A DNA stretch of 64,000 nt, taken from the NCBI GenBank assembly GCA_016928575.1, contig JAFGKK010000088.1:1-64000 (forward strand), read 5' to 3'. Positions 1 through 64,000 of the stretch are shown here, one piece after another. Source of the DNA: Anaerolineales bacterium. Lineage in GTDB: Bacteria > Chloroflexota > Anaerolineae > Anaerolineales > RBG-16-64-43. The position numbers and the translations under genes were made by a program. Within the stretch, counting starts at the first letter, position 1. Every line of letters starts with the position of its first letter. The notes below the pieces were generated by a model, which was not told the DNA's origin, did no database searches, and worked only from the letters and a program-made list of their open reading frames with translations.

Positions 1-69
1 ATAACTCCGAAACGGGCGGCCGGATAACTCCGGAATCACCGGCCGGATAACTCCGAAACGGGCGGCCGG
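1..69. repeat. Tandem 23-bp repeat, three units
   Basis: Three adjacent 23-bp units lie at 1-23, 24-46 and 47-69. Units 1 and 3 are identical and unit 2 differs at five positions. Each begins ATAACTCCG and ends GGCCGG, and a degenerate fourth start follows at 70-79. The array may continue beyond the left edge, so its full length and any link to a gene are unknown. Confidence 0.8.
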
Positions 70-598
70 ATTAGGCCGGAAAATGCAAAAAGCGGGCGGA
101 TTTGCCAAGGTATTCGCAGAAGGATCCCGGGCGCTTTTTTCATATGGATTATCTATTTTGATATTTGCTCAATCTACCTGTTTTGCATCTGCTCAGCCTT
201 CTGGACTTGTTTCCTTCCTCACCTCTATCCCCCGTCCCCTTCCCCCTCTCCTGGCTTATGCCAGGAGAGGGGGAAGGGGTGAGGGGTTGGGGGTGAGGAA
301 GAAAACGAGCAGAATTTCTCTTCGATATGGGATGGGCTGAGCAGTCACAAATTGAAAAATGTCGAAAAACCGTCCAATTATTTCTCCCCTCATACCATCC
401 TCCCGTCACTGTCCCGAGCGCCTCTCCCGAGCACGGCGAGGGATAGCGAGGGAAAGCGACGGGAGGGCGGAGGAGGGGGAAGCTGAGCAAATCCCCTTTC
501 TTATCAGAAAGCCGGATACACGGCATCCGTCCCCCGGCACGGTGGTTCATATCCGCCGCTTTTTGGCGGAGACATCCGAGGGATCCGATTGGGACCGG
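70..598. other. Non-coding stretch with one strong hairpin
   Basis: No convincing gene was found between the tandem repeat and the stop of the histidine kinase at 599. Short open frames on both strands look like shadows. The only clear structure is the hairpin at 236-279. Confidence 0.6.
236..279. repeat. 20-bp perfect inverted repeat (hairpin)
   Basis: Arms at 236-255 and 260-279 are perfect reverse complements, C/T-rich on the left and G/A-rich on the right, around the loop TTAT. There is no T-run on either side, so it is not a classical intrinsic terminator. Similar C/T-arm hairpins occur at 3639-3677, 9694-9730 and 63277-63306, which suggests a dispersed intergenic hairpin family. Confidence 0.8.
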
Positions 599-2740
599 TT
601 AATGGATCTTTGCCGCACCCGACGCAAGGCTCAGCCGAACGGCCGTCCCGCCACCGGCGCGGGCTTTGACGGACAGGTCGCCGCCGACGACGGCCATCAT
701 CGTCCCGTGCAGCGAAAGCCCTTGCCCGGTGGCTTCGGCGGATTGCGGCGCAGCCCGGGTGCCGACGCCGTCGTCCTCGACAACTAATTCCAAGGCTTCG
801 CCGACGGAAAGCCGGATCGTGAGGTGCAGCGGCCGGGAGGCATCGTCCCCGCGCCCGTATTTGGCGGCGTTGCGGACCGCCTCGCGGGCGGCGTAGTACC
901 ACACTTCCAGGTACATCGGCGGCAGGGAGCGTGCTGCTTTTTCGGCGGCGGGGTGGATGTCCCACTCGACCGATTCGAACGATTCAGGCAGTTCGTCTTC
1001 CAGCAGGCGCCGCAGGGATTCGACGATCCCGCCGGCCGGCTCCTCGATAGGCGGCGCGCTGGGGGTATCCAGGAGCAGTTGCGAGATCCGGCGGTGGATC
1101 CCGCTTAACTCGGCCAGGGCTTTCTCCGCAGAAGGATCCCCTGCGGCGCGGCCGCTGAGCGACAGCAGCGCGGCGTGCAGGGCGGGGAGAACTTCGTCGT
1201 GCAGGACGCGCCGCGTTTTGCGGTCGAGGATCCGGCTGCCGACCAGCCGCTCGCGTTGGATGGCGAACAGCCGGCGGGTCAGGGCCGCACTGGTTTGGGA
1301 ATCCAGAAAGCGTTCGCTCGCCGCTTGGGCGATCTCGAAGTCCTCCTGGGCGTAGAGGCCGCCGTCGCGCTTGTCGCCCAGGAGCAGGAAGCCGATCGGG
1401 CCGCGCCGGCTCCACAGCGGAAGCGCCCAACGCAGCCGGTCGCTCCGGTCCCCTCCCAGGTTGATCACCGTCAACTTCGAAGTCGCCGTTCCCCCATCGG
1501 GCAGCGGATGGGAAAGGGCGAACGGTTCCGGAAACGTGAGCGGCGGACCCCACAGCGGAGCCATCGGGCCGGTCGCCGCGAGCGCCGCCAGCTCACAGCC
1601 GAGGTAGCGGCCGCACAGCGCGCGGAACGGTTCGGCCGCGCCGGCTTCCTCCGGCGCGGCGGGGTCGGCGGTCAGCCGATCGTACAGCCGAGGACCGGTG
1701 ACGAAAGGCCGCAGGATCTCCAAAAAAGATTCGCGCGCGGTGTAGGAACGCCGACCGAGCATGGCGTAGAACACGGTCATGATGACCGTTGCGAGCAGGA
1801 GGATGTAGATCGGGGTCACCTTGCCGGCCAGACTCCAGCCCACCACCAGGCCGAAGCCGGCCGCCAGAATGACGGCGTTCCGCCAGTAGCGGGCCAATCC
1901 GCGCCGCGGCAAGGCGCGGCCGGTGAAGACCTCGTAGGCCACCACCGCCTGTCCGAGAAGCAGGGTCGCCAGGCCGATCAGGACTGAGACCGCCAGATCG
2001 AGGATTCCCAGCACGGCCAGGAATTGGCCGGCGCCCGAAGTGTTCGCGTTCAAGAGGACCCACCATTCGGCGACTCCCACCAGCAGGCATACCGCGAGGA
2101 AAACGATCGAGGCGGCCGCAAACCAGGGCCGGGCGCGCAGGCGCGCGGCCGGCCCCATCAGGCGCGCGGTGGGGCCGGGCCGGCGGAGGGCGTCGCAGGC
2201 CAGGGCGATGTAGAGGACGATGAACGGCGGATACGCCAGCATCACTCCGGGGAAACCGGCATTCGCCGGCGCGGGATCCAACTCGTAGCGGGAAACCTCG
2301 CCGACCGCCGGGAAGGTGTTGGCGGCGAGGGCGAGAAAGATCCAAGCCAGCACGGAAGCCGTGCAAAAGAGAAACCACGGCCGGTGCCTCGCGGCCAGAT
2401 CCTCCGCTCCCGCCTCCCAGAATCCGGCATACCACAGCATCGCCGCATACCAGGAAAAGGGCAGGACCACGACCGTGATCCATCCAGCCCGCCACCAATT
2501 CTGCAGCGCGGGAAGAATTTTAGAAAGGCTGAAACCGAGCAGGATGGTGTGGAATAGGAAGAAGGTTCCCCCGAGGCAGAGGCCGGCGGCGGCGATCCAG
2601 AAGCCCCAGGCGCCGCTCCGGCTGGCGGGAGAACGGTGCCCGGCGTTGAACAGGACCGTCAGCCCGAGCCACAGCATCAGGATGGCGTTGAACAGGGATA
2701 TGGAGAACAGCGATCCGTCGAGGAGGAAGGAGCCGGTCAT
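599..2740 (-). CDS. Membrane sensor histidine kinase, NarL/LuxR-system type
   Basis: 713 aa. About nine hydrophobic segments fill residues 10-330. A GAF-like stretch follows at about 340-480, and then a HisKA_3-type dimerisation helix with the likely phospho-accepting His514 in RRVLHDEVLP. The C-terminal HATPase domain shows the N-box region (EAVRNAAKYG) and the G1 motif DDGVGT. It would sense a membrane or intracellular signal and phosphorylate the response regulator just upstream on the same strand (84-bp gap). Such kinases usually pair with LuxR-type HTH regulators, which matches the partner. The start at 2740 has only a weak purine-rich site. The ligand cannot be inferred. Confidence 0.88.
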   Translation of the reverse strand: MTGSFLLDGSLFSISLFNAILMLWLGLTVLFNAGHRSPASRSGAWGFWIAAAGLCLGGTFFLFHTILLGFSLSKILPALQNWWRAGWITVVVLPFSWYAAMLWYAGFWEAGAEDLAARHRPWFLFCTASVLAWIFLALAANTFPAVGEVSRYELDPAPANAGFPGVMLAYPPFIVLYIALACDALRRPGPTARLMGPAARLRARPWFAAASIVFLAVCLLVGVAEWWVLLNANTSGAGQFLAVLGILDLAVSVLIGLATLLLGQAVVAYEVFTGRALPRRGLARYWRNAVILAAGFGLVVGWSLAGKVTPIYILLLATVIMTVFYAMLGRRSYTARESFLEILRPFVTGPRLYDRLTADPAAPEEAGAAEPFRALCGRYLGCELAALAATGPMAPLWGPPLTFPEPFALSHPLPDGGTATSKLTVINLGGDRSDRLRWALPLWSRRGPIGFLLLGDKRDGGLYAQEDFEIAQAASERFLDSQTSAALTRRLFAIQRERLVGSRILDRKTRRVLHDEVLPALHAALLSLSGRAAGDPSAEKALAELSGIHRRISQLLLDTPSAPPIEEPAGGIVESLRRLLEDELPESFESVEWDIHPAAEKAARSLPPMYLEVWYYAAREAVRNAAKYGRGDDASRPLHLTIRLSVGEALELVVEDDGVGTRAAPQSAEATGQGLSLHGTMMAVVGGDLSVKARAGGGTAVRLSLASGAAKIH

Positions 2741-2824
2741 CTTCTTACCCTTTGCCTCGCTTCCGGCGTCCGCCGGGAAAAGGAGGCGGGCGATGAGGGG
2801 CGGCGAAGGGACCGATCCCTCCCA

Positions 2825-3586
2825 TCATTCCCCATCGATGACGTCCCTCCGGTTCCCCTTGGTATCCCACTCATACAGCCGTCCGGCCTGGACGATCAGC
2901 GCCGCCCGCGTGCGGGCGACCTTTTCGTCGGTCGCGTCGGTAGCCAGCCCCCAGGCGGCGTAGATTTGCCCGTTGGTGCGGCTGATCGTGCGCTTGTCGC
3001 GGAAACCCATCCGCGCCGCGATCTGCTCGTTGGTCAGGCCCTGCGCCAGCATCCGCGCCACCGCCTGTTCGTTCGGCTCGAGCAGGGCCAGCGGATCGTT
3101 TTCATCTTTGCGGCGCACTTCCTGGACCCGGGCTTCGATCTCCGGGTCGATGAAGCTTTTTCCGGCGGCCGCGTCGCGCAGCAGCGGCAGGATCATCGCC
3201 GGAAGGAGGTAATTGGATTTGCGGACGTAGGCGTAGTGGCTGAGGATTCCCGAGCGGCGGAAATCGCGGTAGTAGGCGTCGTCGTCCTGGATCGAGTAGA
3301 ACACCACCGGCATCCGGGGGAATTCGCGGCGGACGGCGGCCGCGGCCTGGATCCCGTTCATCCTTCCTGCCAGCTGGACGTCCAGCAGAAGGATGTCCGG
3401 AAAACGCTCCGCCTCCCTCGGGCCGGCCGCGTGCTTTTCACCGGAATCGATCAGGAACTCCAGCGCCGCTTCGCCGCTCGCGCAGGCGTACACGGTGCGC
3501 GCCTCCCCGGTCGCTTCCAGCCCGGTTTGAAGCGCCTCGCGTAGTTTGGCATTATCTTCGACGAGCAGTACCGAGAGAGGATTCAT
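2825..3586 (-). CDS. Response regulator, receiver plus LuxR-like HTH
   Basis: 253 aa from the ATG at 3586; a longer in-frame start at 3619 adds 11 residues unlike the family. The receiver domain shows acidic Glu10/Asp11, the phospho-acceptor Asp69 in ILLLDVQ, and a conserved Lys in YVRKSN. After residue about 165 a helix-turn-helix resembles the GerE/LuxR pattern (LAQGLTNEQIAARMG), although the recognition helix is unusual. It is the first gene of a two-gene operon with the histidine kinase. It is divergent from the small membrane protein gene, with the hairpin 3639-3677 between them. Confidence 0.87.
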   Translation of the reverse strand: MNPLSVLLVEDNAKLREALQTGLEATGEARTVYACASGEAALEFLIDSGEKHAAGPREAERFPDILLLDVQLAGRMNGIQAAAAVRREFPRMPVVFYSIQDDDAYYRDFRRSGILSHYAYVRKSNYLLPAMILPLLRDAAAGKSFIDPEIEARVQEVRRKDENDPLALLEPNEQAVARMLAQGLTNEQIAARMGFRDKRTISRTNGQIYAAWGLATDATDEKVARTRAALIVQAGRLYEWDTKGNRRDVIDGE

Positions 3587-3638
3587 GGTTTTTCGGTCAC
3601 GTCCTGCCTGCCTTGCCACTCGCCGTGCTCGTCATATT

Positions 3639-3677
3639 CCGCTCCTCCCTTCCCGTTTGGCGGGAAGGGAGGAGCGG
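3639..3677. repeat. 17-bp inverted repeat (hairpin)
   Basis: Arms 3639-3655 and 3661-3677 are perfect reverse complements (CCGCTCCTCCCTTCCCG on the left) around a 5-nt loop. It sits between divergent genes and belongs to the same C/T-arm hairpin class as 236-279. Confidence 0.75.
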
Positions 3678-3849
3678 AGGGGGGCGGGATGGGATCGCGT
3701 CCCGAAACAATACAGCATTCACGGCGCACCGTCAAACACCCGGGTGCCCGGCGGGAAGGTTCCGAAGCGTCGCAATTAAGAACCAACCGGTGAAAATGGA
3801 TGGTACCGGGCGGAGCGATTCCGCGCGGAATTTCGAATCCGGAGAGGAT

Positions 3850-4572
3850 ATGGCGGTGAAATCCCGATTGTTGTCTGTGACGGTTTTTTCCGTGGCGATG
3901 GCCTGGGTCGAAGCGGCTGTCGTCTTGTATCTGCGGGTCCTCGTCGACCGCCTGCAACCCTACCAGGCGGATCCGTTGCCGCACTTCGGCGGCTTGGGCG
4001 GCGCGGAAATCGTCCGCGAGGCGGCGACTCTGGCGATGCTGCTTGCGGCCGGCTGGCTGGCAGGAACGAGCGTGCGGTCCCGGCTGGCCTACAGCGCCTT
4101 CGCCTTCGGCGTGTGGGATATCTTTTACTACGTGTTCCTTATCCCGCTCACCGGCTGGCCCGCAACTTTCCTGGATTGGGACATCCTGTTTCTCATCCCG
4201 CTTCCTTGGTGGGGGCCGGTGATCGCTCCGGTGGGCGTTTCGGCGCTGTTGATCGCCGGTGGAATGCTCACGATCCTGATCGAGCGCTCCGGCCGTCCGG
4301 CGTGTTTTGCAGGATGGGCTTGGCTGCCTGCGTTGACCGGGATCGGTCTGATCTTGTATGCCTTCATGGCGGATGCCATCGGCGCATTGATCCGGGGAAC
4401 CGGATCGGCGTGGAATATCCTGCCGGACCAATTTCCATGGGGGCTGTTCCTTTGCGGGTTCCTGTTGATGGCTGTTCCGGTCGCGGGGCTGGCCTGGCGG
4501 TTTATCGTCATCCTGCGGATCTCCCAACCACAGGGGATTGGGGGAACCCTTGGCCACCCTTGGGAACCCTAA
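3850..4572 (+). CDS. Integral membrane protein of unknown function
   Basis: 240 aa from the ATG at 3850, which has GGAGAGG six bases upstream; earlier in-frame starts would add a non-hydrophobic tail with no ribosome site. The protein has about six hydrophobic segments, with an aromatic central part (WDIFYYVFLIPLTGWP, about residues 95-110) and a short cytosolic tail. I do not recognise the family. It stands alone on the plus strand between a divergent two-component system and a convergent glycan-modification pair, so context gives no function. Confidence 0.72.
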   Translation: MAVKSRLLSVTVFSVAMAWVEAAVVLYLRVLVDRLQPYQADPLPHFGGLGGAEIVREAATLAMLLAAGWLAGTSVRSRLAYSAFAFGVWDIFYYVFLIPLTGWPATFLDWDILFLIPLPWWGPVIAPVGVSALLIAGGMLTILIERSGRPACFAGWAWLPALTGIGLILYAFMADAIGALIRGTGSAWNILPDQFPWGLFLCGFLLMAVPVAGLAWRFIVILRISQPQGIGGTLGHPWEP

Positions 4573-4621
4573 GGGTTGGGAGGAGCGGTAACGAAGGCGG
4601 GGAGGAAAGGATAGGCGGGCT

Positions 4622-5671
4622 TTACGTCTTCATCACCGTCAATTTCTGGATCGTCGCTTCGCCGCCGCGGCGCGACTCGCGCCAGGGATGGGGGATGCGG
4701 GAATCGAACATCTTCAAGATCCAGCGCTGGCGCATGAAGGCGTTCTCGCGCGAAAAAAGGTCGCGGTCGCCTTCCACGAAGGAATACTCCGCCAACCGGG
4801 TGGTACTGTTGCCGGTCCAATTTTCCGCCCGGTTGCTTGAATAAAAAAGCGCGGGCGGACGCAGCAGGCGCCGGAAGAGGGAGAAATGCTCTCGGATCGC
4901 GGCGAGTTCCATTTCCTGCATCGTCTCGTTGTTCACCGCCAGGTGGATCGAGGCGGACGGCAGCCGCCGCGCGGCTTCCGGCGGGATCAGGAGGAAATCG
5001 CTCTCCGGCCAGGATTCCGACTCCCGCTCGAATCCGTCCAGAAAGAGAAACCGGCATTCCGGAAGGACGGTGGTCAGGAAGATGGAAATGAAGCCGAGGG
5101 CCTCCGGCCGGCCGACCAATACGATGGTGGAGTGGGGCAGAAAGAGTTTTGCCGCCAGCGCGAACAACCCGGCGCCGGGGCCGGCCTCCATAATGTTCAA
5201 CCGCCGCGCGCCGGAGCGCATCTCCGCCGGCAGGTGCGGCGCGATGCAGGCAAGGTGGTACTGGGCGCTTAAAAAATCATAGGCGGTCCGGCGCCGACCG
5301 AAGCAATACCCAAAGCGCGAGTACCCTTTCCGCCCGCGTGGAATGGAGAAAGAGAGGGCTTTCAACTCCGCCGGAGACGCCCGGCGCCGCCAACCGGAAA
5401 ACCCCAGCCACAGCAGGCGGTCGGCGGTGTTCAGCCACTCGAGCGCGGATCGGGAATGCCCGGGGAAATGAAAAGCGCTTTCCCCGCGGATGCGCACGAC
5501 CCCCCGGCAGCGGTCGAGAACCTCGACTCCCGCCAGCGAGCGGTGCAGCTTCCAGTAGTCGCCGATCGACCGGCCGTCCGTTCCGAACCCGGCGGCGGCG
5601 CGGGCAAAGGAGTTTTCGATGCCCGCGAGGTATTCAGGATTGGCGCGCAGGATCAAATCGGGGCGGGTCAC
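4622..5671 (-). CDS. Putative sugar O-methyltransferase (NanM type)
   Basis: 349 aa. I chose the GTG at 5671 because it forms a GTGA overlap with the stop of the upstream glycosyltransferase; upstream in-frame sequence is a shadow of that gene. The middle carries a Rossmann-like SAM-binding stretch (IMEAGPGAGLFALAAKLF) followed by an acidic strand. The overall pattern, with YWKLHRSL near the N-terminus and NNETMQEM late, fits the family annotated as putative sugar O-methyltransferase. It probably methylates a sugar of a surface glycan and is translationally coupled to the preceding glycosyltransferase. The exact substrate is unknown. Confidence 0.72.
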   Translation of the reverse strand: MTRPDLILRANPEYLAGIENSFARAAAGFGTDGRSIGDYWKLHRSLAGVEVLDRCRGVVRIRGESAFHFPGHSRSALEWLNTADRLLWLGFSGWRRRASPAELKALSFSIPRGRKGYSRFGYCFGRRRTAYDFLSAQYHLACIAPHLPAEMRSGARRLNIMEAGPGAGLFALAAKLFLPHSTIVLVGRPEALGFISIFLTTVLPECRFLFLDGFERESESWPESDFLLIPPEAARRLPSASIHLAVNNETMQEMELAAIREHFSLFRRLLRPPALFYSSNRAENWTGNSTTRLAEYSFVEGDRDLFSRENAFMRQRWILKMFDSRIPHPWRESRRGGEATIQKLTVMKT

Positions 5672-6897
5672 GGCCGGGATCCGCAAGCGGCGGATCCCGC
5701 CATCCGCGCCGCCAGGTCCGCGACGGCCTGCGCCGCGCGGCCGGGATTGGCCAGAAAGCAGGATACCGCCCGGGCCCCGCGCGCTCCGCGCTGCGGATCG
5801 CCGCGCACGACGCGGACGAAGGCAACCAACTCCTGAGCCGACCGGATCCGCTCGGCCACCCCGCGGCCGGCCAGGTCCCAATCATCGAGCGGTTTGGAGA
5901 GTTCAAGGATCCCCAGCGGAACCGAGAGCAGCGCGGCTTCGATGCCGGCGGTCGTGCTAAACATGAGCGCCGCCTGCGATCCCTGCAGGAGCGGATACAG
6001 CGGCCGCTCGACGATGCGGGCCCAGCTTCCGGCCTTATGTTCCTCCAGCAGGGCCTGCAACGGAGCCGGATCCTCGCTGCGGTGGAGTTTGAAGGCCATC
6101 CGCAGATTCCTCCACTCCGCATCCGCGCGCAAGGCCGCCGCCCAGGCGAGGAGTCTCCCGAGCGCGGCCTGCTTTTCCGCACGCGAGACGATCTGCATCC
6201 GCTCGATCGGACTGCTTAGAAAGATGAGGAGAAAATCGTCGGGGGCGAGGCGCAGATCCGCGCGGATGCGCCGCGCGTCGGCGGAAAAATCGGCGCCCGC
6301 CAGCCGGTCGAAGCGCGGATTGCCGGTGACGAAAATCTGCTTCTGCGGAACGCCGACTCTGCGGAAGTAAGCGCGCGAAGTATCCCCCCACGCGGCGACG
6401 GCGTCGCACCCACCTTGACCGTACCGGCGTAGTCCTTCTTCGATTCCCCGGAAAATTTTCCGCCGCCAACGGGCGAAAAGTTTGGCTGGGGGCGGCCGCT
6501 GGAAAAGATCCTTGCGCAGGCTTTCCTGGATCAGCAGGGTGGGAATGGCCATGCGGCGTGCCGTCTTGAGGTACACGTTGGACGGAAAATTGCGGTCGTT
6601 GAGCAGCGCCACCAGTGCGGGTCGGATGCGGTCCACCTCGGCCGGGATCCGCCGGAGGAACGGCGCCGCGGCCGCTTCCCATTCCGGCTGGCCGGCCGGC
6701 AGCGGCGAATCGGCCATGCGCACGTGGGGGATGCCCTCGCGCTCCAGCGTTTCCGTGTCGCTCGCGGTGCGCAGAAGTTCGCAGTCCGAATAGACGATCG
6801 ATGAAACGCCGCGCGCAGTGAGCAGGCGGATCACCGGCAGGATGATCTGCTGGTGGGAATCCGCGGCTGTGATTTCAAAGAGGATCGGACCGGTCAT
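5668..6897 (-). CDS. GT-B fold glycosyl/glycerophosphotransferase-like protein
   Basis: 409 aa. The N-terminal half looks like a Rossmann domain (FEITAADSHQQIILPVIRLL). The C-terminal half has TGNPRFDRL and the donor-site-like FSTTAGIEAALLSVPLG, as in GT-B enzymes related to CDP-glycerol transferases, UDP-GlcNAc 2-epimerases and capsule synthases. The ATG at 6897 overlaps the valS stop by four bases (ATGA), and its own stop overlaps the methyltransferase start by four bases. It is therefore the middle gene of a valS-led transcript. It probably transfers a sugar or polyol phosphate to a surface polymer; donor and acceptor cannot be told from sequence. Confidence 0.68.
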   Translation of the reverse strand: MTGPILFEITAADSHQQIILPVIRLLTARGVSSIVYSDCELLRTASDTETLEREGIPHVRMADSPLPAGQPEWEAAAAPFLRRIPAEVDRIRPALVALLNDRNFPSNVYLKTARRMAIPTLLIQESLRKDLFQRPPPAKLFARWRRKIFRGIEEGLRRYGQGGCDAVAAWGDTSRAYFRRVGVPQKQIFVTGNPRFDRLAGADFSADARRIRADLRLAPDDFLLIFLSSPIERMQIVSRAEKQAALGRLLAWAAALRADAEWRNLRMAFKLHRSEDPAPLQALLEEHKAGSWARIVERPLYPLLQGSQAALMFSTTAGIEAALLSVPLGILELSKPLDDWDLAGRGVAERIRSAQELVAFVRVVRGDPQRGARGARAVSCFLANPGRAAQAVADLAARMAGSAACGSRP

Positions 6898-9668
6898 TCC
6901 GCCAGCGCCTTAAGCTGCTCCTCGAGTTTAGCACGGGTTTCCTTGAGCGCGGCCAGGCGGGCGCGTTCCTTTTCCACCACCGCGGCCGGCGCGCGCCGGC
7001 CGAAATCGGAAGCCAGCAGCCCTTCCACGCGCGCGATCTGCCCTTGAGCCTGTTCGGATTCCTTCTTCAGCCGCGTTCGTTCGGCGTCCGGATCGGCCAT
7101 CTCCGCCAAGGGGATCAGGATCCGCACCGGACCGACGACCAGCGGGACCATGGTCTTCGAATCCTCCGGGGAGGCCGCGGCGAACGTCAACCCCTTCGGC
7201 TCCAGACGCGCCAGCAGGCACAATCCCGCCGCGGATTCCTCCAAGGTGCGCCGGTGGCGGTCGGTGATGACCACGGCGGAGGTCTTCTTCGCCAGCGGGA
7301 CCTTCTTTTCGGCGCGCAGGTTGCGGATCGCGCGGACGACTTCCATGAAGATCGAAAAATCCTCGAGCGCCTGCGCGTCGACCGCATCCGCCGCCTGGGG
7401 CCAGCGGGCGACGATCAGCGCATTGGGCCATCCCCCCGGGGGATCGAAATCCTCGCCCGCCGCGCGGCAGGCTTCCTTAAGGCGGCCCCACAGCGCCTCG
7501 GTGACGAACGGGGTGAAGGGGTGCAGCATCCGCAGGCAGGAATCGAAAACGCGAGCCAAGATTTGCAGGGTGGACCGGACGCGTTCCGGGCTTTCGGCGG
7601 TCTGCAGTTTGGAAAGCTCGATGTACCAATCGGCGAACTCGTTCCAAAAGAAGTCGTACACGGTGCGCCCGGCCTCGCCGTACTGGAAGGCGTCCATCAG
7701 GCGGGTGACGGTTTCGACCGTCTGCGAAAGGCGTGAGAGGATCCAGCGGTCGGCGAGGGTGTCGGGCGCCTTGCCGCACGGCCCGGTGAGCTTCTCGAAC
7801 GCGCCGAGCGTGTAGCGGCCGGCGTTCCACAGTTTGTTGGCGAAGTTGCGGTTGGCTTCGACCCGCTCGATCGAGAGGTTGAGGTCGTTGCCCGGCGTGC
7901 CCGAGGTGATCAGGGTGAAGCGCAGGGCGTCGGTGCCCATCCCCGGAATGCCCTGCGGAAATTTTTCGGCGATCTCCGCGCTCGTGCCGGCCGCGCGGAT
8001 CTGCTCGGCGGTCGCGCCGTCCATCACCCAGCGCGGGTCCATCACGTTGCCGATCGACTTCGACATCTTGCGCCCCTGCTCGTCGCGCACCAGCCCGTGC
8101 AGGTAGACGGTGCGGAAGGGAACCTCGCCGGTGAACTCGAGCGCGAACATGATCATCCGCGCCACCCAGAAGAAAAGGATGTCGTACCCGGTTTCCATCA
8201 CCGAGGTGGGGTAGAAGTATTCCAGGTCGGGCGTCTTGTCCGGCCAGCCGAGGGTGGAGAACGGCCACAGCCCGGAGGAGAACCAGGTGTCGAGCACGTC
8301 CTCGTCCTGTTTCAGCTCGCGCTTGCCGCACACGGCGCAGGCGGTCGGATCTTCGCGCGTCACCGTCTGGTGGCCGTCGGCGCAATACCAGACCGGGATG
8401 CGGTGCCCCCACCACAGCTGGCGCGAAATGCACCAATCCTGGATGTTCTCCAGCCAGTTGAAGTAGACCTTCTCGAACCGTTCGGGGATGATCTTGATCC
8501 GCCCGTCGCGCACCGCGGCCAGGGCGGCTTCGGCCAGCGGTTTGATCCGGATGAACCACTGGGTGGAGATCATCGGCTCGACGATCTCCCCGCCGCGCTG
8601 GGAGCGCGGGACCCGAAGCGTGTACGGCTCCTCCTTGATCACGAGGCCTTGCGCGCGCATATCCGCCCAGATCTTCTTGCGGCAGTCGAAGCGGTCCATT
8701 CCGGCGTAGGGACCGCCGTTCTGGTTGAGGCGCGCTGTCTGGTCGAAGATCGAGATCAGCGCCAGGTTGTGCTTGCGGCCGACCTCGTAGTCGACCGGGT
8801 CGTGCCCGGGGGTGATCTTGAGCGCGCCGGTCCCGAACTCGCGGTCCACCGCCTCGTCGGCGATCACCGGAATCTCGCGTCCGAGGACCGGGACGAGCGC
8901 GGTGCGGCCGACGAACTTGGCGTAGCGCGGATCTTCGGGGTGCACCGCGACGGCGGTGTCGCCGAGAATCGTTTCGGGGCGGGTGGTGGCCACGGGGATG
9001 TAAGGGCGACCGACTGGGTCGCCCTTACCCGGTTCGTCCTTGATCATATATTTAAAGTAATACAGCGTCCCCGGCTCGTCGGAGTATTCCACCTCGAGAT
9101 CGGAGACCGCGGTGCGCAAGCCCGGCGACCAGTTGACCAGCCGCGGCCCGCGGTAGAGCAGGCCCTTCTCGTGCAGGCGGACGAAGGCTTCGCGCACCGC
9201 GCGCGCCAGCCCCTCGTCGAGCGTGAAACGCTCGCGGGTCCAATCGCACGAGGCGCCCAAACGCCTCAGCTGGTCGTAGATGATCCCGCCGTATTTCCGC
9301 TTCCACTCCCAGGTCCGGGCTACGAACTTCTCGCGGCCCAGCTCCTCGCGGGTCACCTCGTCTTCGCGCAGGAGCATCTTCTCCACCTGCAGCTGGGTGG
9401 CGATGCCGGCGTGGTCCGATCCGGGAACCCACAGAGTTGGCTCCCCGAGCATGCGGTGGTAGCGGATCATCAGGTCTTCGATCGAGACGAACATCGCGTG
9501 TCCGAGGTGCAGCTCGCCGGTGACGTTCGGGGGCGGGATCGAGATCACGAACGGTTTGCGGGCGGGATCGACCGCCGGCCGGAAGCAGCCGCTCTTTTCC
9601 CACCAATCGTAGAGCTTGCGTTCGACGGCGTGGAAGTCGTAGGTTTTGGGAAGGTCGATTTTCGGCAT
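6894..9668 (-). CDS. valS: Valyl-tRNA synthetase
   Basis: 924 aa class I aminoacyl-tRNA synthetase that charges tRNA-Val in the cytoplasm. The ATG at 9668 is preceded by AAGGAG and starts the conserved MPKIDLPKTYDFHAVE. The HIGH-type signature is HLGH at residues 54-57 after PPPNVTGE, and GRKMSKSIGNV is the KMSKS loop. The long CP1 editing domain and anticodon-binding domain are present. The last 70 residues form the basic coiled coil typical of ValRS. Expression is controlled by the T-box leader upstream. The stop codon overlaps the next gene by four bases, joining valS to two glycan genes. Confidence 0.98.
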   Translation of the reverse strand: MPKIDLPKTYDFHAVERKLYDWWEKSGCFRPAVDPARKPFVISIPPPNVTGELHLGHAMFVSIEDLMIRYHRMLGEPTLWVPGSDHAGIATQLQVEKMLLREDEVTREELGREKFVARTWEWKRKYGGIIYDQLRRLGASCDWTRERFTLDEGLARAVREAFVRLHEKGLLYRGPRLVNWSPGLRTAVSDLEVEYSDEPGTLYYFKYMIKDEPGKGDPVGRPYIPVATTRPETILGDTAVAVHPEDPRYAKFVGRTALVPVLGREIPVIADEAVDREFGTGALKITPGHDPVDYEVGRKHNLALISIFDQTARLNQNGGPYAGMDRFDCRKKIWADMRAQGLVIKEEPYTLRVPRSQRGGEIVEPMISTQWFIRIKPLAEAALAAVRDGRIKIIPERFEKVYFNWLENIQDWCISRQLWWGHRIPVWYCADGHQTVTREDPTACAVCGKRELKQDEDVLDTWFSSGLWPFSTLGWPDKTPDLEYFYPTSVMETGYDILFFWVARMIMFALEFTGEVPFRTVYLHGLVRDEQGRKMSKSIGNVMDPRWVMDGATAEQIRAAGTSAEIAEKFPQGIPGMGTDALRFTLITSGTPGNDLNLSIERVEANRNFANKLWNAGRYTLGAFEKLTGPCGKAPDTLADRWILSRLSQTVETVTRLMDAFQYGEAGRTVYDFFWNEFADWYIELSKLQTAESPERVRSTLQILARVFDSCLRMLHPFTPFVTEALWGRLKEACRAAGEDFDPPGGWPNALIVARWPQAADAVDAQALEDFSIFMEVVRAIRNLRAEKKVPLAKKTSAVVITDRHRRTLEESAAGLCLLARLEPKGLTFAAASPEDSKTMVPLVVGPVRILIPLAEMADPDAERTRLKKESEQAQGQIARVEGLLASDFGRRAPAAVVEKERARLAALKETRAKLEEQLKALAE

Positions 9669-9693
9669 GATGCTCCTTTTTCCATTCCTTTTT

Positions 9694-9730
9694 CCTCCCC
9701 CGTGTGCGGCTTCATCATACACGGGGGAGG
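9694..9730. repeat. 12-bp inverted repeat in the valS leader
   Basis: Arms 9694-9705 (CCTCCCCCGTGT) and 9719-9730 (ACACGGGGGAGG) match perfectly around a 13-nt loop. It lies between the T-box terminator and the valS ribosome site, so it is only in read-through transcripts. It resembles the other C/T-arm hairpins of the window. Confidence 0.7.
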
Positions 9731-9748
9731 GCAGGGGAGGGGGAAAAT

Positions 9749-9781
9749 AAAAAAAGCCCTCCGCCGTTGAGGGCGAAGGGC
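9749..9781 (-). terminator. T-box intrinsic terminator of valS leader
   Basis: On the minus strand the stem GCCCTTCGCC / GGCGGAGGGC (6-nt loop) is followed by seven T residues at 9755-9749. Its position 77 bases downstream of the T-box motif fits the attenuator that is avoided when uncharged tRNA-Val binds. Confidence 0.88.
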
Positions 9782-10071
9782 CTGTCCTTGCGTCCGCCCT
9801 CGGCGCCTGCCCCCGGAACGGGGGTGATCTGCGCCGGGGAAAGCGGGGGCTTGGCCTCCGTGGTGCCACCTCGGTTCGCCTCCGCCGAAGCGGGGGCGCG
9901 CTTATCGCGGTAACGGTGCGTGCCGCGCCGGTCTATTCTCCCCGCAGGGGGGATTTCTTCGGCGGAACGCCGCGCGACGTTCGGCGGGATGGGGAAGCGG
10001 GGGCTTTCAACCTGCGGCCGCACCTTCTCTGGCATCCCGGGCCCGCTTACTCTTCGCGGCGGTTGCAACCG
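9749..10071 (-). promoter_or_regulatory. T-box leader (riboswitch) controlling valS
   Basis: The hallmark T-box sequence AGGTGGCACCACGG is at 9871-9858 on the minus strand, followed by a terminator hairpin with a T-run. About 200 nt of structured GC-rich leader lie upstream, after a strong promoter. T-box leaders bind uncharged cognate tRNA through a specifier codon in stem I and through the T-box bulge, which favours an antiterminator. A GTC valine triplet at 9978-9976, inside GAACGTCGC, is a plausible specifier, but I could not fold the leader to prove it. The regulated unit would include valS and the two overlapping glycan genes. Confidence 0.87.
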
Positions 10072-10077
10072 CGCGGG

Positions 10078-10106
10078 ATTATAAAGGCGATCTCCGGCCG
10101 CGTCAA
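10078..10106 (-). promoter_or_regulatory. Sigma-70 type promoter of valS leader
   Basis: Minus strand TTGACG (10106-10101), 17-bp spacer, TATAAT (10083-10078). Both boxes are near or at consensus with ideal spacing, so transcription should start near 10071, just before the T-box leader. Confidence 0.88.
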
Positions 10107-10171
10107 TTACCGGTACCGCAGGGAGGGTTGATCGGCAGTAAAAAAACAAAATGGGTCGGCTTGCCATGCAA

Positions 10172-10177
10172 TATAAT
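10172..10177 (+). promoter_or_regulatory. Candidate -10 box for mgsA
   Basis: A perfect TATAAT lies 25 bases before the mgsA start, in the short gap divergent from valS. No acceptable -35 box is seen at 16-18 bp, so this is a weak assignment. Confidence 0.35.
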
Positions 10178-10201
10178 GAAACCTGCGAACGGGAGGCGGC
10201 C

Positions 10202-10687
10202 ATGAACTTTGGAAAAAGAAGAATCCCCATGGAACACGACAAACATATCGCGCTGGTCGCCCACGACAACAAGAAGCGCGATCTGGTGGAATGGGCGAAG
10301 TACAACCGCATCCTGCTGGCCCACCATAAGATCTACGCCACCGGGACGACCGGGGCGATCCTGGAGCGCGAATTGGGCTTTCCGATCCACAGGCTGCAAA
10401 GCGGGCCGCTGGGCGGCGATCAGCAGATCGGGGCGAAGATCGTCGACGGCGAAATTGATTTCATGATCTTCTTCTGGGATCCGCTCGAACCGGTCCCGCA
10501 CGATCCGGACGTCAAAGCCCTGCTGCGCATGACGGTGCTGTGGAACATCCCCATCGCCTGCAACCGGGCGTCGGCCGACTTCATGATTTCCTCGCCGCTG
10601 ATGGACGGGGAATACGAAAGGCTGGTGCCGGACTACGACGAGCACCGGAATCGTGAAATCCCGGGCGGCGAATCCGGATCCCGATGA
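10202..10687 (+). CDS. mgsA: Methylglyoxal synthase
   Basis: 161 aa. It converts dihydroxyacetone phosphate to methylglyoxal and phosphate, a bypass that relieves sugar-phosphate stress when carbon influx exceeds phosphate supply. The sequence follows the family closely: [11 protein letters not shown], phosphate-binding TGTTG (residues 48-52), [11 protein letters not shown] with catalytic Asp73, and [19 protein letters not shown] with His100. The ATG at 10202 has GGGAGG five bases upstream; the ATG at 10229 is an alternative. The stop overlaps the next gene by four bases. In a sugar-importing organism it fits overflow control. Confidence 0.96.
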
Positions 10688-11232
10688 CCACCGCTATGTT
10701 GGTTTCTTCGATCGCCGCCGAACTGCTCGCCGCGGTAGCCGTCGCGGTCAGCCTGCTTTACCCCCGCCGCCGGATCTGGCCGCCGGACGCCGGCTCGTCC
10801 TGGAAAAAAGCTTGGATGGGCTTTCTCTTCCTCTACGCGTCGGCCGGGATCGGGATGCTGGGGCTCCTTGATTCCGGCAGTTTGGACCTCCCGCTGATAT
10901 GGCGGTTGATCGCTGGAATTCCGCTTCTGTCGGGAGGATTGTCGCTGTTCCTGTGGGCCGCGGGCATCCTCGGAATCCGGAGGACGTTCGGTGCGAGCGG
11001 ACTGTTGGCGACCGCGGGGCCGTTCCGCTTTTCGCGAAATCCGCAATATATCGGATGCATGGCCATGCTGGCCGGTTGGACGATCCTCAGCGCGTCGCAA
11101 GCCGCTGGCCTCGCGGCGGGCTTTGGTTTCCTTCCGCTGTTGATGGTTCCCTGGGCGGAAGAATCCTGGATGAAGGCGCGTTTCGGCCGGCCGTATGAGG
11201 ATTATTTGCGGCGGGTGCGGCGCTTCCTGTAA
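10684..11232 (+). CDS. Membrane isoprenylcysteine/phospholipid-type methyltransferase
   Basis: 182 aa with about four membrane segments. The C-terminal half shows the ICMT/PEMT-like signature: RNPQYIG, then an acidic EE (WAEESW), and the tail [15 protein letters not shown]. Family members methylate lipids or small hydrophobic acceptors with SAM at the membrane. The ATG at 10684 overlaps the mgsA stop (ATGA), so the two are co-translated, although no biochemical link is obvious. The substrate is unknown. Confidence 0.8.
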
Positions 11233-11910
11233 CTGTGGCCTGAAAGAGGTTTTGCATATCGACTGTCCGTTTGCCCCCCGCGCACAACTTTACTGTCCTG
11301 GGCAGACTCCGGAAGCGAAGATCATTTTTTCAGGGGGTTGAAAGAGTCCCAACTTGGTGCAATTGCGAGCATGTCCTCGCGCCCGCCCTTGGCATGCGCT
11401 ATGCCGGGGAAGCGAGGGCCGGGGCGGGAATCGAAAGGAGAGCCCATGCCTTTGTCAGAACCCAGAAAAGACTGATTTGGGAACGCTCCCAATATTTAAT
11501 AATTCTTGTTTTATCTCTCCTTATCTCGATGCAAGAATTTTGATAACGGGCGGAAACAACTTTTCATTTGCCTCTCATCCTATCTTATCGTCACCATCCT
11601 GCGCGGAGCGCGGGATAGGCGTTCCGGGATAAATTCTCCCAACCAATTTCTAGAGATTAATCGCTGGGGATAATTGCATATTCCTTCCCGCTGTCATGGG
11701 GCTGGGAAAAGGATGAGATCAGGGGCAAAGAAAATACGGCGGCTTTTTGGGTGGTTTTCTATTGCTTGCACCAGGCTATGCGGAGGTGATGTTTATATTA
11801 ATGAAGAGAACTCGAAAAATATGGCGGAAGGCATCGAAGGCAGGGAGGACGCCGGAGGCGCATTCGCAGTTTTTTTTCATCGAAATAACCAACAGCACGC
11901 AAAACGGTAC
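11233..11910. other. Intergenic stretch without recognised gene
   Basis: About 680 bp between the membrane methyltransferase and the lacI promoter. It is less GC-rich than the neighbours. A possible structured segment lies near 11370-11430 (GGCAT/ATGCC stem flanked by C- and G-rich arms). Short frames here lack ribosome sites and family features. Confidence 0.5.
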
Positions 11911-11939
11911 TTGACTCCGATTTTGGATGATGCTATGAT
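11911..11939 (+). promoter_or_regulatory. Promoter of lacI and the xylo-oligosaccharide locus
   Basis: TTGACT (11911-11916), 17-bp spacer, TATGAT (11934-11939): a good sigma-70 type promoter. It lies 185 bases before the lacI start and directly upstream of the operator-like site 11946-11959. Confidence 0.8.
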
Positions 11940-11945
11940 TTTTCG

Positions 11946-11959
11946 TGTAAACGCTTCCA
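11946..11959 (+). promoter_or_regulatory. Operator-like site just after the -10 box
   Basis: TGTAAACGCTTCCA resembles the LacI/GalR-family operator consensus (TGTAANCGNTTNCA). It overlaps the expected transcription start, where a bound repressor would block initiation. It shares the TGTAAACGCTT core with the reverse strand of the palindrome at 12102-12119. Confidence 0.72.
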
Positions 11960-12101
11960 AAAAACGCCGATCCGCATTGTACTTTTTTTTGAAATATTTG
12001 GAGAAAAAAGGGATCGTCTTGGGAAAGACGGGAAATTTCAGTTTTCTCCATAACTGCAGCCGAAAGATGGAAGACGGTATCCGGCGGCGGAATTCAGGGA
12101 T

Positions 12102-12119
12102 CTTGTAAGCGTTTACAAG
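12102..12119. promoter_or_regulatory. Palindromic LacI-family operator at lacI start
   Basis: CTTGTAAGCGTTTACAAG is a palindrome except for one non-matching symmetric pair around the central GCG, the typical LacI/CcpA-like half-site arrangement. It ends four bases before the lacI ATG and replaces a normal ribosome site. A repressor bound here would act as a roadblock, and with the site at 11946 could form a loop across about 160 bp. Confidence 0.8.
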
Positions 12120-12123
12120 AATA

Positions 12124-13155
12124 ATGTCGAAAACCAGACCGGATAAAGTCACCATAGTCGATGTGGCCGCGAAGGCGGGCGTTTCCTTCGGCACGGTATC
12201 CCGCGTCATCAACAACGACATCCACGTTCGTCCGGAAACCCGCGAGCGGGTGCAGAACGTGATGCAGAAGCTCGGATACACGGCCAACCGCCAAGCCCGC
12301 AGCCTCGCCGGCGGGAGGTCCAACATCGTCGGCCTGCTTGTGCCCGATCTGGGCACCGGCTACATCGGGGAAATCATCCGCGGCATCGACGCCGAACTCA
12401 GCTTGACCAATCTGGACCTGATCCTCTACACCACCCACCGCACCGCGAGCAAAGAATCCAACTACGTCGCCAACCTGGCCAAGGGCATGGTGGACGGCCT
12501 GTTGTTGGTCCTGCCCCGCAGCCCATCCGACTACATCGGAACCCTCTCCAGCCGGATGGTGCCCTTCGTGCTGATCGACCATCAGGGCATCGGGCGGGAT
12601 TGCCCGATGGTAGGAGCCACCAACTGGCAGGGCGCCTTCAACGCCACGGAATACCTCATCAAGCTCGGGCACACGCGGATCGGTTTCATCACCGGGTCGA
12701 TGGACCTCGGGTGCGCCGGCGACCGGCTGGAGGGCTACCGCTCGGCGCTGCGCACCTACCATCTGCCCGACAACAGCGACCTGGTCTACGAAGGGACTTT
12801 TTTTCAAACCGACGGATACGCGGGCGCATGCGCGCTGCTCGAGCTGGCCGATCCGCCGACCGCGATCTTCGCCTCGAACGACGTGATGGCGATGGGGGCG
12901 ATGGACGCCGTCCGCAACCGCGGTCTGCGGGTTCCGCACGACGTATCCGTCGTCGGCTTCGACGACATTCCGCAGGCGTCGGTCGTCCGCCCCGCGCTGA
13001 CGACCGTCAGCCAGCCTCTGGAGAAGATGGGCCGGGTGGCCACCCAGATGCTGCTGGACCTGTTCCGCAAAGAGGAGAAAGCGGATAACCGCATCGAGCT
13101 TCCCACCGAGCTGGTGATCCGCGAATCCTGTCAACCGCGGCGCGCGAATGTGTAA
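12124..13155 (+). CDS. LacI-family transcriptional regulator
   Basis: 343 aa. The N-terminal HTH is canonical: TIVDVAAKAGVSFGTVSRVI, then the hinge region with SLAGGRSNIVGLLVPD. Residues about 60-330 form a periplasmic-binding-protein-like sugar sensor (GFITGS, AIFASNDVMAMG, VVGFDDI). It probably represses the xylan/xylose genes that follow on the same strand and releases DNA on binding a xylo-oligomer or related sugar. Two operator-like sites in its own upstream region suggest autoregulation. There is no Shine-Dalgarno before the ATG, but the HTH begins right after it, so the start is well placed. Confidence 0.93.
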   Translation: MSKTRPDKVTIVDVAAKAGVSFGTVSRVINNDIHVRPETRERVQNVMQKLGYTANRQARSLAGGRSNIVGLLVPDLGTGYIGEIIRGIDAELSLTNLDLILYTTHRTASKESNYVANLAKGMVDGLLLVLPRSPSDYIGTLSSRMVPFVLIDHQGIGRDCPMVGATNWQGAFNATEYLIKLGHTRIGFITGSMDLGCAGDRLEGYRSALRTYHLPDNSDLVYEGTFFQTDGYAGACALLELADPPTAIFASNDVMAMGAMDAVRNRGLRVPHDVSVVGFDDIPQASVVRPALTTVSQPLEKMGRVATQMLLDLFRKEEKADNRIELPTELVIRESCQPRRANV

Positions 13156-13282
13156 TTCGTATTACAATGCAGTCCGGTTGACCATCCCCAAGCAGGAAAG
13201 GAGGTGAGGCCTCACACCAAAGCGATTTTCCGGTACGATGGAAAGGTTATCCGTTCCTAACAACAAAGAAGGAGAAAATTCA

Positions 13283-14635
13283 ATGCCCCGCAAAATGCTA
13301 GTGCTGACCGGCCTCGTGCTGGTCACCGTGCTACTGCTCTCGGCTTGCGGAACCGCCACGACGGTCGCGCCGAAGCCGACGGACAAACCCGTCGCCGGCG
13401 AGACAGCGGCTCCGGAACCGACGGTTGAAGTGGCCGAACCCGTCACCATCACCTGGTGGCACATTTCGACCGCCGAAGAGCACAAGAACCTGTGGCAGTC
13501 GATGGCCGACGAGTACGTGGGAATGCATCCGAACGTCACCATCGAGATCCAGGTGCTTGAGAACGAAGCCTTCAAGTCCAAGCTGACCACCGTCATGCAG
13601 TCCGGCGAACCTCCGGACATCTTCCAGAGCTGGGGCGGCGGCGTGATGAACGAATACGCCAATGCCGGCCTGCTCCGCGACATCAATGCGGAACTGGATG
13701 CGGACGGCGGCGCGTGGCGCAACACCTTCGGCGAAGGCGCCCTGGGCGTCTACGCCTACAAGGGCGTGAACTACGGCGTTCCGTGGGACATGGGCATGAT
13801 CGGTTGGTGGTACAACAAAGCCCTCTTCGCGGACGCCGGAATTTCTGCTCCGCCCACGACCTGGTCCGAGTTCCATGCGGACGTCGATAAGCTCCAGGCG
13901 GCCGGCATCGTCCCGATCGCCGTGGGCATGGGCGACAAATGGCCGGGCATGCACATGTGGGCCTATCTCGTCACCCGCGTCGGCGGCAAGGCCAACTTCG
14001 AAGGCGCGCTGCTGCGCACCGGTTCCTTCACCGACGCCCCGTTCGTCAAGGCCGGCGAGCTGCTCCAAGAGCTGGTCGCCAAGAATCCGTTCCAGGATGG
14101 TTTCCTGGCCGCGACCTACGGCGATGAAGCCACCGCGATGGGCAACGGCAAGGCCGCGATGGAACTGATGGGCCAGTGGGCTCCGGCGGTGCAGAAGGAC
14201 AACAGCCTCGATAAAGAGGGCATCGGGGACAACCTCGGTTGGTTCCCCTTCCCGATGGTCGAGGGCGGCGCCGGTGATCCGAACGACGCGGTCGGCGGCG
14301 GCAACGGTTTCGCCATCGGCAAGAACGCCCCGGACGCGGCGGTTGACTTCGTCAAGTTCCTGACCAGCGCCGAAAACCAGGTGAAGCTGGCGGCGATCAA
14401 TGTCGCCATCCCGGTGGTCAAGGGCGGCGAAGCCGGCATGACCGATCCGCTTTTGATCCAGCTCCAGCAGGAGCTCGCCAAGGCCAAGTACTTCCAGTTG
14501 TACTACGACCAGGCGCTGCCTCCGGCGACGGGTTCCGTGGTCAACGACAGCGTGCAGGCTCTGTTCGCCGGCTCTATGACGCCGGAAGAAGCCGCGCAGG
14601 CGATCGAAGATTCCGCGAAACAAGAGTTGGGTTAA
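13283..14635 (+). CDS. CUT1 sugar ABC transporter, binding lipoprotein
   Basis: 450 aa family 1 extracellular solute-binding protein. The ATG at 13283 has AAGGAG eight bases upstream. The signal peptide ends with lipobox LLSAC (Cys22), followed by a Thr/Pro-rich tether; the mature domain starts with VTITWWH. Sequence features such as GEPPDIFQSWGGG and GDKWPGMHMW fit oligosaccharide binders. It delivers sugars, inferred to be xylo-oligosaccharides, to the two permeases downstream. The hairpin 14652-14688 after its stop could protect this highly needed transcript part. Confidence 0.93.
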   Translation: MPRKMLVLTGLVLVTVLLLSACGTATTVAPKPTDKPVAGETAAPEPTVEVAEPVTITWWHISTAEEHKNLWQSMADEYVGMHPNVTIEIQVLENEAFKSKLTTVMQSGEPPDIFQSWGGGVMNEYANAGLLRDINAELDADGGAWRNTFGEGALGVYAYKGVNYGVPWDMGMIGWWYNKALFADAGISAPPTTWSEFHADVDKLQAAGIVPIAVGMGDKWPGMHMWAYLVTRVGGKANFEGALLRTGSFTDAPFVKAGELLQELVAKNPFQDGFLAATYGDEATAMGNGKAAMELMGQWAPAVQKDNSLDKEGIGDNLGWFPFPMVEGGAGDPNDAVGGGNGFAIGKNAPDAAVDFVKFLTSAENQVKLAAINVAIPVVKGGEAGMTDPLLIQLQQELAKAKYFQLYYDQALPPATGSVVNDSVQALFAGSMTPEEAAQAIEDSAKQELG

Positions 14636-14651
14636 GGTTTTCCCTGTAAGG

Positions 14652-14688
14652 GGGTGCGGGGACCGGGTCTCACCCGGTCCCCGCACCC
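14652..14688 (+). terminator. 17-bp intercistronic hairpin
   Basis: Perfect arms 14652-14668 and 14672-14688 with a 3-nt loop lie between the binding protein and the first permease. No T-run follows, so it is more likely a partial terminator or an mRNA stabiliser setting binding-protein excess than a full stop. Confidence 0.7.
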
Positions 14689-14713
14689 AGTCCACTCACG
14701 AAGGAGTCTGCCC

Positions 14714-15661
14714 ATGGCATCCGCCGATACCCGAGGGATTGCCCGGAACCCCCGCAGAACAAGCTTTCTTTCCCACAAGGCGTGGAAGAACCTGACGATC
14801 TTTCTGTTTCTGCTGCCGGCGTTTGTGCTGTTCTTTTTGTTCATCGTGTACCCCATTACAAAATCCGTGTACTTCAGTTTCTTCTCCTGGAAGGGCTTCG
14901 GCGATCCGACGGATTTCGTGGGTCTGGAGAATTTCCAGCAGATCTTGAAGGATAAAATCTTTCATAGGGCCATCATCAACGGGCTGTTGATCATCGGCCT
15001 CTCCCTGAGCGTCCAGCTGCCGCTCTCGCTCGGGCTGGCCATCATGGTCGGCCGAGACCTTCCCGGCCGTGCATTCTTCCGCATGATTTTTTTCATGCCG
15101 TACGTCATCTCGGAAGTCATCACCGCCATCGCGTTCATGGGGCTCTACAACCCAGATCCGACGCGCGGTTTGTTCAACGCGATCCTTATCCTCATTCCCG
15201 GTGTCAAAGCCCAGGCTTGGCTGGGAAACATGCAATTGGTGATGCCGAGCCTGTTTGTCGTCCTGACGTGGAAATATTTCGGGCTGCACATGCTGTTGTT
15301 CCTGGCGGGCCTGCAGGGCATCCCCATCGAAGTGGAGGAGGCGGCCCGGATCGACGGGGCCAACGGCCTGCAACTGCTCCGCTACATCACCATCCCGATG
15401 CTCGGCAGCACGATCCGCACCTCGGTCTACCTCTCGATCCTCGGGTCGCTGCAGCAGTTCATCCTGGTGTGGATCATGACCAAGGGCGGCCCGGTGAACG
15501 CCAGCGAAGTCATGGCCACCTACATGTACCGCTTCGGGTTCGTCCGCTTCTGGTACGGCTACGGCTCCGCGGTGGCGATCGTCATGCTGCTCATATCGCT
15601 GGTGTTCTCGATCGGATACCTGCGGATCATCCGCCAGCCGGAATACCTGGGCGGCGAGTAG
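14714..15661 (+). CDS. CUT1 sugar ABC transporter permease (MalF/UgpA type)
   Basis: 315 aa with six expected membrane segments after a basic N-terminal tail. The ATG at 14714 is preceded by AAGGAG. The cytoplasmic EAA loop that contacts the ATPase is EEAARIDGANGLQLLRYITI. It forms the membrane channel with the next permease. No ATPase gene is in this cluster, so a shared MsmX/UgpC-type ATPase elsewhere is expected. Confidence 0.93.
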   Translation: MASADTRGIARNPRRTSFLSHKAWKNLTIFLFLLPAFVLFFLFIVYPITKSVYFSFFSWKGFGDPTDFVGLENFQQILKDKIFHRAIINGLLIIGLSLSVQLPLSLGLAIMVGRDLPGRAFFRMIFFMPYVISEVITAIAFMGLYNPDPTRGLFNAILILIPGVKAQAWLGNMQLVMPSLFVVLTWKYFGLHMLLFLAGLQGIPIEVEEAARIDGANGLQLLRYITIPMLGSTIRTSVYLSILGSLQQFILVWIMTKGGPVNASEVMATYMYRFGFVRFWYGYGSAVAIVMLLISLVFSIGYLRIIRQPEYLGGE

Positions 15662-15674
15662 AAAGGCAACCGAC

Positions 15675-16532
15675 ATGACTTCCCTGGTGGCGCGTCCGAA
15701 AATCAACCTGAGGAAATACTCCTCGCGAATCGTCCAGTACGCGGTGCTTTCGTTGATCGTCATCGTCGTGTTCGTTCCCATTGTGATGCTGGTTTTCAGC
15801 GCGCTCAAGACGCGCGGCGAGGCGATGACCAATCCGTACACCCCGCCCATTCCCCCGCGCTGGGACAACTACCTCAACATTTTGCGGGCTCCAAACTTCT
15901 GGACGATGCTCAAGAACAGCCTGATCGTCATGGCCGGCACGACGACCAGCGTGGTGCTGGTGTGCAGTCTGGCGGCGTTCGTCTTCGCCCGGATGAAGTT
16001 CCGCAGCAAGGACCTGTTGTTCAACATCCTCACCCTGGGCTTGATGTTCCCCATCAACATCGCCATCCTCCCGGTGTACCTGCTGATCCGGGATCTCAAA
16101 CTGCCCGATACCCTCATCGGCGTGATGTTTGTCCAGACCGCCTTCGCGCTTTCAGGCAACATCATGATCCTGCGCGGTTTTTTCCTCTCCATCCCCATGG
16201 AATTGGAGGACGCCTCCTACATCGATGGATGCACGGCCTTCGATTTCTTCTGGCGGATCCTGATGCCGATGGCGCGGCCGGCCTTGGCGGCGGTGGCGGC
16301 GCTGACGATGATCGCCAGCTGGAACGACCTTCTGGTCCCGCTGGTCCTGATAAACAAGGAGACTTTATGGACCCTGCCGCTGGGGACCATGCAGTTCCAA
16401 GGCCAGTACGGGATGGACATCTCCCTGGTGAACGCCTTTGTCTCCCTTTCGGCGGTGCCGACGCTCCTGTTCTATTTCTTCGCCGAACGGCAAATCGTGG
16501 CCGGCATGACGGCGGGCGCGATCAAAGGATAA
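15675..16532 (+). CDS. CUT1 sugar ABC transporter permease (MalG/UgpE type)
   Basis: 285 aa with six expected membrane segments. The EAA loop reads ELEDASYIDGCTAFDFFWRI, and the C-terminus AERQIVAGMTAGAIKG is the usual end of MalG-like permeases. It follows the first permease by 13 bases with AAAGG upstream of the ATG. It completes the CUT1 channel, probably for xylo-oligosaccharides. Confidence 0.93.
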   Translation: MTSLVARPKINLRKYSSRIVQYAVLSLIVIVVFVPIVMLVFSALKTRGEAMTNPYTPPIPPRWDNYLNILRAPNFWTMLKNSLIVMAGTTTSVVLVCSLAAFVFARMKFRSKDLLFNILTLGLMFPINIAILPVYLLIRDLKLPDTLIGVMFVQTAFALSGNIMILRGFFLSIPMELEDASYIDGCTAFDFFWRILMPMARPALAAVAALTMIASWNDLLVPLVLINKETLWTLPLGTMQFQGQYGMDISLVNAFVSLSAVPTLLFYFFAERQIVAGMTAGAIKG

Positions 16533-16561
16533 GAAATCAACGAGAACTGGGGAGGATGCCG

Positions 16562-17872
16562 ATGATCGCTCGAACTTCCTTATTCGTTGTCGTCTTCTCC
16601 CTTCTCCTTTCCGCTTGCGGAACCGGGCCCAGCCCGGTTCCGCAAGCGGATGGGGGGACGCCGCCGCCGGCAACGGCGGTCGCCCCTTCGCCGGCCCCGC
16701 CCACCGCCACGCCCTCTCACCGTCCGGCGGCGACCAGCGTTCAATCCTTCGAAAGCGGCGCCTACCGCAACCTCTTCGCGGAATACCTGGGAAAATCGGA
16801 AACCGAGATCCAAGCCAAACTGGAATCCGCCTGGAACCAGTTGTTCTACGGCGACGACGGGACGGAGCGGGTGTACTACCCCGACGGGGAGGACATGGCC
16901 TACATGGTCGATATCGGCAACAACGATATCCGCTCTGAGGGCATGTCCTATGGGATGATGATCGCCGTACAGCTGGATAAGAAGGAAGAGTTTGACCGGT
17001 TGTGGAAGTGGACCAAAACCCACATGTACCAGACGGAAGGTCCGTACCGGGGGTACTTCGCCTGGCACTGCGACCTCGAAGGAAAACCGCTGGCGGCGAA
17101 TCCCGCCTCGGACGGCGAAGAGTGGTTCGTCACGGCGCTGTTCTTCGCCTCGGCGCGGTGGGGCGACGGGCAAGGAATCTTCGATTACCGGGCGGAAGCC
17201 CTGCAGATCCTGCACACCATGCTCAATAAGACCGAAGAGAACGGGATCGCCACCGACATGTTCGATCCGGAGCACAAGCAGGTGGTCTTCGTTCCCTCCG
17301 GAAGAAACGCCACCTTCACCGATCCCTCCTACCATCTGCCGGCGTATTATGAGGTTTGGGCGCGGGAAGCGGAAAAGGACAATCAATTCTGGGCGGATGC
17401 CGCCGAGGAGAGCCGGGCTTTCTTCCGCCTCGCCGCCCACCCGCAAACCGGCTTGATGCCGGACTACGCCGAGTTCGACGGGACGCCGACCGGAGGCGAG
17501 CATGCGGATTTCCGCTTCGACGCCTGGCGGACTCTCGCGAACGTCGCAGTGGATTACGCCTGGTTCGGGGTGGATCCTTGGCAGGTCGAGCAATCCAACC
17601 GGGTCCTGGCATTCCTCGCCTCCCAGGGAATGCATTCCTACCCCAACCAATACACGCTCGACGGAAAACCGCTTTCCGGCGATCATTCCCCCGGCTTGGT
17701 CGCGATGGCCGCCGTCGCCGCGTTGGCGGCGGACGCGGACATCGGAACACCCTTTGTCGAGGCGTTGTGGGACGCGTCGATCCCCCGGGGCACATGGCGG
17801 TATTACGACGGTTTGTTGTATTTTATGGCTTTGTTGCACGTCAGCGGGGAATTCCAAGCCCGCATGCCGTAA
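16562..17872 (+). CDS. Lipoprotein GH8 reducing-end xylose-releasing exo-oligoxylanase (Rex type)
   Basis: 436 aa. I prefer the ATG at 16562 (GGAGG six bases upstream) over 16556. A lipobox LLSAC gives Cys19, followed by a Pro/Ala/Thr-rich tether to about residue 60. The GH8 domain carries IRSEGMSYGMMIAVQ with the likely acid Glu126, FAWHCD, DGEEWFVTALFFASARWG, DPSYHLPAYYEV and RFDAWR with the likely base. This pattern is that of Rex enzymes (EC 3.2.1.156), which remove xylose from the reducing end of xylo-oligosaccharides, rather than of cellulases. The known Bacillus Rex is intracellular, so surface anchoring here is notable. It sits between the CUT1 importer and xylFGH. Confidence 0.88.
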   Translation: MIARTSLFVVVFSLLLSACGTGPSPVPQADGGTPPPATAVAPSPAPPTATPSHRPAATSVQSFESGAYRNLFAEYLGKSETEIQAKLESAWNQLFYGDDGTERVYYPDGEDMAYMVDIGNNDIRSEGMSYGMMIAVQLDKKEEFDRLWKWTKTHMYQTEGPYRGYFAWHCDLEGKPLAANPASDGEEWFVTALFFASARWGDGQGIFDYRAEALQILHTMLNKTEENGIATDMFDPEHKQVVFVPSGRNATFTDPSYHLPAYYEVWAREAEKDNQFWADAAEESRAFFRLAAHPQTGLMPDYAEFDGTPTGGEHADFRFDAWRTLANVAVDYAWFGVDPWQVEQSNRVLAFLASQGMHSYPNQYTLDGKPLSGDHSPGLVAMAAVAALAADADIGTPFVEALWDASIPRGTWRYYDGLLYFMALLHVSGEFQARMP

Positions 17873-17938
17873 AGGCGTTTTCCGTCCCGGATTCCGGTTC
17901 GGTTGGGACGATGGACGGATGGCGGTCTGCGCTGATTC

Positions 17939-17947
17939 TGATATAAT
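17939..17947 (+). promoter_or_regulatory. Candidate extended -10 promoter for xylFGH-xylA
   Basis: TGATATAAT is an extended -10 element with a perfect TATAAT. It lies in the 305-bp gap between the GH8 gene and xylF, with no good -35 box. It would start a second transcript with a leader of about 225 nt before xylF. Confidence 0.55.
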
Positions 17948-18177
17948 CTGTAGGATTACAGGAAATCCTGCGCCGACTCCCGCGCTCTTCTTGCTGGGAG
18001 CGTTCTCTTTATACCGTTGCCGATTGGAAAGGGGGCCCGGTGGTCACGCCAGGAGAGGATTTGTAGGAATTAAGGTAGAATTGCCCGGAAAGGAGGAAGA
18101 AGACTTCAGACCAGAACTCCAGAATTCATGATGCAACACCGCTTCAGATGCAAACCATCTTCGAAAGGAGCCGAAAT

Positions 18178-19278
18178 ATGTACCGCAAAATTTTCGTGGC
18201 ACTCTTGCTGGTGGCATTGATGACCGGTTTGGTCTCCTGCGCCGGCGCCGGCAAGACCAAGGTGGGCCTTTCATTCTCCGACTTCGCGACCGAGCGGTGG
18301 AAGAATGAAGCCGATCTGATGACGAAGTTGCTGAATGAAAAAGGCTATGATGTCATTGTCCAGGAAGCGGCCCATGACGTCAAAGCCCAGAACGACCAGA
18401 TCGACAACATGGTCTCGCAGGGCATCAAGGGCCTGATCGTCATCGCCGAGGACGGCGATGCGGCCGTGACCGCCGTCGAGGCCGCCGCCGAGAAGGGCGT
18501 GAAGGTGATCGCCTACGACCGCCTGATCAAAACCGCCGATATCGCCGCCTACATCTCCTTCGACAACGTCGAAGTCGGACGCAACCAGGCGGAAGGCGTC
18601 ATGAAGGCGCTCGGCATTCCGGGCAGCACCACCTGGACCAAGGACAACCCGGCCAAGGTCGTGCTCTCGGGCGGCTCGCCGACCGACAACAACGCCCACC
18701 TCGTCCGCCGCGGGCAGATGGAAGTCATCCAGCCCTACCTCGACGAGGGCATCATCACGATCGTCGCCGACCAGTGGGTGGACAACTGGGATCCCGCGAC
18801 GGCTGAGAAAATGATGGAGAACATCCTCACCGCGCAGGCCAACCAGGTCGACGCCGTGATCGCCTCCAACGACGGCACCGCGCTGGGCGAACTGCAGGCG
18901 ATGAAGGCCCAGGGTCTGGCCGGCAAGGTCCCGATCTCCGGGCAAGACGCCACCGCCGACGGCTGCAACTCGATCGTCAAGGGCGAACAGACCGTGACCG
19001 TGTTCAAGGACATCCGCCTGCTCTCCCCGATGGCCGTGGAAATGATCGACAAGCTGATCAAGGGCGAGACGGTGGAGGGCTTGGTGGCCTTCCCGCTCTC
19101 CGATCTGACCGGCGACGACACCAAGACCGGGAACGTGATGGCCAAGTTCCTGGAAGTTGTCCAGGTCACTCAGGACAACGTCTACGACGTCATCGTCAAG
19201 AGCTGCTTCCAGCCGTACGAAGACGTGTACCGCGACATTCCGGATGCCGATCGTCCGGAGCCGGTGACTTGCGACTAA
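18178..19278 (+). CDS. xylF: D-xylose ABC transporter, binding lipoprotein
   Basis: 366 aa from the ATG at 18178, with AAAGGAG upstream. The lipobox LVSC gives Cys21. The mature protein is a CUT2 periplasmic-type binder: VGLSFSDFATERWKNE, AYDRLI, YISFDNVEVG, DAVIASNDGTALG and SGQDATADGCNSI closely follow XylF. It captures xylose for XylGH. The hairpin 19292-19329 follows it, as is common where the binding protein must be made in excess. It is first in the xylFGH-xylA-GH3 run. Confidence 0.94.
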   Translation: MYRKIFVALLLVALMTGLVSCAGAGKTKVGLSFSDFATERWKNEADLMTKLLNEKGYDVIVQEAAHDVKAQNDQIDNMVSQGIKGLIVIAEDGDAAVTAVEAAAEKGVKVIAYDRLIKTADIAAYISFDNVEVGRNQAEGVMKALGIPGSTTWTKDNPAKVVLSGGSPTDNNAHLVRRGQMEVIQPYLDEGIITIVADQWVDNWDPATAEKMMENILTAQANQVDAVIASNDGTALGELQAMKAQGLAGKVPISGQDATADGCNSIVKGEQTVTVFKDIRLLSPMAVEMIDKLIKGETVEGLVAFPLSDLTGDDTKTGNVMAKFLEVVQVTQDNVYDVIVKSCFQPYEDVYRDIPDADRPEPVTCD

Positions 19279-19291
19279 GCGTACTGGATAC

Positions 19292-19329
19292 CTCAAACCG
19301 GGCGGGCGTTCGCGCGCGCCCGGTTTGAG
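19292..19329 (+). terminator. 17-bp hairpin after xylF
   Basis: Arms 19292-19308 and 19313-19329 pair with one mismatch around the stable loop TTCG. No T-run follows. It probably marks attenuation or 3' end protection between xylF and xylG. Confidence 0.75.
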
Positions 19330-19428
19330 TCAATCGGTTCTGCAGACAGTGGGGCGGGCCTCCTTAAGGAAGGGTCATCCTATCCGCAAGGAAGCCCGCC
19401 CTGCGATACCGGGGCGACGGAGTGCGGC

Positions 19429-20985
19429 ATGAGCGACGACGTCATTCTTGAGTTTCGAAACGTAACCAAAAAGTTTCCGGGAATCACGGCGCTTTCCGAG
19501 GTGTCGTTTTCCATTCGGCGCGGGGAGATCCACGGGATCTGCGGGGAAAACGGCGCCGGAAAGTCCACCTTGATGAAGATTCTGTCCGGCGTATATCCCC
19601 ACGGGACGTACGAAGGGCAGGTGATGTACAACGGCCAGGAATTGAAACTGGAGGACCGTGCGATCCGCAAGGCCGCGGAGCAGGGGATCGCAATCGTATA
19701 CCAGGAATTGACGCTCGTCCCCACCATTACCGTGGGCGAGAACATCTACCTGGGCAAGGAGCCGGTGGAATTCGGGGTGATCAACTGGCACAAGCTCTAC
19801 TCCAACGCCGACCGTCTGCTGGAAAAATACAACCTCGGCGTGGAATCCCGCGCGCAAGTGAAGCACCTGGGCGTCGGGAAGATGCAGATGACCGAAATCG
19901 CCAAGGCGTTGGCGGAAAACGCCAAGATCCTGATTTTGGACGAGCCGACCAGCGCGCTGACCGAAGCTGAAATCGAACAGTTGATGGATATTCTGCGGGG
20001 CCTCAAGAAGCACGGGGTGACCTGCATTTACATCAGCCATAAACTGGAGGAATTTTTCAAGATCACCGACCGGGTGACGGTGCTGCGGGACGGGAAAAAC
20101 GTCGTCACCGAATCCACCAAAAAATTGAAAGTGGAAGATCTCGTCCGGCACATGGTGGGACGGGAGATGAAGGAGCGGTTCCCCAAGGGGCACCGCAAAC
20201 CGGGCAAGGTCATCCTCGAGGTGGAGGAACTGCACGCCCTGGACCCCAACGACCGGAACTTTGAAATCCTCAAGGGCGTCAGCTTCAACCTGCGCAAAGG
20301 CGAGATCCTCGGCATCGCCGGGTTGATGGGATCCGGCCGGACCGAACTGGTGATGACGCTGTTCGGGGAATACGGAGTCATCCATCGAGGCTTGATTAAA
20401 TTGGAGGGCAAGGAGATCCGCCCCAAGAGTTCGCGTCAGGCCATGCGGTTCGGAATCAGCCTGGTGCCCGAGGACCGCAAACGCCACGGCTTGGTTCTCA
20501 TTCAATCCATCCTGCGCAACATCTCCCTGGCCAATCTGGACCGGTTTGCGGCATTCTTCCGCATCAACGACTCCGCCGAACTCCGGGAAAGCATGGATTT
20601 CGCCAAAAGCCTGGCGATCAAAGCCTCCAACCTGCACGCCAAGGCGGAATCGCTTTCGGGCGGGAACCAGCAGAAGGTCGTCATTTCCAAGTGGCTGATG
20701 TCGCGGCCGAAGGTGCTGATCATGGACGACCCGACCCGCGGGATCGACGTCGGCACCAAATTCGAGATTTACAAAATCATGAACGAGCTGGCCGAACAAG
20801 GCATCAGCATCATCATGATCTCGAGCGACTTGGTGGAAGTGCTCGGGATGAGCGACCGGGTGATGGTCATGCACGAGGACCATTCGGTCGGCACGCTCGA
20901 CATCGCCGACGCCACCCAGGAAAAGATCATGGCGCTGGCCACCGGCACAGCGACCCACCTTACCCCAGAAAGGCCTAAACGATGA
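19429..20985 (+). CDS. xylG: D-xylose ABC transporter, duplicated ATPase
   Basis: 518 aa with two ABC domains typical of CUT2 ATPases. The first has Walker A GENGAGKST, signature-like LGVGKMQMTEIAKAL and Walker B ILILDEPTSAL. The second has the degenerate Walker A GLMGSGRTE, the signature LSGGNQQKV and VLIMDDPTRGIDVG. It powers xylose uptake through XylH. The start at 19429 has GGAG six bases upstream. The stop overlaps the xylH ATG by four bases. Confidence 0.95.
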   Translation: MSDDVILEFRNVTKKFPGITALSEVSFSIRRGEIHGICGENGAGKSTLMKILSGVYPHGTYEGQVMYNGQELKLEDRAIRKAAEQGIAIVYQELTLVPTITVGENIYLGKEPVEFGVINWHKLYSNADRLLEKYNLGVESRAQVKHLGVGKMQMTEIAKALAENAKILILDEPTSALTEAEIEQLMDILRGLKKHGVTCIYISHKLEEFFKITDRVTVLRDGKNVVTESTKKLKVEDLVRHMVGREMKERFPKGHRKPGKVILEVEELHALDPNDRNFEILKGVSFNLRKGEILGIAGLMGSGRTELVMTLFGEYGVIHRGLIKLEGKEIRPKSSRQAMRFGISLVPEDRKRHGLVLIQSILRNISLANLDRFAAFFRINDSAELRESMDFAKSLAIKASNLHAKAESLSGGNQQKVVISKWLMSRPKVLIMDDPTRGIDVGTKFEIYKIMNELAEQGISIIMISSDLVEVLGMSDRVMVMHEDHSVGTLDIADATQEKIMALATGTATHLTPERPKR

Positions 20986-22244
20986 GCGCCGTTTCCACTC
21001 CTCAAAAAAGCACCCCCATGAATGCGATCTCGCGCGCGGTGCGGGGAAACCTGCAGACCTACGCCCTGGTGATCGCGATGATCGTCATCTGGCTGCTCTT
21101 CGCGGCCTTGACCAACGGGATCTACCTTTCGGCGCGGAACTTCTCCAACCTCTTCCGCCAGATGACCATCACCGCGATCCTATCGGTCGGCATGGTGCTG
21201 GTGATCGTCACCGGCAACATCGATCTTTCGGTGGGCAAGCTGGCCGGATACGTCTCGGTGGTGGTGGCCACCTTTCAACTGCGGACGTGGATCGCGCTCT
21301 TCCCGCCGGACGGCCTGCCGCCGCTATTTGCCGCCATCTTATCCTCTTTGGTCGGAATCGGGGTCGGGACCCTTTACGGAGTCCTGCAGGGTTGGATCAT
21401 CGCCTACCTGAACGTGCCGGCCTTTATCGTAACCCTGGGAAGCATGTGGGCGCTGAACGGGCTGATCCTGATCCAAACCGAGGGAAGGACGATTGCGGCC
21501 AACCAGGATTATTTCGAATTGATCGGACAGGGGTACGTGCGCACGGATGTTTCCTGGGTCGTCGGGGCGATCGTCGTGGTGATTCTCTTTATTACGATGT
21601 TCTTGGGCCGCCAGCAGAAATCGAAATACGGATTCTCGCTTTCTCCGCTGTGGATGGACCTGCTGAAGACCGGCTTCTTTGCGGTCTTGATGCTGGGATA
21701 CATTTTCGTCGTCAATCACAGCAGCGACAATCCGGAAGCCTGCGGGTCGACCCTTCCCATTATCCACGATAAAAGCTGCGGATTGCCCATCCCGGTCATC
21801 ATCCTGGCCCTGTGCGCGGTGATCGTGGCCTATATGTCGGGCAACACCAAGTTCGGCCGGCACGCCTACGCGATCGGCGGAAACATGGAAGCCTCCCGGC
21901 TGTCGGGAATCAACATCAAACGCAACATCTTCTCCGTGTTCGTCCTGATGGGATTGCTGTGCGGCGTCTCGGGCGTGGTGATGGCGTCCTACATCGGCTA
22001 CGGGACGATCGCCGCGGGCGGAGGCTACGAGCTCGACGCGATCGCGGCCTGCATCCTCGGCGGCACCTCAACCCTCGGCGGCGTGGGCACGATCTTCGGG
22101 GCGATGGTCGGCGCGTTGATCATGGCCAGCCTGACCAACGGGTTGCAGATCCTCAACGTCCCGTCGGCGTGGCAATACGTCGTCAAAGGCGCGGTTCTCA
22201 TCATCGCCGTGTACGCCGACGTGTACTTCAAGAAGAACCGCTAG
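20982..22244 (+). CDS. xylH: D-xylose ABC transporter permease
   Basis: 420 aa CUT2 permease with about ten membrane segments. Family hallmarks are [46 protein letters not shown] and [16 protein letters not shown] long variable cytoplasmic/periplasmic insertion (about residues 190-260) is usual in XylH. Its start overlaps xylG (ATGA), indicating coupled translation. It forms the xylose channel in the cytoplasmic membrane. Confidence 0.94.
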
Positions 22245-22247
22245 ACC

Positions 22248-22325
22248 CCGCCGCGGAGCGCGGCGGACGGGCCCGCGTCCATCGGTTCCCAAAACACATC
22301 CCCGGCCGCCGAAAGGCGGCCGGGG
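22248..22325 (+). terminator. Two hairpins between xylH and xylA
   Basis: A first stem pairs 22248-22255 with 22259-22266 (8 bp). A second has perfect 11-bp arms 22300-22310 and 22315-22325 closed by a GAAA tetraloop. No T-run follows either. They probably act as mRNA stability or processing elements ahead of xylA. Confidence 0.68.
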
Positions 22326-22351
22326 GAACCTACGGCCCAAAGGAGGCTGCG

Positions 22352-23518
22352 ATGTCGGAGTATTCACCCAAGCCCGAGCATAAATTCACCTTCGGCCTTT
22401 GGACGGTGGGCAGCACAGGCCGCGATCCGTTTGGGGAACCGACCCGGGAGAAAAAAACGCCCGTCGAACTGGTGAACCTGCTGGCCGAAGTCGGCGCCTA
22501 CGGGGTCAATCTGCACGACAACGACCTTGTTCCGATCGACGCCGGCGCCGCCGAACGCGACAAAATCGTCGCCGAGTTCAAGGACGCGCTGAAGCAAACC
22601 GGCTTGGCCGTGCCGATGGCCACCACCAACCTGTTCGCCGATCCGGCCTTCAAGGACGGCGCCTTCACCGCCAACGATCCGAAGGTGCGCGCCTACGCCC
22701 TGCAGAAGACGATGGCCTCGATCGACCTCGGGGCCGAGCTGGGCGCCAAAGTCTACGTCTTCTGGGGCGGACGCGAGGGAGTGGAAAGCGACGCCACCAA
22801 AGACCCCGCCGCCGCGATCAAGCGCAACCGCGAAGCCATGAATTTCCTGTGCGAATACGTCCTGGAGAAGAAGTACGGGATGAAGTTCGCGCTGGAAGCC
22901 AAGCCGAACGAACCGCGCGGCGACATCTACAACGCCACCACAGGCCACATGCTGGGCTTCATCGCCACCCTCGACCACCCCGAGATGGTCGGGGTCAACC
23001 CCGAAGTGGCCCACGAGCACATGGCGGGGCTGAACTTCCTGCACGGCGTGGCCCAGGCCTGGGAAGCCGGCAAACTCTTCCACATCGACCTCAACGACCA
23101 ATATCCGGGGCGCTACGACCAGGATTTCCGCTTCGGGTCGCGCGACCCGAAAGCGGCCTTCTTCCTGGTCAAGTTCCTGGAAGACGTCCGCTACGGCGGC
23201 AGCCGGCACTTCGACGCCCACGCCTACCGAACCGAGGACTACGAAGGAGTCAAAGATTTCGCCCGCGGCTGCATGCGAACCTACCTGATCCTCAAGGAGA
23301 AGGGCGCCCGCTGGAACGCCGACAAGGAGATCCAGGCGCTCCTGGAGGAGATCAACGCCGACGACGGCACGATGGCGGCGTATTTCGGCAAGTACGCCGC
23401 CGCCAAGGCCGAAGGATTGAAGCGCCAGGCTTTCGACCGCGCGGCGCTCGGCAAACGCGGAATGAAGTACGAGAGGCTTGACCAATTGACGATCGAGCTC
23501 CTGCTCGGCGTGCGCTAG
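22352..23518 (+). CDS. xylA: Xylose isomerase
   Basis: 388 aa, the shorter class I type known from actinobacteria. It converts D-xylose to D-xylulose in the cytoplasm. The ATG at 22352 follows AAGGAGG. Active-site residues are visible: His55 and Asp58 in NLHDND, Glu182 and Lys184 in [11 protein letters not shown], Glu218 and His221 in NPEVAHEH, Asp246, Asp256 and Asp258 in [15 protein letters not shown], and HFDAHAYR. It is downstream of the xylose importer, so imported xylose goes straight to isomerisation. No xylulokinase gene is found here. Confidence 0.97.
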
Positions 23519-23571
23519 CGGCTTTCCCCGCACGCCGGGCGACCCTATGAAACGGAAACGAGAGTGGTTTC

Positions 23572-25929
23572 TTGAATCAAATTGAATCGAACCCCAAATA
23601 CTTGGATGCCACCCGTGCGGTCTCAATCCGGCTGAGCGATCTGCTCAGCCGGATGACCGTCGAGGAGAAACTCTCCCAGCTGACCGCGTATTGGTTCCAC
23701 GATCTGCTTGACGGGAATTCGCTGTCGGACGACCGGATGCGGACGCTGCTCGGGGACGGCATCGGTCAGATCTCGCGGGTCGGCGGTTCGAGTACGCTGC
23801 CGCCGGTCGAGGTGGCCCGGGCTGGAAACCGCGTTCAGCGCTTCCTGAAGGAGCATACGCGCCTTCGGATCCCCGCCCTTTTGCACGAAGAATGCTGTTT
23901 CGGCTACATGGGGCTGGGCGGAACGATCTTCCCGCAGATGATCGGCCTGGCCGGCTCGTGGAACCCGGAGCTGGTGGAACGGGTGGCCCGGGAGATCCGG
24001 CGCCAGATGCTCTCGGTCGGCGCCCGGCAGGGACTCGCGCCCGGATTGGATATCGGCGCCGATCCGCGCTGGGGTCGGATCGAGGAGACCTTCGGCGAGG
24101 ATCCATTGCTCGTCACGCGGATGGGCGTGGCCTACATCCGCGGGGTGCAGGGGGACGACCCCGCGCAGGGCATCCTGGCGACCGGCAAGCACTTCATCGG
24201 GCACAGCTTGTCCGACGGGGGGTTGAATTGCGCACCGGTCCGCCTGGGGCCGCGGACGATGCGCGAGGTGAACCTGATGCCCTTCCAGGCCGCGGTGGCG
24301 GAGGCGGGGATCCGCTCGGTGATGAACGCCTACATCGAACTCGACGGAGAGGTGGTGGCGGCTTCGCGGCCGATCCTGACCGATCTGCTGCGCGGCGAGC
24401 TCGGCTTCGAGGGGACGGTGGTTTCGGATTACGACGCCATCACCATGCTGAAGACCTACCACCGCGTGGCGGCCGACGAACGCGAAGCCGCAGTAAAGGC
24501 CCTGCGGGCGGGGATCGACGCGGAATTGCCGACGCGCGTCTGCTACGGCGAGCCCCTGCGGGCCGCCCTCGACGAGGGCCTTGTGTCGATCGAGGAAATC
24601 GACGCCTCCGTCCGGCGGATACTGCAGGCGAAATTCGAACTCGGCTTGTTCGAGAATTCCTTTGTGGACGAAGGACGCGCGGCGGAGAGCTTCGAAACGG
24701 CGGATCAGCGCGCGCTGGCCCGCGAGGCCGCCGCGCAAACGCTGGTCCTCCTTAAAAACGACGGCACCCTGCCGCTGAAGAATCCGCGGACGATCGCCGT
24801 CATCGGTCCCAACGCCGATTCCCCGCGCAATATGTTGGGGGATTATTCCTACGCCGCGGACGTGGAGTTGATGACGCATTCGCCCGTGGCCGCGTTCAAG
24901 CTGATGCAGGGGGTGGACCAGGATTTCCTGGACCGGCATTCGGTGAAGGTTCCCTCCATCCTGGAGGGGATCCGCGAACGGGCCGGGACGGAGGCCCTGA
25001 TCCTGCACGCCTGGGGCTGTCCGGTGGTCGGGGATGACCGCACCGGAATTGCCGAGGCGGCGGCCGCGGCGAAAAAAGCGGACGTGGTGATCCTCGTGTT
25101 GGGCGACAAATCCGGGTTGACTTGGGATTGCACCTGCGGGGAGACCCGCGACCGCACCCGGCTGGGTTTGCCGGGCGTGCAGGACGAGCTGGTCCGGGCC
25201 GTTGCGGCGGCCGGGAAACCGATCGTCGCCGTGCTGATCAACGGCCGCCCGGCTTCGATCCCTTGGCTGCAGGAAAACGCCTCAGCCATCTTGGAGGCCT
25301 GGCTGCCCGGGGAGGAGGGAGCCGCGGCGGTGGCCGACGCGCTGTTCGGGTCGGTCAACCCCGGAGGAAAACTGCCGGTGACGGTGGCGCGTTCGGCCGG
25401 CCAGGTGCCGATGAGCTATAACCACAAGCCCTCGGGCAACCGCTCCTTTTTCTACGAATACTACATGGATTCCCCGAACACCCCGCTGTATCCTTTCGGA
25501 CACGGGTTAAGCTACACGACGTTCGAATACGCCGGATTGTCGGTGACCCCCGCCGAAGCGCGGGCCGGAAGCGTCGTCGACATCCGCGTGAAGGTCGCCA
25601 ATGCCGGAAAAACCGCCGGGGACGAGGTCGTGCAGTTGTACGTCTGCGATCCGCTGGCTTCCACTCCGCGGCCGGTGAAGGAGTTGAAAGGCTTCCGCCG
25701 GATCTCCCTCGCACCCGGCGAAACCCGGACCGTCATCTTCCATCTGCCCGTCGACCTGCTGGCCTTCTACGATGAAGCGCTGGACCTCGTGGCCGAGGCG
25801 GGAAAGATCGAGGTGATGATCGGCGGTTCTTCCGAGGATATCCGTCTGACCGGCGGGTTTACCGTGATCGGTCCGCCCAAGGTAAAGATTGCCAGGCGCG
25901 TTTTCAATTGTCCGGTGGAGGTGCAGTAG
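23572..25929 (+). CDS. GH3 beta-xylosidase/beta-glucosidase
   Basis: 785 aa family 3 glycoside hydrolase without a signal peptide, so probably cytoplasmic. Visible are LSRMTVEEKLSQL, the GADPRWGRIEETFGEDP block, KH at 206-207, and the likely nucleophile Asp286 in VVSDYDAI. The second alpha/beta domain follows, then an Fn3-like C-terminal domain (about residues 650-770). With xylan genes upstream, xylosidase activity on imported oligomers is the best guess, but glucosidase cannot be excluded. No in-frame ATG precedes the conserved start, so TTG at 23572 is used, with only a weak ribosome site. Confidence 0.92.
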   Translation: MNQIESNPKYLDATRAVSIRLSDLLSRMTVEEKLSQLTAYWFHDLLDGNSLSDDRMRTLLGDGIGQISRVGGSSTLPPVEVARAGNRVQRFLKEHTRLRIPALLHEECCFGYMGLGGTIFPQMIGLAGSWNPELVERVAREIRRQMLSVGARQGLAPGLDIGADPRWGRIEETFGEDPLLVTRMGVAYIRGVQGDDPAQGILATGKHFIGHSLSDGGLNCAPVRLGPRTMREVNLMPFQAAVAEAGIRSVMNAYIELDGEVVAASRPILTDLLRGELGFEGTVVSDYDAITMLKTYHRVAADEREAAVKALRAGIDAELPTRVCYGEPLRAALDEGLVSIEEIDASVRRILQAKFELGLFENSFVDEGRAAESFETADQRALAREAAAQTLVLLKNDGTLPLKNPRTIAVIGPNADSPRNMLGDYSYAADVELMTHSPVAAFKLMQGVDQDFLDRHSVKVPSILEGIRERAGTEALILHAWGCPVVGDDRTGIAEAAAAAKKADVVILVLGDKSGLTWDCTCGETRDRTRLGLPGVQDELVRAVAAAGKPIVAVLINGRPASIPWLQENASAILEAWLPGEEGAAAVADALFGSVNPGGKLPVTVARSAGQVPMSYNHKPSGNRSFFYEYYMDSPNTPLYPFGHGLSYTTFEYAGLSVTPAEARAGSVVDIRVKVANAGKTAGDEVVQLYVCDPLASTPRPVKELKGFRRISLAPGETRTVIFHLPVDLLAFYDEALDLVAEAGKIEVMIGGSSEDIRLTGGFTVIGPPKVKIARRVFNCPVEVQ

Positions 25930-26429
25930 GCGGACGGGGCGGCGGCAATCCCAAGCCGCGGGCAGACCTGAAGGGTAGCCCATGACAAAGCCCTGAAATT
26001 GGCAGGATTTGCCATGGGGAGCCCCGTTCGTGCGGTCCGTGGCGGATGAAGCGGTCTTTTTTTGGATGTGCTCAGCCAGCAATCGTCAAACTGTCCCCCG
26101 CCCTCGGTGTATTCATCGCCGAGGGTGAATTTCGCCGGGATCCATGGAATCATCGAAAACCACGGGATCCCGACTTCAAGCTCCTCCGTTTGGCAGGGGC
26201 GGGGGCCGGGATGACGAAGGAATCCAGGAACACCGGCAGCGCTTTTTGAGGTTTTTTCGGGGATAGACAGCCTGAGCGGCGTCTCATTTTTTCGGGTTTG
26301 CGCGGAATAGAAGAGTCCGCTTTTTTGGGATCCGGGTACAATGGTATGGATTTACAGGGCCGCCGCGCCTCGGGGAAGGCGGGCGGCGGTCTTTTCGCCG
26401 TACCCTCAAATCGGAAAGGAAGACCCAAG
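25930..26429. other. Intergenic stretch, degenerate repeat-like sequence
   Basis: No gene is convincing. 26150-26235 resembles degenerate dispersed intergenic sequence (GGGATCC and GGGCCGGGATGACGAAGG motifs). A TACAAT at 26337-26342 is a possible -10 for the GYD gene without a clear -35. A GC-rich stem spans about 26358-26394. Confidence 0.45.
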
Positions 26430-26708
26430 ATGAGCGCTTACGTTTTGATGGGAAAGTATTCGCAGGATGCGCTTAAGAAGATCAGCGCCAGGCGCACCGC
26501 CGGAGCTGCCGCGGTGATTCGTAAAAACGGCGGCGAACTGAAGGCGGGCTATGCGCTGTTAGGCGAGGTGGATGTCGTCCTCATCGCCGATTTTCCGGAC
26601 AACGCCAAAGCGATGAAAGCTTCGATCGAGCTTACGCGTTTGCTGGGGATCGGTTTTCGCACCGCCCCGGCGGTCAGCGTGGAATATTTCGACACCATGA
26701 TGGCGTAA
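26430..26708 (+). CDS. GYD-domain protein
   Basis: 92 aa. The sequence starts AYVLMGKYSQDALKKISARR and has the GYALLGEVDVVLIADFPDN pattern of the GYD family, small alpha/beta proteins related to dimeric alpha-beta-barrel folds. The function is not established. The ATG at 26430 has AAAGGAA upstream. It stands alone between two gaps. Confidence 0.85.
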   Translation: MSAYVLMGKYSQDALKKISARRTAGAAAVIRKNGGELKAGYALLGEVDVVLIADFPDNAKAMKASIELTRLLGIGFRTAPAVSVEYFDTMMA

Positions 26709-27006
26709 AGCATCGCGGGTGCGGCGGTCCGGCGAATCCGGCCGGACGGGAGCCCCCTGCCATAAGGCGGACCGAGTTCCGGATATCGAAAACGGCAAGC
26801 CTCCGTCCGGGAGAGCGGCGGTTACATCGTGCCGCTGAGCAAATCGTCCCCCGGGGGATGATCCGGAAATTGCAGGCGCGTTGTATGCCGATCCGGGGAA
26901 GGAGGCCGAGGCCGGAAAGGGGGGCGGACGGCCGCGCTGTTCGGAAAACGGGTATTCATTTACAATACAACGGTCTCCAAGGGATCCCTAAGGATAGGAT
27001 AATTCC
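26709..27006. other. Intergenic stretch before the UbiA-like gene
   Basis: About 300 bp with no gene. TACAAT at 26961-26966 is a possible -10 for the next gene but the -35 region is poor. The rest shows no recognised element. Confidence 0.4.
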
Positions 27007-27942
27007 ATGATCATCAAGCGGCGGATCGACGGCACCATCCGGCTCAGCCGGTACCGCGAATTTCTTTGGTTCGTGCTCATCACCACCCTGCTCGGGGTGG
27101 CCTCCTCCAACGGCGAATTCGGCATCCGGATGGTGACGGTGCTGATCGCCAACTGGATGGCGGTGGCGTTCATGTTCATGATCAACGACGTAGAGGACGC
27201 GCCGGACGACGCGCTTTGCCCTCAAAAGGCAATGCGCAATCCGATTTCCGCGGGGATGCTTTCTCACCGCAGCGGTTGGTGGGTGTCGATTCTGGTGGGT
27301 TTGCTGGCCGGTTTCCTCTACCTGCTGTTGGGCGTCGGACCGGCCGTGTGGGGATGGATCGGCCTGTTCCTGGGGTACGTGTATTCCTGGAAGCGGATCC
27401 GGCTGAAAAATTTTCCGATCGTGGATTTCCTCTCCCACGGCATGATGCTCGCCGGGTGCCAGTTCCTGGCGGCGTTTTACACTTTTTCCCCCGGAGTCTA
27501 CTGGTGGTGGCCGTTCCCGTTTATCATGACGGTGTCGATTTCCATGTACGGCGAGTTGTTCAACGAATTGCGGGATTTCCACAAGGACCGCGAAGCCGGC
27601 TTGACCCACACGGCGCTGTTGGTCGGGTACCAGCCGACGGCGGTTTTAATGTACAGCCTGCTCGGGATCGGAGTTCTCTCGGCCGTCATCACCCTGATCG
27701 GGATCATGATCGTGCCTTTCTGGGTGCTGGTCATCACCGGCGTCCTGCTGATCTGCCTGCTGATCCCGGCGATCGTGAGGATCGCCCGCCGGGCGCGGAC
27801 CCGGGCGGCCGAGTACGAACCGCTGCACAAACCGTTCGAGATCTCCTTTGCGGTGGCGCTTTCCACATATTACGTATACCCGTGGCTGGGAGCGTTGGGG
27901 GCCCGCCTTCTGCATTGGCTGCCGCGCTTCTCGTTTTTCTAA
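27007..27942 (+). CDS. UbiA-family membrane prenyltransferase
   Basis: 311 aa with about eight membrane segments. The first Asp-rich motif is NDVEDAPDD at residues 60-68 and the second is DFHKDREAG (about 190-200), the metal-diphosphate sites of UbiA enzymes. These transfer polyprenyl groups onto aromatic or other acceptors for quinones, hemes or lipids. No quinone or heme genes are nearby, so the acceptor is unknown. AAGGAT precedes the ATG. Confidence 0.82.
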   Translation: MIIKRRIDGTIRLSRYREFLWFVLITTLLGVASSNGEFGIRMVTVLIANWMAVAFMFMINDVEDAPDDALCPQKAMRNPISAGMLSHRSGWWVSILVGLLAGFLYLLLGVGPAVWGWIGLFLGYVYSWKRIRLKNFPIVDFLSHGMMLAGCQFLAAFYTFSPGVYWWWPFPFIMTVSISMYGELFNELRDFHKDREAGLTHTALLVGYQPTAVLMYSLLGIGVLSAVITLIGIMIVPFWVLVITGVLLICLLIPAIVRIARRARTRAAEYEPLHKPFEISFAVALSTYYVYPWLGALGARLLHWLPRFSFF

Positions 27943-28149
27943 CGGACGCCGAAAGAGAGTCTGGAAATCCTCCTTGCGGACGACCTTCCCAAGGCGCCGG
28001 TGGAAGGGATTCGCAGCGGTATTGTCCGATATTCTCCTAGCCTGGAAGGACCTCCCGGGCTCGGGGGGCAATTTCTCCACCGGCGCGCTTTCTTTGGCTC
28101 CGCGCCGCAGGGGGAAGGCGGGCAGACTGCACGATTTGCTCCAATTTGT

Positions 28150-28155
28150 TATAAT
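28150..28155 (+). promoter_or_regulatory. -10 box of tRNA-Val
   Basis: Perfect TATAAT, 13 bases before the mature tRNA 5' end. The -35 region at 17 bp is poor. Confidence 0.6.
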
Positions 28156-28168
28156 ACGCGCGCTATTC

Positions 28169-28242
28169 GGGCGCATAGCTCAGTCGGTTAGAGCGCTTCA
28201 CTCACATTGAAGAGGTCGGGGGTTCGAGTCCCTTTGCGCCCA
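28169..28242 (+). tRNA. tRNA-Val (CAC)
   Basis: 74 nt cloverleaf. Acceptor GGGCGCA pairs with TGCGCCC; D-stem GCTC/GAGC; anticodon stem CTTCA/TGAAG with loop CTCACAT, giving anticodon CAC; T-loop TTCGAGT; discriminator A. The CCA end is not encoded. Confidence 0.96.
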
Positions 28243-28615
28243 CAGTTCCTCGGTTACCAGGGGGTGTGCATGCACGCAAGTTACTCATCGGTTGACACTC
28301 CAGCCTTTTCCGAATCCAGAGAAGCCGATCGCTTAACCCGGCGCAACCGGGCTGGATTCCCGCGTGGCGCCAAGGGAGATCGTATTCCCGGGATGGGATT
28401 CCGGATGAATCTTTTCCTCCCCTGACTGCTCGGGGTCCGCTGGATTCCCAAAAAGCGCATGGGTATCGCCGCGGAAGATTGGCCGCTGGCCGCTGGGCGC
28501 TTCACTCAAGGAAGGCCGGACCATCGCGCGGAAGGGCGAGGCCGAGGACCGCCCATTGTGACGGGATTCAAGGACATATCTGCGGCTCGGCGGGCGGCGC
28601 GGCAAGCCTCTGCGG
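28243..28615. other. Stretch after tRNA-Val without recognised gene
   Basis: About 370 bp. Apparent frames here lack ribosome sites. A frame leading into the small gene at 28616 is open from 28562 onward, so part of a longer ancestral gene may once have been here. Confidence 0.4.
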
Positions 28616-28864
28616 GTGTTCACCGACGGCTTCTTCTTCATCATCAAACACCGGATCGCCACGGCCGAGCAAGCCGGCGCCGGGATGGGCGCGGCGGACG
28701 CGTGCGAGTTCGAGAAGTCCGCCGACGAGGTGACCAAGCGCTTCTCCCAATCCTTGCAGGATCCGTACGGGGCCGCCAGGGCGGAGACGGCACTCCAACA
28801 GCAGGTCCGCGAAACGACGGCCCCGCCCGCGAAAGAGGAGAAGACGGTACAATCGAAGAAATGA
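28616..28864 (+). CDS. Small hypothetical protein, possibly a gene remnant
   Basis: 82 aa from a GTG. Third codon positions are almost all G or C, as in real genes of this genome. The stop overlaps the ATG of the acetyltransferase-like gene by four bases. The sequence begins FTDGFFFIIKHR and ends in a Lys/Glu-rich tail. There is no clear ribosome site, and the open frame runs upstream to 28562 without an ATG, so it may be a 5'-truncated gene. I do not recognise a family. Confidence 0.45.
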   Translation: MFTDGFFFIIKHRIATAEQAGAGMGAADACEFEKSADEVTKRFSQSLQDPYGAARAETALQQQVRETTAPPAKEEKTVQSKK

Positions 28865-29982
28865 AAATTGTGCGGGTGGATCCGGGAGTGAAAAGGCAGG
28901 TCGGGGAGTTCCTCGACCTGCCTTTTTCCCTCTACCGCGGCTGTCCGCAGTGGGTGCCGCCGCTGGCGGCCGACGCCCGGTCCATGCTCGACCGCAAGCG
29001 GCATCCGTTCTACCGGCATTCCGACGCGGCGTTTTTCCTGGCGGACGACGGCGGACGGCGCGCAGTGGGGCGGATCGCGGTTCTCGACAACCGGCACTAC
29101 AACGAATACAACCGCGAGCGGACCGCTTTCTTTTACCTGTTTGAATGCCGGGATGATTCCGCCGCCGCCAAAGCGCTCTTTCATGCGGCGGCGGATTGGG
29201 CCCGGGCGCGGGGGTTGAACCGTTTGTGGGGGCCGAAAGGATTCACCTCGCTGGACGGCATGGGCCTGCTTGTGCGCGGATTCGAGCACCGGCCTGCGCT
29301 TGGGATCCCGTACAACTTCCCCTACTATCCGAAGCTGATGGAGGAAAGCGGTTTCCGCGGCACGGCGGACGTCGTCTCCGGATACTTCAACCGTTCCGCG
29401 CAACTGCCCGAGCACATCCACAAAATGGCGGAGATCGTCCGGCGCCGGCGCGGATTGCGGATTTTACAATTCCGCTCGCGGCGAGACCTGGCTAAAGTCG
29501 TCCCGCGCCTGCAGAAGCTGTACAACGATTCGCTCGCCGGCACGACCGGCAACACGCCGCTGACCGACGACGAGGCCAAAGCGATGGCGGACCAGATCTT
29601 GTGGTTCGCCGATCCGCACCTGATCAAACTGATCGCCAAGGGAGACGAGTTGGTGGGGTTCGTCTTCGCGTATCCAGACATCTCGGCCGCGCTGCAGCGC
29701 ACCCGCGGGCGCTTGTTCCCGTTCGGGTGGATCGACCTCCTATTGGAATTGAGGCGCACTAAGTGGGTCAACCTCAACGGCGCAGGGATCGTCGATAAAT
29801 ACCGCGGCTTGGGCGGGACGGCGATTCTCTTCGACGAGATGGCCAAGAGCCTGCAGGCGGGGAACTTTGAACACGCCGACGTGGTCCAGGTGGGCGTGGA
29901 GAACGACAAGATGCAGCGCGAGCTGCGCGGCCTGGGATTCGATTTTTACAAAACGCACCGGATGTACGAAAAGGCGATATAA
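28861..29982 (+). CDS. GNAT-like N-acetyltransferase family protein
   Basis: 373 aa. The sequence matches large GNAT-fold proteins of uncertain substrate: LDLPFSLYRGCPQWVPPL near the N-terminus, a GRIAVLDNRHYNEYN strand, YNFPYYPKLMEESGF in the middle and a C-terminal acyl-CoA-binding-like region (GIVDKYRGLGGTAILFDEM). It probably transfers an acyl group from acyl-CoA to an amine, but no target is known. The ATG at 28861 overlaps the stop of the small upstream gene, suggesting coupling. Confidence 0.75.
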   Translation: MKIVRVDPGVKRQVGEFLDLPFSLYRGCPQWVPPLAADARSMLDRKRHPFYRHSDAAFFLADDGGRRAVGRIAVLDNRHYNEYNRERTAFFYLFECRDDSAAAKALFHAAADWARARGLNRLWGPKGFTSLDGMGLLVRGFEHRPALGIPYNFPYYPKLMEESGFRGTADVVSGYFNRSAQLPEHIHKMAEIVRRRRGLRILQFRSRRDLAKVVPRLQKLYNDSLAGTTGNTPLTDDEAKAMADQILWFADPHLIKLIAKGDELVGFVFAYPDISAALQRTRGRLFPFGWIDLLLELRRTKWVNLNGAGIVDKYRGLGGTAILFDEMAKSLQAGNFEHADVVQVGVENDKMQRELRGLGFDFYKTHRMYEKAI

Positions 29983-30448
29983 CGATTGATTATCGTCCTT
30001 TGAGAATCGACAATCGGAGAACCCAATATCGGAGATACAGACCTGTGAAAGCGGGGCTTTGAAAATTCCTGCGGGGATCTTGCCCAGGGGGAGACGGATC
30101 GTTTTTTTTGTAAAGAGCCGGATGCTGCGTTTTTACTCCGAGACGAGAAGAAAATCAACAGCCGTATTCGAGCTATGGAAGTTGGCAGAAATAGGATTTT
30201 TCCAAGCAAAACCTTGCCGCCGAGCTTAAAATCTGAACTTCAGAGGGCGAAAGGCTGGTTTTTTATGGATAATTTGCGGAAATACCGCATGATCTTTCAT
30301 ATCTTTGTTATTGATTAGCGTGGCACCCTATGATAGGAAAGCCAATAATTGCCATGGAATCAAAATTGGGGGGATAAGGGATCTATTAAGATTCAGCAAT
30401 TGCTGCAGAAACCGGAGAAGTATATTTGATTTCCATCAAGGAAGCGCC
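29983..30448. other. AT-richer intergenic stretch with candidate promoter
   Basis: About 465 bp without a gene. TTGTTA (30305-30310), 18-bp spacer, TATGAT (30329-30334) is a fair promoter candidate for the lipoprotein pair downstream. Nothing else is recognised. Confidence 0.45.
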
Positions 30449-32527
30449 ATGAAAATGGATAAAAAAAGATTCCGATGGATTTTATTCCTGGCGGGCCTGG
30501 TTTGGATTTCTGGCTGCCAGGGGGATCCGAGCGTCGTGCCCACCTCCTCCGCTACTCCCACGCGGGCAATTGCCACCGAAACCCAGACCCCCACCGTTAC
30601 TGCCACGGGAACCATCCCGCCCCATGAATTAATCCACCCTTCGCAAACTCCCACGCTCGCCGCCCAGCAGGCGGCGAAGTACAGATTGAAGGTCTTGACG
30701 GCAGAGAACATATCCCAGGCGAAAATTCTGCCCCTATCACCCAAGCTGACGCCGGCGCCGCTTTCGGTGGCTTGGGCGGCCGACGGGAAAACGGTTGCCA
30801 TCGGAACCAGTGGGAGTTTTCTCCTGAAGGATCCGAAGGGGGACGCCATCTACGAGCGGAGGGTGACCTACGGAGTGCAAGCCATTGCTTTTTCACCGGA
30901 TGGCGGGGAGGTGGCATTCGCCGACGGGCATAATGTATACGTCTTCCCGGTGAACGCGCCGCAAAAAGAAACCGCCCTAACCGGCCATACCCGCGCGGTC
31001 TTGGCGCTGGTTTTTGACGATGCGGGCAAGCTTCTGGCGTCGGCCGGCGAGGACAACCAGATAATTTTTTGGCAGGATAATTCTCCGCAGAAGAAAACGG
31101 TTCTCAAGAACGATAATCCCTTGATCCGGGGATTGGCCTTCACACCTGATTCAAAATACCTCTTTTCTTCCTCGGATGGAGGGGCCATCCGAAAATGGAA
31201 TTTGGAGACCCAATCCGTGGAGCGGGAGTTCGATTGCGCATGCGAGGGGACGACCCGGCTGATGCGGGTGGAGGGCATCCTCTACGCGGGAACGGAGGAA
31301 GGCTGGCTGCAATCCTGGGACATGGCAGAGGGAACCAGGGGACTGCAATTCGACACCGGATTGGGACAGATACGCTCGCTGACTCCGCATGGCAGTGAAG
31401 GACAGATCCTCTTGGCGGGCATGGATGGGAGAGTGGGGATTCTGGCGGGCGGCCGGGAAAGCGACTTCCGGGTTCTCTCCCTGACCTACGGCGCGATCAC
31501 CTCGGCGGCCTCCGACCCGCAAGGCGGGCAAATCCTCATCGCGGCTTCCGATCATTTGGCGGTAACCGTGGATTCGATATCAGGGGAATGGAAGAACACG
31601 CTTTTTTCCGGGACTCCGGGCGGGGCGCGGGATTTTTCCTTCAATCGCGATGGAACCTATATCTATCATTCCTTATGGTCGGCCTTCTCGCGCTGGAACA
31701 TGGCGCAATCGATCAACCAAAGCGTCACCGCTTATTCGCGTATCTCCTCGATCTTCGGGACAAACCCCTGGGCGTTCCTGCCGGATGGAAACCTGATCGT
31801 CATTCTGGAAGACAGCAACCGAAGAAATTCTCTGGCAATCCTGGATCCGGACTCGGGGGGGATTGAGAAAATACCCGAGACGGAAACCATGTCGCCGATC
31901 ATAGCGGCCGATGTGGACTCGACGGGAAAGTACCTGGCCTGGCAGATCGAAGGGTATGGACGCGGAGCCGGTCTCCTGAATTTCATGGGCCTCGACGGTC
32001 AGGAAAGAACCCAATGGGCAAGCGAGATGCCCGGATACGGGTATTGGGCATTCCGACGCCCGTTGGCGCTTCTTTCCAATCGCATCCTGTTTACCGCCGG
32101 ACCGGACGGCTTGCGTCGCTACACGGCCGGCAAGCCGGAGCCGGATCTGGTTTCACAAGAGGGGTATCTGGATCTGCGGCTGTCCACTGACGAAAAGATG
32201 CTGGCCGCTGTGGTTGCCTATCCCAGTCCCTTAAAACCCCAGGGACATATAAACATTTACCGGGTTTCCGATGACGGCAACCTGGAGCGGGTGCAGCGGA
32301 TCGTGGGGGAGGCGGTGTCGCTCGGCCCGCGGGGCGAATTGCTGGCGACGCTCTACGGCGGGCTCCTTAAAGTGATCGACACGACCGACTTCCGCGAATT
32401 GCGGACCTATGTGGTTTTGGGGGAGAAAATCAAATACGTCCAATTCAGCCCGGCCGGCGATTGTTTCGCGGCGCTTACGGATAAAAACAACGTTTATATA
32501 TGGGGGATCCCGGCGGATGCGGTCTGA
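30449..32527 (+). CDS. WD40-type beta-propeller lipoprotein
   Basis: 692 aa. AAGGAAG precedes the ATG at 30449. The signal peptide ends in a lipobox with Cys23 (SGC), and a Thr/Pro-rich tether follows (residues about 30-60). The mature part contains repeated WD40-like blades such as VQAIAFSPDGGEVAFADG, LVFDDAGKLLASAGEDNQII and GLAFTPDSKYLFSSSDGG, enough for one or two propellers. It is likely anchored outside the membrane as a binding scaffold; no enzyme motif is visible. It is followed after 15 bases by a second propeller-like lipoprotein, so the two probably act together. Confidence 0.82.
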   Translation: MKMDKKRFRWILFLAGLVWISGCQGDPSVVPTSSATPTRAIATETQTPTVTATGTIPPHELIHPSQTPTLAAQQAAKYRLKVLTAENISQAKILPLSPKLTPAPLSVAWAADGKTVAIGTSGSFLLKDPKGDAIYERRVTYGVQAIAFSPDGGEVAFADGHNVYVFPVNAPQKETALTGHTRAVLALVFDDAGKLLASAGEDNQIIFWQDNSPQKKTVLKNDNPLIRGLAFTPDSKYLFSSSDGGAIRKWNLETQSVEREFDCACEGTTRLMRVEGILYAGTEEGWLQSWDMAEGTRGLQFDTGLGQIRSLTPHGSEGQILLAGMDGRVGILAGGRESDFRVLSLTYGAITSAASDPQGGQILIAASDHLAVTVDSISGEWKNTLFSGTPGGARDFSFNRDGTYIYHSLWSAFSRWNMAQSINQSVTAYSRISSIFGTNPWAFLPDGNLIVILEDSNRRNSLAILDPDSGGIEKIPETETMSPIIAADVDSTGKYLAWQIEGYGRGAGLLNFMGLDGQERTQWASEMPGYGYWAFRRPLALLSNRILFTAGPDGLRRYTAGKPEPDLVSQEGYLDLRLSTDEKMLAAVVAYPSPLKPQGHINIYRVSDDGNLERVQRIVGEAVSLGPRGELLATLYGGLLKVIDTTDFRELRTYVVLGEKIKYVQFSPAGDCFAALTDKNNVYIWGIPADAV

Positions 32528-32542
32528 GGCCTGGAGGGCGCC

Positions 32543-34420
32543 ATGAAAAAACATATCCTGTTTCTTCTCGTATTTATTCTCCTGACCTCGTGCTCTTCCC
32601 CTTCGCCGGCCGCGACGGCAACACCGGTTCCCTCTCCGAGCGAGGCGCCGGTGAAGACGCCGGTGGAAACCGGCGTTTACCGGGTTGCATCACTGACGAA
32701 GATTTACGCCGGGCCGGACTCGGCTTTTTTCCCCGAATCCGGAACGCTTGCTCCTGATACCGTGATTACGATTCTGGGGTTTTGGGGGAATTATTCCCTG
32801 GTTTTAAGTGAAGGGCTGGAGGGATATGTTATGACGGAGGATATTGAACCTGCGCCGGTCGGCTCTCCTGGGCTGGACCCTTTGACCATCCCGGCCTATA
32901 ACGAGATCGCGGTGGATCCGGCGCCCGACGATCTGGTCCGTTATGGATGGATGAGTTCCCCCCGCTGGATGCTGGCCGCTCCCCCGAACGGATTTCTCAT
33001 CTGGGAAATCCAAGTTTCCGATCCGGCTCCGGCAGGCTTGAGTATCGCCATCTCTGCGTCCTCCCCGCTTCTGGCCAAGGATCCCTGGCGGTCGCACTCG
33101 ATAGTGCTTGGAATGGAATCGGACTCTGTGCTCACGCTCGAGCTGAATGACGGTCTGAAGGCCGCATCACCGGCCGAGGCGCTGCTGTATTCGGATTCGA
33201 TCGGGAAGATTCCCGCCGGCGGGCGGTTTCTGCTCATGGCGGGGATGGAAAAAGGCGTTTTGCAGAGCATGGTGTTCCGCGAAGGGGAAAGCTCCGCGGC
33301 GCCGATCGCATCGTATTCCACCTCGGCGTTGAACCTCTCCTTTATGAAAGGAAACCGGGCGGAGATCCATACCGCTCTACGGGGCGCATCGTCGGTAGAT
33401 CCGGAGGGGCTGGAGATTCAGGTCCGGGCTATCCCGGACGGAATCCACAACAACCAATTGAGGCCGGGGAACAATTCTTTGGTCTCACCCGGTCGGCTGG
33501 TTCTCAACGGTGACGGATCGGTCTTGGCCCTCCAGGATACCGGCGGGCGTGTTGATTTCGTGGAGACTGGAACGTGGTCCAAGATCGGATCGGTCTCGAC
33601 CAAATTATATCCGGGTGGGATGGATTTTTCATCAAGCGGTCTTGTGGCGACGGTCGGGAGCGATCACCGACTGGCCGTGTTCAACATGCTGGACGGCTCA
33701 CTGGTCGCCCTTCGCCCGGGGTGGCCTGAGTCGCCGGACCCCGCTTGCAGGGCTCAGTTTGATTACTCGGAAAGCTTGATCGGGATGAACTGCGGCGGGG
33801 GACTAGTCGGCCTATTTCGCGCCTCCGATGGGGCCGCCATTTCCTCGGTCAGCCCCTTTCCCCTTTTCCGGAGTTATCGAATTGGTCGGGACCTTCTATC
33901 GATTCATGGCGCCGTCAGGGGGTCCACCAGTTTAATTTCGGCCATTGCCGTCACGAAAGATTTTCAGACTTGGCGGTTTATCCGCATCGAAGGTCACGAC
34001 AACCTTGTCGGGATGGGGGATGAGGGAGGGATATTCGCCTCGCTCAATCCCAACAAATCCAGTATAAATATTTTTGAAATCCGCGAAGACAAGCTCAATC
34101 CGGCTCCGGTCCTGTACGTGCCGGTTACCCCGGGAGAATCCCAAGAGGATCCTTTCGTCGGCGCCGAGGCCGTATTCTTCGAACACAATACGAAAACCAT
34201 CCTTGTTTTCATCTATGCGCAGCATCTGCAGTTTTCGGTCTACGCCGTCGGGAATAACAAGGCGCTGTTCTCCCAATCGTTTCCGATCGAGTCCACCGCC
34301 TTTAACTATACATTCAGCCGGGACGGGAGGACTCTGGCGTTCCTTTCCGCCGAGCGGTCGTTGACCCTCATGCGTTTTTCCGATCCGGTCGAAATCCGGG
34401 AATGGTCTATGCCCATATAG
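32543..34420 (+). CDS. Lipoprotein with SH3-like and beta-propeller regions
   Basis: 625 aa. GGAGGG precedes the ATG. Lipobox LLTSC gives Cys17. Residues about 45-100 resemble a bacterial SH3-like domain (KIYAGPDSAFF ... VLSEGLEGYVMTEDIEP), often used for cell-wall binding. The rest has beta-rich repeats with propeller character (VLNGDGSVLALQDTGG, MDFSSSGLVATVGSDHRLAVF). It is co-directional with the preceding lipoprotein with a 15-bp gap. Role unknown; surface binding or sensing is the natural inference. Confidence 0.75.
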   Translation: MKKHILFLLVFILLTSCSSPSPAATATPVPSPSEAPVKTPVETGVYRVASLTKIYAGPDSAFFPESGTLAPDTVITILGFWGNYSLVLSEGLEGYVMTEDIEPAPVGSPGLDPLTIPAYNEIAVDPAPDDLVRYGWMSSPRWMLAAPPNGFLIWEIQVSDPAPAGLSIAISASSPLLAKDPWRSHSIVLGMESDSVLTLELNDGLKAASPAEALLYSDSIGKIPAGGRFLLMAGMEKGVLQSMVFREGESSAAPIASYSTSALNLSFMKGNRAEIHTALRGASSVDPEGLEIQVRAIPDGIHNNQLRPGNNSLVSPGRLVLNGDGSVLALQDTGGRVDFVETGTWSKIGSVSTKLYPGGMDFSSSGLVATVGSDHRLAVFNMLDGSLVALRPGWPESPDPACRAQFDYSESLIGMNCGGGLVGLFRASDGAAISSVSPFPLFRSYRIGRDLLSIHGAVRGSTSLISAIAVTKDFQTWRFIRIEGHDNLVGMGDEGGIFASLNPNKSSINIFEIREDKLNPAPVLYVPVTPGESQEDPFVGAEAVFFEHNTKTILVFIYAQHLQFSVYAVGNNKALFSQSFPIESTAFNYTFSRDGRTLAFLSAERSLTLMRFSDPVEIREWSMPI

Positions 34421-34541
34421 CATTATTATTGACCAAATAAAGCCGGTGTATTTTTTCGTATGGGAAACCCGTCGACCATCAGACGAAAAAAGCGATAATC
34501 CTTTTCCCAAACCCTTCATGTTCTTCGTGGATAAATATTAT

Positions 34542-35219
34542 TCAATCGCGAAGGGCGTCGAGCAGGCTGTCGCCGATTTCCAATAAAGAATTCACCGTCC
34601 GGTCCGCCGCAAGGTAATGCGGGTCGTTTCGCAATTCCGGCAGCGGGACGGCGATGCACTTCATTCCGGCGGCCTTGGCGGCCTGCACGCCGGCGATCGA
34701 ATCCTCGATCGCCAGGCACGCCTGCGGCGGAACCCCGAGGCTTGTTGCCGCGGCAAGATACACGTCCGGGTGGGGCTTTCCGCGGGGTTCGTTTTCCGCC
34801 GAGCAGACCGCTTCGAAATACGGCCGTACCCCCAGGCGGTCGAGCACCGCATCGATGAGCGACCGGGCCGAGGACGAGGCCAGCGCCAGGCGCAGCCCGC
34901 GCGAACGGAAGAGGCCCAGGGCGTCCATCAACCCCGGCATGGCCTCGCCCCGTTCACGCACCCGGCGGATCACCCCCCGGAGGATCTCCGCGGCGAGGAT
35001 CTCCGGCGGGGGGCCGTTCCACGGCCGGCGATCGTACCAGTAACGGGTCACTTCCCCGATGCGCATGCCCGTGGTCAGGATGCAATCCGACTCGGTCAGC
35101 TGCAGGCCGTGCCGGCCGAAGATTTCGATTTCCGATTCGCGCCAAAACGGTTCAGAATCGATCAGGATTCCGTCCATGTCGAACACAACCGCCCGGAGCG
35201 GGGAGGGGCGCGGGGTCAT
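34542..35219 (-). CDS. HAD-family sugar-phosphate phosphatase (HxpB-like)
   Basis: 225 aa. HAD motifs: VVFDMDG with nucleophile Asp (motif I), ASSS (II), GKPHPDVY with Lys (III), and IEDSIAGV (IV). WYDRRPWNGPP matches the E. coli hexitol phosphatase B / 2-deoxyglucose-6-phosphatase group better than beta-phosphoglucomutase. It probably dephosphorylates a sugar or hexitol phosphate in the cytoplasm. It follows the FkbM methyltransferase by 11 bases and forms an operon with it. Confidence 0.85.
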   Translation of the reverse strand: MTPRPSPLRAVVFDMDGILIDSEPFWRESEIEIFGRHGLQLTESDCILTTGMRIGEVTRYWYDRRPWNGPPPEILAAEILRGVIRRVRERGEAMPGLMDALGLFRSRGLRLALASSSARSLIDAVLDRLGVRPYFEAVCSAENEPRGKPHPDVYLAAATSLGVPPQACLAIEDSIAGVQAAKAAGMKCIAVPLPELRNDPHYLAADRTVNSLLEIGDSLLDALRD

Positions 35220-35230
35220 GGCGCGGGTCC

Positions 35231-36022
35231 TCAGGAATTCCGCACGGCGGTGAGGAATCCGATGTGTTTGTGGACGGGGTTGTCGCGCAGGGTCACGGCG
35301 AATCCCTTGCGGCGCAGAAAGTCCGCCAGTTCGCTGTGGGAGTGGGGCGTGCAGCCGTCGTGGTACTCCATGGCAATGCGCTCGATCCGGCGGAGGGTTT
35401 CGTCGGACGCACCGAGGAAAATCTCATATTCCGCGCCCTCGCAATCGACCTTGAGGAGATCGCAACGGGCGAATCCGGCTTTACGGAGCGCCTCTTCCAG
35501 CGTGGCGCCCTCAACCGTGAGTGCGGAAGACGGAGCGGATCCTTCGCCCGGCGCGGTGCTATGCTGGACCGCGATTCCGGTGGCGGTCTGCAGACGCATC
35601 GGACCGGAGTGCGCGCCGACGGCCAGGGGGAACGCCTGCACGTTGCGAATGCCGTTCAACAGGAGGTTCTCCTTTAACAGGTCGAAAGATTCGGCGAACG
35701 GTTCGAAGGCGGCGATTCGACGCTGCGGATGACCCCGGGCGGCGCGGATGGAAAAATCCCCCAATCCGGCGCCGATGTCCATCACCGTCCACTCCTCGCA
35801 CCAGGCGGGAAGGTCCATCTCATAGTCGCGGTCGAGGCAGGTTTCCTTGATGATCCACAGGTCCATCAGGCTGCGGAGGCGGAAGGCGCTTCCGTCGGTC
35901 AGCCGCACCGTCACCGGACGGGGCGGGCGGCCGGCCAGCAGGCGCGCCGCGCTTCCCCAACTCCGGATTCCGGCCAGGAGGGTGGGGATGGATCGCAGGT
36001 AGTAAAACCAACGGGCGAGCAT
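35231..36022 (-). CDS. FkbM-family methyltransferase
   Basis: 263 aa. SAM-binding motif VMDIGAGLGDFSIRAA, then AAFEPFAESFDLLKENL, and LLKVDCEGAEYEIF are the FkbM hallmarks. Members O-methylate sugars or polyketides. The ATG at 36022 is preceded by AAGGAA. Codon use is GC-rich like the backbone, unlike the island that starts 200 bases away on the other strand. Its place next to polysaccharide genes suggests a glycan target. Confidence 0.87.
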   Translation of the reverse strand: MLARWFYYLRSIPTLLAGIRSWGSAARLLAGRPPRPVTVRLTDGSAFRLRSLMDLWIIKETCLDRDYEMDLPAWCEEWTVMDIGAGLGDFSIRAARGHPQRRIAAFEPFAESFDLLKENLLLNGIRNVQAFPLAVGAHSGPMRLQTATGIAVQHSTAPGEGSAPSSALTVEGATLEEALRKAGFARCDLLKVDCEGAEYEIFLGASDETLRRIERIAMEYHDGCTPHSHSELADFLRRKGFAVTLRDNPVHKHIGFLTAVRNS

Positions 36023-36144
36023 ATTCCGGTTCCTTTTTTATCCGGATTTCACACCGAACGGCAAGGGTACCTTGTTTTTCGCTTGGATGTCAATCCCATT
36101 TTGAGGATCCGTCCGCAAAGGACGGTAGTACTTCTGCTTTCCCC

Positions 36145-36173
36145 TTGCCTGACAAGATATGAAAGAGGATAAT
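36145..36173 (+). promoter_or_regulatory. Candidate promoter of the polysaccharide island
   Basis: TTGCCT, 17-bp spacer, GATAAT; four and five matches to consensus. It is 39 bases before the first glycosyltransferase gene and divergent from the FkbM gene. Confidence 0.5.
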
Positions 36174-36211
36174 AAGTGGGGCGGATTTCCTGAAGAAAGG
36201 CGGGCGGTCCC

Positions 36212-37099
36212 ATGCTGATCGCGATCATCCCGGCCTACAACGAAGAGCGATTCATCGGCTCGGTTGTGCTGAAGGCGAAGAAATACGTCGATGCGGTCCT
36301 GGTGATTGACGACGGCTCGAAGGACCTCACGGCGGAAGTCGCCCGGGCGGCCGGGGCGGTGGTGGTGCGGCATGAGACCAACCGCGGCAAGGGCGCGGCG
36401 CTGAATTCGGGGTTCGAGAAGGCGCGGGAACTGCGGGCGCAGGCGGCGGTGGTGCTGGACGGGGACGGACAGCACCGGCCAGAGGACATTCCAACCGTCA
36501 TAGCGCCAATCCATGATGAGAAGGCAGATATTGTTGTGGGATCACGATATTTGGAGCAACAGAGTCATATCCCGTTTGTCCGAATTCTTGGCCATCGTTT
36601 TTTTAATTCGTTCACCAATTGGTTGACCGGTACGCACGTTACGGATTCACAAAGCGGATTCCGCGCCTTTTCGACAAAAGCCCTTCAGAGAATCAAGTTC
36701 AAATCGGAGGATTTCTCCGTGGAATCGGAAATGCAATTCCTTGCAGCGCAACAAGATTTACAGTTGACCGAAGTGCCAATTGTCATCTGCTATCCGGAAA
36801 GACCCAAACGATCGGTTATTGCGCATGGGGTCTCGGTGCTGAACGGGATTCTTCGGCTTGTCGGCCAGCACCGTCCGCTGTTGTTTTTTGGAGTACCGGG
36901 AGCTATTTTAATAACAATGGGTTTGCTGTGGGGCGCCTGGGTAGTGGATATTTATTCGCGATATCAGACGCTTGCCATCGGATACGCGCTGATAAGTGTT
37001 TTCCTTTCGATCGTTGGAATGTTCTTTTTATTAACCGGGATCATTCTGCATTCTATCCGCGCGCTGTTGATGGAATTAAAATCCGCCATGGCAAAATAG
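36212..37099 (+). CDS. GT2 glycosyltransferase (DPM-like) with two C-terminal TM helices
   Basis: 295 aa. GT-A fold motifs: IIPAYNEERFIGSVV, LVIDDGSKDLT, VVLDGDGQHRPEDIP (DXD-like) and VTDSQSGFRAFS. Two membrane helices lie at about 225-290. Such enzymes move sugars onto polyprenyl phosphate or onto lipid-linked acceptors. The first 90 codons (to about 36480) use G/C-ending codons like the backbone, and the rest uses A/T-rich codons like the island, so the gene spans a composition boundary. The reading frame stays intact. Confidence 0.88.
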   Translation: MLIAIIPAYNEERFIGSVVLKAKKYVDAVLVIDDGSKDLTAEVARAAGAVVVRHETNRGKGAALNSGFEKARELRAQAAVVLDGDGQHRPEDIPTVIAPIHDEKADIVVGSRYLEQQSHIPFVRILGHRFFNSFTNWLTGTHVTDSQSGFRAFSTKALQRIKFKSEDFSVESEMQFLAAQQDLQLTEVPIVICYPERPKRSVIAHGVSVLNGILRLVGQHRPLLFFGVPGAILITMGLLWGAWVVDIYSRYQTLAIGYALISVFLSIVGMFFLLTGIILHSIRALLMELKSAMAK

Positions 37100-37389
37100 C
37101 GTTGATATCCAGCCTTCGGAGACCTTCGACGCCCTGCGAGAGTGGATCCCAGGATCTCTTCTAGCCAGAAAAGGCTCGCGCCCGTCATCGCTGTCGATAA
37201 ATAAAACCGGAGGAACCGGTAATGATTTGTAAAAAACCATATGGTAGAAAAACTGAAAATTCGTACGCTTGGTGTACGCATCCCCCACGAACTGGATCTT
37301 ATCGGGATCGTTTTGTACATCATCCGTGAGTCTTTTCCTGCTCAAAGATAAAATTCATCTACGGATATTCTACATATCGAATAAAGGGG
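37100..37389. other. Gap after the first glycosyltransferase, possibly decayed
   Basis: No intact gene. In the frame of the next small gene, coding-like stretches are interrupted by three or more stop codons (for example near 37162 and 37327). This may be a decayed 5' part of that gene. Confidence 0.35.
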
Positions 37390-37878
37390 ATGATGGAGAC
37401 CTGTGGATTAGGAACGGCGGATAGAATAATTCTCAGACACATCGAAAATAAGGAAGGGTTTCCATTTATGCAAGCATTGACTCTCTGGAAATACGATCTG
37501 GAAGTGCCCAAAGTTGAATTGGATTTTTACCCGCAGTATCTTTGCAGGGCTTTCAGGAATATCGACCTTCTTCCATATAAAAATTCAACCCTAAATTTAG
37601 TAGGCACATTGGTTTTATTAAAAAATGCTAATCCGGACGATTTCCTCTCGCTTTTTTGGGAGTCACATTGGCCGATACAACCTGTTGGACAAACTCTGCT
37701 ATTGGCACCATCGACATGGTGTGGGAGAAAGACCCAAGCACATTCGATAGAAGAGAATTTTGGTTGTCAATTTTACGAAGTAGAAAATCCGGATTTATTT
37801 CGACCGGAGGATGTGATTGGCGGGTTACAGAGATACGGAATCTATCTAATTGAGAATGGGGCTTTTACCTTCCAGTGA
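37390..37878 (+). CDS. Hypothetical protein, possibly the 3' part of a decayed gene
   Basis: 162 aa at most. The middle (EVPKVELDFYPQYLCRAF ... LPYKNSTLNLVGTLVLL) reads like a real protein. There is no ribosome site at 37390, and another frame from 37656 also looks coding-like, so a frameshifted pseudogene is possible. I cannot name a family. It lies between two glycosyltransferases in the AT-richer island. Confidence 0.35.
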   Translation: MMETCGLGTADRIILRHIENKEGFPFMQALTLWKYDLEVPKVELDFYPQYLCRAFRNIDLLPYKNSTLNLVGTLVLLKNANPDDFLSLFWESHWPIQPVGQTLLLAPSTWCGRKTQAHSIEENFGCQFYEVENPDLFRPEDVIGGLQRYGIYLIENGAFTFQ

Positions 37879-38011
37879 TATGTTTTTGCTGCCCCTCTTA
37901 AAAGGATGGTTATCTACTCGGAGTAATGGTTCTTTCAAATTGGTTGCTAATCTACTTGGCTTGATGGATAATAGTCTGAGTTGAAAAGAAGATAAAGGAG
38001 GAACCATAAAG

Positions 38012-38791
38012 GTGTACCCCAAAATAACCATCGTCACTCCTTCTTTGAATCAAGCTCGGTTCATCAGCCGAACCATCGAATCCGTCGTAAATCAGAATTA
38101 TCCTTCTTTAGAATACATCGTTATGGACGGAGGCTCCACAGACGACACGGTAACGATTCTGCGTAGGTATTCGGGCCAGTTGACCTGGAAATCAGAAAAA
38201 GACCTTGGCCAATCTCATGCGGTAAACAAAGGACTACGGTCTGCATGCGGGGATGTTGTCGCTTTCCTTAATTCCGATGATATTTATGACCCCGGTGCAT
38301 TACTGACGATCGGAAAATATTTTTCTGAACATCCAGAAGCAGCTTGGGTCACCGGGCGCTGCAGAAACATCGACCCGGAAGGTCGGGTAATTCGAAAATG
38401 GATCACATGCTATAAGAACTTCTGGTTATGGGTGAATAGCCAGAGGATTCTAAAAATAATTAACTTTATTTCTCAACCGGCCACTTTCTGGCGACGTAGT
38501 GTAATGGAAAAGATTGGATACCTGGATGAAAATATCCATTATGCGATGGATTATGACTATTGGCTACGAATTGGCCGCCTGTACCCGCTTCACATCATTT
38601 GGAAAAACCTCGCTTGTTTCCGAATCCATCCTAATTCCAAAGCGGGTTCCAGCGCCAACAAACAATTTGACTCGGAGATGGAGATCGCCCGTCGGCATAT
38701 AAACTCCCATATGATTCTTGGTTTGCACGAAATACACCGGATGCTGACGGTAGGGATTTATACTCGCTTCCATCATCGCCAAGACCGATAA
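38012..38791 (+). CDS. GT2 family glycosyltransferase
   Basis: 259 aa from a GTG with AAAGGAGG ten bases upstream. Clear GT-A features: ITIVTPSLNQARFISRTI, YIVMDGGSTDDTV, FLNSDDIYDPGAL (the DXD-like site) and MDYDYWLRIG. It is soluble with no membrane helix. It adds one sugar from a nucleotide donor to the growing lipid-linked repeat unit, as is usual in capsule/EPS loci. The linkage cannot be predicted. Confidence 0.9.
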   Translation: MYPKITIVTPSLNQARFISRTIESVVNQNYPSLEYIVMDGGSTDDTVTILRRYSGQLTWKSEKDLGQSHAVNKGLRSACGDVVAFLNSDDIYDPGALLTIGKYFSEHPEAAWVTGRCRNIDPEGRVIRKWITCYKNFWLWVNSQRILKIINFISQPATFWRRSVMEKIGYLDENIHYAMDYDYWLRIGRLYPLHIIWKNLACFRIHPNSKAGSSANKQFDSEMEIARRHINSHMILGLHEIHRMLTVGIYTRFHHRQDR

Positions 38792-38825
38792 TCGGATCAG
38801 CGAAGTCTGTAGAAGGAGGTCGACT

Positions 38826-40538
38826 ATGAAACCATCAATTACGGTATTAGGAATTCACGATGGGCATAATGCCGGGGCGGCGCTGGTTCGAGACGGAAGG
38901 ATCCTAGCCGCTGTATTGGAAGAAAGGCTGACCAATATTAAAAATTTTAGCGGTGTTCCAATCCTCTCCATCCCTGCCGTATTCCAGACGGCGGGAATAG
39001 ATCCAGCAACGGTGGATCAGGTGGTAATAGGTTGCCTTATCCGGGCGATGGCTCCGGTTAGGGAAGAAGGCAGCAGAATAACCCAGCTATATAAAAAACT
39101 AGCACCGCTTTATCAAAGTCATACCATGGCTGATCTGTTCGTTCGCGGATTTCACCGCCTGCGGCGTATGGACGAACTTAACGCCATCCTCCGACAATTA
39201 GATTTATCGGAGAAGGAGGTTATTTTCATGGAACATCATTTGTCGCATGCGGCTTGCGCTTTTTATTCCCGTCCGTGGGAAGAGGAGACTCTTGTCTTAA
39301 CCCTAGATGGTGCCGGAGACAATCTAAGCGCGACAGTGTCCATCGGCAAGGATTACCGGATCGAACGAATTGCTTCAACAACCTTCTACCACAGTCTTGG
39401 TAACAATCTATACAGTGAAATAACCGGTTATCTCGGTTTTAAACGCTGGGAGCATGAATACAAGATCATGGGATTGGCGCCATATGGGCAAGCGGAGTTA
39501 TGCCTGGATCAGATGAGAAGAATCGTCCGAATTCATCCACGGCGACCGTTAGAATTTCAGAATACCCTGGGGGTTTATTCAACGGAAGTACAAAAAAAAC
39601 TCCAGAAAATCCTGGCGGGCCACCGTTTCGACAATATCGCGGCTGGATGCCAGAGGTATTTTGAAGAACTGGTTACGCAATGGATCAGGAATGCTATCCG
39701 GGAAACGGGTTTGCATAAGGTCGCCTGCGCGGGTGGGATGTTCCTGAATGTTAAAGCCAATAAGGTCATCCGGGAATTACCCGAGGTGGAGGATGCGTTT
39801 TTCTATCCGGCGGCCGATGACGGGGGAACACCGGTCGGCGCTGCCTTGGAAGGGTATTTTCGATTATGCGAACGCAACGGAATAACTCCATGCCGGATTC
39901 CACTTCAAGATCTGTATTATGGAAGAGAGTTTTCAGACGAAGATATTGAACGAGAAATTGATGAGGGCGGGTGGCGGGCGAAAGCGGAACGGATTATGGA
40001 CATTGAAAAAGCGGTCGCCCATCAGATTGCGAAAGGGAAAATAATCGGTCGGTTCTTTGGAAGGGAGGAGTGGGGTCCTCGGGCTTTGGGAAACCGAAGC
40101 ATTCTGGCCGATCCGCGGGATATTCGAATAATCCGGAGAATCAATCACGCAATAAAATTCCGTGATTTCTGGATGCCTTTCGCCCCATCAATTCTTAACC
40201 ACAGAATGGAATCCTATTTAGAAAACGCGCGTCCGGCGAAATACATGATCGAAGCCTTTAACACCAAGCCGGATGCCGAGGAGATTCTTGCCGGTCTACA
40301 CCCCATCGATCGGACTGCTCGACCGCAAATCGTAAATGGAGAAAATGAGAGATATCAACGGCTTTTGGAATACTTCGAAGCCGCAACGGGGGTCGGCGGC
40401 ATCCTGAACACGTCCTTTAATCTGCATGGATATCCTATCGTCGGCTCGCCGGCGACCGCTTTGGGTACGCTCAAGCACAGTGGTTTAGACGGCTTGGCAA
40501 TAGGCCATTGGATGGTCCATCAGGAGAGGAAAGCATGA
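38826..40538 (+). CDS. Carbamoyltransferase, NodU/CmcH family
   Basis: 570 aa. The N-terminal domain shows GIHDGHNAGAALV, the metal-binding HHLSHAACAFYSRP and LTLDGAGDN. The C-terminal YrdC-like part shows CAGGMFLNVKAN, GREEWGPRALGNRSILADPR and TSFNLHGYPIV. Family members transfer a carbamoyl group from carbamoyl phosphate to a sugar hydroxyl or an antibiotic via carbamoyl-AMP. Here a polysaccharide sugar is the likely acceptor. The ATG follows AGAAGGAGG. Its stop overlaps the next start by four bases. Confidence 0.93.
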   Translation: MKPSITVLGIHDGHNAGAALVRDGRILAAVLEERLTNIKNFSGVPILSIPAVFQTAGIDPATVDQVVIGCLIRAMAPVREEGSRITQLYKKLAPLYQSHTMADLFVRGFHRLRRMDELNAILRQLDLSEKEVIFMEHHLSHAACAFYSRPWEEETLVLTLDGAGDNLSATVSIGKDYRIERIASTTFYHSLGNNLYSEITGYLGFKRWEHEYKIMGLAPYGQAELCLDQMRRIVRIHPRRPLEFQNTLGVYSTEVQKKLQKILAGHRFDNIAAGCQRYFEELVTQWIRNAIRETGLHKVACAGGMFLNVKANKVIRELPEVEDAFFYPAADDGGTPVGAALEGYFRLCERNGITPCRIPLQDLYYGREFSDEDIEREIDEGGWRAKAERIMDIEKAVAHQIAKGKIIGRFFGREEWGPRALGNRSILADPRDIRIIRRINHAIKFRDFWMPFAPSILNHRMESYLENARPAKYMIEAFNTKPDAEEILAGLHPIDRTARPQIVNGENERYQRLLEYFEAATGVGGILNTSFNLHGYPIVGSPATALGTLKHSGLDGLAIGHWMVHQERKA

Positions 40539-41575
40539 ATCGGGTATACATCGCACGACTCACCGGATCGGAATTAACTGCGGAGGAGGTGGCCAACGCT
40601 TTGGATTGGATTGGGTGGCAGGCGTGGCTACCAACGGATTCAAAGGTTTTCCTGAAGCCGAATTTGACATGGCCTACGCATATCCCTGGCGTGACCACCA
40701 CGCCAAAGGCTATTGAGGCTATCATAGCGGCGCTCTCAACACGAACCCGCCGGATCACGGTGGGCGAATCCGACGGCGGATATCATTCGTTCACCGCAGA
40801 AGAATCGTTGGCCGGACATGGGGTGTACGAACTGCAAAAAAAGTATTCAATCCGAGTGATAAACCTAAGCAAGGAGTTCGCGGAAGAAGTTTGCGAAACC
40901 GTATTGGGAAGTCCGGTTCGCATTATTCTGCCCCGCCTTCTACTGCGGGAGACGGATGTCTTTATCACCATTCCGGTGCCGAAAGTGCACGTAATGACCG
41001 GAGTGAGTTTGGCGTTCAAGAACCAGTGGGGATGCAATCCCTCGACGATGCGACTTAGGGATCATCCGGAATTTGAGAGGAAAATCATCGCGATCAACCG
41101 CCGACTTGCCCCGCGGGTAATCATGGATGGAACCTTTTTCCTCGATGGCGCGGGGCCTCTCTCGGGTAATGCCATCCGAAAAAACGTCTTCCTGGCGGCG
41201 AACAGCGTCGGCGCTGCCGACACAGCTTGCTGTGAGGTTATGGGGATCCGCCCGGATGAGATCCGTCATTTACATTTTGCAAGGCGGACCGGGATGCTTC
41301 CATCATCGAAAACGGATCTCTTATTCAATCAACCCCTTGATTCATTCTGCGGAAATAAATTTTCCACCCACCGATCATTGATTGATTGGATTTCCCTGCT
41401 CGGGTTTAGAACCCGCTTTTTCGGATGGTTATTTTGGGATTCTCCGCTGGCGAAGGTATTTCGAAGCATTTTATATACCGTACGACGCCAACCGTTTGTT
41501 GGAAAATTATTATATGGGAAGGCGGGTCCGCCGCCGGAATTGGGGGGTGTTGACAGAACGCGACCCAATGTATGA
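40535..41575 (+). CDS. DUF362 domain protein
   Basis: 346 aa. The family pattern is KPNLTWPTHIPGVTTTPKAI, GESDGGYHS, TIPVPKVHVMTGVSLAFKN and VIMDGTFFLDGAGP. DUF362 proteins often carry iron-sulfur clusters, but no Cys-rich ferredoxin motif is visible here, so this is the cluster-free form. Function is not established. The ATG at 40535 overlaps the carbamoyltransferase stop (ATGA) and its own stop touches the next glycosyltransferase, suggesting a physical or pathway link to sugar carbamoylation. Confidence 0.85.
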   Translation: MNRVYIARLTGSELTAEEVANALDWIGWQAWLPTDSKVFLKPNLTWPTHIPGVTTTPKAIEAIIAALSTRTRRITVGESDGGYHSFTAEESLAGHGVYELQKKYSIRVINLSKEFAEEVCETVLGSPVRIILPRLLLRETDVFITIPVPKVHVMTGVSLAFKNQWGCNPSTMRLRDHPEFERKIIAINRRLAPRVIMDGTFFLDGAGPLSGNAIRKNVFLAANSVGAADTACCEVMGIRPDEIRHLHFARRTGMLPSSKTDLLFNQPLDSFCGNKFSTHRSLIDWISLLGFRTRFFGWLFWDSPLAKVFRSILYTVRRQPFVGKLLYGKAGPPPELGGVDRTRPNV

Positions 41576-41583
41576 GGAGAGCC

Positions 41584-42759
41584 ATGCGCATTCTTCAAGT
41601 GTCGCCTTTTTTTACCCCTTCCATGGGAGGGGCAGCGCAAGTAGCTTTCCAACTATCCTCGTATCTTTCGCGACGAGGCCATCTGGTCACCGTGGTAGCC
41701 GGAGATCACGGCGTCCGATCTTCGCGGTATCCGGATAATGGATTCCAGCAGGTGTTGTTGCCCAGTTATTTTTCCCGTCTGGGTTTCTATTTTACGCCGG
41801 GCTTGCCCACATGGCTTCGGGAGCATATATCAGAACACGATCTGATACATCTGCATACCGTACGGACATATCAAAATGTGGTTGCATTAAGCGAGGCGAG
41901 ATCACGGAAAATCCCCGTCGTGATTTCAGCTCACGGAACTCTTCCGATCATTCTTCAACGGAAATCAGCGAAAAAGGCATTCGATTGGTTTTTTGGGTCC
42001 ACTTTCCGGAAAAACGTTTGCCGCTGGATTGCCGTATCACCAATGGAAGTTCGGCAATTTGAACAAGCGGGAATCCGTCGCGATCGGATTGGATTAATCC
42101 CCAACGGCGTAGATTTGGAAGAATTCTCGTGTCTTCCCCGACGTGGACAATTCCGGAAGGATGTGTTGCACATCTCTTCGGTGAGACCGTTGTTTCTCTA
42201 TTTGGGACGACTTCACCGGGAAAAGGGACTCCGACTTTTACTTGAAGCCTTCGAAAGGATTCAAACCAAATACCCAGAGAGCGCCTTAGCCATTGTCGGC
42301 CCGGATGATGGCGAACGATCGCTGTTGGAAAAAACCGTGAAAAAAAAGAATCTGGAAGATAGGGTTCTTTTCTCTGGTCCTCTCTATGGAGGAGAACGCC
42401 TGAAGGCGCTAGTGGATGCTGATGTGATTGCGTCACCGGCCACATATGAAATATTTGGGCTGGTACCGGTGGAAGCGATTCTATGCGGCACTCCCGTTGT
42501 GGTAGGAGGATATCAAGGTAGGGGAGGGTTACTCCAGGAAGCCGACGCCGTGTTCACGATACCGCCGAACGATGCCAGCGAATTGGCAAAAACGCTGTGT
42601 TGGATTGTAGAACATCCGAGGGAAGCGCAAGAAAAAGTCAACAAAGGAAGAAGATACATAAAAAAAAACCTGGATTTACAAAAAATCAGCAGGGAGTTGG
42701 AGCGTTTATATGATGGAGTCTTAGCGGAATGCACCGAGACAAACTCTGGAAGGATCTGA
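41584..42759 (+). CDS. GT4 family glycosyltransferase
   Basis: 391 aa GT-B retaining glycosyltransferase. N-terminal glycine-rich loop FFTPSMGGAAQVAFQLS; C-terminal donor site with YLGRLHREKGLRLLLEAF, IVGPDDGE and TYEIFGLVPVEAILCGTPVV (the E-X7-E region). I prefer the ATG at 41584, preceded by GAGGAG; an ATG at 41572 overlapping the DUF362 stop is also possible. It is the last intact gene of the first co-directional block of the island. Confidence 0.91.
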   Translation: MRILQVSPFFTPSMGGAAQVAFQLSSYLSRRGHLVTVVAGDHGVRSSRYPDNGFQQVLLPSYFSRLGFYFTPGLPTWLREHISEHDLIHLHTVRTYQNVVALSEARSRKIPVVISAHGTLPIILQRKSAKKAFDWFFGSTFRKNVCRWIAVSPMEVRQFEQAGIRRDRIGLIPNGVDLEEFSCLPRRGQFRKDVLHISSVRPLFLYLGRLHREKGLRLLLEAFERIQTKYPESALAIVGPDDGERSLLEKTVKKKNLEDRVLFSGPLYGGERLKALVDADVIASPATYEIFGLVPVEAILCGTPVVVGGYQGRGGLLQEADAVFTIPPNDASELAKTLCWIVEHPREAQEKVNKGRRYIKKNLDLQKISRELERLYDGVLAECTETNSGRI

Positions 42760-42809
42760 CCGCGGAAATAGAGGAATCAGCTTGACCCATTGTGGCTCCT
42801 TGTATTTGG

Positions 42810-43560
42810 TCACAATATATCGACGATCAAGAAAGAAGGGGCCAGGAATTTCAACCATGGATTCGATCCGAGCGCGATAAGCGATTTGGAGCTGCACGAT
42901 CCGGTTTTTCTGATGGTGTACACTTCAATAACCGGTTTGTACCCATATCGGATTTTTCGATAGGTGGCATCCAGGATTTGTTTTGGAACCAGGCAAAGGA
43001 TCAAACCCTCCCGGTTGAGGCGCCGTCCACGGTGAATAATAATCTGCTCGTTTGGAACGTGAAAAACCAGGATCCTGCCGGGGTAGAGAACGCCAAAATA
43101 TTCTCGGATATAGTGCATCGATTTGTCAGGTGGGATATGCTGCAAGGATTTCACCGAATAAATGAAGGGAAAATGATTATCCTGGAAGAACTGAAGACAC
43201 CATGAGGGGTTGAGGTTAAACCGACAACGATCGCTAAATTGGTTATTCTACCCGGCCAGTTTCAACATCAAGGGCGCAATGTCTACGCCGATTATTTCCT
43301 TAAAATGGATAGCCAAGGGCTGGGTCAATCTTCCGATTCCATATCCAAAATCCAGCGCGCGCGGCCGATCCGGATTCAAATGTATTGTCCGAAGAAATTC
43401 CAGCTGAGATTCGTTTTCCTGAACACCGGTAGCGAAGAACTCGCGGGATTTCAAGGGTTACCGAACGTACTGGCATTAGGCAATATCGAGCCAAAAGGCT
43501 CGGTTTTTCAAAGATTGTCCCAATTTCTTTGAAGCCGAACCAAATCCCTCTTGGATACCT
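42810..43560 (-). pseudogene. Broken class I SAM methyltransferase gene
   Basis: On the minus strand, pieces of one methyltransferase can be read in order. First comes NWDNL, stop, KTEPFGSIL, and a second stop in one frame (about 43560-43455). After a frameshift comes REFFATG ... RALDFGYGIGRLTQPLA ... GVDIAPLMLKLAG, then a TAG at 43250-43248. In the same frame follow NNQFSDRCRF and SLQHIPPDKSMHYIREYFG, ending VFHVPNE. The order is that of an N-terminal W-NLG/EFF region, SAM motif I, post I and motif IV. Each stop is one base from a sense codon (for example GGA or TGG to TGA). It is antisense to the island genes and dead. Confidence 0.82.
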
Positions 43561-44036
43561 GCTTGAAAAATGCGATTGGTCTTCAAGTAAAAAGCCAACA
43601 TCGAAGAGAATGATGCCTTGGCGATGAAAGTGAATTACACCTCCGGTTCACAATCCCATTTATTTCACCTATAATTGATGAAATGGATTCGAATACAACG
43701 GCGTGGGCGGAGCAATTTATCAGAGAACAACCTAGGCGATAAGAAAGTGAAAAGGGCCGGCATTGTAGGGAAAACGGGGAAAACCAATATGGGATAGATC
43801 GGAGAAACCGGAAATGATCCATAAGGTTGGATAGCACCATCCAACAGATTTGACAAACAGGAGGGTTCTCGACCGATTGGTTTTTTCCTCCGTTACAGGA
43901 TAAAATCAACCCATTACGTCAGGATTCCGCATTCAGGAATCTGCGGGGGAGGGTGGGAAAAGGGTGCAAATCGCATTATGGAATGATCGACAAGAGAACG
44001 CAGCGGGATGCAATCCAAGGAGTAGAAGGAAAATCA
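43561..44036. other. Intergenic stretch in the island
   Basis: About 475 bp between the pseudogene and the next glycosyltransferase. Frames on both strands are short and lack motifs. An in-frame extension of the next gene to 43953 is possible but unlikely. Confidence 0.45.
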
Positions 44037-45185
44037 TTGAAAATATTATGGATTCCCCATACAAGTTGGCATATTCCACAGAGGGCTCATTTATTTTGTC
44101 AGGTACTCGCTGAACGACATGAAGTTCATGTTACCGATTGGGTAGCGGATTTTTACAATCTTCAGGATTATATCTCTACCAGATACCTTAAAAATTTTTT
44201 TTATCGACGGAAGCGCGAGAGCAATCTTACTGTTCATGGAATCCCCCGGATTTCCCCGGCATTGTTTTTTCCGACAATTCGGAGGATAAATTCCCATCTC
44301 TATTCGCAATGGGTCCGGCGGATAATCCGTTACCATGCCATCGATGCGGTTGTTGGCACGTTTGTCCTGCCTCCACCCCAGGCTCCGCGATTGATCTTCG
44401 ATCTTTTCGACGAAAACGTCGCATATTGGCGGAGTTATGGCCTTATGAAAGACTACGCCGAGGAAATCGAAAGAAACGAGATCGACTATATGGATTCGGC
44501 GGATGCCATCGTAGCCGCCAGCGAAGTCCTCACAAAGAAGATCCGATCCCTGACCAACAAACCAATCCATTTCATTCCCAATGGCGTGGACTTAAAAAAT
44601 TTCAGAGGCACTTCAGAAGCACACCAACGAGTAAAACGAGTGGTGTCCAGATCAATCATCGGGATTTTAGGCAATCACGATAGGGCGGCGGAATTGCATA
44701 AAGTCATCGATGCCGTTCACTTGCTTTCGAAGTCTAGGCTGGTTTTCATCATCGCCGGACGTGGAAAAGCGATTCCGGAGATTCGTTCCCGAATTCGTCG
44801 GGAGAAGTTAAAAAATATAAAATTCCTCCCTCAAGTGCCGTTGTCGAGTGCGCCCAGAGTTGTCAGTTCCTTTGACGTCGGACTTTGTCCATACCTAAAA
44901 TCGGGCGGCGCCGATGCGAGCAGCCCGATGCGGTTATTGATGTATTCAGCCGCGGGTCTACCAACGGTTTGCACAGAATTAACCGAAATCCGGAATATGG
45001 ATTTTCCTAATGTCATAATGGTCCGTGATGATCATCGGGCACTTGCAGATGGAATACTCCATGGATTGACCCTTCCGCGTCTTTCCCCAAAAAAGATACA
45101 GAAATATGATATATATAAACTCGCTATACGGTATGAAAAGGTTTTAGAGGGGAAGGAACGGAGCGAAACCAGAGAGGAAGTATGA
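44037..45185 (+). CDS. GT-B (GT4-like) glycosyltransferase
   Basis: 382 aa from a TTG at 44037, chosen because AAGGA lies six bases upstream and the product starts KILWIPHTSWHIPQRAH like family members; ATG starts at 43953 and 43980 would add a polar tail. GT-B features: RLIFDLFDENVAYWR, PIHFIPNGVDLKNF, IIAGRGKAI and the late SSPMRLLMYSAAGLPTV donor region. It adds a sugar to the repeat unit. The stop overlaps the next methyltransferase by four bases. Confidence 0.86.
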   Translation: MKILWIPHTSWHIPQRAHLFCQVLAERHEVHVTDWVADFYNLQDYISTRYLKNFFYRRKRESNLTVHGIPRISPALFFPTIRRINSHLYSQWVRRIIRYHAIDAVVGTFVLPPPQAPRLIFDLFDENVAYWRSYGLMKDYAEEIERNEIDYMDSADAIVAASEVLTKKIRSLTNKPIHFIPNGVDLKNFRGTSEAHQRVKRVVSRSIIGILGNHDRAAELHKVIDAVHLLSKSRLVFIIAGRGKAIPEIRSRIRREKLKNIKFLPQVPLSSAPRVVSSFDVGLCPYLKSGGADASSPMRLLMYSAAGLPTVCTELTEIRNMDFPNVIMVRDDHRALADGILHGLTLPRLSPKKIQKYDIYKLAIRYEKVLEGKERSETREEV

Positions 45186-45931
45186 GCAGTTCAGTGACAA
45201 ATGATTTCTACAATGACCGCCCCCTGGAAAAGCCGACCGACCTAACCTGGGGTTTATTACATGCCAGCTTGCCGTTGCTGGAAGCGATCAATGGAAAAAA
45301 ATTTCTAGATATTGGGTGCAACGATGGGGAAAAAACCCTTCCCGTGTCTCGTTGCCTATCGGCGGGACAGGTTGTCGGAGTGGACTTGGCTTTTTCTCCC
45401 CTCCGCAAAGCCAAAGGGCGGGAGATCCAGGTTGTTCTGTTCGACCTGAACCAGAAGGCCGCTCTTCCTTTTCAAAGAGAAACCTTTAGTTGCATATATG
45501 TTGGCGAAGTAATCGAACATGTATTTTCTCCAGACATGCTGCTTTCGGAAATCTATAGGATATTACAACCAGGGGGGTACGCAGTAATCACGACTCCAAA
45601 TTTGGCGTCCTGGCGCAATAGGTTGGTTCTACTTCTGGGATGGCAACCTTTCAGCACCGAAGTAAGTACCAGAATCCGAGTAGGAAATCCGCGTGTTTCG
45701 GCTGGCGTACCAGCTGGGCATATCCGGATGTTTACGGCTAGGGCTTTGATGGAATTTGTCAATTATTATGGGTTAGGTGTCGAAAAAATCGTAGGATGGG
45801 GGCCGGGAAAACCCCATGATTTACTGACGTTTATATTCTCTCTTGTGGACGGAATTGCCAGGAGATTTTTCCCTTCGCTCTGTGATGAAATATTACTAAA
45901 GGTCAGGAAAATCCCTACCGAATTCACATAA
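45182..45931 (+). CDS. Class I SAM-dependent methyltransferase
   Basis: 249 aa. Motif I FLDIGCNDGEKTLPVS, motif II VVGVDLAFSPL, motif IV FSCIYVGEVIEHVFSP and post-motif YRILQPGGYAVITTPN are clear. It probably methylates the glycan or its lipid-linked precursor. The ATG overlaps the glycosyltransferase stop (ATGA), so the two are made together. Confidence 0.9.
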   Translation: MSSSVTNDFYNDRPLEKPTDLTWGLLHASLPLLEAINGKKFLDIGCNDGEKTLPVSRCLSAGQVVGVDLAFSPLRKAKGREIQVVLFDLNQKAALPFQRETFSCIYVGEVIEHVFSPDMLLSEIYRILQPGGYAVITTPNLASWRNRLVLLLGWQPFSTEVSTRIRVGNPRVSAGVPAGHIRMFTARALMEFVNYYGLGVEKIVGWGPGKPHDLLTFIFSLVDGIARRFFPSLCDEILLKVRKIPTEFT

Positions 45932-45947
45932 AGGCGCGACATCGACC

Positions 45948-47288
45948 ATGCAAACCATCTCGATGATTCCAAACCTGGGATCGAACAATTATTTTCGAAT
46001 AATAATCCGTGGGATTGGAATCGCGTTCGTTATCCAAATTTTCGGCACCGCAATCGGCTACCTAGCTCAAATTATCCTCGCCCAGTGGATCGGAGTAGAA
46101 GAATACGGAAGATTTACGTTCATTGTCGCATGGACCCAGGCGTTCGCTTTCCTCGCCTTGATGGGCTTCGACATTGGGGTGTTGCGATTAATCCCGGAAT
46201 ATCTATTTCGAAAAGAAGTGGGTTATCTGCACGGTCTCCTGAGGTGGAGCAGGGTTTTGGCGCTGTCGGTCGGGATTGTCCTGGCACTTATTTCGACAGC
46301 CGTGCTTATGGTTTTTAGAGGGAGACAACCCGGATGGTCAGTTTTTCTTTGGGGTTCCCCGCTAGTCCCCTTGGTGGCGGTGACAGAGATCCAAACACAA
46401 ATCCTACGCAGCAAATCCAGGATCGCACAGGCATACGGTCCGCCATTGCTGCTTCAACCCCTTCTCTTTCTCACAATAACCACAGTGCTTTTGTTTTTTT
46501 CGAAATCGTTGACCGGAGAATCTGCCGTCTTGTCTTTTTCCGCCTCCTTTCTCTTAATCCTTGTTCTACAAGCCTGGTTCATAAAACGGGAATTCTACTA
46601 CTCGATGCCGAAAGTACCTATCCGATTCTCCATCCCGCAATGGATGCGTGTCACGCTACCTTTATTGATGATTTCTTTCTTTGCTATTGCTCTGCTCAAG
46701 GTGGATACGATCATGGTTGGTTTCTTGTTGGATATAGATGAGGTGGGTATTTACACCGCTGCATACCGGACGGCGACGATCGTCGGATTTTCTCTTATGG
46801 CCACGAATGCCATCGTCGCGCCCCTAATCGGAATGTCTTATGCAAAAAAAGACTTACTCGGAATGCAGGAAATTGTGCGAATGGCCACACTCGGTGGGTT
46901 TAGCTTGGCGATCCTTTTAGGAAGCGGAATTCTCGGGTTGAGCCAGGTGTTGCTGCGGGGGTTTGGAGAGGAATTTCTCCGGGGGCAATCCGTGTTATTA
47001 ATCCTGATTATAGGTCAAATCTTCAATGTCGGCGCGGGGCCCGTAGGACTTCTCCTAATGATCACAGGGCACGAAAGGGAGCCTTTGCGTGTTTTCGGAT
47101 GGAGTGCGGCGATAAATTTCCTCTTGTGTCTTATCCTGATTCCCGTCGGAGGGATTATCGGCGCCGCCTTCGCATCGGCGACATGCACAATGATATGGAA
47201 CATCTGGCTTTGTTTCCGCGTTACGGCCTTAATTAAAATCCAACCTTCGATCTTCTCGGCCTTGAGGTGGTATGCACTCCGAAAATGA
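45948..47288 (+). CDS. Wzx-like polysaccharide flippase (MOP superfamily)
   Basis: 446 aa with about 12-14 membrane helices. It begins with IRGIGIAFVIQIFGTAIGYL and ILAQWIGVEEYGRF, the usual opening of O-antigen/teichoic flippases. It would move undecaprenyl-linked repeat units across the membrane. There is no strong ribosome site before the ATG at 45948. The 3' end overlaps the sulfotransferase gene by 17 bases. Confidence 0.89.
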   Translation: MQTISMIPNLGSNNYFRIIIRGIGIAFVIQIFGTAIGYLAQIILAQWIGVEEYGRFTFIVAWTQAFAFLALMGFDIGVLRLIPEYLFRKEVGYLHGLLRWSRVLALSVGIVLALISTAVLMVFRGRQPGWSVFLWGSPLVPLVAVTEIQTQILRSKSRIAQAYGPPLLLQPLLFLTITTVLLFFSKSLTGESAVLSFSASFLLILVLQAWFIKREFYYSMPKVPIRFSIPQWMRVTLPLLMISFFAIALLKVDTIMVGFLLDIDEVGIYTAAYRTATIVGFSLMATNAIVAPLIGMSYAKKDLLGMQEIVRMATLGGFSLAILLGSGILGLSQVLLRGFGEEFLRGQSVLLILIIGQIFNVGAGPVGLLLMITGHEREPLRVFGWSAAINFLLCLILIPVGGIIGAAFASATCTMIWNIWLCFRVTALIKIQPSIFSALRWYALRK

Positions 47289-48186
47289 GTTCATTACCGG
47301 TCTCCCTAATTTTCTGATTCTTGGGGCGCCACGGTCCGGAACGACTACGATATATCAAAACCTGCGCAGTCATCCGGAAGTGTTTATGGGTCCGGTTAAA
47401 GAACCCATGTTCTTCATCTTGGAGGGAGAAAAAACACCGGAATACCTGGCTTTGGTTCCGAATGCCGTTACCGAATGGGAAACATACCGCAGATTGTTTC
47501 AAGGTGCGGGAAAAGCTAAAGCAATCGGCGAAGCGTCAACCTTTTATCTGTTCAGTAAAAAAGCGGCGAGCCGGATTAGGCACCGTATCCGGAGTGCAAA
47601 GTTTATTGCTATCCTTCGGAATCCTGCAGATCGAGCGTTTTCGCATTTTCTTCATAACCGGATAGAGGGGATAGAACCCCTTGAAAATTTTCTAGAAGCA
47701 TTGGAAGCCGAAGAGGAGCGGAGGAGGAAAGGCTGGTTTATGTATTATTACTACCGGGATGCTGGTTTCTATGGAAAACAGATTAATTGTTATTTTTCAA
47801 AATTCTCAAAGGATCAGTTTCTGTTTCTTTCGTTCGATGAATTAACGAAGTCGCCCGATACCATGTACAAGAAAATATTCCGTTTTTTGGGAGTGTACGA
47901 CAGTATCCGGATTCCCCGCCAAATTCGATATAATCCGTCGGGAACGCCGAAAAATAGGCGATGGTCCGAGTTCCTCCGTAAACCGAACCCGATAAAAAAT
48001 ATTTTCAAGCAATTCCTTCCGCAGACGATCCAATATAATCTCTTTACAAAATTGAATGGATGGAATTTATCCAAGCCGGTTCTGCAGGAGAATATCCGTC
48101 GGGAGCTGATAGAGGAATATCGGAACGATATCGTAGAAACACAGAAACTCACTGGATTGGATCTCTCATCTTGGCTTTTAGAATAA
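47272..48186 (+). CDS. Sulfotransferase domain protein
   Basis: 304 aa. The 5' phosphosulfate loop is LGAPRSGTTTIYQNL and the 3' phosphate-binding motif is AILRNPADRAFSHFLHN, both at the usual spacing for PAPS-dependent sulfotransferases. FLFLSFDELTKSPD fits the family. It is cytoplasmic and probably sulfates a sugar of the repeat unit. PAPS-making genes are not in the window. It overlaps the flippase gene by 17 bases. Confidence 0.9.
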   Translation: MHSENEFITGLPNFLILGAPRSGTTTIYQNLRSHPEVFMGPVKEPMFFILEGEKTPEYLALVPNAVTEWETYRRLFQGAGKAKAIGEASTFYLFSKKAASRIRHRIRSAKFIAILRNPADRAFSHFLHNRIEGIEPLENFLEALEAEEERRRKGWFMYYYYRDAGFYGKQINCYFSKFSKDQFLFLSFDELTKSPDTMYKKIFRFLGVYDSIRIPRQIRYNPSGTPKNRRWSEFLRKPNPIKNIFKQFLPQTIQYNLFTKLNGWNLSKPVLQENIRRELIEEYRNDIVETQKLTGLDLSSWLLE

Positions 48187-48220
48187 TTCGCTACTTGGGA
48201 AGAATGCCGAGGAAAATCGC

Positions 48221-49921
48221 ATGAATCCGTCACCAGCGTTTTACCCGTTAGCGATTTCGATCGTTGTAGTAGCGGTCTGTTTGGTCTTGATGATCTTGCG
48301 CTTGATCGGCCCTAATCGGATGAACCGATCGACGTATGTGGCGTCGGTAGATTTTCGAAATAAAACTCCTAGGGCATTACTCGGCTTCCTGGTTCTTTAT
48401 GGGATATTGGCGGCGGCCTACTTTATCCTACGATATCATGGGCAATGGGCGGAGACCGATAGTGCGAGTCATACCCAATCCATTGAATATATCAAAGAAC
48501 AAGGTGTTCTGATTCCGGAGCGTGGATATTATTTGCATGGATTCAGCTACCAATTAATTTCCCTGGCGATTATGTTTTTTACGGGATTGTCAGCCCCCAT
48601 CCTCCAGACCCAAATTTATTCCTACGTGGCATCGATCATATTGGTAATTACCACCTTTACTTTCTTCAGGGAAGTGATAAAACAACCCTTTCCGGCGGTC
48701 CTCGCATCCGTCCTCGTTTTTTTTCAACCAGAATTTCTTTTCATAACCATGCGTGGATCCCATGAAAAATTCACCTGGCCGTTAATGATGTTAGCCTTGA
48801 CAGTCTTATATCGCAGCATCGGTCAACCGTTACGAAAAATGACGATATACGTAATTTTCTTCTATGGTATAGTATTTGCGATGATCGCCACGAATATCTT
48901 TTTCGGGTCCGTCTTTCTTGCGGCGATAGTCCTGAGCATGGTCATGGGCGTCGGAATCCTTCGTATAGTACGCTTGCAGCGTCCGCCCTTACCATTTTCG
49001 GATATCCGGCGTCTAATGTTAATCAGCCTGTCGGGAGGGATCCTCATATATATCTTCATGGCATACATATATCCACCGGCGTTATCAAATCTTCGTGAGT
49101 TACGGAGTATTACCGATCAATTAAGCGCCTTGCTACTGAGTTTCGAAATTAAGGCGCAACCCTATGCCTATATCTCCTTCGGATGGATTAGCACGGAAGT
49201 CTATTTTGGATTGACGGTTTTCACCTGGTTGCTTATTCTTGCGTCCATATTGGAATGGATACGGCGCGCATGGAGAATATTTCATGGAGAAGCACGCCCG
49301 GGATTGGTAGAGAATATCGATTGGATGCTTTATACCGGATTTGTCATCCAAATTATCCTATCTATCGCAGTAGATTTCTCCGGAGCGTTGGCTGCGAACA
49401 TGCAACTGCGGTTATTTCCGGGATTTACCGTACTGGCATCGGCATTACTCACCCGGGCAATAACAGAGGGACTTCCGCGCCTGCATCTTTCAAACCATAA
49501 GCGATGGGTGATGCATGGCATTATCGGTTTGATGGTGGCTTGGTTTACCCTCGCATCTCTGTTTAAAGCGACCAATGAGACTCTACTTAGCAACAAATGG
49601 GGTTTCTATACAGAATCAGAATATCGTTCGATCGAATGGGTGGAATCCCGGCTGCGGGGAATGATGATTTGGAGCGGGATCGACGAAAGGTTGTCTAATC
49701 TCTATCGTCTGTATTTCATCTCTGCGTCGCAGACCGGGAATATTCTTTATAACGGCGATTTCAGAACAGTAAGTCGGTATATCATTTATTCAGAAAATGA
49801 CAAGAGGCGAGAGAGGAGGCTGGGCATACCCTCCTTGCCGGTGGACTATTGGGACCAAATATACGATAACGGAGAAGTTGTAATATATCATCAAACCCTG
49901 TTTCCAGAGGAATCTCCCTGA
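48221..49921 (+). CDS. Multi-spanning membrane protein, GT-C or polymerase candidate
   Basis: 566 aa with about 11-12 membrane helices and a soluble C-terminal tail of about 100 residues (IEWVESRLRGMM ... GNILYNGDF). A first extracellular loop contains ETDSASHTQSIEYI, reminiscent of the acidic loop of GT-C enzymes. In a flippase locus without another candidate it is the best choice for a Wzy-like polymerase or a GT-C sugar transferase. I recognise no exact family. Confidence 0.6.
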   Translation: MNPSPAFYPLAISIVVVAVCLVLMILRLIGPNRMNRSTYVASVDFRNKTPRALLGFLVLYGILAAAYFILRYHGQWAETDSASHTQSIEYIKEQGVLIPERGYYLHGFSYQLISLAIMFFTGLSAPILQTQIYSYVASIILVITTFTFFREVIKQPFPAVLASVLVFFQPEFLFITMRGSHEKFTWPLMMLALTVLYRSIGQPLRKMTIYVIFFYGIVFAMIATNIFFGSVFLAAIVLSMVMGVGILRIVRLQRPPLPFSDIRRLMLISLSGGILIYIFMAYIYPPALSNLRELRSITDQLSALLLSFEIKAQPYAYISFGWISTEVYFGLTVFTWLLILASILEWIRRAWRIFHGEARPGLVENIDWMLYTGFVIQIILSIAVDFSGALAANMQLRLFPGFTVLASALLTRAITEGLPRLHLSNHKRWVMHGIIGLMVAWFTLASLFKATNETLLSNKWGFYTESEYRSIEWVESRLRGMMIWSGIDERLSNLYRLYFISASQTGNILYNGDFRTVSRYIIYSENDKRRERRLGIPSLPVDYWDQIYDNGEVVIYHQTLFPEESP

Positions 49922-49924
49922 TCC

Positions 49925-51121
49925 ATGCGAATCGGTATCGTCGCCTACGGCCTTGACCGTCCGCTAACCGGTATTGGTCGATACACGATTGAATTGGTCC
50001 GAGCGCTTCAAAGATCAAAACAGGCGCCAGAAATCGTGCTATTGGCAGCAGGAAAGCCCGGGAACTTGGAAGCGGAAGGATTTACGATAATTCGACTGCC
50101 GGCTTGCAGATATTTACCGGCTTTATTGACGTTGGGAAATTTCTGGATCGCATTTTGGGCGCGGCGATTGAATCTTGACCTGGTCCATGATCCCAACGGA
50201 GTAGCTCCTTTCTTACTGGATGTGGGAAAGGCCTGTTGCGTCGCGACTTTACATGATGTTATTCCCTGGGTTTGCCCTGGCAACAGCAGGTTGTTAGAAG
50301 ACCTCATTTACCGGTATTGGTTGCCCAATCGGATCCGGCGTCTTCACGCAGTCATTACCATAAGCAGTAACTCAAGGAGAGATATCCTTAGATATTTGCC
50401 TGCGCGATCGGAATCCTTGCATATCGTTCCATACGGTCTTCCTGCCTGCTTTCAGAAACGGGCTTCGGAAGCTGAAATCCGTAATCTGAAAAATAAAATC
50501 GGGATTACTTCGCCGTATGTTTTATACGTCGGCGCGTTGGAGTCACGCAAAAACATTCCGAGACTTCTTGAGGCATTTGCGAAAATTCACCATCGAAACC
50601 GGAATCTATCGTTGATATTGGCCGGACCTACCCTGGACCCACAAGGGAAGATTGAAAAAGCGATACGCCGTCTGGGGCTTGCAGATCATGTGATTCGTCT
50701 CGGCCCTGTGAACGATGAGGATCTTCCAGCACTTTACGCGGGGGCGCAGATTTTCACCTTCCCCTCTCTATATGAAGGATTTGGATTGCCGCCCCTGGAA
50801 GCCATGGCAAGCGGGACGCCCGTGGTTTGCTCCAATTCCTCATCGCTTCCGGAAGTGGTCGGAGATGCGGCGATTCTGGTTAATCCTTATGAGATCCAGG
50901 AGTGGGCAAGCGCCATGCAAACTGCTTTATCAAATTCTAGAGTCCGTAATGGACTACGGGAAAGAGGTTTTATCCAAGTTAAAAAATTCACATGGGAACA
51001 CGCTGCCCAAAAGACGCTAGAAGTATACCACGCGGTAATGCAAAGGAAGCCGGCCTTGTCAACTAAAAGCTTACATTCGGATTCGAAAAATCCGGAAATG
51101 AAAAAGGATGATCTTGCTTAA
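49925..51121 (+). CDS. GT4 family glycosyltransferase
   Basis: 398 aa. GT-B with [64 protein letters not shown], and the donor motif [19 protein letters not shown]. It resembles mannosyl/rhamnosyl transferases of capsule clusters. It begins three bases after the preceding stop, so it is co-transcribed. Donor sugar unknown. Confidence 0.93.
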
Positions 51122-51130
51122 GCGCGACCG

Positions 51131-52021
51131 ATGAACCGAATTTTCTCTCGGGACTTTTTTCTTCTATTTCTTGTTCTCTCGGTGTGGATTATAATCTCAG
51201 CATCGGGCGCATGGATATTCTCACAACCCATCTTTTTCATTCGGGCTATGATCGGGATCGTCATAGTCCTTTTTTTTCCGGGCTATGCCATTCAAGCTGC
51301 TCTCTTCCCCAATCCAAAGGATCTCGACGGTTGGACACGCCTGACCTTTTCTTTCGGATTTAGCATCATCATCATTCCCCCGTTGGCGATTATTTGCGAC
51401 GCAGCCAATTTTGGAATAAATATTACGACGATAGTGACAGGTATCCTACTGGTTTTCTTAGTCGGGACGGCAGTTGCGGTGATTGTACGCATCCGCCAAC
51501 CACTCGAATACAGAGAACGTATGATTGGGGAAAGACCAACTTGTAGCTGGTGGATTTCAGGAAAAAGAAACGATCGAATTTTACAGGTTCTGCTTTTGTC
51601 AGCCGGTCTCATCGCGTCGGTTTCGGCATTCTATATGTATGCATATCCACCGGTCGAATCTTCTACGGAATTCTATCTTCAGGGCATTTCGATTCCCGCG
51701 CCGGAAAATCCACGATTGGTGTATTTGAATGAGGAATTCTGGGTCGAATTAGGAATCGTCAATCATGAAGGTCTAGCAAGCGAATATAATGTCACTTTTT
51801 ACGATGACCAAGGACAGATCCTAGGAAAAATCGGACCGATATTTTTGGTGGACGACGAGATGTGGCAAGGAGGAATTTACATCACCATGACGCAGGTCGG
51901 CGATCATCAACGAATTCTTATTTTACTAGAACGTGTCGACTCCCCTTGGCCTTACCGTTCCTTGCGGCTTTGGGTAAACATAGTGGAAAAGAACAATAAT
52001 TTCAACCAACAAGAAACATAG
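51131..52021 (+). CDS. DUF1616-like membrane protein
   Basis: 296 aa. Four N-terminal membrane helices include IVLFFPGYAIQAALFP and DLDGWTRLTFSFGFS, the DUF1616 signature. A fifth helix lies at about 155-175, followed by a roughly 120-residue external beta-rich domain. DUF1616 proteins recur in archaeal and bacterial surface-polymer loci with unknown role. It follows the GT4 gene by nine bases and precedes the CPBP-golvesin gene. Confidence 0.75.
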   Translation: MNRIFSRDFFLLFLVLSVWIIISASGAWIFSQPIFFIRAMIGIVIVLFFPGYAIQAALFPNPKDLDGWTRLTFSFGFSIIIIPPLAIICDAANFGINITTIVTGILLVFLVGTAVAVIVRIRQPLEYRERMIGERPTCSWWISGKRNDRILQVLLLSAGLIASVSAFYMYAYPPVESSTEFYLQGISIPAPENPRLVYLNEEFWVELGIVNHEGLASEYNVTFYDDQGQILGKIGPIFLVDDEMWQGGIYITMTQVGDHQRILILLERVDSPWPYRSLRLWVNIVEKNNNFNQQET

Positions 52022-52170
52022 AAAAGAGCCGCACAAGTAACTTGGAAGATACGGAAATCAGAACAATTGTCCAAAACCCGGTCCAATCCTCACCGACATA
52101 TAGTCGTATAATAATTAGAAATCCATTCCGTCTATCAGATCATCCTTGCGAAATACGGATAATATATACC

Positions 52171-53532
52171 ATGAACGATCGTTCTAATCATCGGATGACT
52201 TGGGTAAACACAGCACGACGTCACCTGATGGGGACCGAAGGACAATATCAAGCCGTTGTATTGTTTTATTTATGTGTCATCACGCTTTCCGAAGTAGTAA
52301 CAACCATGGGGGACGCACATTATGGCATGTTTTTCCATTGTGTTGTCCTCGTACTACTGCTAATGCATAGTGCACTCGTGTACCGGCGAATTCTACGGAG
52401 ATTTCTTGTCCTTCTATCCTTGGCTCCGTTAATCCGTATCCTGAGTCTATCCCTTCCTTTGGCTATACTGGGTTTGCCGGTGATATATTGGTATATGGTG
52501 ATCGGTGGTCTTCTCTTTATTGCCGCGTTCGTTGGCGGGAAGATTACAGAATTCAAGGGGCGTCGCATCGGATGGTCTTTACGGGCATGGCCTGCCCAAT
52601 TAGCGATGGGGATTTGCGGTTTCGGATTAGGATATATTGAATATCTGATATTAAATCCGGGTCCGTTGGCTGAATATGTAACTTGGGAGGATATTATCAC
52701 AGCGGCGTTCATCTTGCTTGTATTTACTGGCTTACTGGAAGAATATATCTTCCGGGGTTTATTGCAATCTGCATCGATGCAGCTCTTGGGGCAAAGAGGA
52801 TTGGTGTATGTTGCTGTTCTCTTTTCAATTCTACATCTGGGGTACCACTCATTTATGGATCTTCTATTTGTTCTATTCGTCGGATTATTGTTCGGGTGGT
52901 GGGTTTGGAGAACGCATTCTTTACTTGGTGCATCCTTGGCACATGGCATTGCGAATATAAGTTTGTATGTTTTATTTCCGCTCTTATTGAACAAAAGCGC
53001 CTTACCGGTTGCCTCGGTACAACCGGAACAAATATCTCTTTCCCCTGTCGCCACCGTTCTAACAAGCGAAACGCCCATGAAGGAATTGGCATACCCTGTA
53101 TCGGAAATACTGGTCGACAATGAGGATCAAGGATTCGTTTTTTCCGGAGATGACTTATGGCTAGATCTAACCGATGGTTTTGGAGGAAGTTTTCGGTGGT
53201 TGTATGCTTCCCAAGCCTCACCAAGCGTTGTGGTATCGTGGATTCCTAGCTTTACGGGTTGTGGAATGTACCGGGTTGACGCCTTCATCCCAAGTGGACG
53301 AGGATTGACGGAATCCGCTCGGTATGTAATCCGCCATCGTGCTGGAAGCCAAGAACTTACGGTCGACCAAGCCAAATACGCCGGGTCGTGGGCGCCGCTT
53401 GGTAATTTTACATTCCTTTCTAAAAGTCCCGTTATCGTCCAATTATCCAACTGGACGGGGGAGGATCAGAAACTTTTCCGATGGGTAAGTTTCGATGCAA
53501 TCCGTTGGAAATTGTTGAAGCCTTGCTCATAA
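52171..53532 (+). CDS. CPBP intramembrane protease fused to golvesin-like domain
   Basis: 453 aa from the ATG at 52171; an in-frame TTG at 52042 would add 43 unlikely residues. About eight membrane helices hold the CPBP (Abi/CAAX-like) motifs GLLEEYIFRGLLQS (EExxR), FSILHLGYH (FxxxH) and LAHGIANI. After about residue 300 comes an external beta domain: VDNEDQGFVFSG, GMYRVDAFIPSG, YVIRHRAG and VDQAKYAGSWAPLGNFTF, the golvesin C-terminal-like pattern seen at cell surfaces. The fusion suggests a membrane protease or transferase acting on surface proteins or polymer. There is no strong ribosome site. Confidence 0.8.
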   Translation: MNDRSNHRMTWVNTARRHLMGTEGQYQAVVLFYLCVITLSEVVTTMGDAHYGMFFHCVVLVLLLMHSALVYRRILRRFLVLLSLAPLIRILSLSLPLAILGLPVIYWYMVIGGLLFIAAFVGGKITEFKGRRIGWSLRAWPAQLAMGICGFGLGYIEYLILNPGPLAEYVTWEDIITAAFILLVFTGLLEEYIFRGLLQSASMQLLGQRGLVYVAVLFSILHLGYHSFMDLLFVLFVGLLFGWWVWRTHSLLGASLAHGIANISLYVLFPLLLNKSALPVASVQPEQISLSPVATVLTSETPMKELAYPVSEILVDNEDQGFVFSGDDLWLDLTDGFGGSFRWLYASQASPSVVVSWIPSFTGCGMYRVDAFIPSGRGLTESARYVIRHRAGSQELTVDQAKYAGSWAPLGNFTFLSKSPVIVQLSNWTGEDQKLFRWVSFDAIRWKLLKPCS

Positions 53533-53546
53533 AAGTAACAACAAAA

Positions 53547-53575
53547 ATGACCGAGTATCTAGGCGCGGGTATAAT
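53547..53575 (+). promoter_or_regulatory. Promoter of the LCP gene
   Basis: ATGACC, 17-bp spacer, perfect TATAAT, ending 57 bases before the LCP start. It implies that the LCP gene can be made apart from the long island transcript. Confidence 0.65.
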
Positions 53576-53632
53576 GCCAATGGCACCGATAAATGGATTG
53601 GTGTATGATAGAAGAAATAAAGGAGATATAAC

Positions 53633-54649
53633 ATGCCCAAGAAACGCAAATGGATAATACTAGGAATTATCATTGCATCTCTCTTTCTATTTGGATGCTG
53701 CGTTACTTTAGGGTATGTATTCTGGAATTCCCCTTTGGGAGAACCATTGGAAATCGTCACGGAACAAAAACCATCTTCAGGAGAAGATATATTGAATCAG
53801 GAGGTGGATGTTTTTCCCTCTCCGCATCCGATTCAAACACAAGCAAATGTTCAAATGGCCACTAATTGCGGGGAGTCCGGTTCGATGAATATTCTGGTAT
53901 TAGGTATCGCGCCATCCGATTTTCCCGGTCCGAATGGACCATTAGACGTTCGAATTATACAAATAGATTTCAGCCGGAAAAAGACGACGGTGTTCTACTT
54001 CCCCAGGGATCTTTGGATTCCAGTCGTGGGATTAGAAAGCCTCGGCTTCGCCCAGACGAGATTGGGGGAGGTATACCTCATCGCGAGAAGCAACGGTGGA
54101 TATTCGGTTTCCGCCGCGACTATTACCGTAGCGCAGAATCTATATTCCAATTTTAATGCGACGAGCCACCACTACATCACCGCCAGTATGTCCACCTTGG
54201 CGGATATTATCGATGTCGTTGGCGGAATAGATATAACGATACCCACATCTTATGACGGCACCCCGTATGGATTTCATTATTTTCCAGCCGGATTGCAGCA
54301 TATGAATGGGCAATTAGCGATGGAATATGCCATCGCACCATCGCCTACGCATCAATGGACGGCATTGGATCGGAAAAACTTGGTGTTGATCGCCCTATTC
54401 CAGAAGATATTCTCACCCGCCGTAGTTCCGAACATTCCCGCCCTGATATCTCAATTCCAACAAATCATATCGACCGATCTCAGCCCTCAACAAATAGTGA
54501 ACCTGATCTGTATTTCCCAAGAGATCCCGCAATCAGAAATAACCGTTACGGGTGTGGGGCCTACAGATGTCGCTATGGGCGCCAGCGGTGTTTTATATCC
54601 TAATTTTGACGCAATCCGTGAAAAAGTAAGACTATTCATCGCTGTATAA
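53633..54649 (+). CDS. LytR-CpsA-Psr (LCP) family protein, divergent
   Basis: 338 aa. AAGGAG precedes the ATG. One N-terminal membrane anchor (residues about 5-30) is followed by an external LCP domain: MNILVLGIAPSD, VFYFPRDLWIPV, VGGIDITIP, QHMNGQLAMEYA and ALDRKNLVLIAL. LCP enzymes attach undecaprenyl-linked glycopolymers to peptidoglycan or proteins. Two usually conserved Arg sites differ: GPLDVR in place of the R-x-D-T motif, and AIAPSP after the Tyr where YVRxR is expected. So activity may be altered. It is the likely terminal anchoring step of the island. Confidence 0.87.
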   Translation: MPKKRKWIILGIIIASLFLFGCCVTLGYVFWNSPLGEPLEIVTEQKPSSGEDILNQEVDVFPSPHPIQTQANVQMATNCGESGSMNILVLGIAPSDFPGPNGPLDVRIIQIDFSRKKTTVFYFPRDLWIPVVGLESLGFAQTRLGEVYLIARSNGGYSVSAATITVAQNLYSNFNATSHHYITASMSTLADIIDVVGGIDITIPTSYDGTPYGFHYFPAGLQHMNGQLAMEYAIAPSPTHQWTALDRKNLVLIALFQKIFSPAVVPNIPALISQFQQIISTDLSPQQIVNLICISQEIPQSEITVTGVGPTDVAMGASGVLYPNFDAIREKVRLFIAV

Positions 54650-54746
54650 TTTTCTAGGGTGATGGATAGAAAAACTGCAATAATAAAAACCTTAAGGGGG
54701 AGTAAGAATAATAAATGGAAGGCCCGTCAAGGGTATTGAATATTGG

Positions 54747-54989
54747 TTATTTTGATAAGATTTCAGAAATTTTCACGCCTGCCATTATTATAAATACTAC
54801 AATCAAAGGCCATATGGCAACGTTTAAGGCTCTCTGCAAACGCTGCATCTTTGTATCACTTAGTCCGAAAACCATTTCTTTCTGAATCAAGAGGGTTATT
54901 AAAACAACGATGCTCATAGCCCCCAGCGTCCCGAACAGCGCGGCGCTGGTGATTGATGATACGGTGGATGTGGTGACCGTTGATATCAT
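54747..54989 (-). CDS. Small two-helix membrane protein
   Basis: 80 aa. The N-terminus is Thr/Ser/Val-rich (STVTTSTVSSITSAA), followed by a helix at about 20-36, a short charged loop (QKEMVFGLSDTKMQRLQRAL) and a second helix at about 55-75. GAGGAG precedes the ATG, and a good promoter lies 68 bases upstream on the same strand. It faces the island from the right edge. I know no assigned function; two-TM proteins of this kind near glycan loci could be regulators or subunits. Confidence 0.75.
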   Translation of the reverse strand: MISTVTTSTVSSITSAALFGTLGAMSIVVLITLLIQKEMVFGLSDTKMQRLQRALNVAIWPLIVVFIIMAGVKISEILSK

Positions 54990-55056
54990 GGCTCCTCTAG
55001 CACCAATCCTTTATGACCGGCCTGGATATGCATGAAATCGGGCCGGGAATATGGGT

Positions 55057-55085
55057 ATTATATGTAATAACCCTTTCCTTTTCAA
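55057..55085 (-). promoter_or_regulatory. Promoter of the small membrane protein gene
   Basis: Minus strand TTGAAA (55085-55080), 17-bp spacer, TATAAT (55062-55057). Strong sigma-70 type match upstream of the gene at 54989. Confidence 0.8.
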
Positions 55086-55223
55086 GGAAGGATACATGAC
55101 CCGTTTTTTTACAGCTTCCCGGATTCGGTTTTTATCGGGAATAATGTTGTTTTTCCGGCTTCTTCGCCTCCGGGAGGCAGCTGTTTTTACCCCTTTTTTA
55201 TCCCCCGGAGGAAATCCCTTCCC

Positions 55224-56588
55224 TTACGGATACACAAACCCGAGGAAGTTCCCGTCCATCACGAACGACTGATGGGCTCCCAGGACCGGATCCAGCGGTT
55301 GGTCCGGGATCGGCGCCCAGACGATCAGCACGTAGCGGTTGATGACGTTTAGGTAAGCCTCCAGGACCAGCAGGTGGTTGGCGAGCCAGCCCACCGGCCG
55401 CAGGCTGTCGGGGGCTTCCCCGCCGAGCAGGGTGGTCATGTTGGCGATCGGCGAATCGAACAGGCTGGCGCCGTCGGTCCGCGCGATCCGGATCCGGAAG
55501 GCCGCTTCCATGTTGCTCGGCCCGCTGGCTTCGGTCCAGGCCAGGAGCTGGTTGTCGGGCGAGAAGACCATCCACCCGCCGCCCAGGTTGCTCGAAGGAT
55601 TGAAGGGGATGGTTGTCTCCTGGCAGGTAACCAGATTGCGCACGGTCACGCCGTTTCGGATCAGGCCGGGAGTCCCGCCCTGGCCGGCGCCGTAGGCGAT
55701 CCGCGTCTGGTCCGGGGAGATCCCGCCCAGGGCGTGGGCCGTTCCGATATACTCCGCCGACTGGAGGGTGGAAAGGTCGAAATAGAACAATCCGTTGTAG
55801 GGCGGGAAGTTGATGTTGCCGATGCCCTCCATGGTGTAGGTGTACCAGAAGCCGGCCGCCGTTCCGCCGGCAAGGCGCACCGCCAGGGGGCGGATCGAAT
55901 TGCCGATGTGTGCGGAGGGATCCGGAGTCCAGGTCAGGGCCGGCGTCAGGGAGGCGGCGGCCGCGTAGTTGCCCGCGAAAACCCGGTTGACGGATTGGTT
56001 CATCCAATCGAGCGTGACGTAGACGATGAAGGGATTTCCCTCCGCGCCGATGAGGGAAGTCAGGTCGGCCGCCGGCGCCAGATCGCTCTGGAGGTTGTTG
56101 ATGTTCGTCCTCAGGGTTCCACCCCCTTGCAGCGAAAAATAAACGATCGGCAGGGCATCGGCCCCCGGGCCGAGGCTGCCTGCCAGGTGCGCGAATTCCT
56201 GGCTGGCGAAGGTCATTCCGCCCACCGGCCGGGTCGCCAGGGTTTGGTCGTGTACATCCTTGAACCGGACCACCTCCTCGTAGACGGCGGCCACCGCCGC
56301 CGGAAGGGGCAATTCCTGCGGACCCGGATGCACCGGCTGGCAGGCGGGTTCCGGCGTCGCCGGAACCTCGGCGGACCCAGTGGCGGTGGCGGCGGCCGGC
56401 GTTTGCAGCGGTTGCCCTCCGTCCGGCGTGACGGCGGTTTCCGCTCCCCCTCCGCCGATCGCCGATTGAGTGGCCGCAACCGCCGAGCCGACGAGGTCAT
56501 CCGGGGAGGGGGCCGGAGTCGGGGTGATGCAGGCGAATCCGGCAAGTAAGGTGAAAACCAACGGCAGGATTTTTATGTTTTTCTTCAT
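55224..56588 (-). CDS. Putative lipoprotein with beta-propeller-like C-terminal half
   Basis: 454 aa from the ATG at 56588, preceded by GGAGGG. The signal region ends AGFAC (Cys20), a weak lipobox because position -3 is Gly. A Pro/Thr/Ala-rich linker runs to about residue 80. Later parts have TolB/propeller-like pieces (TRIAYGAGQGGTPGLI, WMVFSPDNQLLAWTEASG). It is probably exported and anchored. There is no enzyme motif and no operon partner. Base composition has returned to high GC, so it lies outside the island. Confidence 0.72.
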   Translation of the reverse strand: MKKNIKILPLVFTLLAGFACITPTPAPSPDDLVGSAVAATQSAIGGGGAETAVTPDGGQPLQTPAAATATGSAEVPATPEPACQPVHPGPQELPLPAAVAAVYEEVVRFKDVHDQTLATRPVGGMTFASQEFAHLAGSLGPGADALPIVYFSLQGGGTLRTNINNLQSDLAPAADLTSLIGAEGNPFIVYVTLDWMNQSVNRVFAGNYAAAASLTPALTWTPDPSAHIGNSIRPLAVRLAGGTAAGFWYTYTMEGIGNINFPPYNGLFYFDLSTLQSAEYIGTAHALGGISPDQTRIAYGAGQGGTPGLIRNGVTVRNLVTCQETTIPFNPSSNLGGGWMVFSPDNQLLAWTEASGPSNMEAAFRIRIARTDGASLFDSPIANMTTLLGGEAPDSLRPVGWLANHLLVLEAYLNVINRYVLIVWAPIPDQPLDPVLGAHQSFVMDGNFLGFVYP

Positions 56589-56765
56589 GGGATTCCCTCC
56601 GCAATCGAGTATAGCACTTGCGGCTGGAAGCGTATGGAACAATCGGATGAAGGGATCGGTCGGTTGTGAGCGGGGCGGGGGCTTCCGTCCTCACGTCCGC
56701 GCCGGCATTACCAATTACTAAGGAGCCGTTTCCGGAAGACCGCCGCACCCGCAACGCCGAATTGG

Positions 56766-57640
56766 GAATTCGCGCCCGATCTCGAACCGCACCTCGACTC
56801 CGCCCCGGCCAAGGTGGAACTGCTGGAACACCGCGGGTGGCGCGCGGAAAACCGCCTGCCGGCCGAAAGGGGAGTTAGGTCGCGGCGATCCTACTCTCGC
56901 TGACTAAGAGTCCGCCGGTGGACCCCCTCCTCGCCGCCGCACCGGTATCCCTGACCATCGTCGAATAGGGAGAATTCAACAACCTCTTGGTGGCCGTCAT
57001 GATTGACGCAATCCTGGTTTGATCCGGGAAAACCGAGTCCGCCGGACGCATGAGGCTTTCAAGGTCTGCTCGGATTCACGGCGGCTTCCGCACCGCGGTC
57101 GCCGCCATCAAGAAACGCCGAATCATCTTCGAAACCAGCCGCAAGGCGGTCGCCTGAATCCTCTCCAATACCCACGCCGAGAGGATCGCTATCTTTTCCG
57201 CAATGATGTTCCGCAGACCGGCTCCGCCGGTGGGGGCGCAGATCCTCTGGATCCAACCGGTTGGCGGCCGCCCGTCAGGCATCGTTCTTGGCTTCGAACC
57301 GGTGACGGAGGGGATCGCGAATGAGAATCCCAATTCCCTGAAGGAGCCGATCCTCACTCCGCCGGGAATTTGGCTGATCGGCGGGATCAGGGTTGGCGGC
57401 TCGATCTTGACCCAGGTTCCGTTCGGCCGCTGCTTACAGGCGCATGCAGATCCCGTCGAAGGTCGCAGCATCCTTTTCGCCGGCTTCGCGGACAACTCGA
57501 TGATCTGCATCTTCGCCTGCCGCGGATTGCCCGGGATGGATCCGCTCGCGCCGGAGGGATGGGGATTGCCCGCGGGAATCGCGCTGTCGCTCCGGTTGAC
57601 GGTCGACCGGCAAGGGGATCAACACTCGGATTCGAAACAG
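56766..57640 (+). pseudogene. Decayed gene of unknown family
   Basis: Coding-like sequence can be read from 56766 (FAPDLEPHLDSAPAKVELLE, HRGWRAENRLPAER) to a TGA at 56901. After a frameshift, one frame runs from 56900 to about 57640. It is broken by TAG after SLTIVE, TGA after IDAILV and TGA after SRKAVA, then continues cleanly as PSGIVLGFEPVTEGIANENP ... GIWLIGGIRVGGS ... ILFAGFADNSM ... PEGWGLPAGI. The protein character is strong but I do not recognise the family. It is inactive in this form. Confidence 0.6.
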
Positions 57641-57819
57641 GCGTGCAAAAAGGTTTCCCGCGGGGGAAAACCAAGACCTCTTTCCGCCCTGCGGCGGAAT
57701 CGCTTCGCAGAATTCCGCATCCGTTGCGCCGGGGCGCCGCCGTTCATCCCGGACTCCGGGGGCGGAGGATCTTCGGCCGCGGCACACGGTCCCTGCGGAC
57801 CCGAAAGCCGCGGGCTGGG

Positions 57820-57825
57820 TATAAT
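57820..57825 (+). promoter_or_regulatory. Candidate -10 box for SGNH lipoprotein gene
   Basis: Perfect TATAAT, 17 bases before the ATG at 57842. There is no clear -35 box, and the leader would be very short. Confidence 0.4.
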
Positions 57826-57841
57826 CCTCTGTAGGACATCC

Positions 57842-58759
57842 ATGAGGAATTTCCAAAGACTTTGTCATCCAATCGCCGCGGCGGGGTATCTCTTTTTGTT
57901 CGTGGTGGCCGGCTGCGCTTCAAGCTTCGGCTCCAACCCTACTTCGCCGGCCGTTGTCTCCAGCCTTGGCGGCGGCCCGACCGTTCCGCCGCCGACGGCG
58001 ACCTTCACCCGAACCGCCCCGCCGACTCCGACGGCGACGCCCACCTCCACGCCCAAGTGGCCGTTGACCTTGGTTTTCTACGGTGACAGCCTGCTGAAAA
58101 TCGGGGAGGTCCGCCGGGAGGCGAAATGGAGCTATTCTTTTGTCGATTTTCTGCAGGCCATGCTGGATCCGGCCTATGAGATGATCACGGCCAATTACGG
58201 AGGGCGGGATGCGGCCTGGGCGGCGGAAAACCTCCAAGTCGCCGTCCTATCCTACCAGCCGGATTTGGTCACGTTGTGGTGGGGATTCAACGACCTGCTT
58301 GGATGCGGCGGCTTCTTCAGTACGAAGACCAACAAGGTGATTCCGGAGTATCTGGATACTCTGGTCCGGCGCCACATCGACGGCCTGCGCAAGCAGGCGG
58401 ACCTCCTGCTGGAACAAGGGGCTTCGGTCATGGTTCTGACGTCCATTCCGATCGACGGGAAATTGCCGTGGACGCACTTTGACGAAAACGGCCAGTTGGT
58501 TTGGGAATGGAACCACTTGTGCGATTACAACCTCGGTTTGGAGCGCTTGGCCTCGGCCCAGCGGGAATTGGCGGAAGGATATGCGGCCGAAGGGAAAGCC
58601 GTATTTCTCGTGGATCTGTGGCGGTTGTTCGTCGAGCACGAGGGCGTCAGCGGCATGTATCTCGACCTGATGCATCCCGGGCCGGTGGGCGCCTACCTTA
58701 TCGCCGAGGAGTGGATCCGGATTTTCGGAGAAACAGGGTCTTTGCTTCTTTTCCGTTGA
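57842..58759 (+). CDS. SGNH/GDSL hydrolase lipoprotein
   Basis: 305 aa from the ATG at 57842; the frame is open further upstream but that part belongs to a decayed gene. Lipobox AGC gives Cys25, with a long Thr/Pro tether to about residue 72. SGNH blocks: FYGDSLLK with Ser83, WWGFNDLLG (block III Asn), and YLDLMHPGP with the Asp-x-x-His pair. It is likely an extracellular esterase, for example removing acetyl groups from glycans; the substrate is not shown by sequence. Confidence 0.87.
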   Translation: MRNFQRLCHPIAAAGYLFLFVVAGCASSFGSNPTSPAVVSSLGGGPTVPPPTATFTRTAPPTPTATPTSTPKWPLTLVFYGDSLLKIGEVRREAKWSYSFVDFLQAMLDPAYEMITANYGGRDAAWAAENLQVAVLSYQPDLVTLWWGFNDLLGCGGFFSTKTNKVIPEYLDTLVRRHIDGLRKQADLLLEQGASVMVLTSIPIDGKLPWTHFDENGQLVWEWNHLCDYNLGLERLASAQRELAEGYAAEGKAVFLVDLWRLFVEHEGVSGMYLDLMHPGPVGAYLIAEEWIRIFGETGSLLLFR

Positions 58760-58798
58760 GGGGGTCAGCGGGGGAATGATCGTGGCGGGGCGCGGGGG

Positions 58799-60214
58799 TT
58801 AAGGATTCGGCCGCCGGGGCAGGCGGATGCGCATCCGCGTCCCTTCCCCCGGGGCGGATTCCGCTTCCAGCATGCCGCCGTGAGCCGCCACCAGCGCCCT
58901 GGCGATCGCCAGCCCCAGCCCGGAGGCGCCGCCGTCGTCCGCCCGGTAAAACCGGTCGAAGATGTGCGGAAGGTCCTCGGCGGAGATGCCGTTACCCGTA
59001 TCCCCCACGGTGAGCAGTACCTCCTTCGCGTCCTCCCGCGTCCCCAGGGTGATCCGCCCCCCGGGCGGGGTGTGGCGCAGCGCATTGCCGATCAGATTGG
59101 CGAGCACCTGCGCCATGCGGGTTTCATCCAGTCCGATCGGCGGCACGGGCGCGGGGACATCCACTTCCAAGACGACATTCTTCTGAAGCGCCTGCTGTTC
59201 GAAGGCGGCGCACGCCTGCCGCAGCAAATCGGCCGGATCCACCGGCTGGCGGATCACCTCTAATTCTCCGGCGTCCGCTTCACTCAGGATCCGCAAATCC
59301 TCCACCAGCAGTTGCAAGAGCTCGATTTCATCGTAGATCACCGACAGCCGTTTGGGGCTGGGGGCCAGCACGCCGTCGCGCAGGGATTCGATGTATCCCG
59401 AGATGACCGTCAACGGCGTGCGCAGTTCGTGCGCCACATCGGCCGCCAGCTTCCGCCGCGCCCGGTTGGATTGCGAAACGGCGCGGCTCATTTTGTTGAA
59501 GGCCGCGGCCAGTTCGCCGATTTCGTCGCGGGAGTTTGATTGCACCTGCTGATCCAAATCGCCCTCCGCCATCCGGTGCGCGGCGGCCTTCAGCGCCTGC
59601 AGCGGCCGGGTGAGCGTGCGCGCCAGCCAGACGCCCATACCCAGTGCGATCAGGAAGGCGCCCGAACCGGCCAGGAGCAAGGCGACGTTGAGGCGCTCCA
59701 GGTATCGGGATTCCTGAGGCGATAGGTTGGGCGGGCGCGGGGCGGTCAGGATCGTTCCGACGGCGGCGCCGTCCACCAGGATCGGTTCGCCCTCGGCCAG
59801 CGCGTTGGCCGAAAGCCGGTTGCCCGCGGGAACCTCGGGATCCGCGGAAAGGACGACCACGCCCTCGGCGTCCGCCAGGCTGAATTGACTGCGCCAATCG
59901 TGCGGATTTCGGCCCGCCGGGACCGAGCCGCCTTCGGAATGGGAGGAGGGAGTCGCAGCGGCCGAAGGGGTTTGCGGAGCGGGGAAGGTCTCGGCCGACC
60001 GAGGACGAAGGTATTCCTCGAGGCCGGCCCAGGTTCCATGGGCTTGGTAGTAATCCGCCAACAGCGACCGGAAATCCTCCCGCAACTGCGAAACCACCAG
60101 CGTGTTGAATTGCGATGGATTCAGCAGGCGGACGGAGGCGATCGGCAGGATCGAGACCGTGGCGGCCACCAACAGGAAGGCGAAGGTTAATTTCCAGGTC
60201 AGGGAGCGGGGCAT
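58799..60214 (-). CDS. Sensor histidine kinase with HAMP domain
   Basis: 471 aa. An N-terminal helix (about 8-28), an external sensor of about 150 residues, a second helix (about 175-195), then HAMP (RTLTRPLQALKAAAHRMAEG). HisKA has the phospho-His in LAADVAHELRTPLTVISGY. HATPase has NLIGNALRHTPPG, VGDTGNGISAEDLPHIFDRF and GLGLAIARALVAAHGG. It works with the response regulator whose stop lies three bases upstream. The signal is unknown; a cell-envelope cue is plausible. Confidence 0.95.
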   Translation of the reverse strand: MPRSLTWKLTFAFLLVAATVSILPIASVRLLNPSQFNTLVVSQLREDFRSLLADYYQAHGTWAGLEEYLRPRSAETFPAPQTPSAAATPSSHSEGGSVPAGRNPHDWRSQFSLADAEGVVVLSADPEVPAGNRLSANALAEGEPILVDGAAVGTILTAPRPPNLSPQESRYLERLNVALLLAGSGAFLIALGMGVWLARTLTRPLQALKAAAHRMAEGDLDQQVQSNSRDEIGELAAAFNKMSRAVSQSNRARRKLAADVAHELRTPLTVISGYIESLRDGVLAPSPKRLSVIYDEIELLQLLVEDLRILSEADAGELEVIRQPVDPADLLRQACAAFEQQALQKNVVLEVDVPAPVPPIGLDETRMAQVLANLIGNALRHTPPGGRITLGTREDAKEVLLTVGDTGNGISAEDLPHIFDRFYRADDGGASGLGLAIARALVAAHGGMLEAESAPGEGTRMRIRLPRRPNP

Positions 60215-60217
60215 GGA

Positions 60218-60907
60218 TCAGATTCTCGGTTTCGCGAAGCGGTATCCGATTCCGAACACGGTCTCAATGTACTGCGGGGAATCCGGATCGGGTTCGATCT
60301 TCACGCGCAGGTTGCGCACGTGGACGTTGAGGGTCTGTTCGAGGCCGGCGAACCCGTTTTCCGAGAGCGCCTGCACCAGCTCGTCGCGGGGAAAGACCCG
60401 CCCCGGCGCGCGCATCAGAATCGCGAGCAGGTTGAACTCGGTGGGGGTCAGGTTCACCGGCCGGCCCCCCACCGTCACCGTGTGGGCGTCCTCTTCCAGC
60501 TCGATCTCCCCGAGGCGCAGCCGCCGGCGGCGCGGGTCGGCCGGATCGCTGCGGCGGAGGACCGCCCGCACGCGGGCCGCCAACTCGCGCATGCGGAACG
60601 GTTTGACGACGTAGTCGTCGGCGCCGAGCTCCAATCCGAGAACCGCGTCGGCTTCCTCCACCCGTGCGGTGAGGATGATCACCGGGGCTCCGCGCTCGCG
60701 GCGGAAGCGGCGCAGAAACTCATAGCCGTCCATCGACGGCATCATGATGTCGAGCAGGACAACGTCCGGCTTCTCATGGCGCGCCGCGAACAGCCCCTCC
60801 TCGCCGTCGCGGGCGGTCACCACGCGGAATCCCTGCTGGCCGAGATACTCGGAGATCAGCTCGCGAACGTTCAGCTTGTCGTCCACCACCAGGACCGTCT
60901 TTGCCAT
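60218..60907 (-). CDS. OmpR/PhoB-family response regulator
   Basis: 229 aa from the ATG at 60907; a TTG at 60931 is an alternative. The receiver shows VLVVDDKLNVREL, the phospho-Asp in VVLLDIMMP, and LTARVEEAD and VVKPFRMREL with the conserved Lys. The winged-helix output domain follows (LTPTEFNLLAILMRAPGRVF ... NVHVRNLRVKIE). It is first in a two-gene operon with the HAMP kinase. Confidence 0.95.
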   Translation of the reverse strand: MAKTVLVVDDKLNVRELISEYLGQQGFRVVTARDGEEGLFAARHEKPDVVLLDIMMPSMDGYEFLRRFRRERGAPVIILTARVEEADAVLGLELGADDYVVKPFRMRELAARVRAVLRRSDPADPRRRRLRLGEIELEEDAHTVTVGGRPVNLTPTEFNLLAILMRAPGRVFPRDELVQALSENGFAGLEQTLNVHVRNLRVKIEPDPDSPQYIETVFGIGYRFAKPRI

Positions 60908-60931
60908 GCCGGAATCCGTCTTCCCCTGCAA

Positions 60932-61316
60932 CGGGGCGCCTTCATCATAGGCCGGGGATATTCAGATTTTGTGAAGGTTGGCGGAGTTCGGCGGGGTTAA
61001 TTCGATTCTTATCCGATCGGGCGGGGGAATGATCGGACCTTGGATCTTGGACGATCGGCCGTTGCCGATTTTCGGTTCCGGATGGTGTTCAGCGGATGGG
61101 GGCAGAATTTTTCCAAAAAGACGCCGAGGTTTTCGTGTAACGGCGGGGGGGCGCCGCGAGGTTCGATGCCGGCGGTCGACCGCCGATGGCCGTTGCGGCT
61201 GTCTTGGAAATGGACCTGAAGAATGGAAAGGATGAAGACGATGGGGCCGCCCAGTCGCCGGCCGGAGAACCCGCGACCCAGGTCCATCGTCTGCCGTCCA
61301 TGGTCGTGTCGTCGAG
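60932..61316. other. Intergenic stretch between regulator and tRNA genes
   Basis: About 385 bp. TATGAT on the minus strand near 60951-60956 is a possible -10 for the response regulator, without a good -35. No other element is seen. Confidence 0.45.
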
Positions 61317-61388
61317 TGGCGAGGAATGGAATTGAACCATCAACCAAGGGCTTATGAGTCCCCTGCTCTGCCATTGAGCTACCTCGCC
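61317..61388 (-). tRNA. tRNA with CAT anticodon (Met or Ile2)
   Basis: 72 nt. Acceptor GGCGAGG/CCTCGCC, D-stem GCTC/GAGC, anticodon loop CTCATAA, T-arm GATGG/CCATT, discriminator A. An A-G mismatch closes the anticodon loop. It is not an initiator tRNA, because it has a fully paired first acceptor position. Elongator Met and lysidine-modified Ile2 cannot be separated by eye. Confidence 0.9.
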
Positions 61389-61479
61389 TGGAAAAGCCTG
61401 CGAATTGTACCGGGCGGTGGGAAAGCGGTCAAGATTTGTTATAAACGACCGGACGCCGGGGAATGCAACAACAGCCAGG

Positions 61480-61552
61480 TGAGCCGTGAGCGACTCGAAC
61501 GCTCAACCAAGTGCTTAAAAGGCACCTGCTCTGCCACTTGAGCTAACGGCCC
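61480..61552 (-). tRNA. tRNA-Lys (TTT)
   Basis: 73 nt. Acceptor GGGCCGT/ACGGCTC with one G-T pair, D-stem GCTC/GAGC, anticodon stem GGTGC/GCACT with loop CTTTTAA, T-arm GAGCG/CGCTC, discriminator A. The CCA end is not encoded. It is on the same strand as the CAT tRNA, 91 bases away. Confidence 0.95.
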
Positions 61553-61645
61553 AGCGCGGGGGGCATTCTAACACGGGGGAATGCGAACCGTCAAAGGATT
61601 CCCGGATTCGCGCCGCGAATCCTTCGGCGGGAGCGCTTCGGCGCG

Positions 61646-62290
61646 CTACGCGGCGAGGTGCGGATGCCCGATGTGGGCGAAGAACTCACTGCGGGTGTTG
61701 AGGTTCTCCTTGAACGATCCCCGTACCGCGCTGGTCACCATCCGCGCGTTGGCCTTCTTCACTCCCCGGATCGCCATGCACATGTGCAGGCCTTCCACCA
61801 CCACGCCCACCCCGCACGGGTTCAGCGTTTCCTCGAGGAAAGCCGCGATCTGCGAGGTCATCCGCTCCTGCAGCTGCAGCCGCCGGGCGAACATCTCCAC
61901 CATCCGCGGGATTTTCGAAAGTCCGATCACCTTGCCGTCGGGGATGTAGGCGACGTGGGCCTTGCCCACGAAGGGCAGCAGGTGGTGTTCGCACAGGCTG
62001 GCGAAGTCGATGTCGCGCACCAGCACCATCTCGTCGTAATCGACGGTGAAGATCGCCTGGTTGACCAATTTGACCGGATCCACGTGGTATCCGGCGGTCA
62101 TCTCCTCGAACATCCGCGCCACCCGCAGCGGGGTCCGCACCAGTCCTTCGCGGGCCGGGTCTTCCCCGATTCCCTCGAGGATCGCGCGGATCGCGCACTC
62201 GATGTCGCCCTCGCAGCCCTGCGCCGGACGGTCGGTCAGGTCGTCGCGGAACAAATCGAAATCGGACGGGTTGGTGGTCATCTTCGGCAT
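61646..62290 (-). CDS. folE: GTP cyclohydrolase I
   Basis: 214 aa. It converts GTP to dihydroneopterin triphosphate, the first step of folate synthesis. Zinc ligands are visible as Cys100 and His103 in [10 protein letters not shown] and Cys171 in [28 protein letters not shown] and [12 protein letters not shown] are family blocks. AGGAG precedes the ATG at 62290. It is the last gene of folB-folK-folE. Confidence 0.97.
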
Positions 62291-62310
62291 GTTGGTCTCC
62301 TGCCCCCTCC

Positions 62311-62850
62311 TCAGTCTGCCCCATGTGGCTGCGCCAACGGGGGAGGAGGAAGGAGGGGGGAAATATCCTCACGGCGCCGAACGGTTCCATCCCGCAGGCG
62401 CTCGGCGATCGCGCGCAGGGGTTCGCCGGTGGCGGGATGCGGGATGTCCGGCGAGATCTCGGCCAGCGGCAGGGCCACGTAGGGCCGCTTGAGAACATCC
62501 GGATGGGGGAGCGGTTTTCCGCCGGCCTCGCCCAAAAAGTCGTCGTACAGCGAAAGGTCGATGTCGATCGTCCGTGCGGCGAAGGGATCCGCCCCGCGCC
62601 TCCGCCCCAGCCGGCGCTCGATCGGCGCGATCAACCGCAAAAACAGCTCCGCGGGCGTTTTCGCCGTCCGGATCAACGCGGCCGCGTTGAAATAATCCGG
62701 CTGGTCCGATCCGTCGGCCGGCGGAGATTGCCACACCGAAGATACCGCCAGCACCGTCTCCCGTTCAGCGATCGCGCACAGCGCCGAACGCAAGTTCCGC
62801 TCCGGATCGATGTTGGAGCCGAGCAGCAGCCAAACGAGGTGGTCAGCCAC
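62311..62850 (-). CDS. folK: 6-hydroxymethyl-7,8-dihydropterin pyrophosphokinase
   Basis: 179 aa. It adds pyrophosphate to hydroxymethyl-dihydropterin. [52 protein letters not shown] (the signature with the Mg-binding Asp pair) and [16 protein letters not shown] are diagnostic. Its start overlaps the folB stop by eight bases. The last residues ([10 protein letters not shown]) are an unstructured tail. Confidence 0.97.
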
Positions 62851-63205
62851 CGGGGCGGCCCCGCTCGATGGTCACGCACACCGACCGGGCGAAGCGCAGG
62901 GCGCCGGGCTTCTCGACCGTCACGCGCACCCCCGTCACGCAAGGCTCTTCCAAGCACAGCGCGGCGATCTCCTCCGCGAAGCGCTCGACCAGGTGGTAGG
63001 CGCTGCCCTCCGCCAGGGCCAGGATCCGTTTCGTGACGGTGCGGTAATTGACGGCGTCGGCGATGTCGTCGGTTTTTCCCGGGCGGGAGGTGTCGGTTTC
63101 GAGCGCCACCGAGATCAGCACATCCTGCCTGTCCCGCCGCTCCTCCTCCGAGACCCCGATCACCGTGCGCACCAGCAGGTCCTTGATGATGAGCGCGTCG
63201 GTCAT
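62843..63205 (-). CDS. folB: Dihydroneopterin aldolase
   Basis: 120 aa from the ATG at 63205, preceded by GGAGGAGGG. It converts dihydroneopterin to hydroxymethyl-dihydropterin and glycolaldehyde. IIKDLLVRTVIGVSEEERRD carries the conserved Glu, and VTVEKPGAL the catalytic Lys region. It is first in the folB-folK-folE operon, immediately downstream of a hairpin and the SDR gene on the same strand. Confidence 0.95.
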   Translation of the reverse strand: MTDALIIKDLLVRTVIGVSEEERRDRQDVLISVALETDTSRPGKTDDIADAVNYRTVTKRILALAEGSAYHLVERFAEEIAALCLEEPCVTGVRVTVEKPGALRFARSVCVTIERGRPGG

Positions 63206-63276
63206 GGAACCCTCCTCCGAGCCCTTCTCCGCCCTCATCCGGCCTCCCGTCGCTGCGCTCCGGGACAGGTTCGACC

Positions 63277-63306
63277 GCCTTCTCCCAGCATAAGCTGGGA
63301 GAAGGC
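63277..63306. repeat. 13-bp inverted repeat (hairpin)
   Basis: Perfect arms 63277-63289 (GCCTTCTCCCAGC) and 63294-63306 with loop ATAA. The arms have the C/T versus G/A bias of the hairpin at 236-279, whose loop TTAT is the reverse complement of this one. It lies between the SDR gene and folB. Confidence 0.75.
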
Positions 63307-63426
63307 CGGGATGAGGGCGGAAAGCCTGGGAACGCCGGTGGCAAGGTGAATTTCTTAGTGGCCTTCCGGTTTTACCCCGGCCTCGCCCGGCGAAGCCAAG
63401 GCGGGGCTTCGTGTCTCATCGCGGCG

Positions 63427-64000
63427 TCACAGGTATTCCCCGCCGTCGATCCGCAGCACCTCGCCGGTGATGAATGTCGATTCGAGCAGGAACAGCACCC
63501 CGCGCACGACCGCCTCGGGCGAGCCGGGACGGCCGAGCGGAATCCGGCGGGCCAACTTTTGCAGGTACTCCTGCCCTTGGCCGGGCGGGGGGAGGATTGC
63601 GCCGGGCGCGACGGCGTTGACGCGGAACGCGGGCGCGAGCGACTTCGCCAGGCTGCGGGTGAGCTCGACCAGCGCGGATTTGGCGAGGCTATACGCGAGA
63701 TGCTCCGCCGCCGGGCGCCCGGCCCGCGCGTCGGCGAGGAACAGGATGTCCCCGGCGTCGGCCTGCGCGGCGAACGCCCGGCTGAGGAAGAACGGCGCGC
63801 GCAGGTTGATCGCGATCGTCCGTTCCCAAAGATCCGTTGCGGTGTCGGCCAGGGTTCCGCGCTCGAAGATCGCGGCCGAGTTGACGAGGATGTCGATTTT
63901 CCGGAAAGCGGCCCCCGCCGCCTCGAAGATGGTCGCCGGCGCGTCGAGCCGCTCCAGATCGGCGCGGATCGTCGCGCATTTCCGCCCGAGGGCGCGGATT
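63427..64000 (-). CDS. SDR-family oxidoreductase, 5' part missing; probable pteridine reductase
   Basis: 191 codons to the stop at 63427; the gene continues past the right edge, so the N-terminal cofactor loop is not seen. Visible SDR features are IDILVNSAAIFERG, INLRAPFFLSRA, the catalytic YSLAK (Tyr-x-x-x-Lys), VNAVAPGAI and the C-terminal ITGEVLRIDGGEYL. NSAA in place of NNAG and the NLRAPFFL stretch resemble pteridine reductases (PTR1/FolM). Its position just upstream of folB on the same strand supports reduction of a pterin or dihydrofolate. General SDR chemistry is certain; the substrate is inferred. Confidence 0.82.
   Translation of the reverse strand, partial: IRALGRKCATIRADLERLDAPATIFEAAGAAFRKIDILVNSAAIFERGTLADTATDLWERTIAINLRAPFFLSRAFAAQADAGDILFLADARAGRPAAEHLAYSLAKSALVELTRSLAKSLAPAFRVNAVAPGAILPPPGQGQEYLQKLARRIPLGRPGSPEAVVRGVLFLLESTFITGEVLRIDGGEYL

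What the first reader, a model, noticed from the sequence alone, without database searches (positions are those of the whole stretch)
51131..54649. DUF1616, CPBP-golvesin fusion and divergent LCP form a terminal module
Three membrane-anchored proteins with external domains follow the assembly genes. The CPBP protease core keeps its EExxR, FxxxH and His motifs and carries a golvesin-like surface domain, an unusual fusion. They may process a surface protein and attach the polymer to it, an undescribed analogue of sorting or ligation systems.
Basis: inference. Interest (0 to 1): 0.65.

Follow-up and report, generated by a model that had tools for sequence, protein, structure and literature searches.

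The report
DUF1616–CPBP membrane pair, sugar-coat loci

Summary
The three genes and their domains are real: DUF1616, CPBP core plus Golvesin_C, and a divergent LCP. The grouping is only partly right. DUF1616 and this CPBP subfamily form a strong pair. In 396 genomes of the class they co-occur in 21, with 5 and 2 holding one alone (Fisher p 4e-28). They are usually neighbours, and the adjacency recurs in Bacillota, Deinococcota, Methanosarcina and Thermoplasmatales.

The LCP is not part of that pair. Relatives occur in 250 of 396 genomes, and one stands beside the CPBP in only one other genome, G390. Both of these LCPs have lost canonical arginines.

The golvesin fusion was seen only here, but relatives carry SH3 or LysM at the same end, and LysM can sit on DUF1616 instead. 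The CPBP catalytic residues are intact in 52 of 70 cores but decayed in about eight DUF1616-paired ones.

About 16% of the genome showed no C-terminal sorting signal, and exosortase is absent. Best reading: an outward-anchored DUF1616–CPBP complex of glycan loci, probably proteolytic in most lineages. Ligation is not supported.

The parts
51131..52021 (+). DUF1616 protein: four to five TM helices, then an outward CARDB/Ig-like beta-sandwich (residues about 176-290)
   Evidence: PF07760 E 5.5e-39; model pLDDT about 90 in the C-terminal domain; best fold matches CARDB/Ig-like
52042..53532 (+). CPBP-golvesin protein (TTG start as listed; ATG at 52171 more likely)
   Evidence: PF02517 and PF25275; 20 relatives 39-47% identical over the core
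52738..52755 (+). EExxxR motif (E233, E234, R238)
   Evidence: invariant in the 21 aligned cores; position
52834..52836 (+). motif-2 histidine (H265, FxxxH)
   Evidence: invariant in the 21 aligned cores; most often lost residue in far relatives
52942..52956 (+). HxxxN motif (H301, N305)
   Evidence: invariant in the 21 aligned cores
53110..53505 (+). Golvesin_C domain, predicted outside
   Evidence: E 1.7e-16 in the whole protein, 1e-17 alone
53633..54649 (+). divergent LCP protein; PRD kept, VRxR replaced by IAPS
   Evidence: PF03816 E 2.4e-13; alignment; matches TagV and Cps2A structures by sequence
49925..51121 (+). family-4 glycosyltransferase just upstream; its family lies near the CPBP in 17 of 29 related loci
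   Evidence: clustering
48221..49921 (+). large membrane protein without Pfam match, conserved in 10 related clusters besides this one
   Evidence: no Pfam hit above cut-off

Best explanation
The core unit is DUF1616 plus CPBP, a two-protein membrane complex belonging to surface-glycan loci. SHOWN by sequence: the two genes pair up in many lineages; most CPBP copies keep a full glutamic-protease active site; a glycan- or wall-binding type of domain is attached to the outer end of one partner or the other. INFERRED: the complex docks on wall or polymer outside through that domain (golvesin here) and the CPBP cuts, inside the membrane, a protein or peptide needed for export or anchoring of the surface glycan, with DUF1616 presenting the substrate or tying the protease to the glycan machinery. 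It works like the CPBP or exosortase helpers of known sorting systems but without a recognised signal here. The adjacent LCP is a lineage-specific accessory that has probably lost transferase activity.
For: Pairing: 21 of 26 CPBP genomes have DUF1616, 2 of 370 others do; a profile finds three more, so 24 of 26. It recurs in Bacillota, Calidithermus, Methanosarcinaceae and Thermoplasmatales and in a DUF1616-centred search (CPBP within 1.5 kb in 9 of 30 loci). The two proteins' distances correlate (r 0.43, 21 of 10,000 permutations). Active site: E, E, R, H, H, N invariant in 21 aligned cores, intact in 52 of 70. Outer domains: SH3 or LysM on CPBP, LysM on DUF1616, golvesin here. Setting: glycosyltransferases, Wzy_C proteins and heptose-type genes, and a polysaccharide cluster on a Methanosarcina plasmid. 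Link to sorting: exosortase, EpsI-like, CPBP in a row in three archaeal loci, with a PEP-CTERM protein in one.
Against: About eight DUF1616-paired CPBPs have lost at least one catalytic residue, two of them most of the site, so proteolysis cannot be needed everywhere. No substrate was found: no tripartite C-terminal protein in 598 kb of this genome. Exosortase is absent here and occurs in only 3 of 26 CPBP genomes, so the archaeal link may not carry over. The CPBP reaches no NCBIfam sorting-protease cut-off. A confident CPBP-golvesin model was not obtained.
Confidence: 0.47

Rival explanations
1. The CPBP is a non-proteolytic scaffold or chaperone: its fold binds lipid-linked or membrane substrate and, with DUF1616, organises the glycan assembly machinery, as proposed for the CPBP-like proteins SpdC, LnsB and APH-1.
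For: DUF1616 stays paired with CPBPs whose active site has decayed (L205, L208, L209 and others). CPBP-fold proteins without catalytic residues and with envelope roles are published (PMC7387801; PMC5854430).
Against: In most lineages all six residues are kept across large divergence, 30 of 39 DUF1616-paired cores, which a pure scaffold does not need.
Confidence: 0.35
2. The trio is a sorting-and-ligation system: the CPBP cuts a tagged surface protein and the LCP attaches polymer to it.
For: DUF1616-like, LCP and CPBP genes are contiguous also in G390 of the same order. LCP relatives in Gram-positives ligate glycopolymers (general knowledge).
Against: The LCP lacks VRxR here, and PRD in G390, while paralogues in this genome are intact. 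LCP is unlinked elsewhere. No tag was found.
Confidence: 0.08
3. The genes are unrelated neighbours at the end of a polysaccharide cluster, each acting alone.
For: Such clusters mix rapidly, and the LCP fits this description.
Against: DUF1616-CPBP co-occurrence and adjacency across phyla and two domains.
Confidence: 0.05

Closest known systems
Myxosortase MrtX and related CPBP sorting proteases (MrtJ, MrtS, MrtC, MrtP, MrtA)
   Same: CPBP fold with EExxxR, motif-2 His and HxxxN; membrane enzyme tied to cell-surface maturation (PMC11980579)
   Different: Below every NCBIfam cut-off; extra conserved N-terminal TM region with its own invariant residues; DUF1616 partner; outer SH3/LysM/golvesin domains; no cysteine-type C-terminal tag found
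Exosortase/PEP-CTERM loci with EpsI and CAAX-protease-like partners
   Same: Surface-polysaccharide loci; this CPBP subfamily stands third after exosortase and EpsI-like in three archaeal loci; EpsH-CAAX fusions published (PMC1569441)
   Different: No exosortase in the window's genome and few in CPBP-bearing genomes of the class; DUF1616 occupies the upstream slot
SpdC, LnsB and APH-1 (CPBP-like proteins without protease activity)
   Same: CPBP fold, envelope role, act with a partner
   Different: Active site intact here and in most relatives
LCP glycopolymer transferases (TagV, Cps2A)
   Same: Fold family by sequence, matches 3nxh, 6uf3 and 2xxp
   Different: VRxR arginines absent

Membership tests
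CPBP / Rce1-like (PF02517) | Score above curated cut-off | tested here: met
   53.8 bits against 22.4
CPBP / Rce1-like (PF02517) | EExxxR, motif-2 His, HxxxN | tested here: met
   present in the window; 52 of 70 cores intact
CPBP / Rce1-like (PF02517) | Proteolytic activity | not testable with these tools
   needs biochemistry
Myxosortase-type sorting CPBP | NCBIfam cut-offs (MrtX, MrtJ, MrtS, MrtC, MrtP, MrtA) | tested here: not met
   best sorting-protease match 41.1 bits against 75 for MrtJ; relatives likewise below
Myxosortase-type sorting CPBP | Substrate proteins with a tripartite C-terminal tag | tested here: inconclusive
   none in 598 kb, about 16% of the genome; candidates beside distant relatives only
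Exosortase/PEP-CTERM system | Exosortase in the genome | tested here: not met
   no PF09721 match in G000
DUF1616 (PF07760) | Score above curated cut-off | tested here: met
   134.6 bits against 31.6
Golvesin_C (PF25275) | Score above curated cut-off | tested here: met
   60.9 bits against 31.6
Golvesin_C (PF25275) | Carbohydrate binding | not testable with these tools
   only a CBM6/35/36-like annotation of golvesin and xanthan lyase in a paper (PMC9166713)
LCP glycopolymer transferase | PF03816 score above cut-off | tested here: met
   50.9 bits against 24.6
LCP glycopolymer transferase | Conserved active-site arginines (PRD, VRxR, DRxRQ region) | tested here: not met
   PRD and one Arg of the last motif kept, VRxR replaced by IAPS

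The most novel reading that the evidence does not exclude
DUF1616-CPBP is an undescribed surface-maturation system, shared by bacteria and archaea, that stands in for exosortase plus EpsI in surface-glycan loci, with an exchangeable outer wall- or glycan-binding domain that can ride on either partner.
Probability: 0.3. Interest if true: 0.75.

Novelty: new variant of a known kind. Interest (0 to 1): 0.5.

Why it matters
DUF1616 has no known role: only one paper in the library names it, as an N-glycosylated membrane protein of Haloferax (PMC8241124). Tying it to a CPBP protease in surface-glycan loci across two domains gives both families a testable shared function. It also suggests how organisms without exosortase loci may mature their surface.

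Tried and rejected
Single-sequence model of the CPBP-golvesin protein was too poor to search with. Sequence search of CPBP and DUF1616 profiles against solved structures gave nothing at the limits used. Fold matches of DUF1616 cover only the C-terminal sandwich; the TM part was not tested alone. An LPTTG-type protein beside the CPBP of L084 looks like a sortase substrate and was not counted. Golvesin, SH3 and LysM as proof of carbohydrate binding was rejected: it is annotation only.

Full report
Observation. The CPBP protein has an Rce1-like core at residues 218-306 and a Golvesin_C domain at 357-488. Catalytic positions are E233, E234, R238, H265, H301 and N305. Charge distribution places the golvesin domain outside, but the helix limits come from a weak model.

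The CPBP subfamily. A scan of 396 genomes of the class gave 26 with a strong match over the CPBP core (E below 1e-28). An alignment of the window and 20 relatives shows the six catalytic residues invariant, plus residues special to this group in the N-terminal helices (E22, H37, P67, L68, R70, S73, P77 in the alignment numbering). A genome-wide scan found the group in Bacillota, Deinococcota and several archaeal lineages. No NCBIfam model of a named CPBP sorting protease reaches its cut-off.

The real partner. DUF1616 occurs in 23 of the 396 genomes. It is present in 21 of the 26 CPBP genomes and 2 of the other 370 (Fisher p 4e-28; relatedness not corrected, but 10 families hold both). Of the 2, G256 has a weaker CPBP of the group. 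In 16 genomes the two genes lie within about 4 kb. A profile search adds G053, G390 and G258, making 24 of 26. Outside the class, DUF1616 stands directly upstream in Peptococcaceae and other Bacillota, Calidithermus and Methanosarcinaceae, and downstream in a Thermoplasmatales contig. Starting from DUF1616 instead, 9 of the 30 loci fetched in a phylum-wide search have the CPBP within 1.5 kb, the window's own included. The distance matrices of the two proteins correlate (r 0.43, 21 of 10,000 permutations).

The LCP. Relatives of the window LCP are found in 250 of 396 genomes, and among the 29 loci mapped it stands near the CPBP only in G390. There the order is DUF1616-like, LCP, CPBP. In the alignment with TagV the window LCP lacks VRxR and the G390 copy lacks PRD, while two paralogues elsewhere in the window's genome keep them. 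It is therefore treated as an accessory of this order, probably not a ligase.

The fused outer domain. Golvesin was not found on any other CPBP of the group by search with the window domain, but SH3_3 occurs in L042, L045 and L054 and LysM in L055 and L060. LysM sits on DUF1616 in L046 and L103. The DUF1616 outer domain is predicted as a CARDB or Ig-like sandwich.

Setting. Related loci hold the family-4 glycosyltransferase (17 of 29 loci) and the 566-residue membrane protein (10), Wzy_C with TPR, heptose-type sugar genes, and in Methanosarcina vacuolata a plasmid-borne polysaccharide cluster.

Link to sorting systems. In L091, L096 and L104 the CPBP follows an exosortase and an EpsI-like DUF3485 protein, and L104 has a PEP-CTERM protein. 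A filter for signal peptide plus C-terminal helix plus basic tail found candidates beside other relatives too. EpsH-CAAX fusions were reported in 2006 (PMC1569441). In this genome, however, there is no exosortase, and 598 kb gave no such protein. If 20 substrates existed, missing all in 16% of the genome would have a chance of about 3% (my arithmetic), so an abundant class is unlikely.

Protease or not. Of 70 distinct CPBP cores 52 keep all six residues, and a few of the rest are only partial sequences. Among 39 DUF1616-paired cores 30 are intact, and about eight have lost one or more, most often the motif-2 histidine. CPBP-fold proteins without protease activity are known (PMC7387801, PMC5854430). 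I keep proteolysis as the likelier role in intact lineages, including this one, with a scaffold role as the close rival.

Verdict. The sorting idea has a published parallel in CPBP and exosortase systems; the ligation idea is not supported. What is new is the DUF1616-CPBP pair itself and its outer domains that can sit on either partner.

Noticed in passing
window 48221-49921: Large multi-helix protein with no Pfam match above cut-off, conserved in 10 related clusters besides this one with the GT4 gene; possibly a GT-C type glycosyltransferase.
   Followed up: partly
L094 4420-6228; L108 7902-9539: Secreted propeller-type proteins ending in IPEFP, helix and basic tail, near CPBP genes; could be a dedicated substrate pair.
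   Followed up: partly
L107 2312-3238 and 8879-9850: Two similar secreted proteins with C-terminal helix and basic tail, on either side of DUF1616-CPBP in Methanosarcina.
   Followed up: partly
L091, L096, L104: Exosortase, EpsI-like DUF3485 and CPBP in a row in ANME-1 and Methanosarcinales contigs.
   Followed up: yes
L102 3216-5180: A 655-residue protein matching DUF1616 at its start and DUF6541 over most of its length; the DUF1616 TM part may be related to DUF6541.
   Followed up: no
L205, L208, L209: DUF1616-paired CPBPs with a decayed active site.
   Followed up: yes
G000: The window's genome carries 16 CPBP-family matches, one with a TAA stop inside the frame.
   Followed up: no
window 47272-48186: A sulfotransferase-type gene inside the polysaccharide cluster, suggesting a sulfated glycan.
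   Followed up: no
L084 4175-4924: LPTTG-type surface protein directly upstream of a CPBP of this group.
   Followed up: partly
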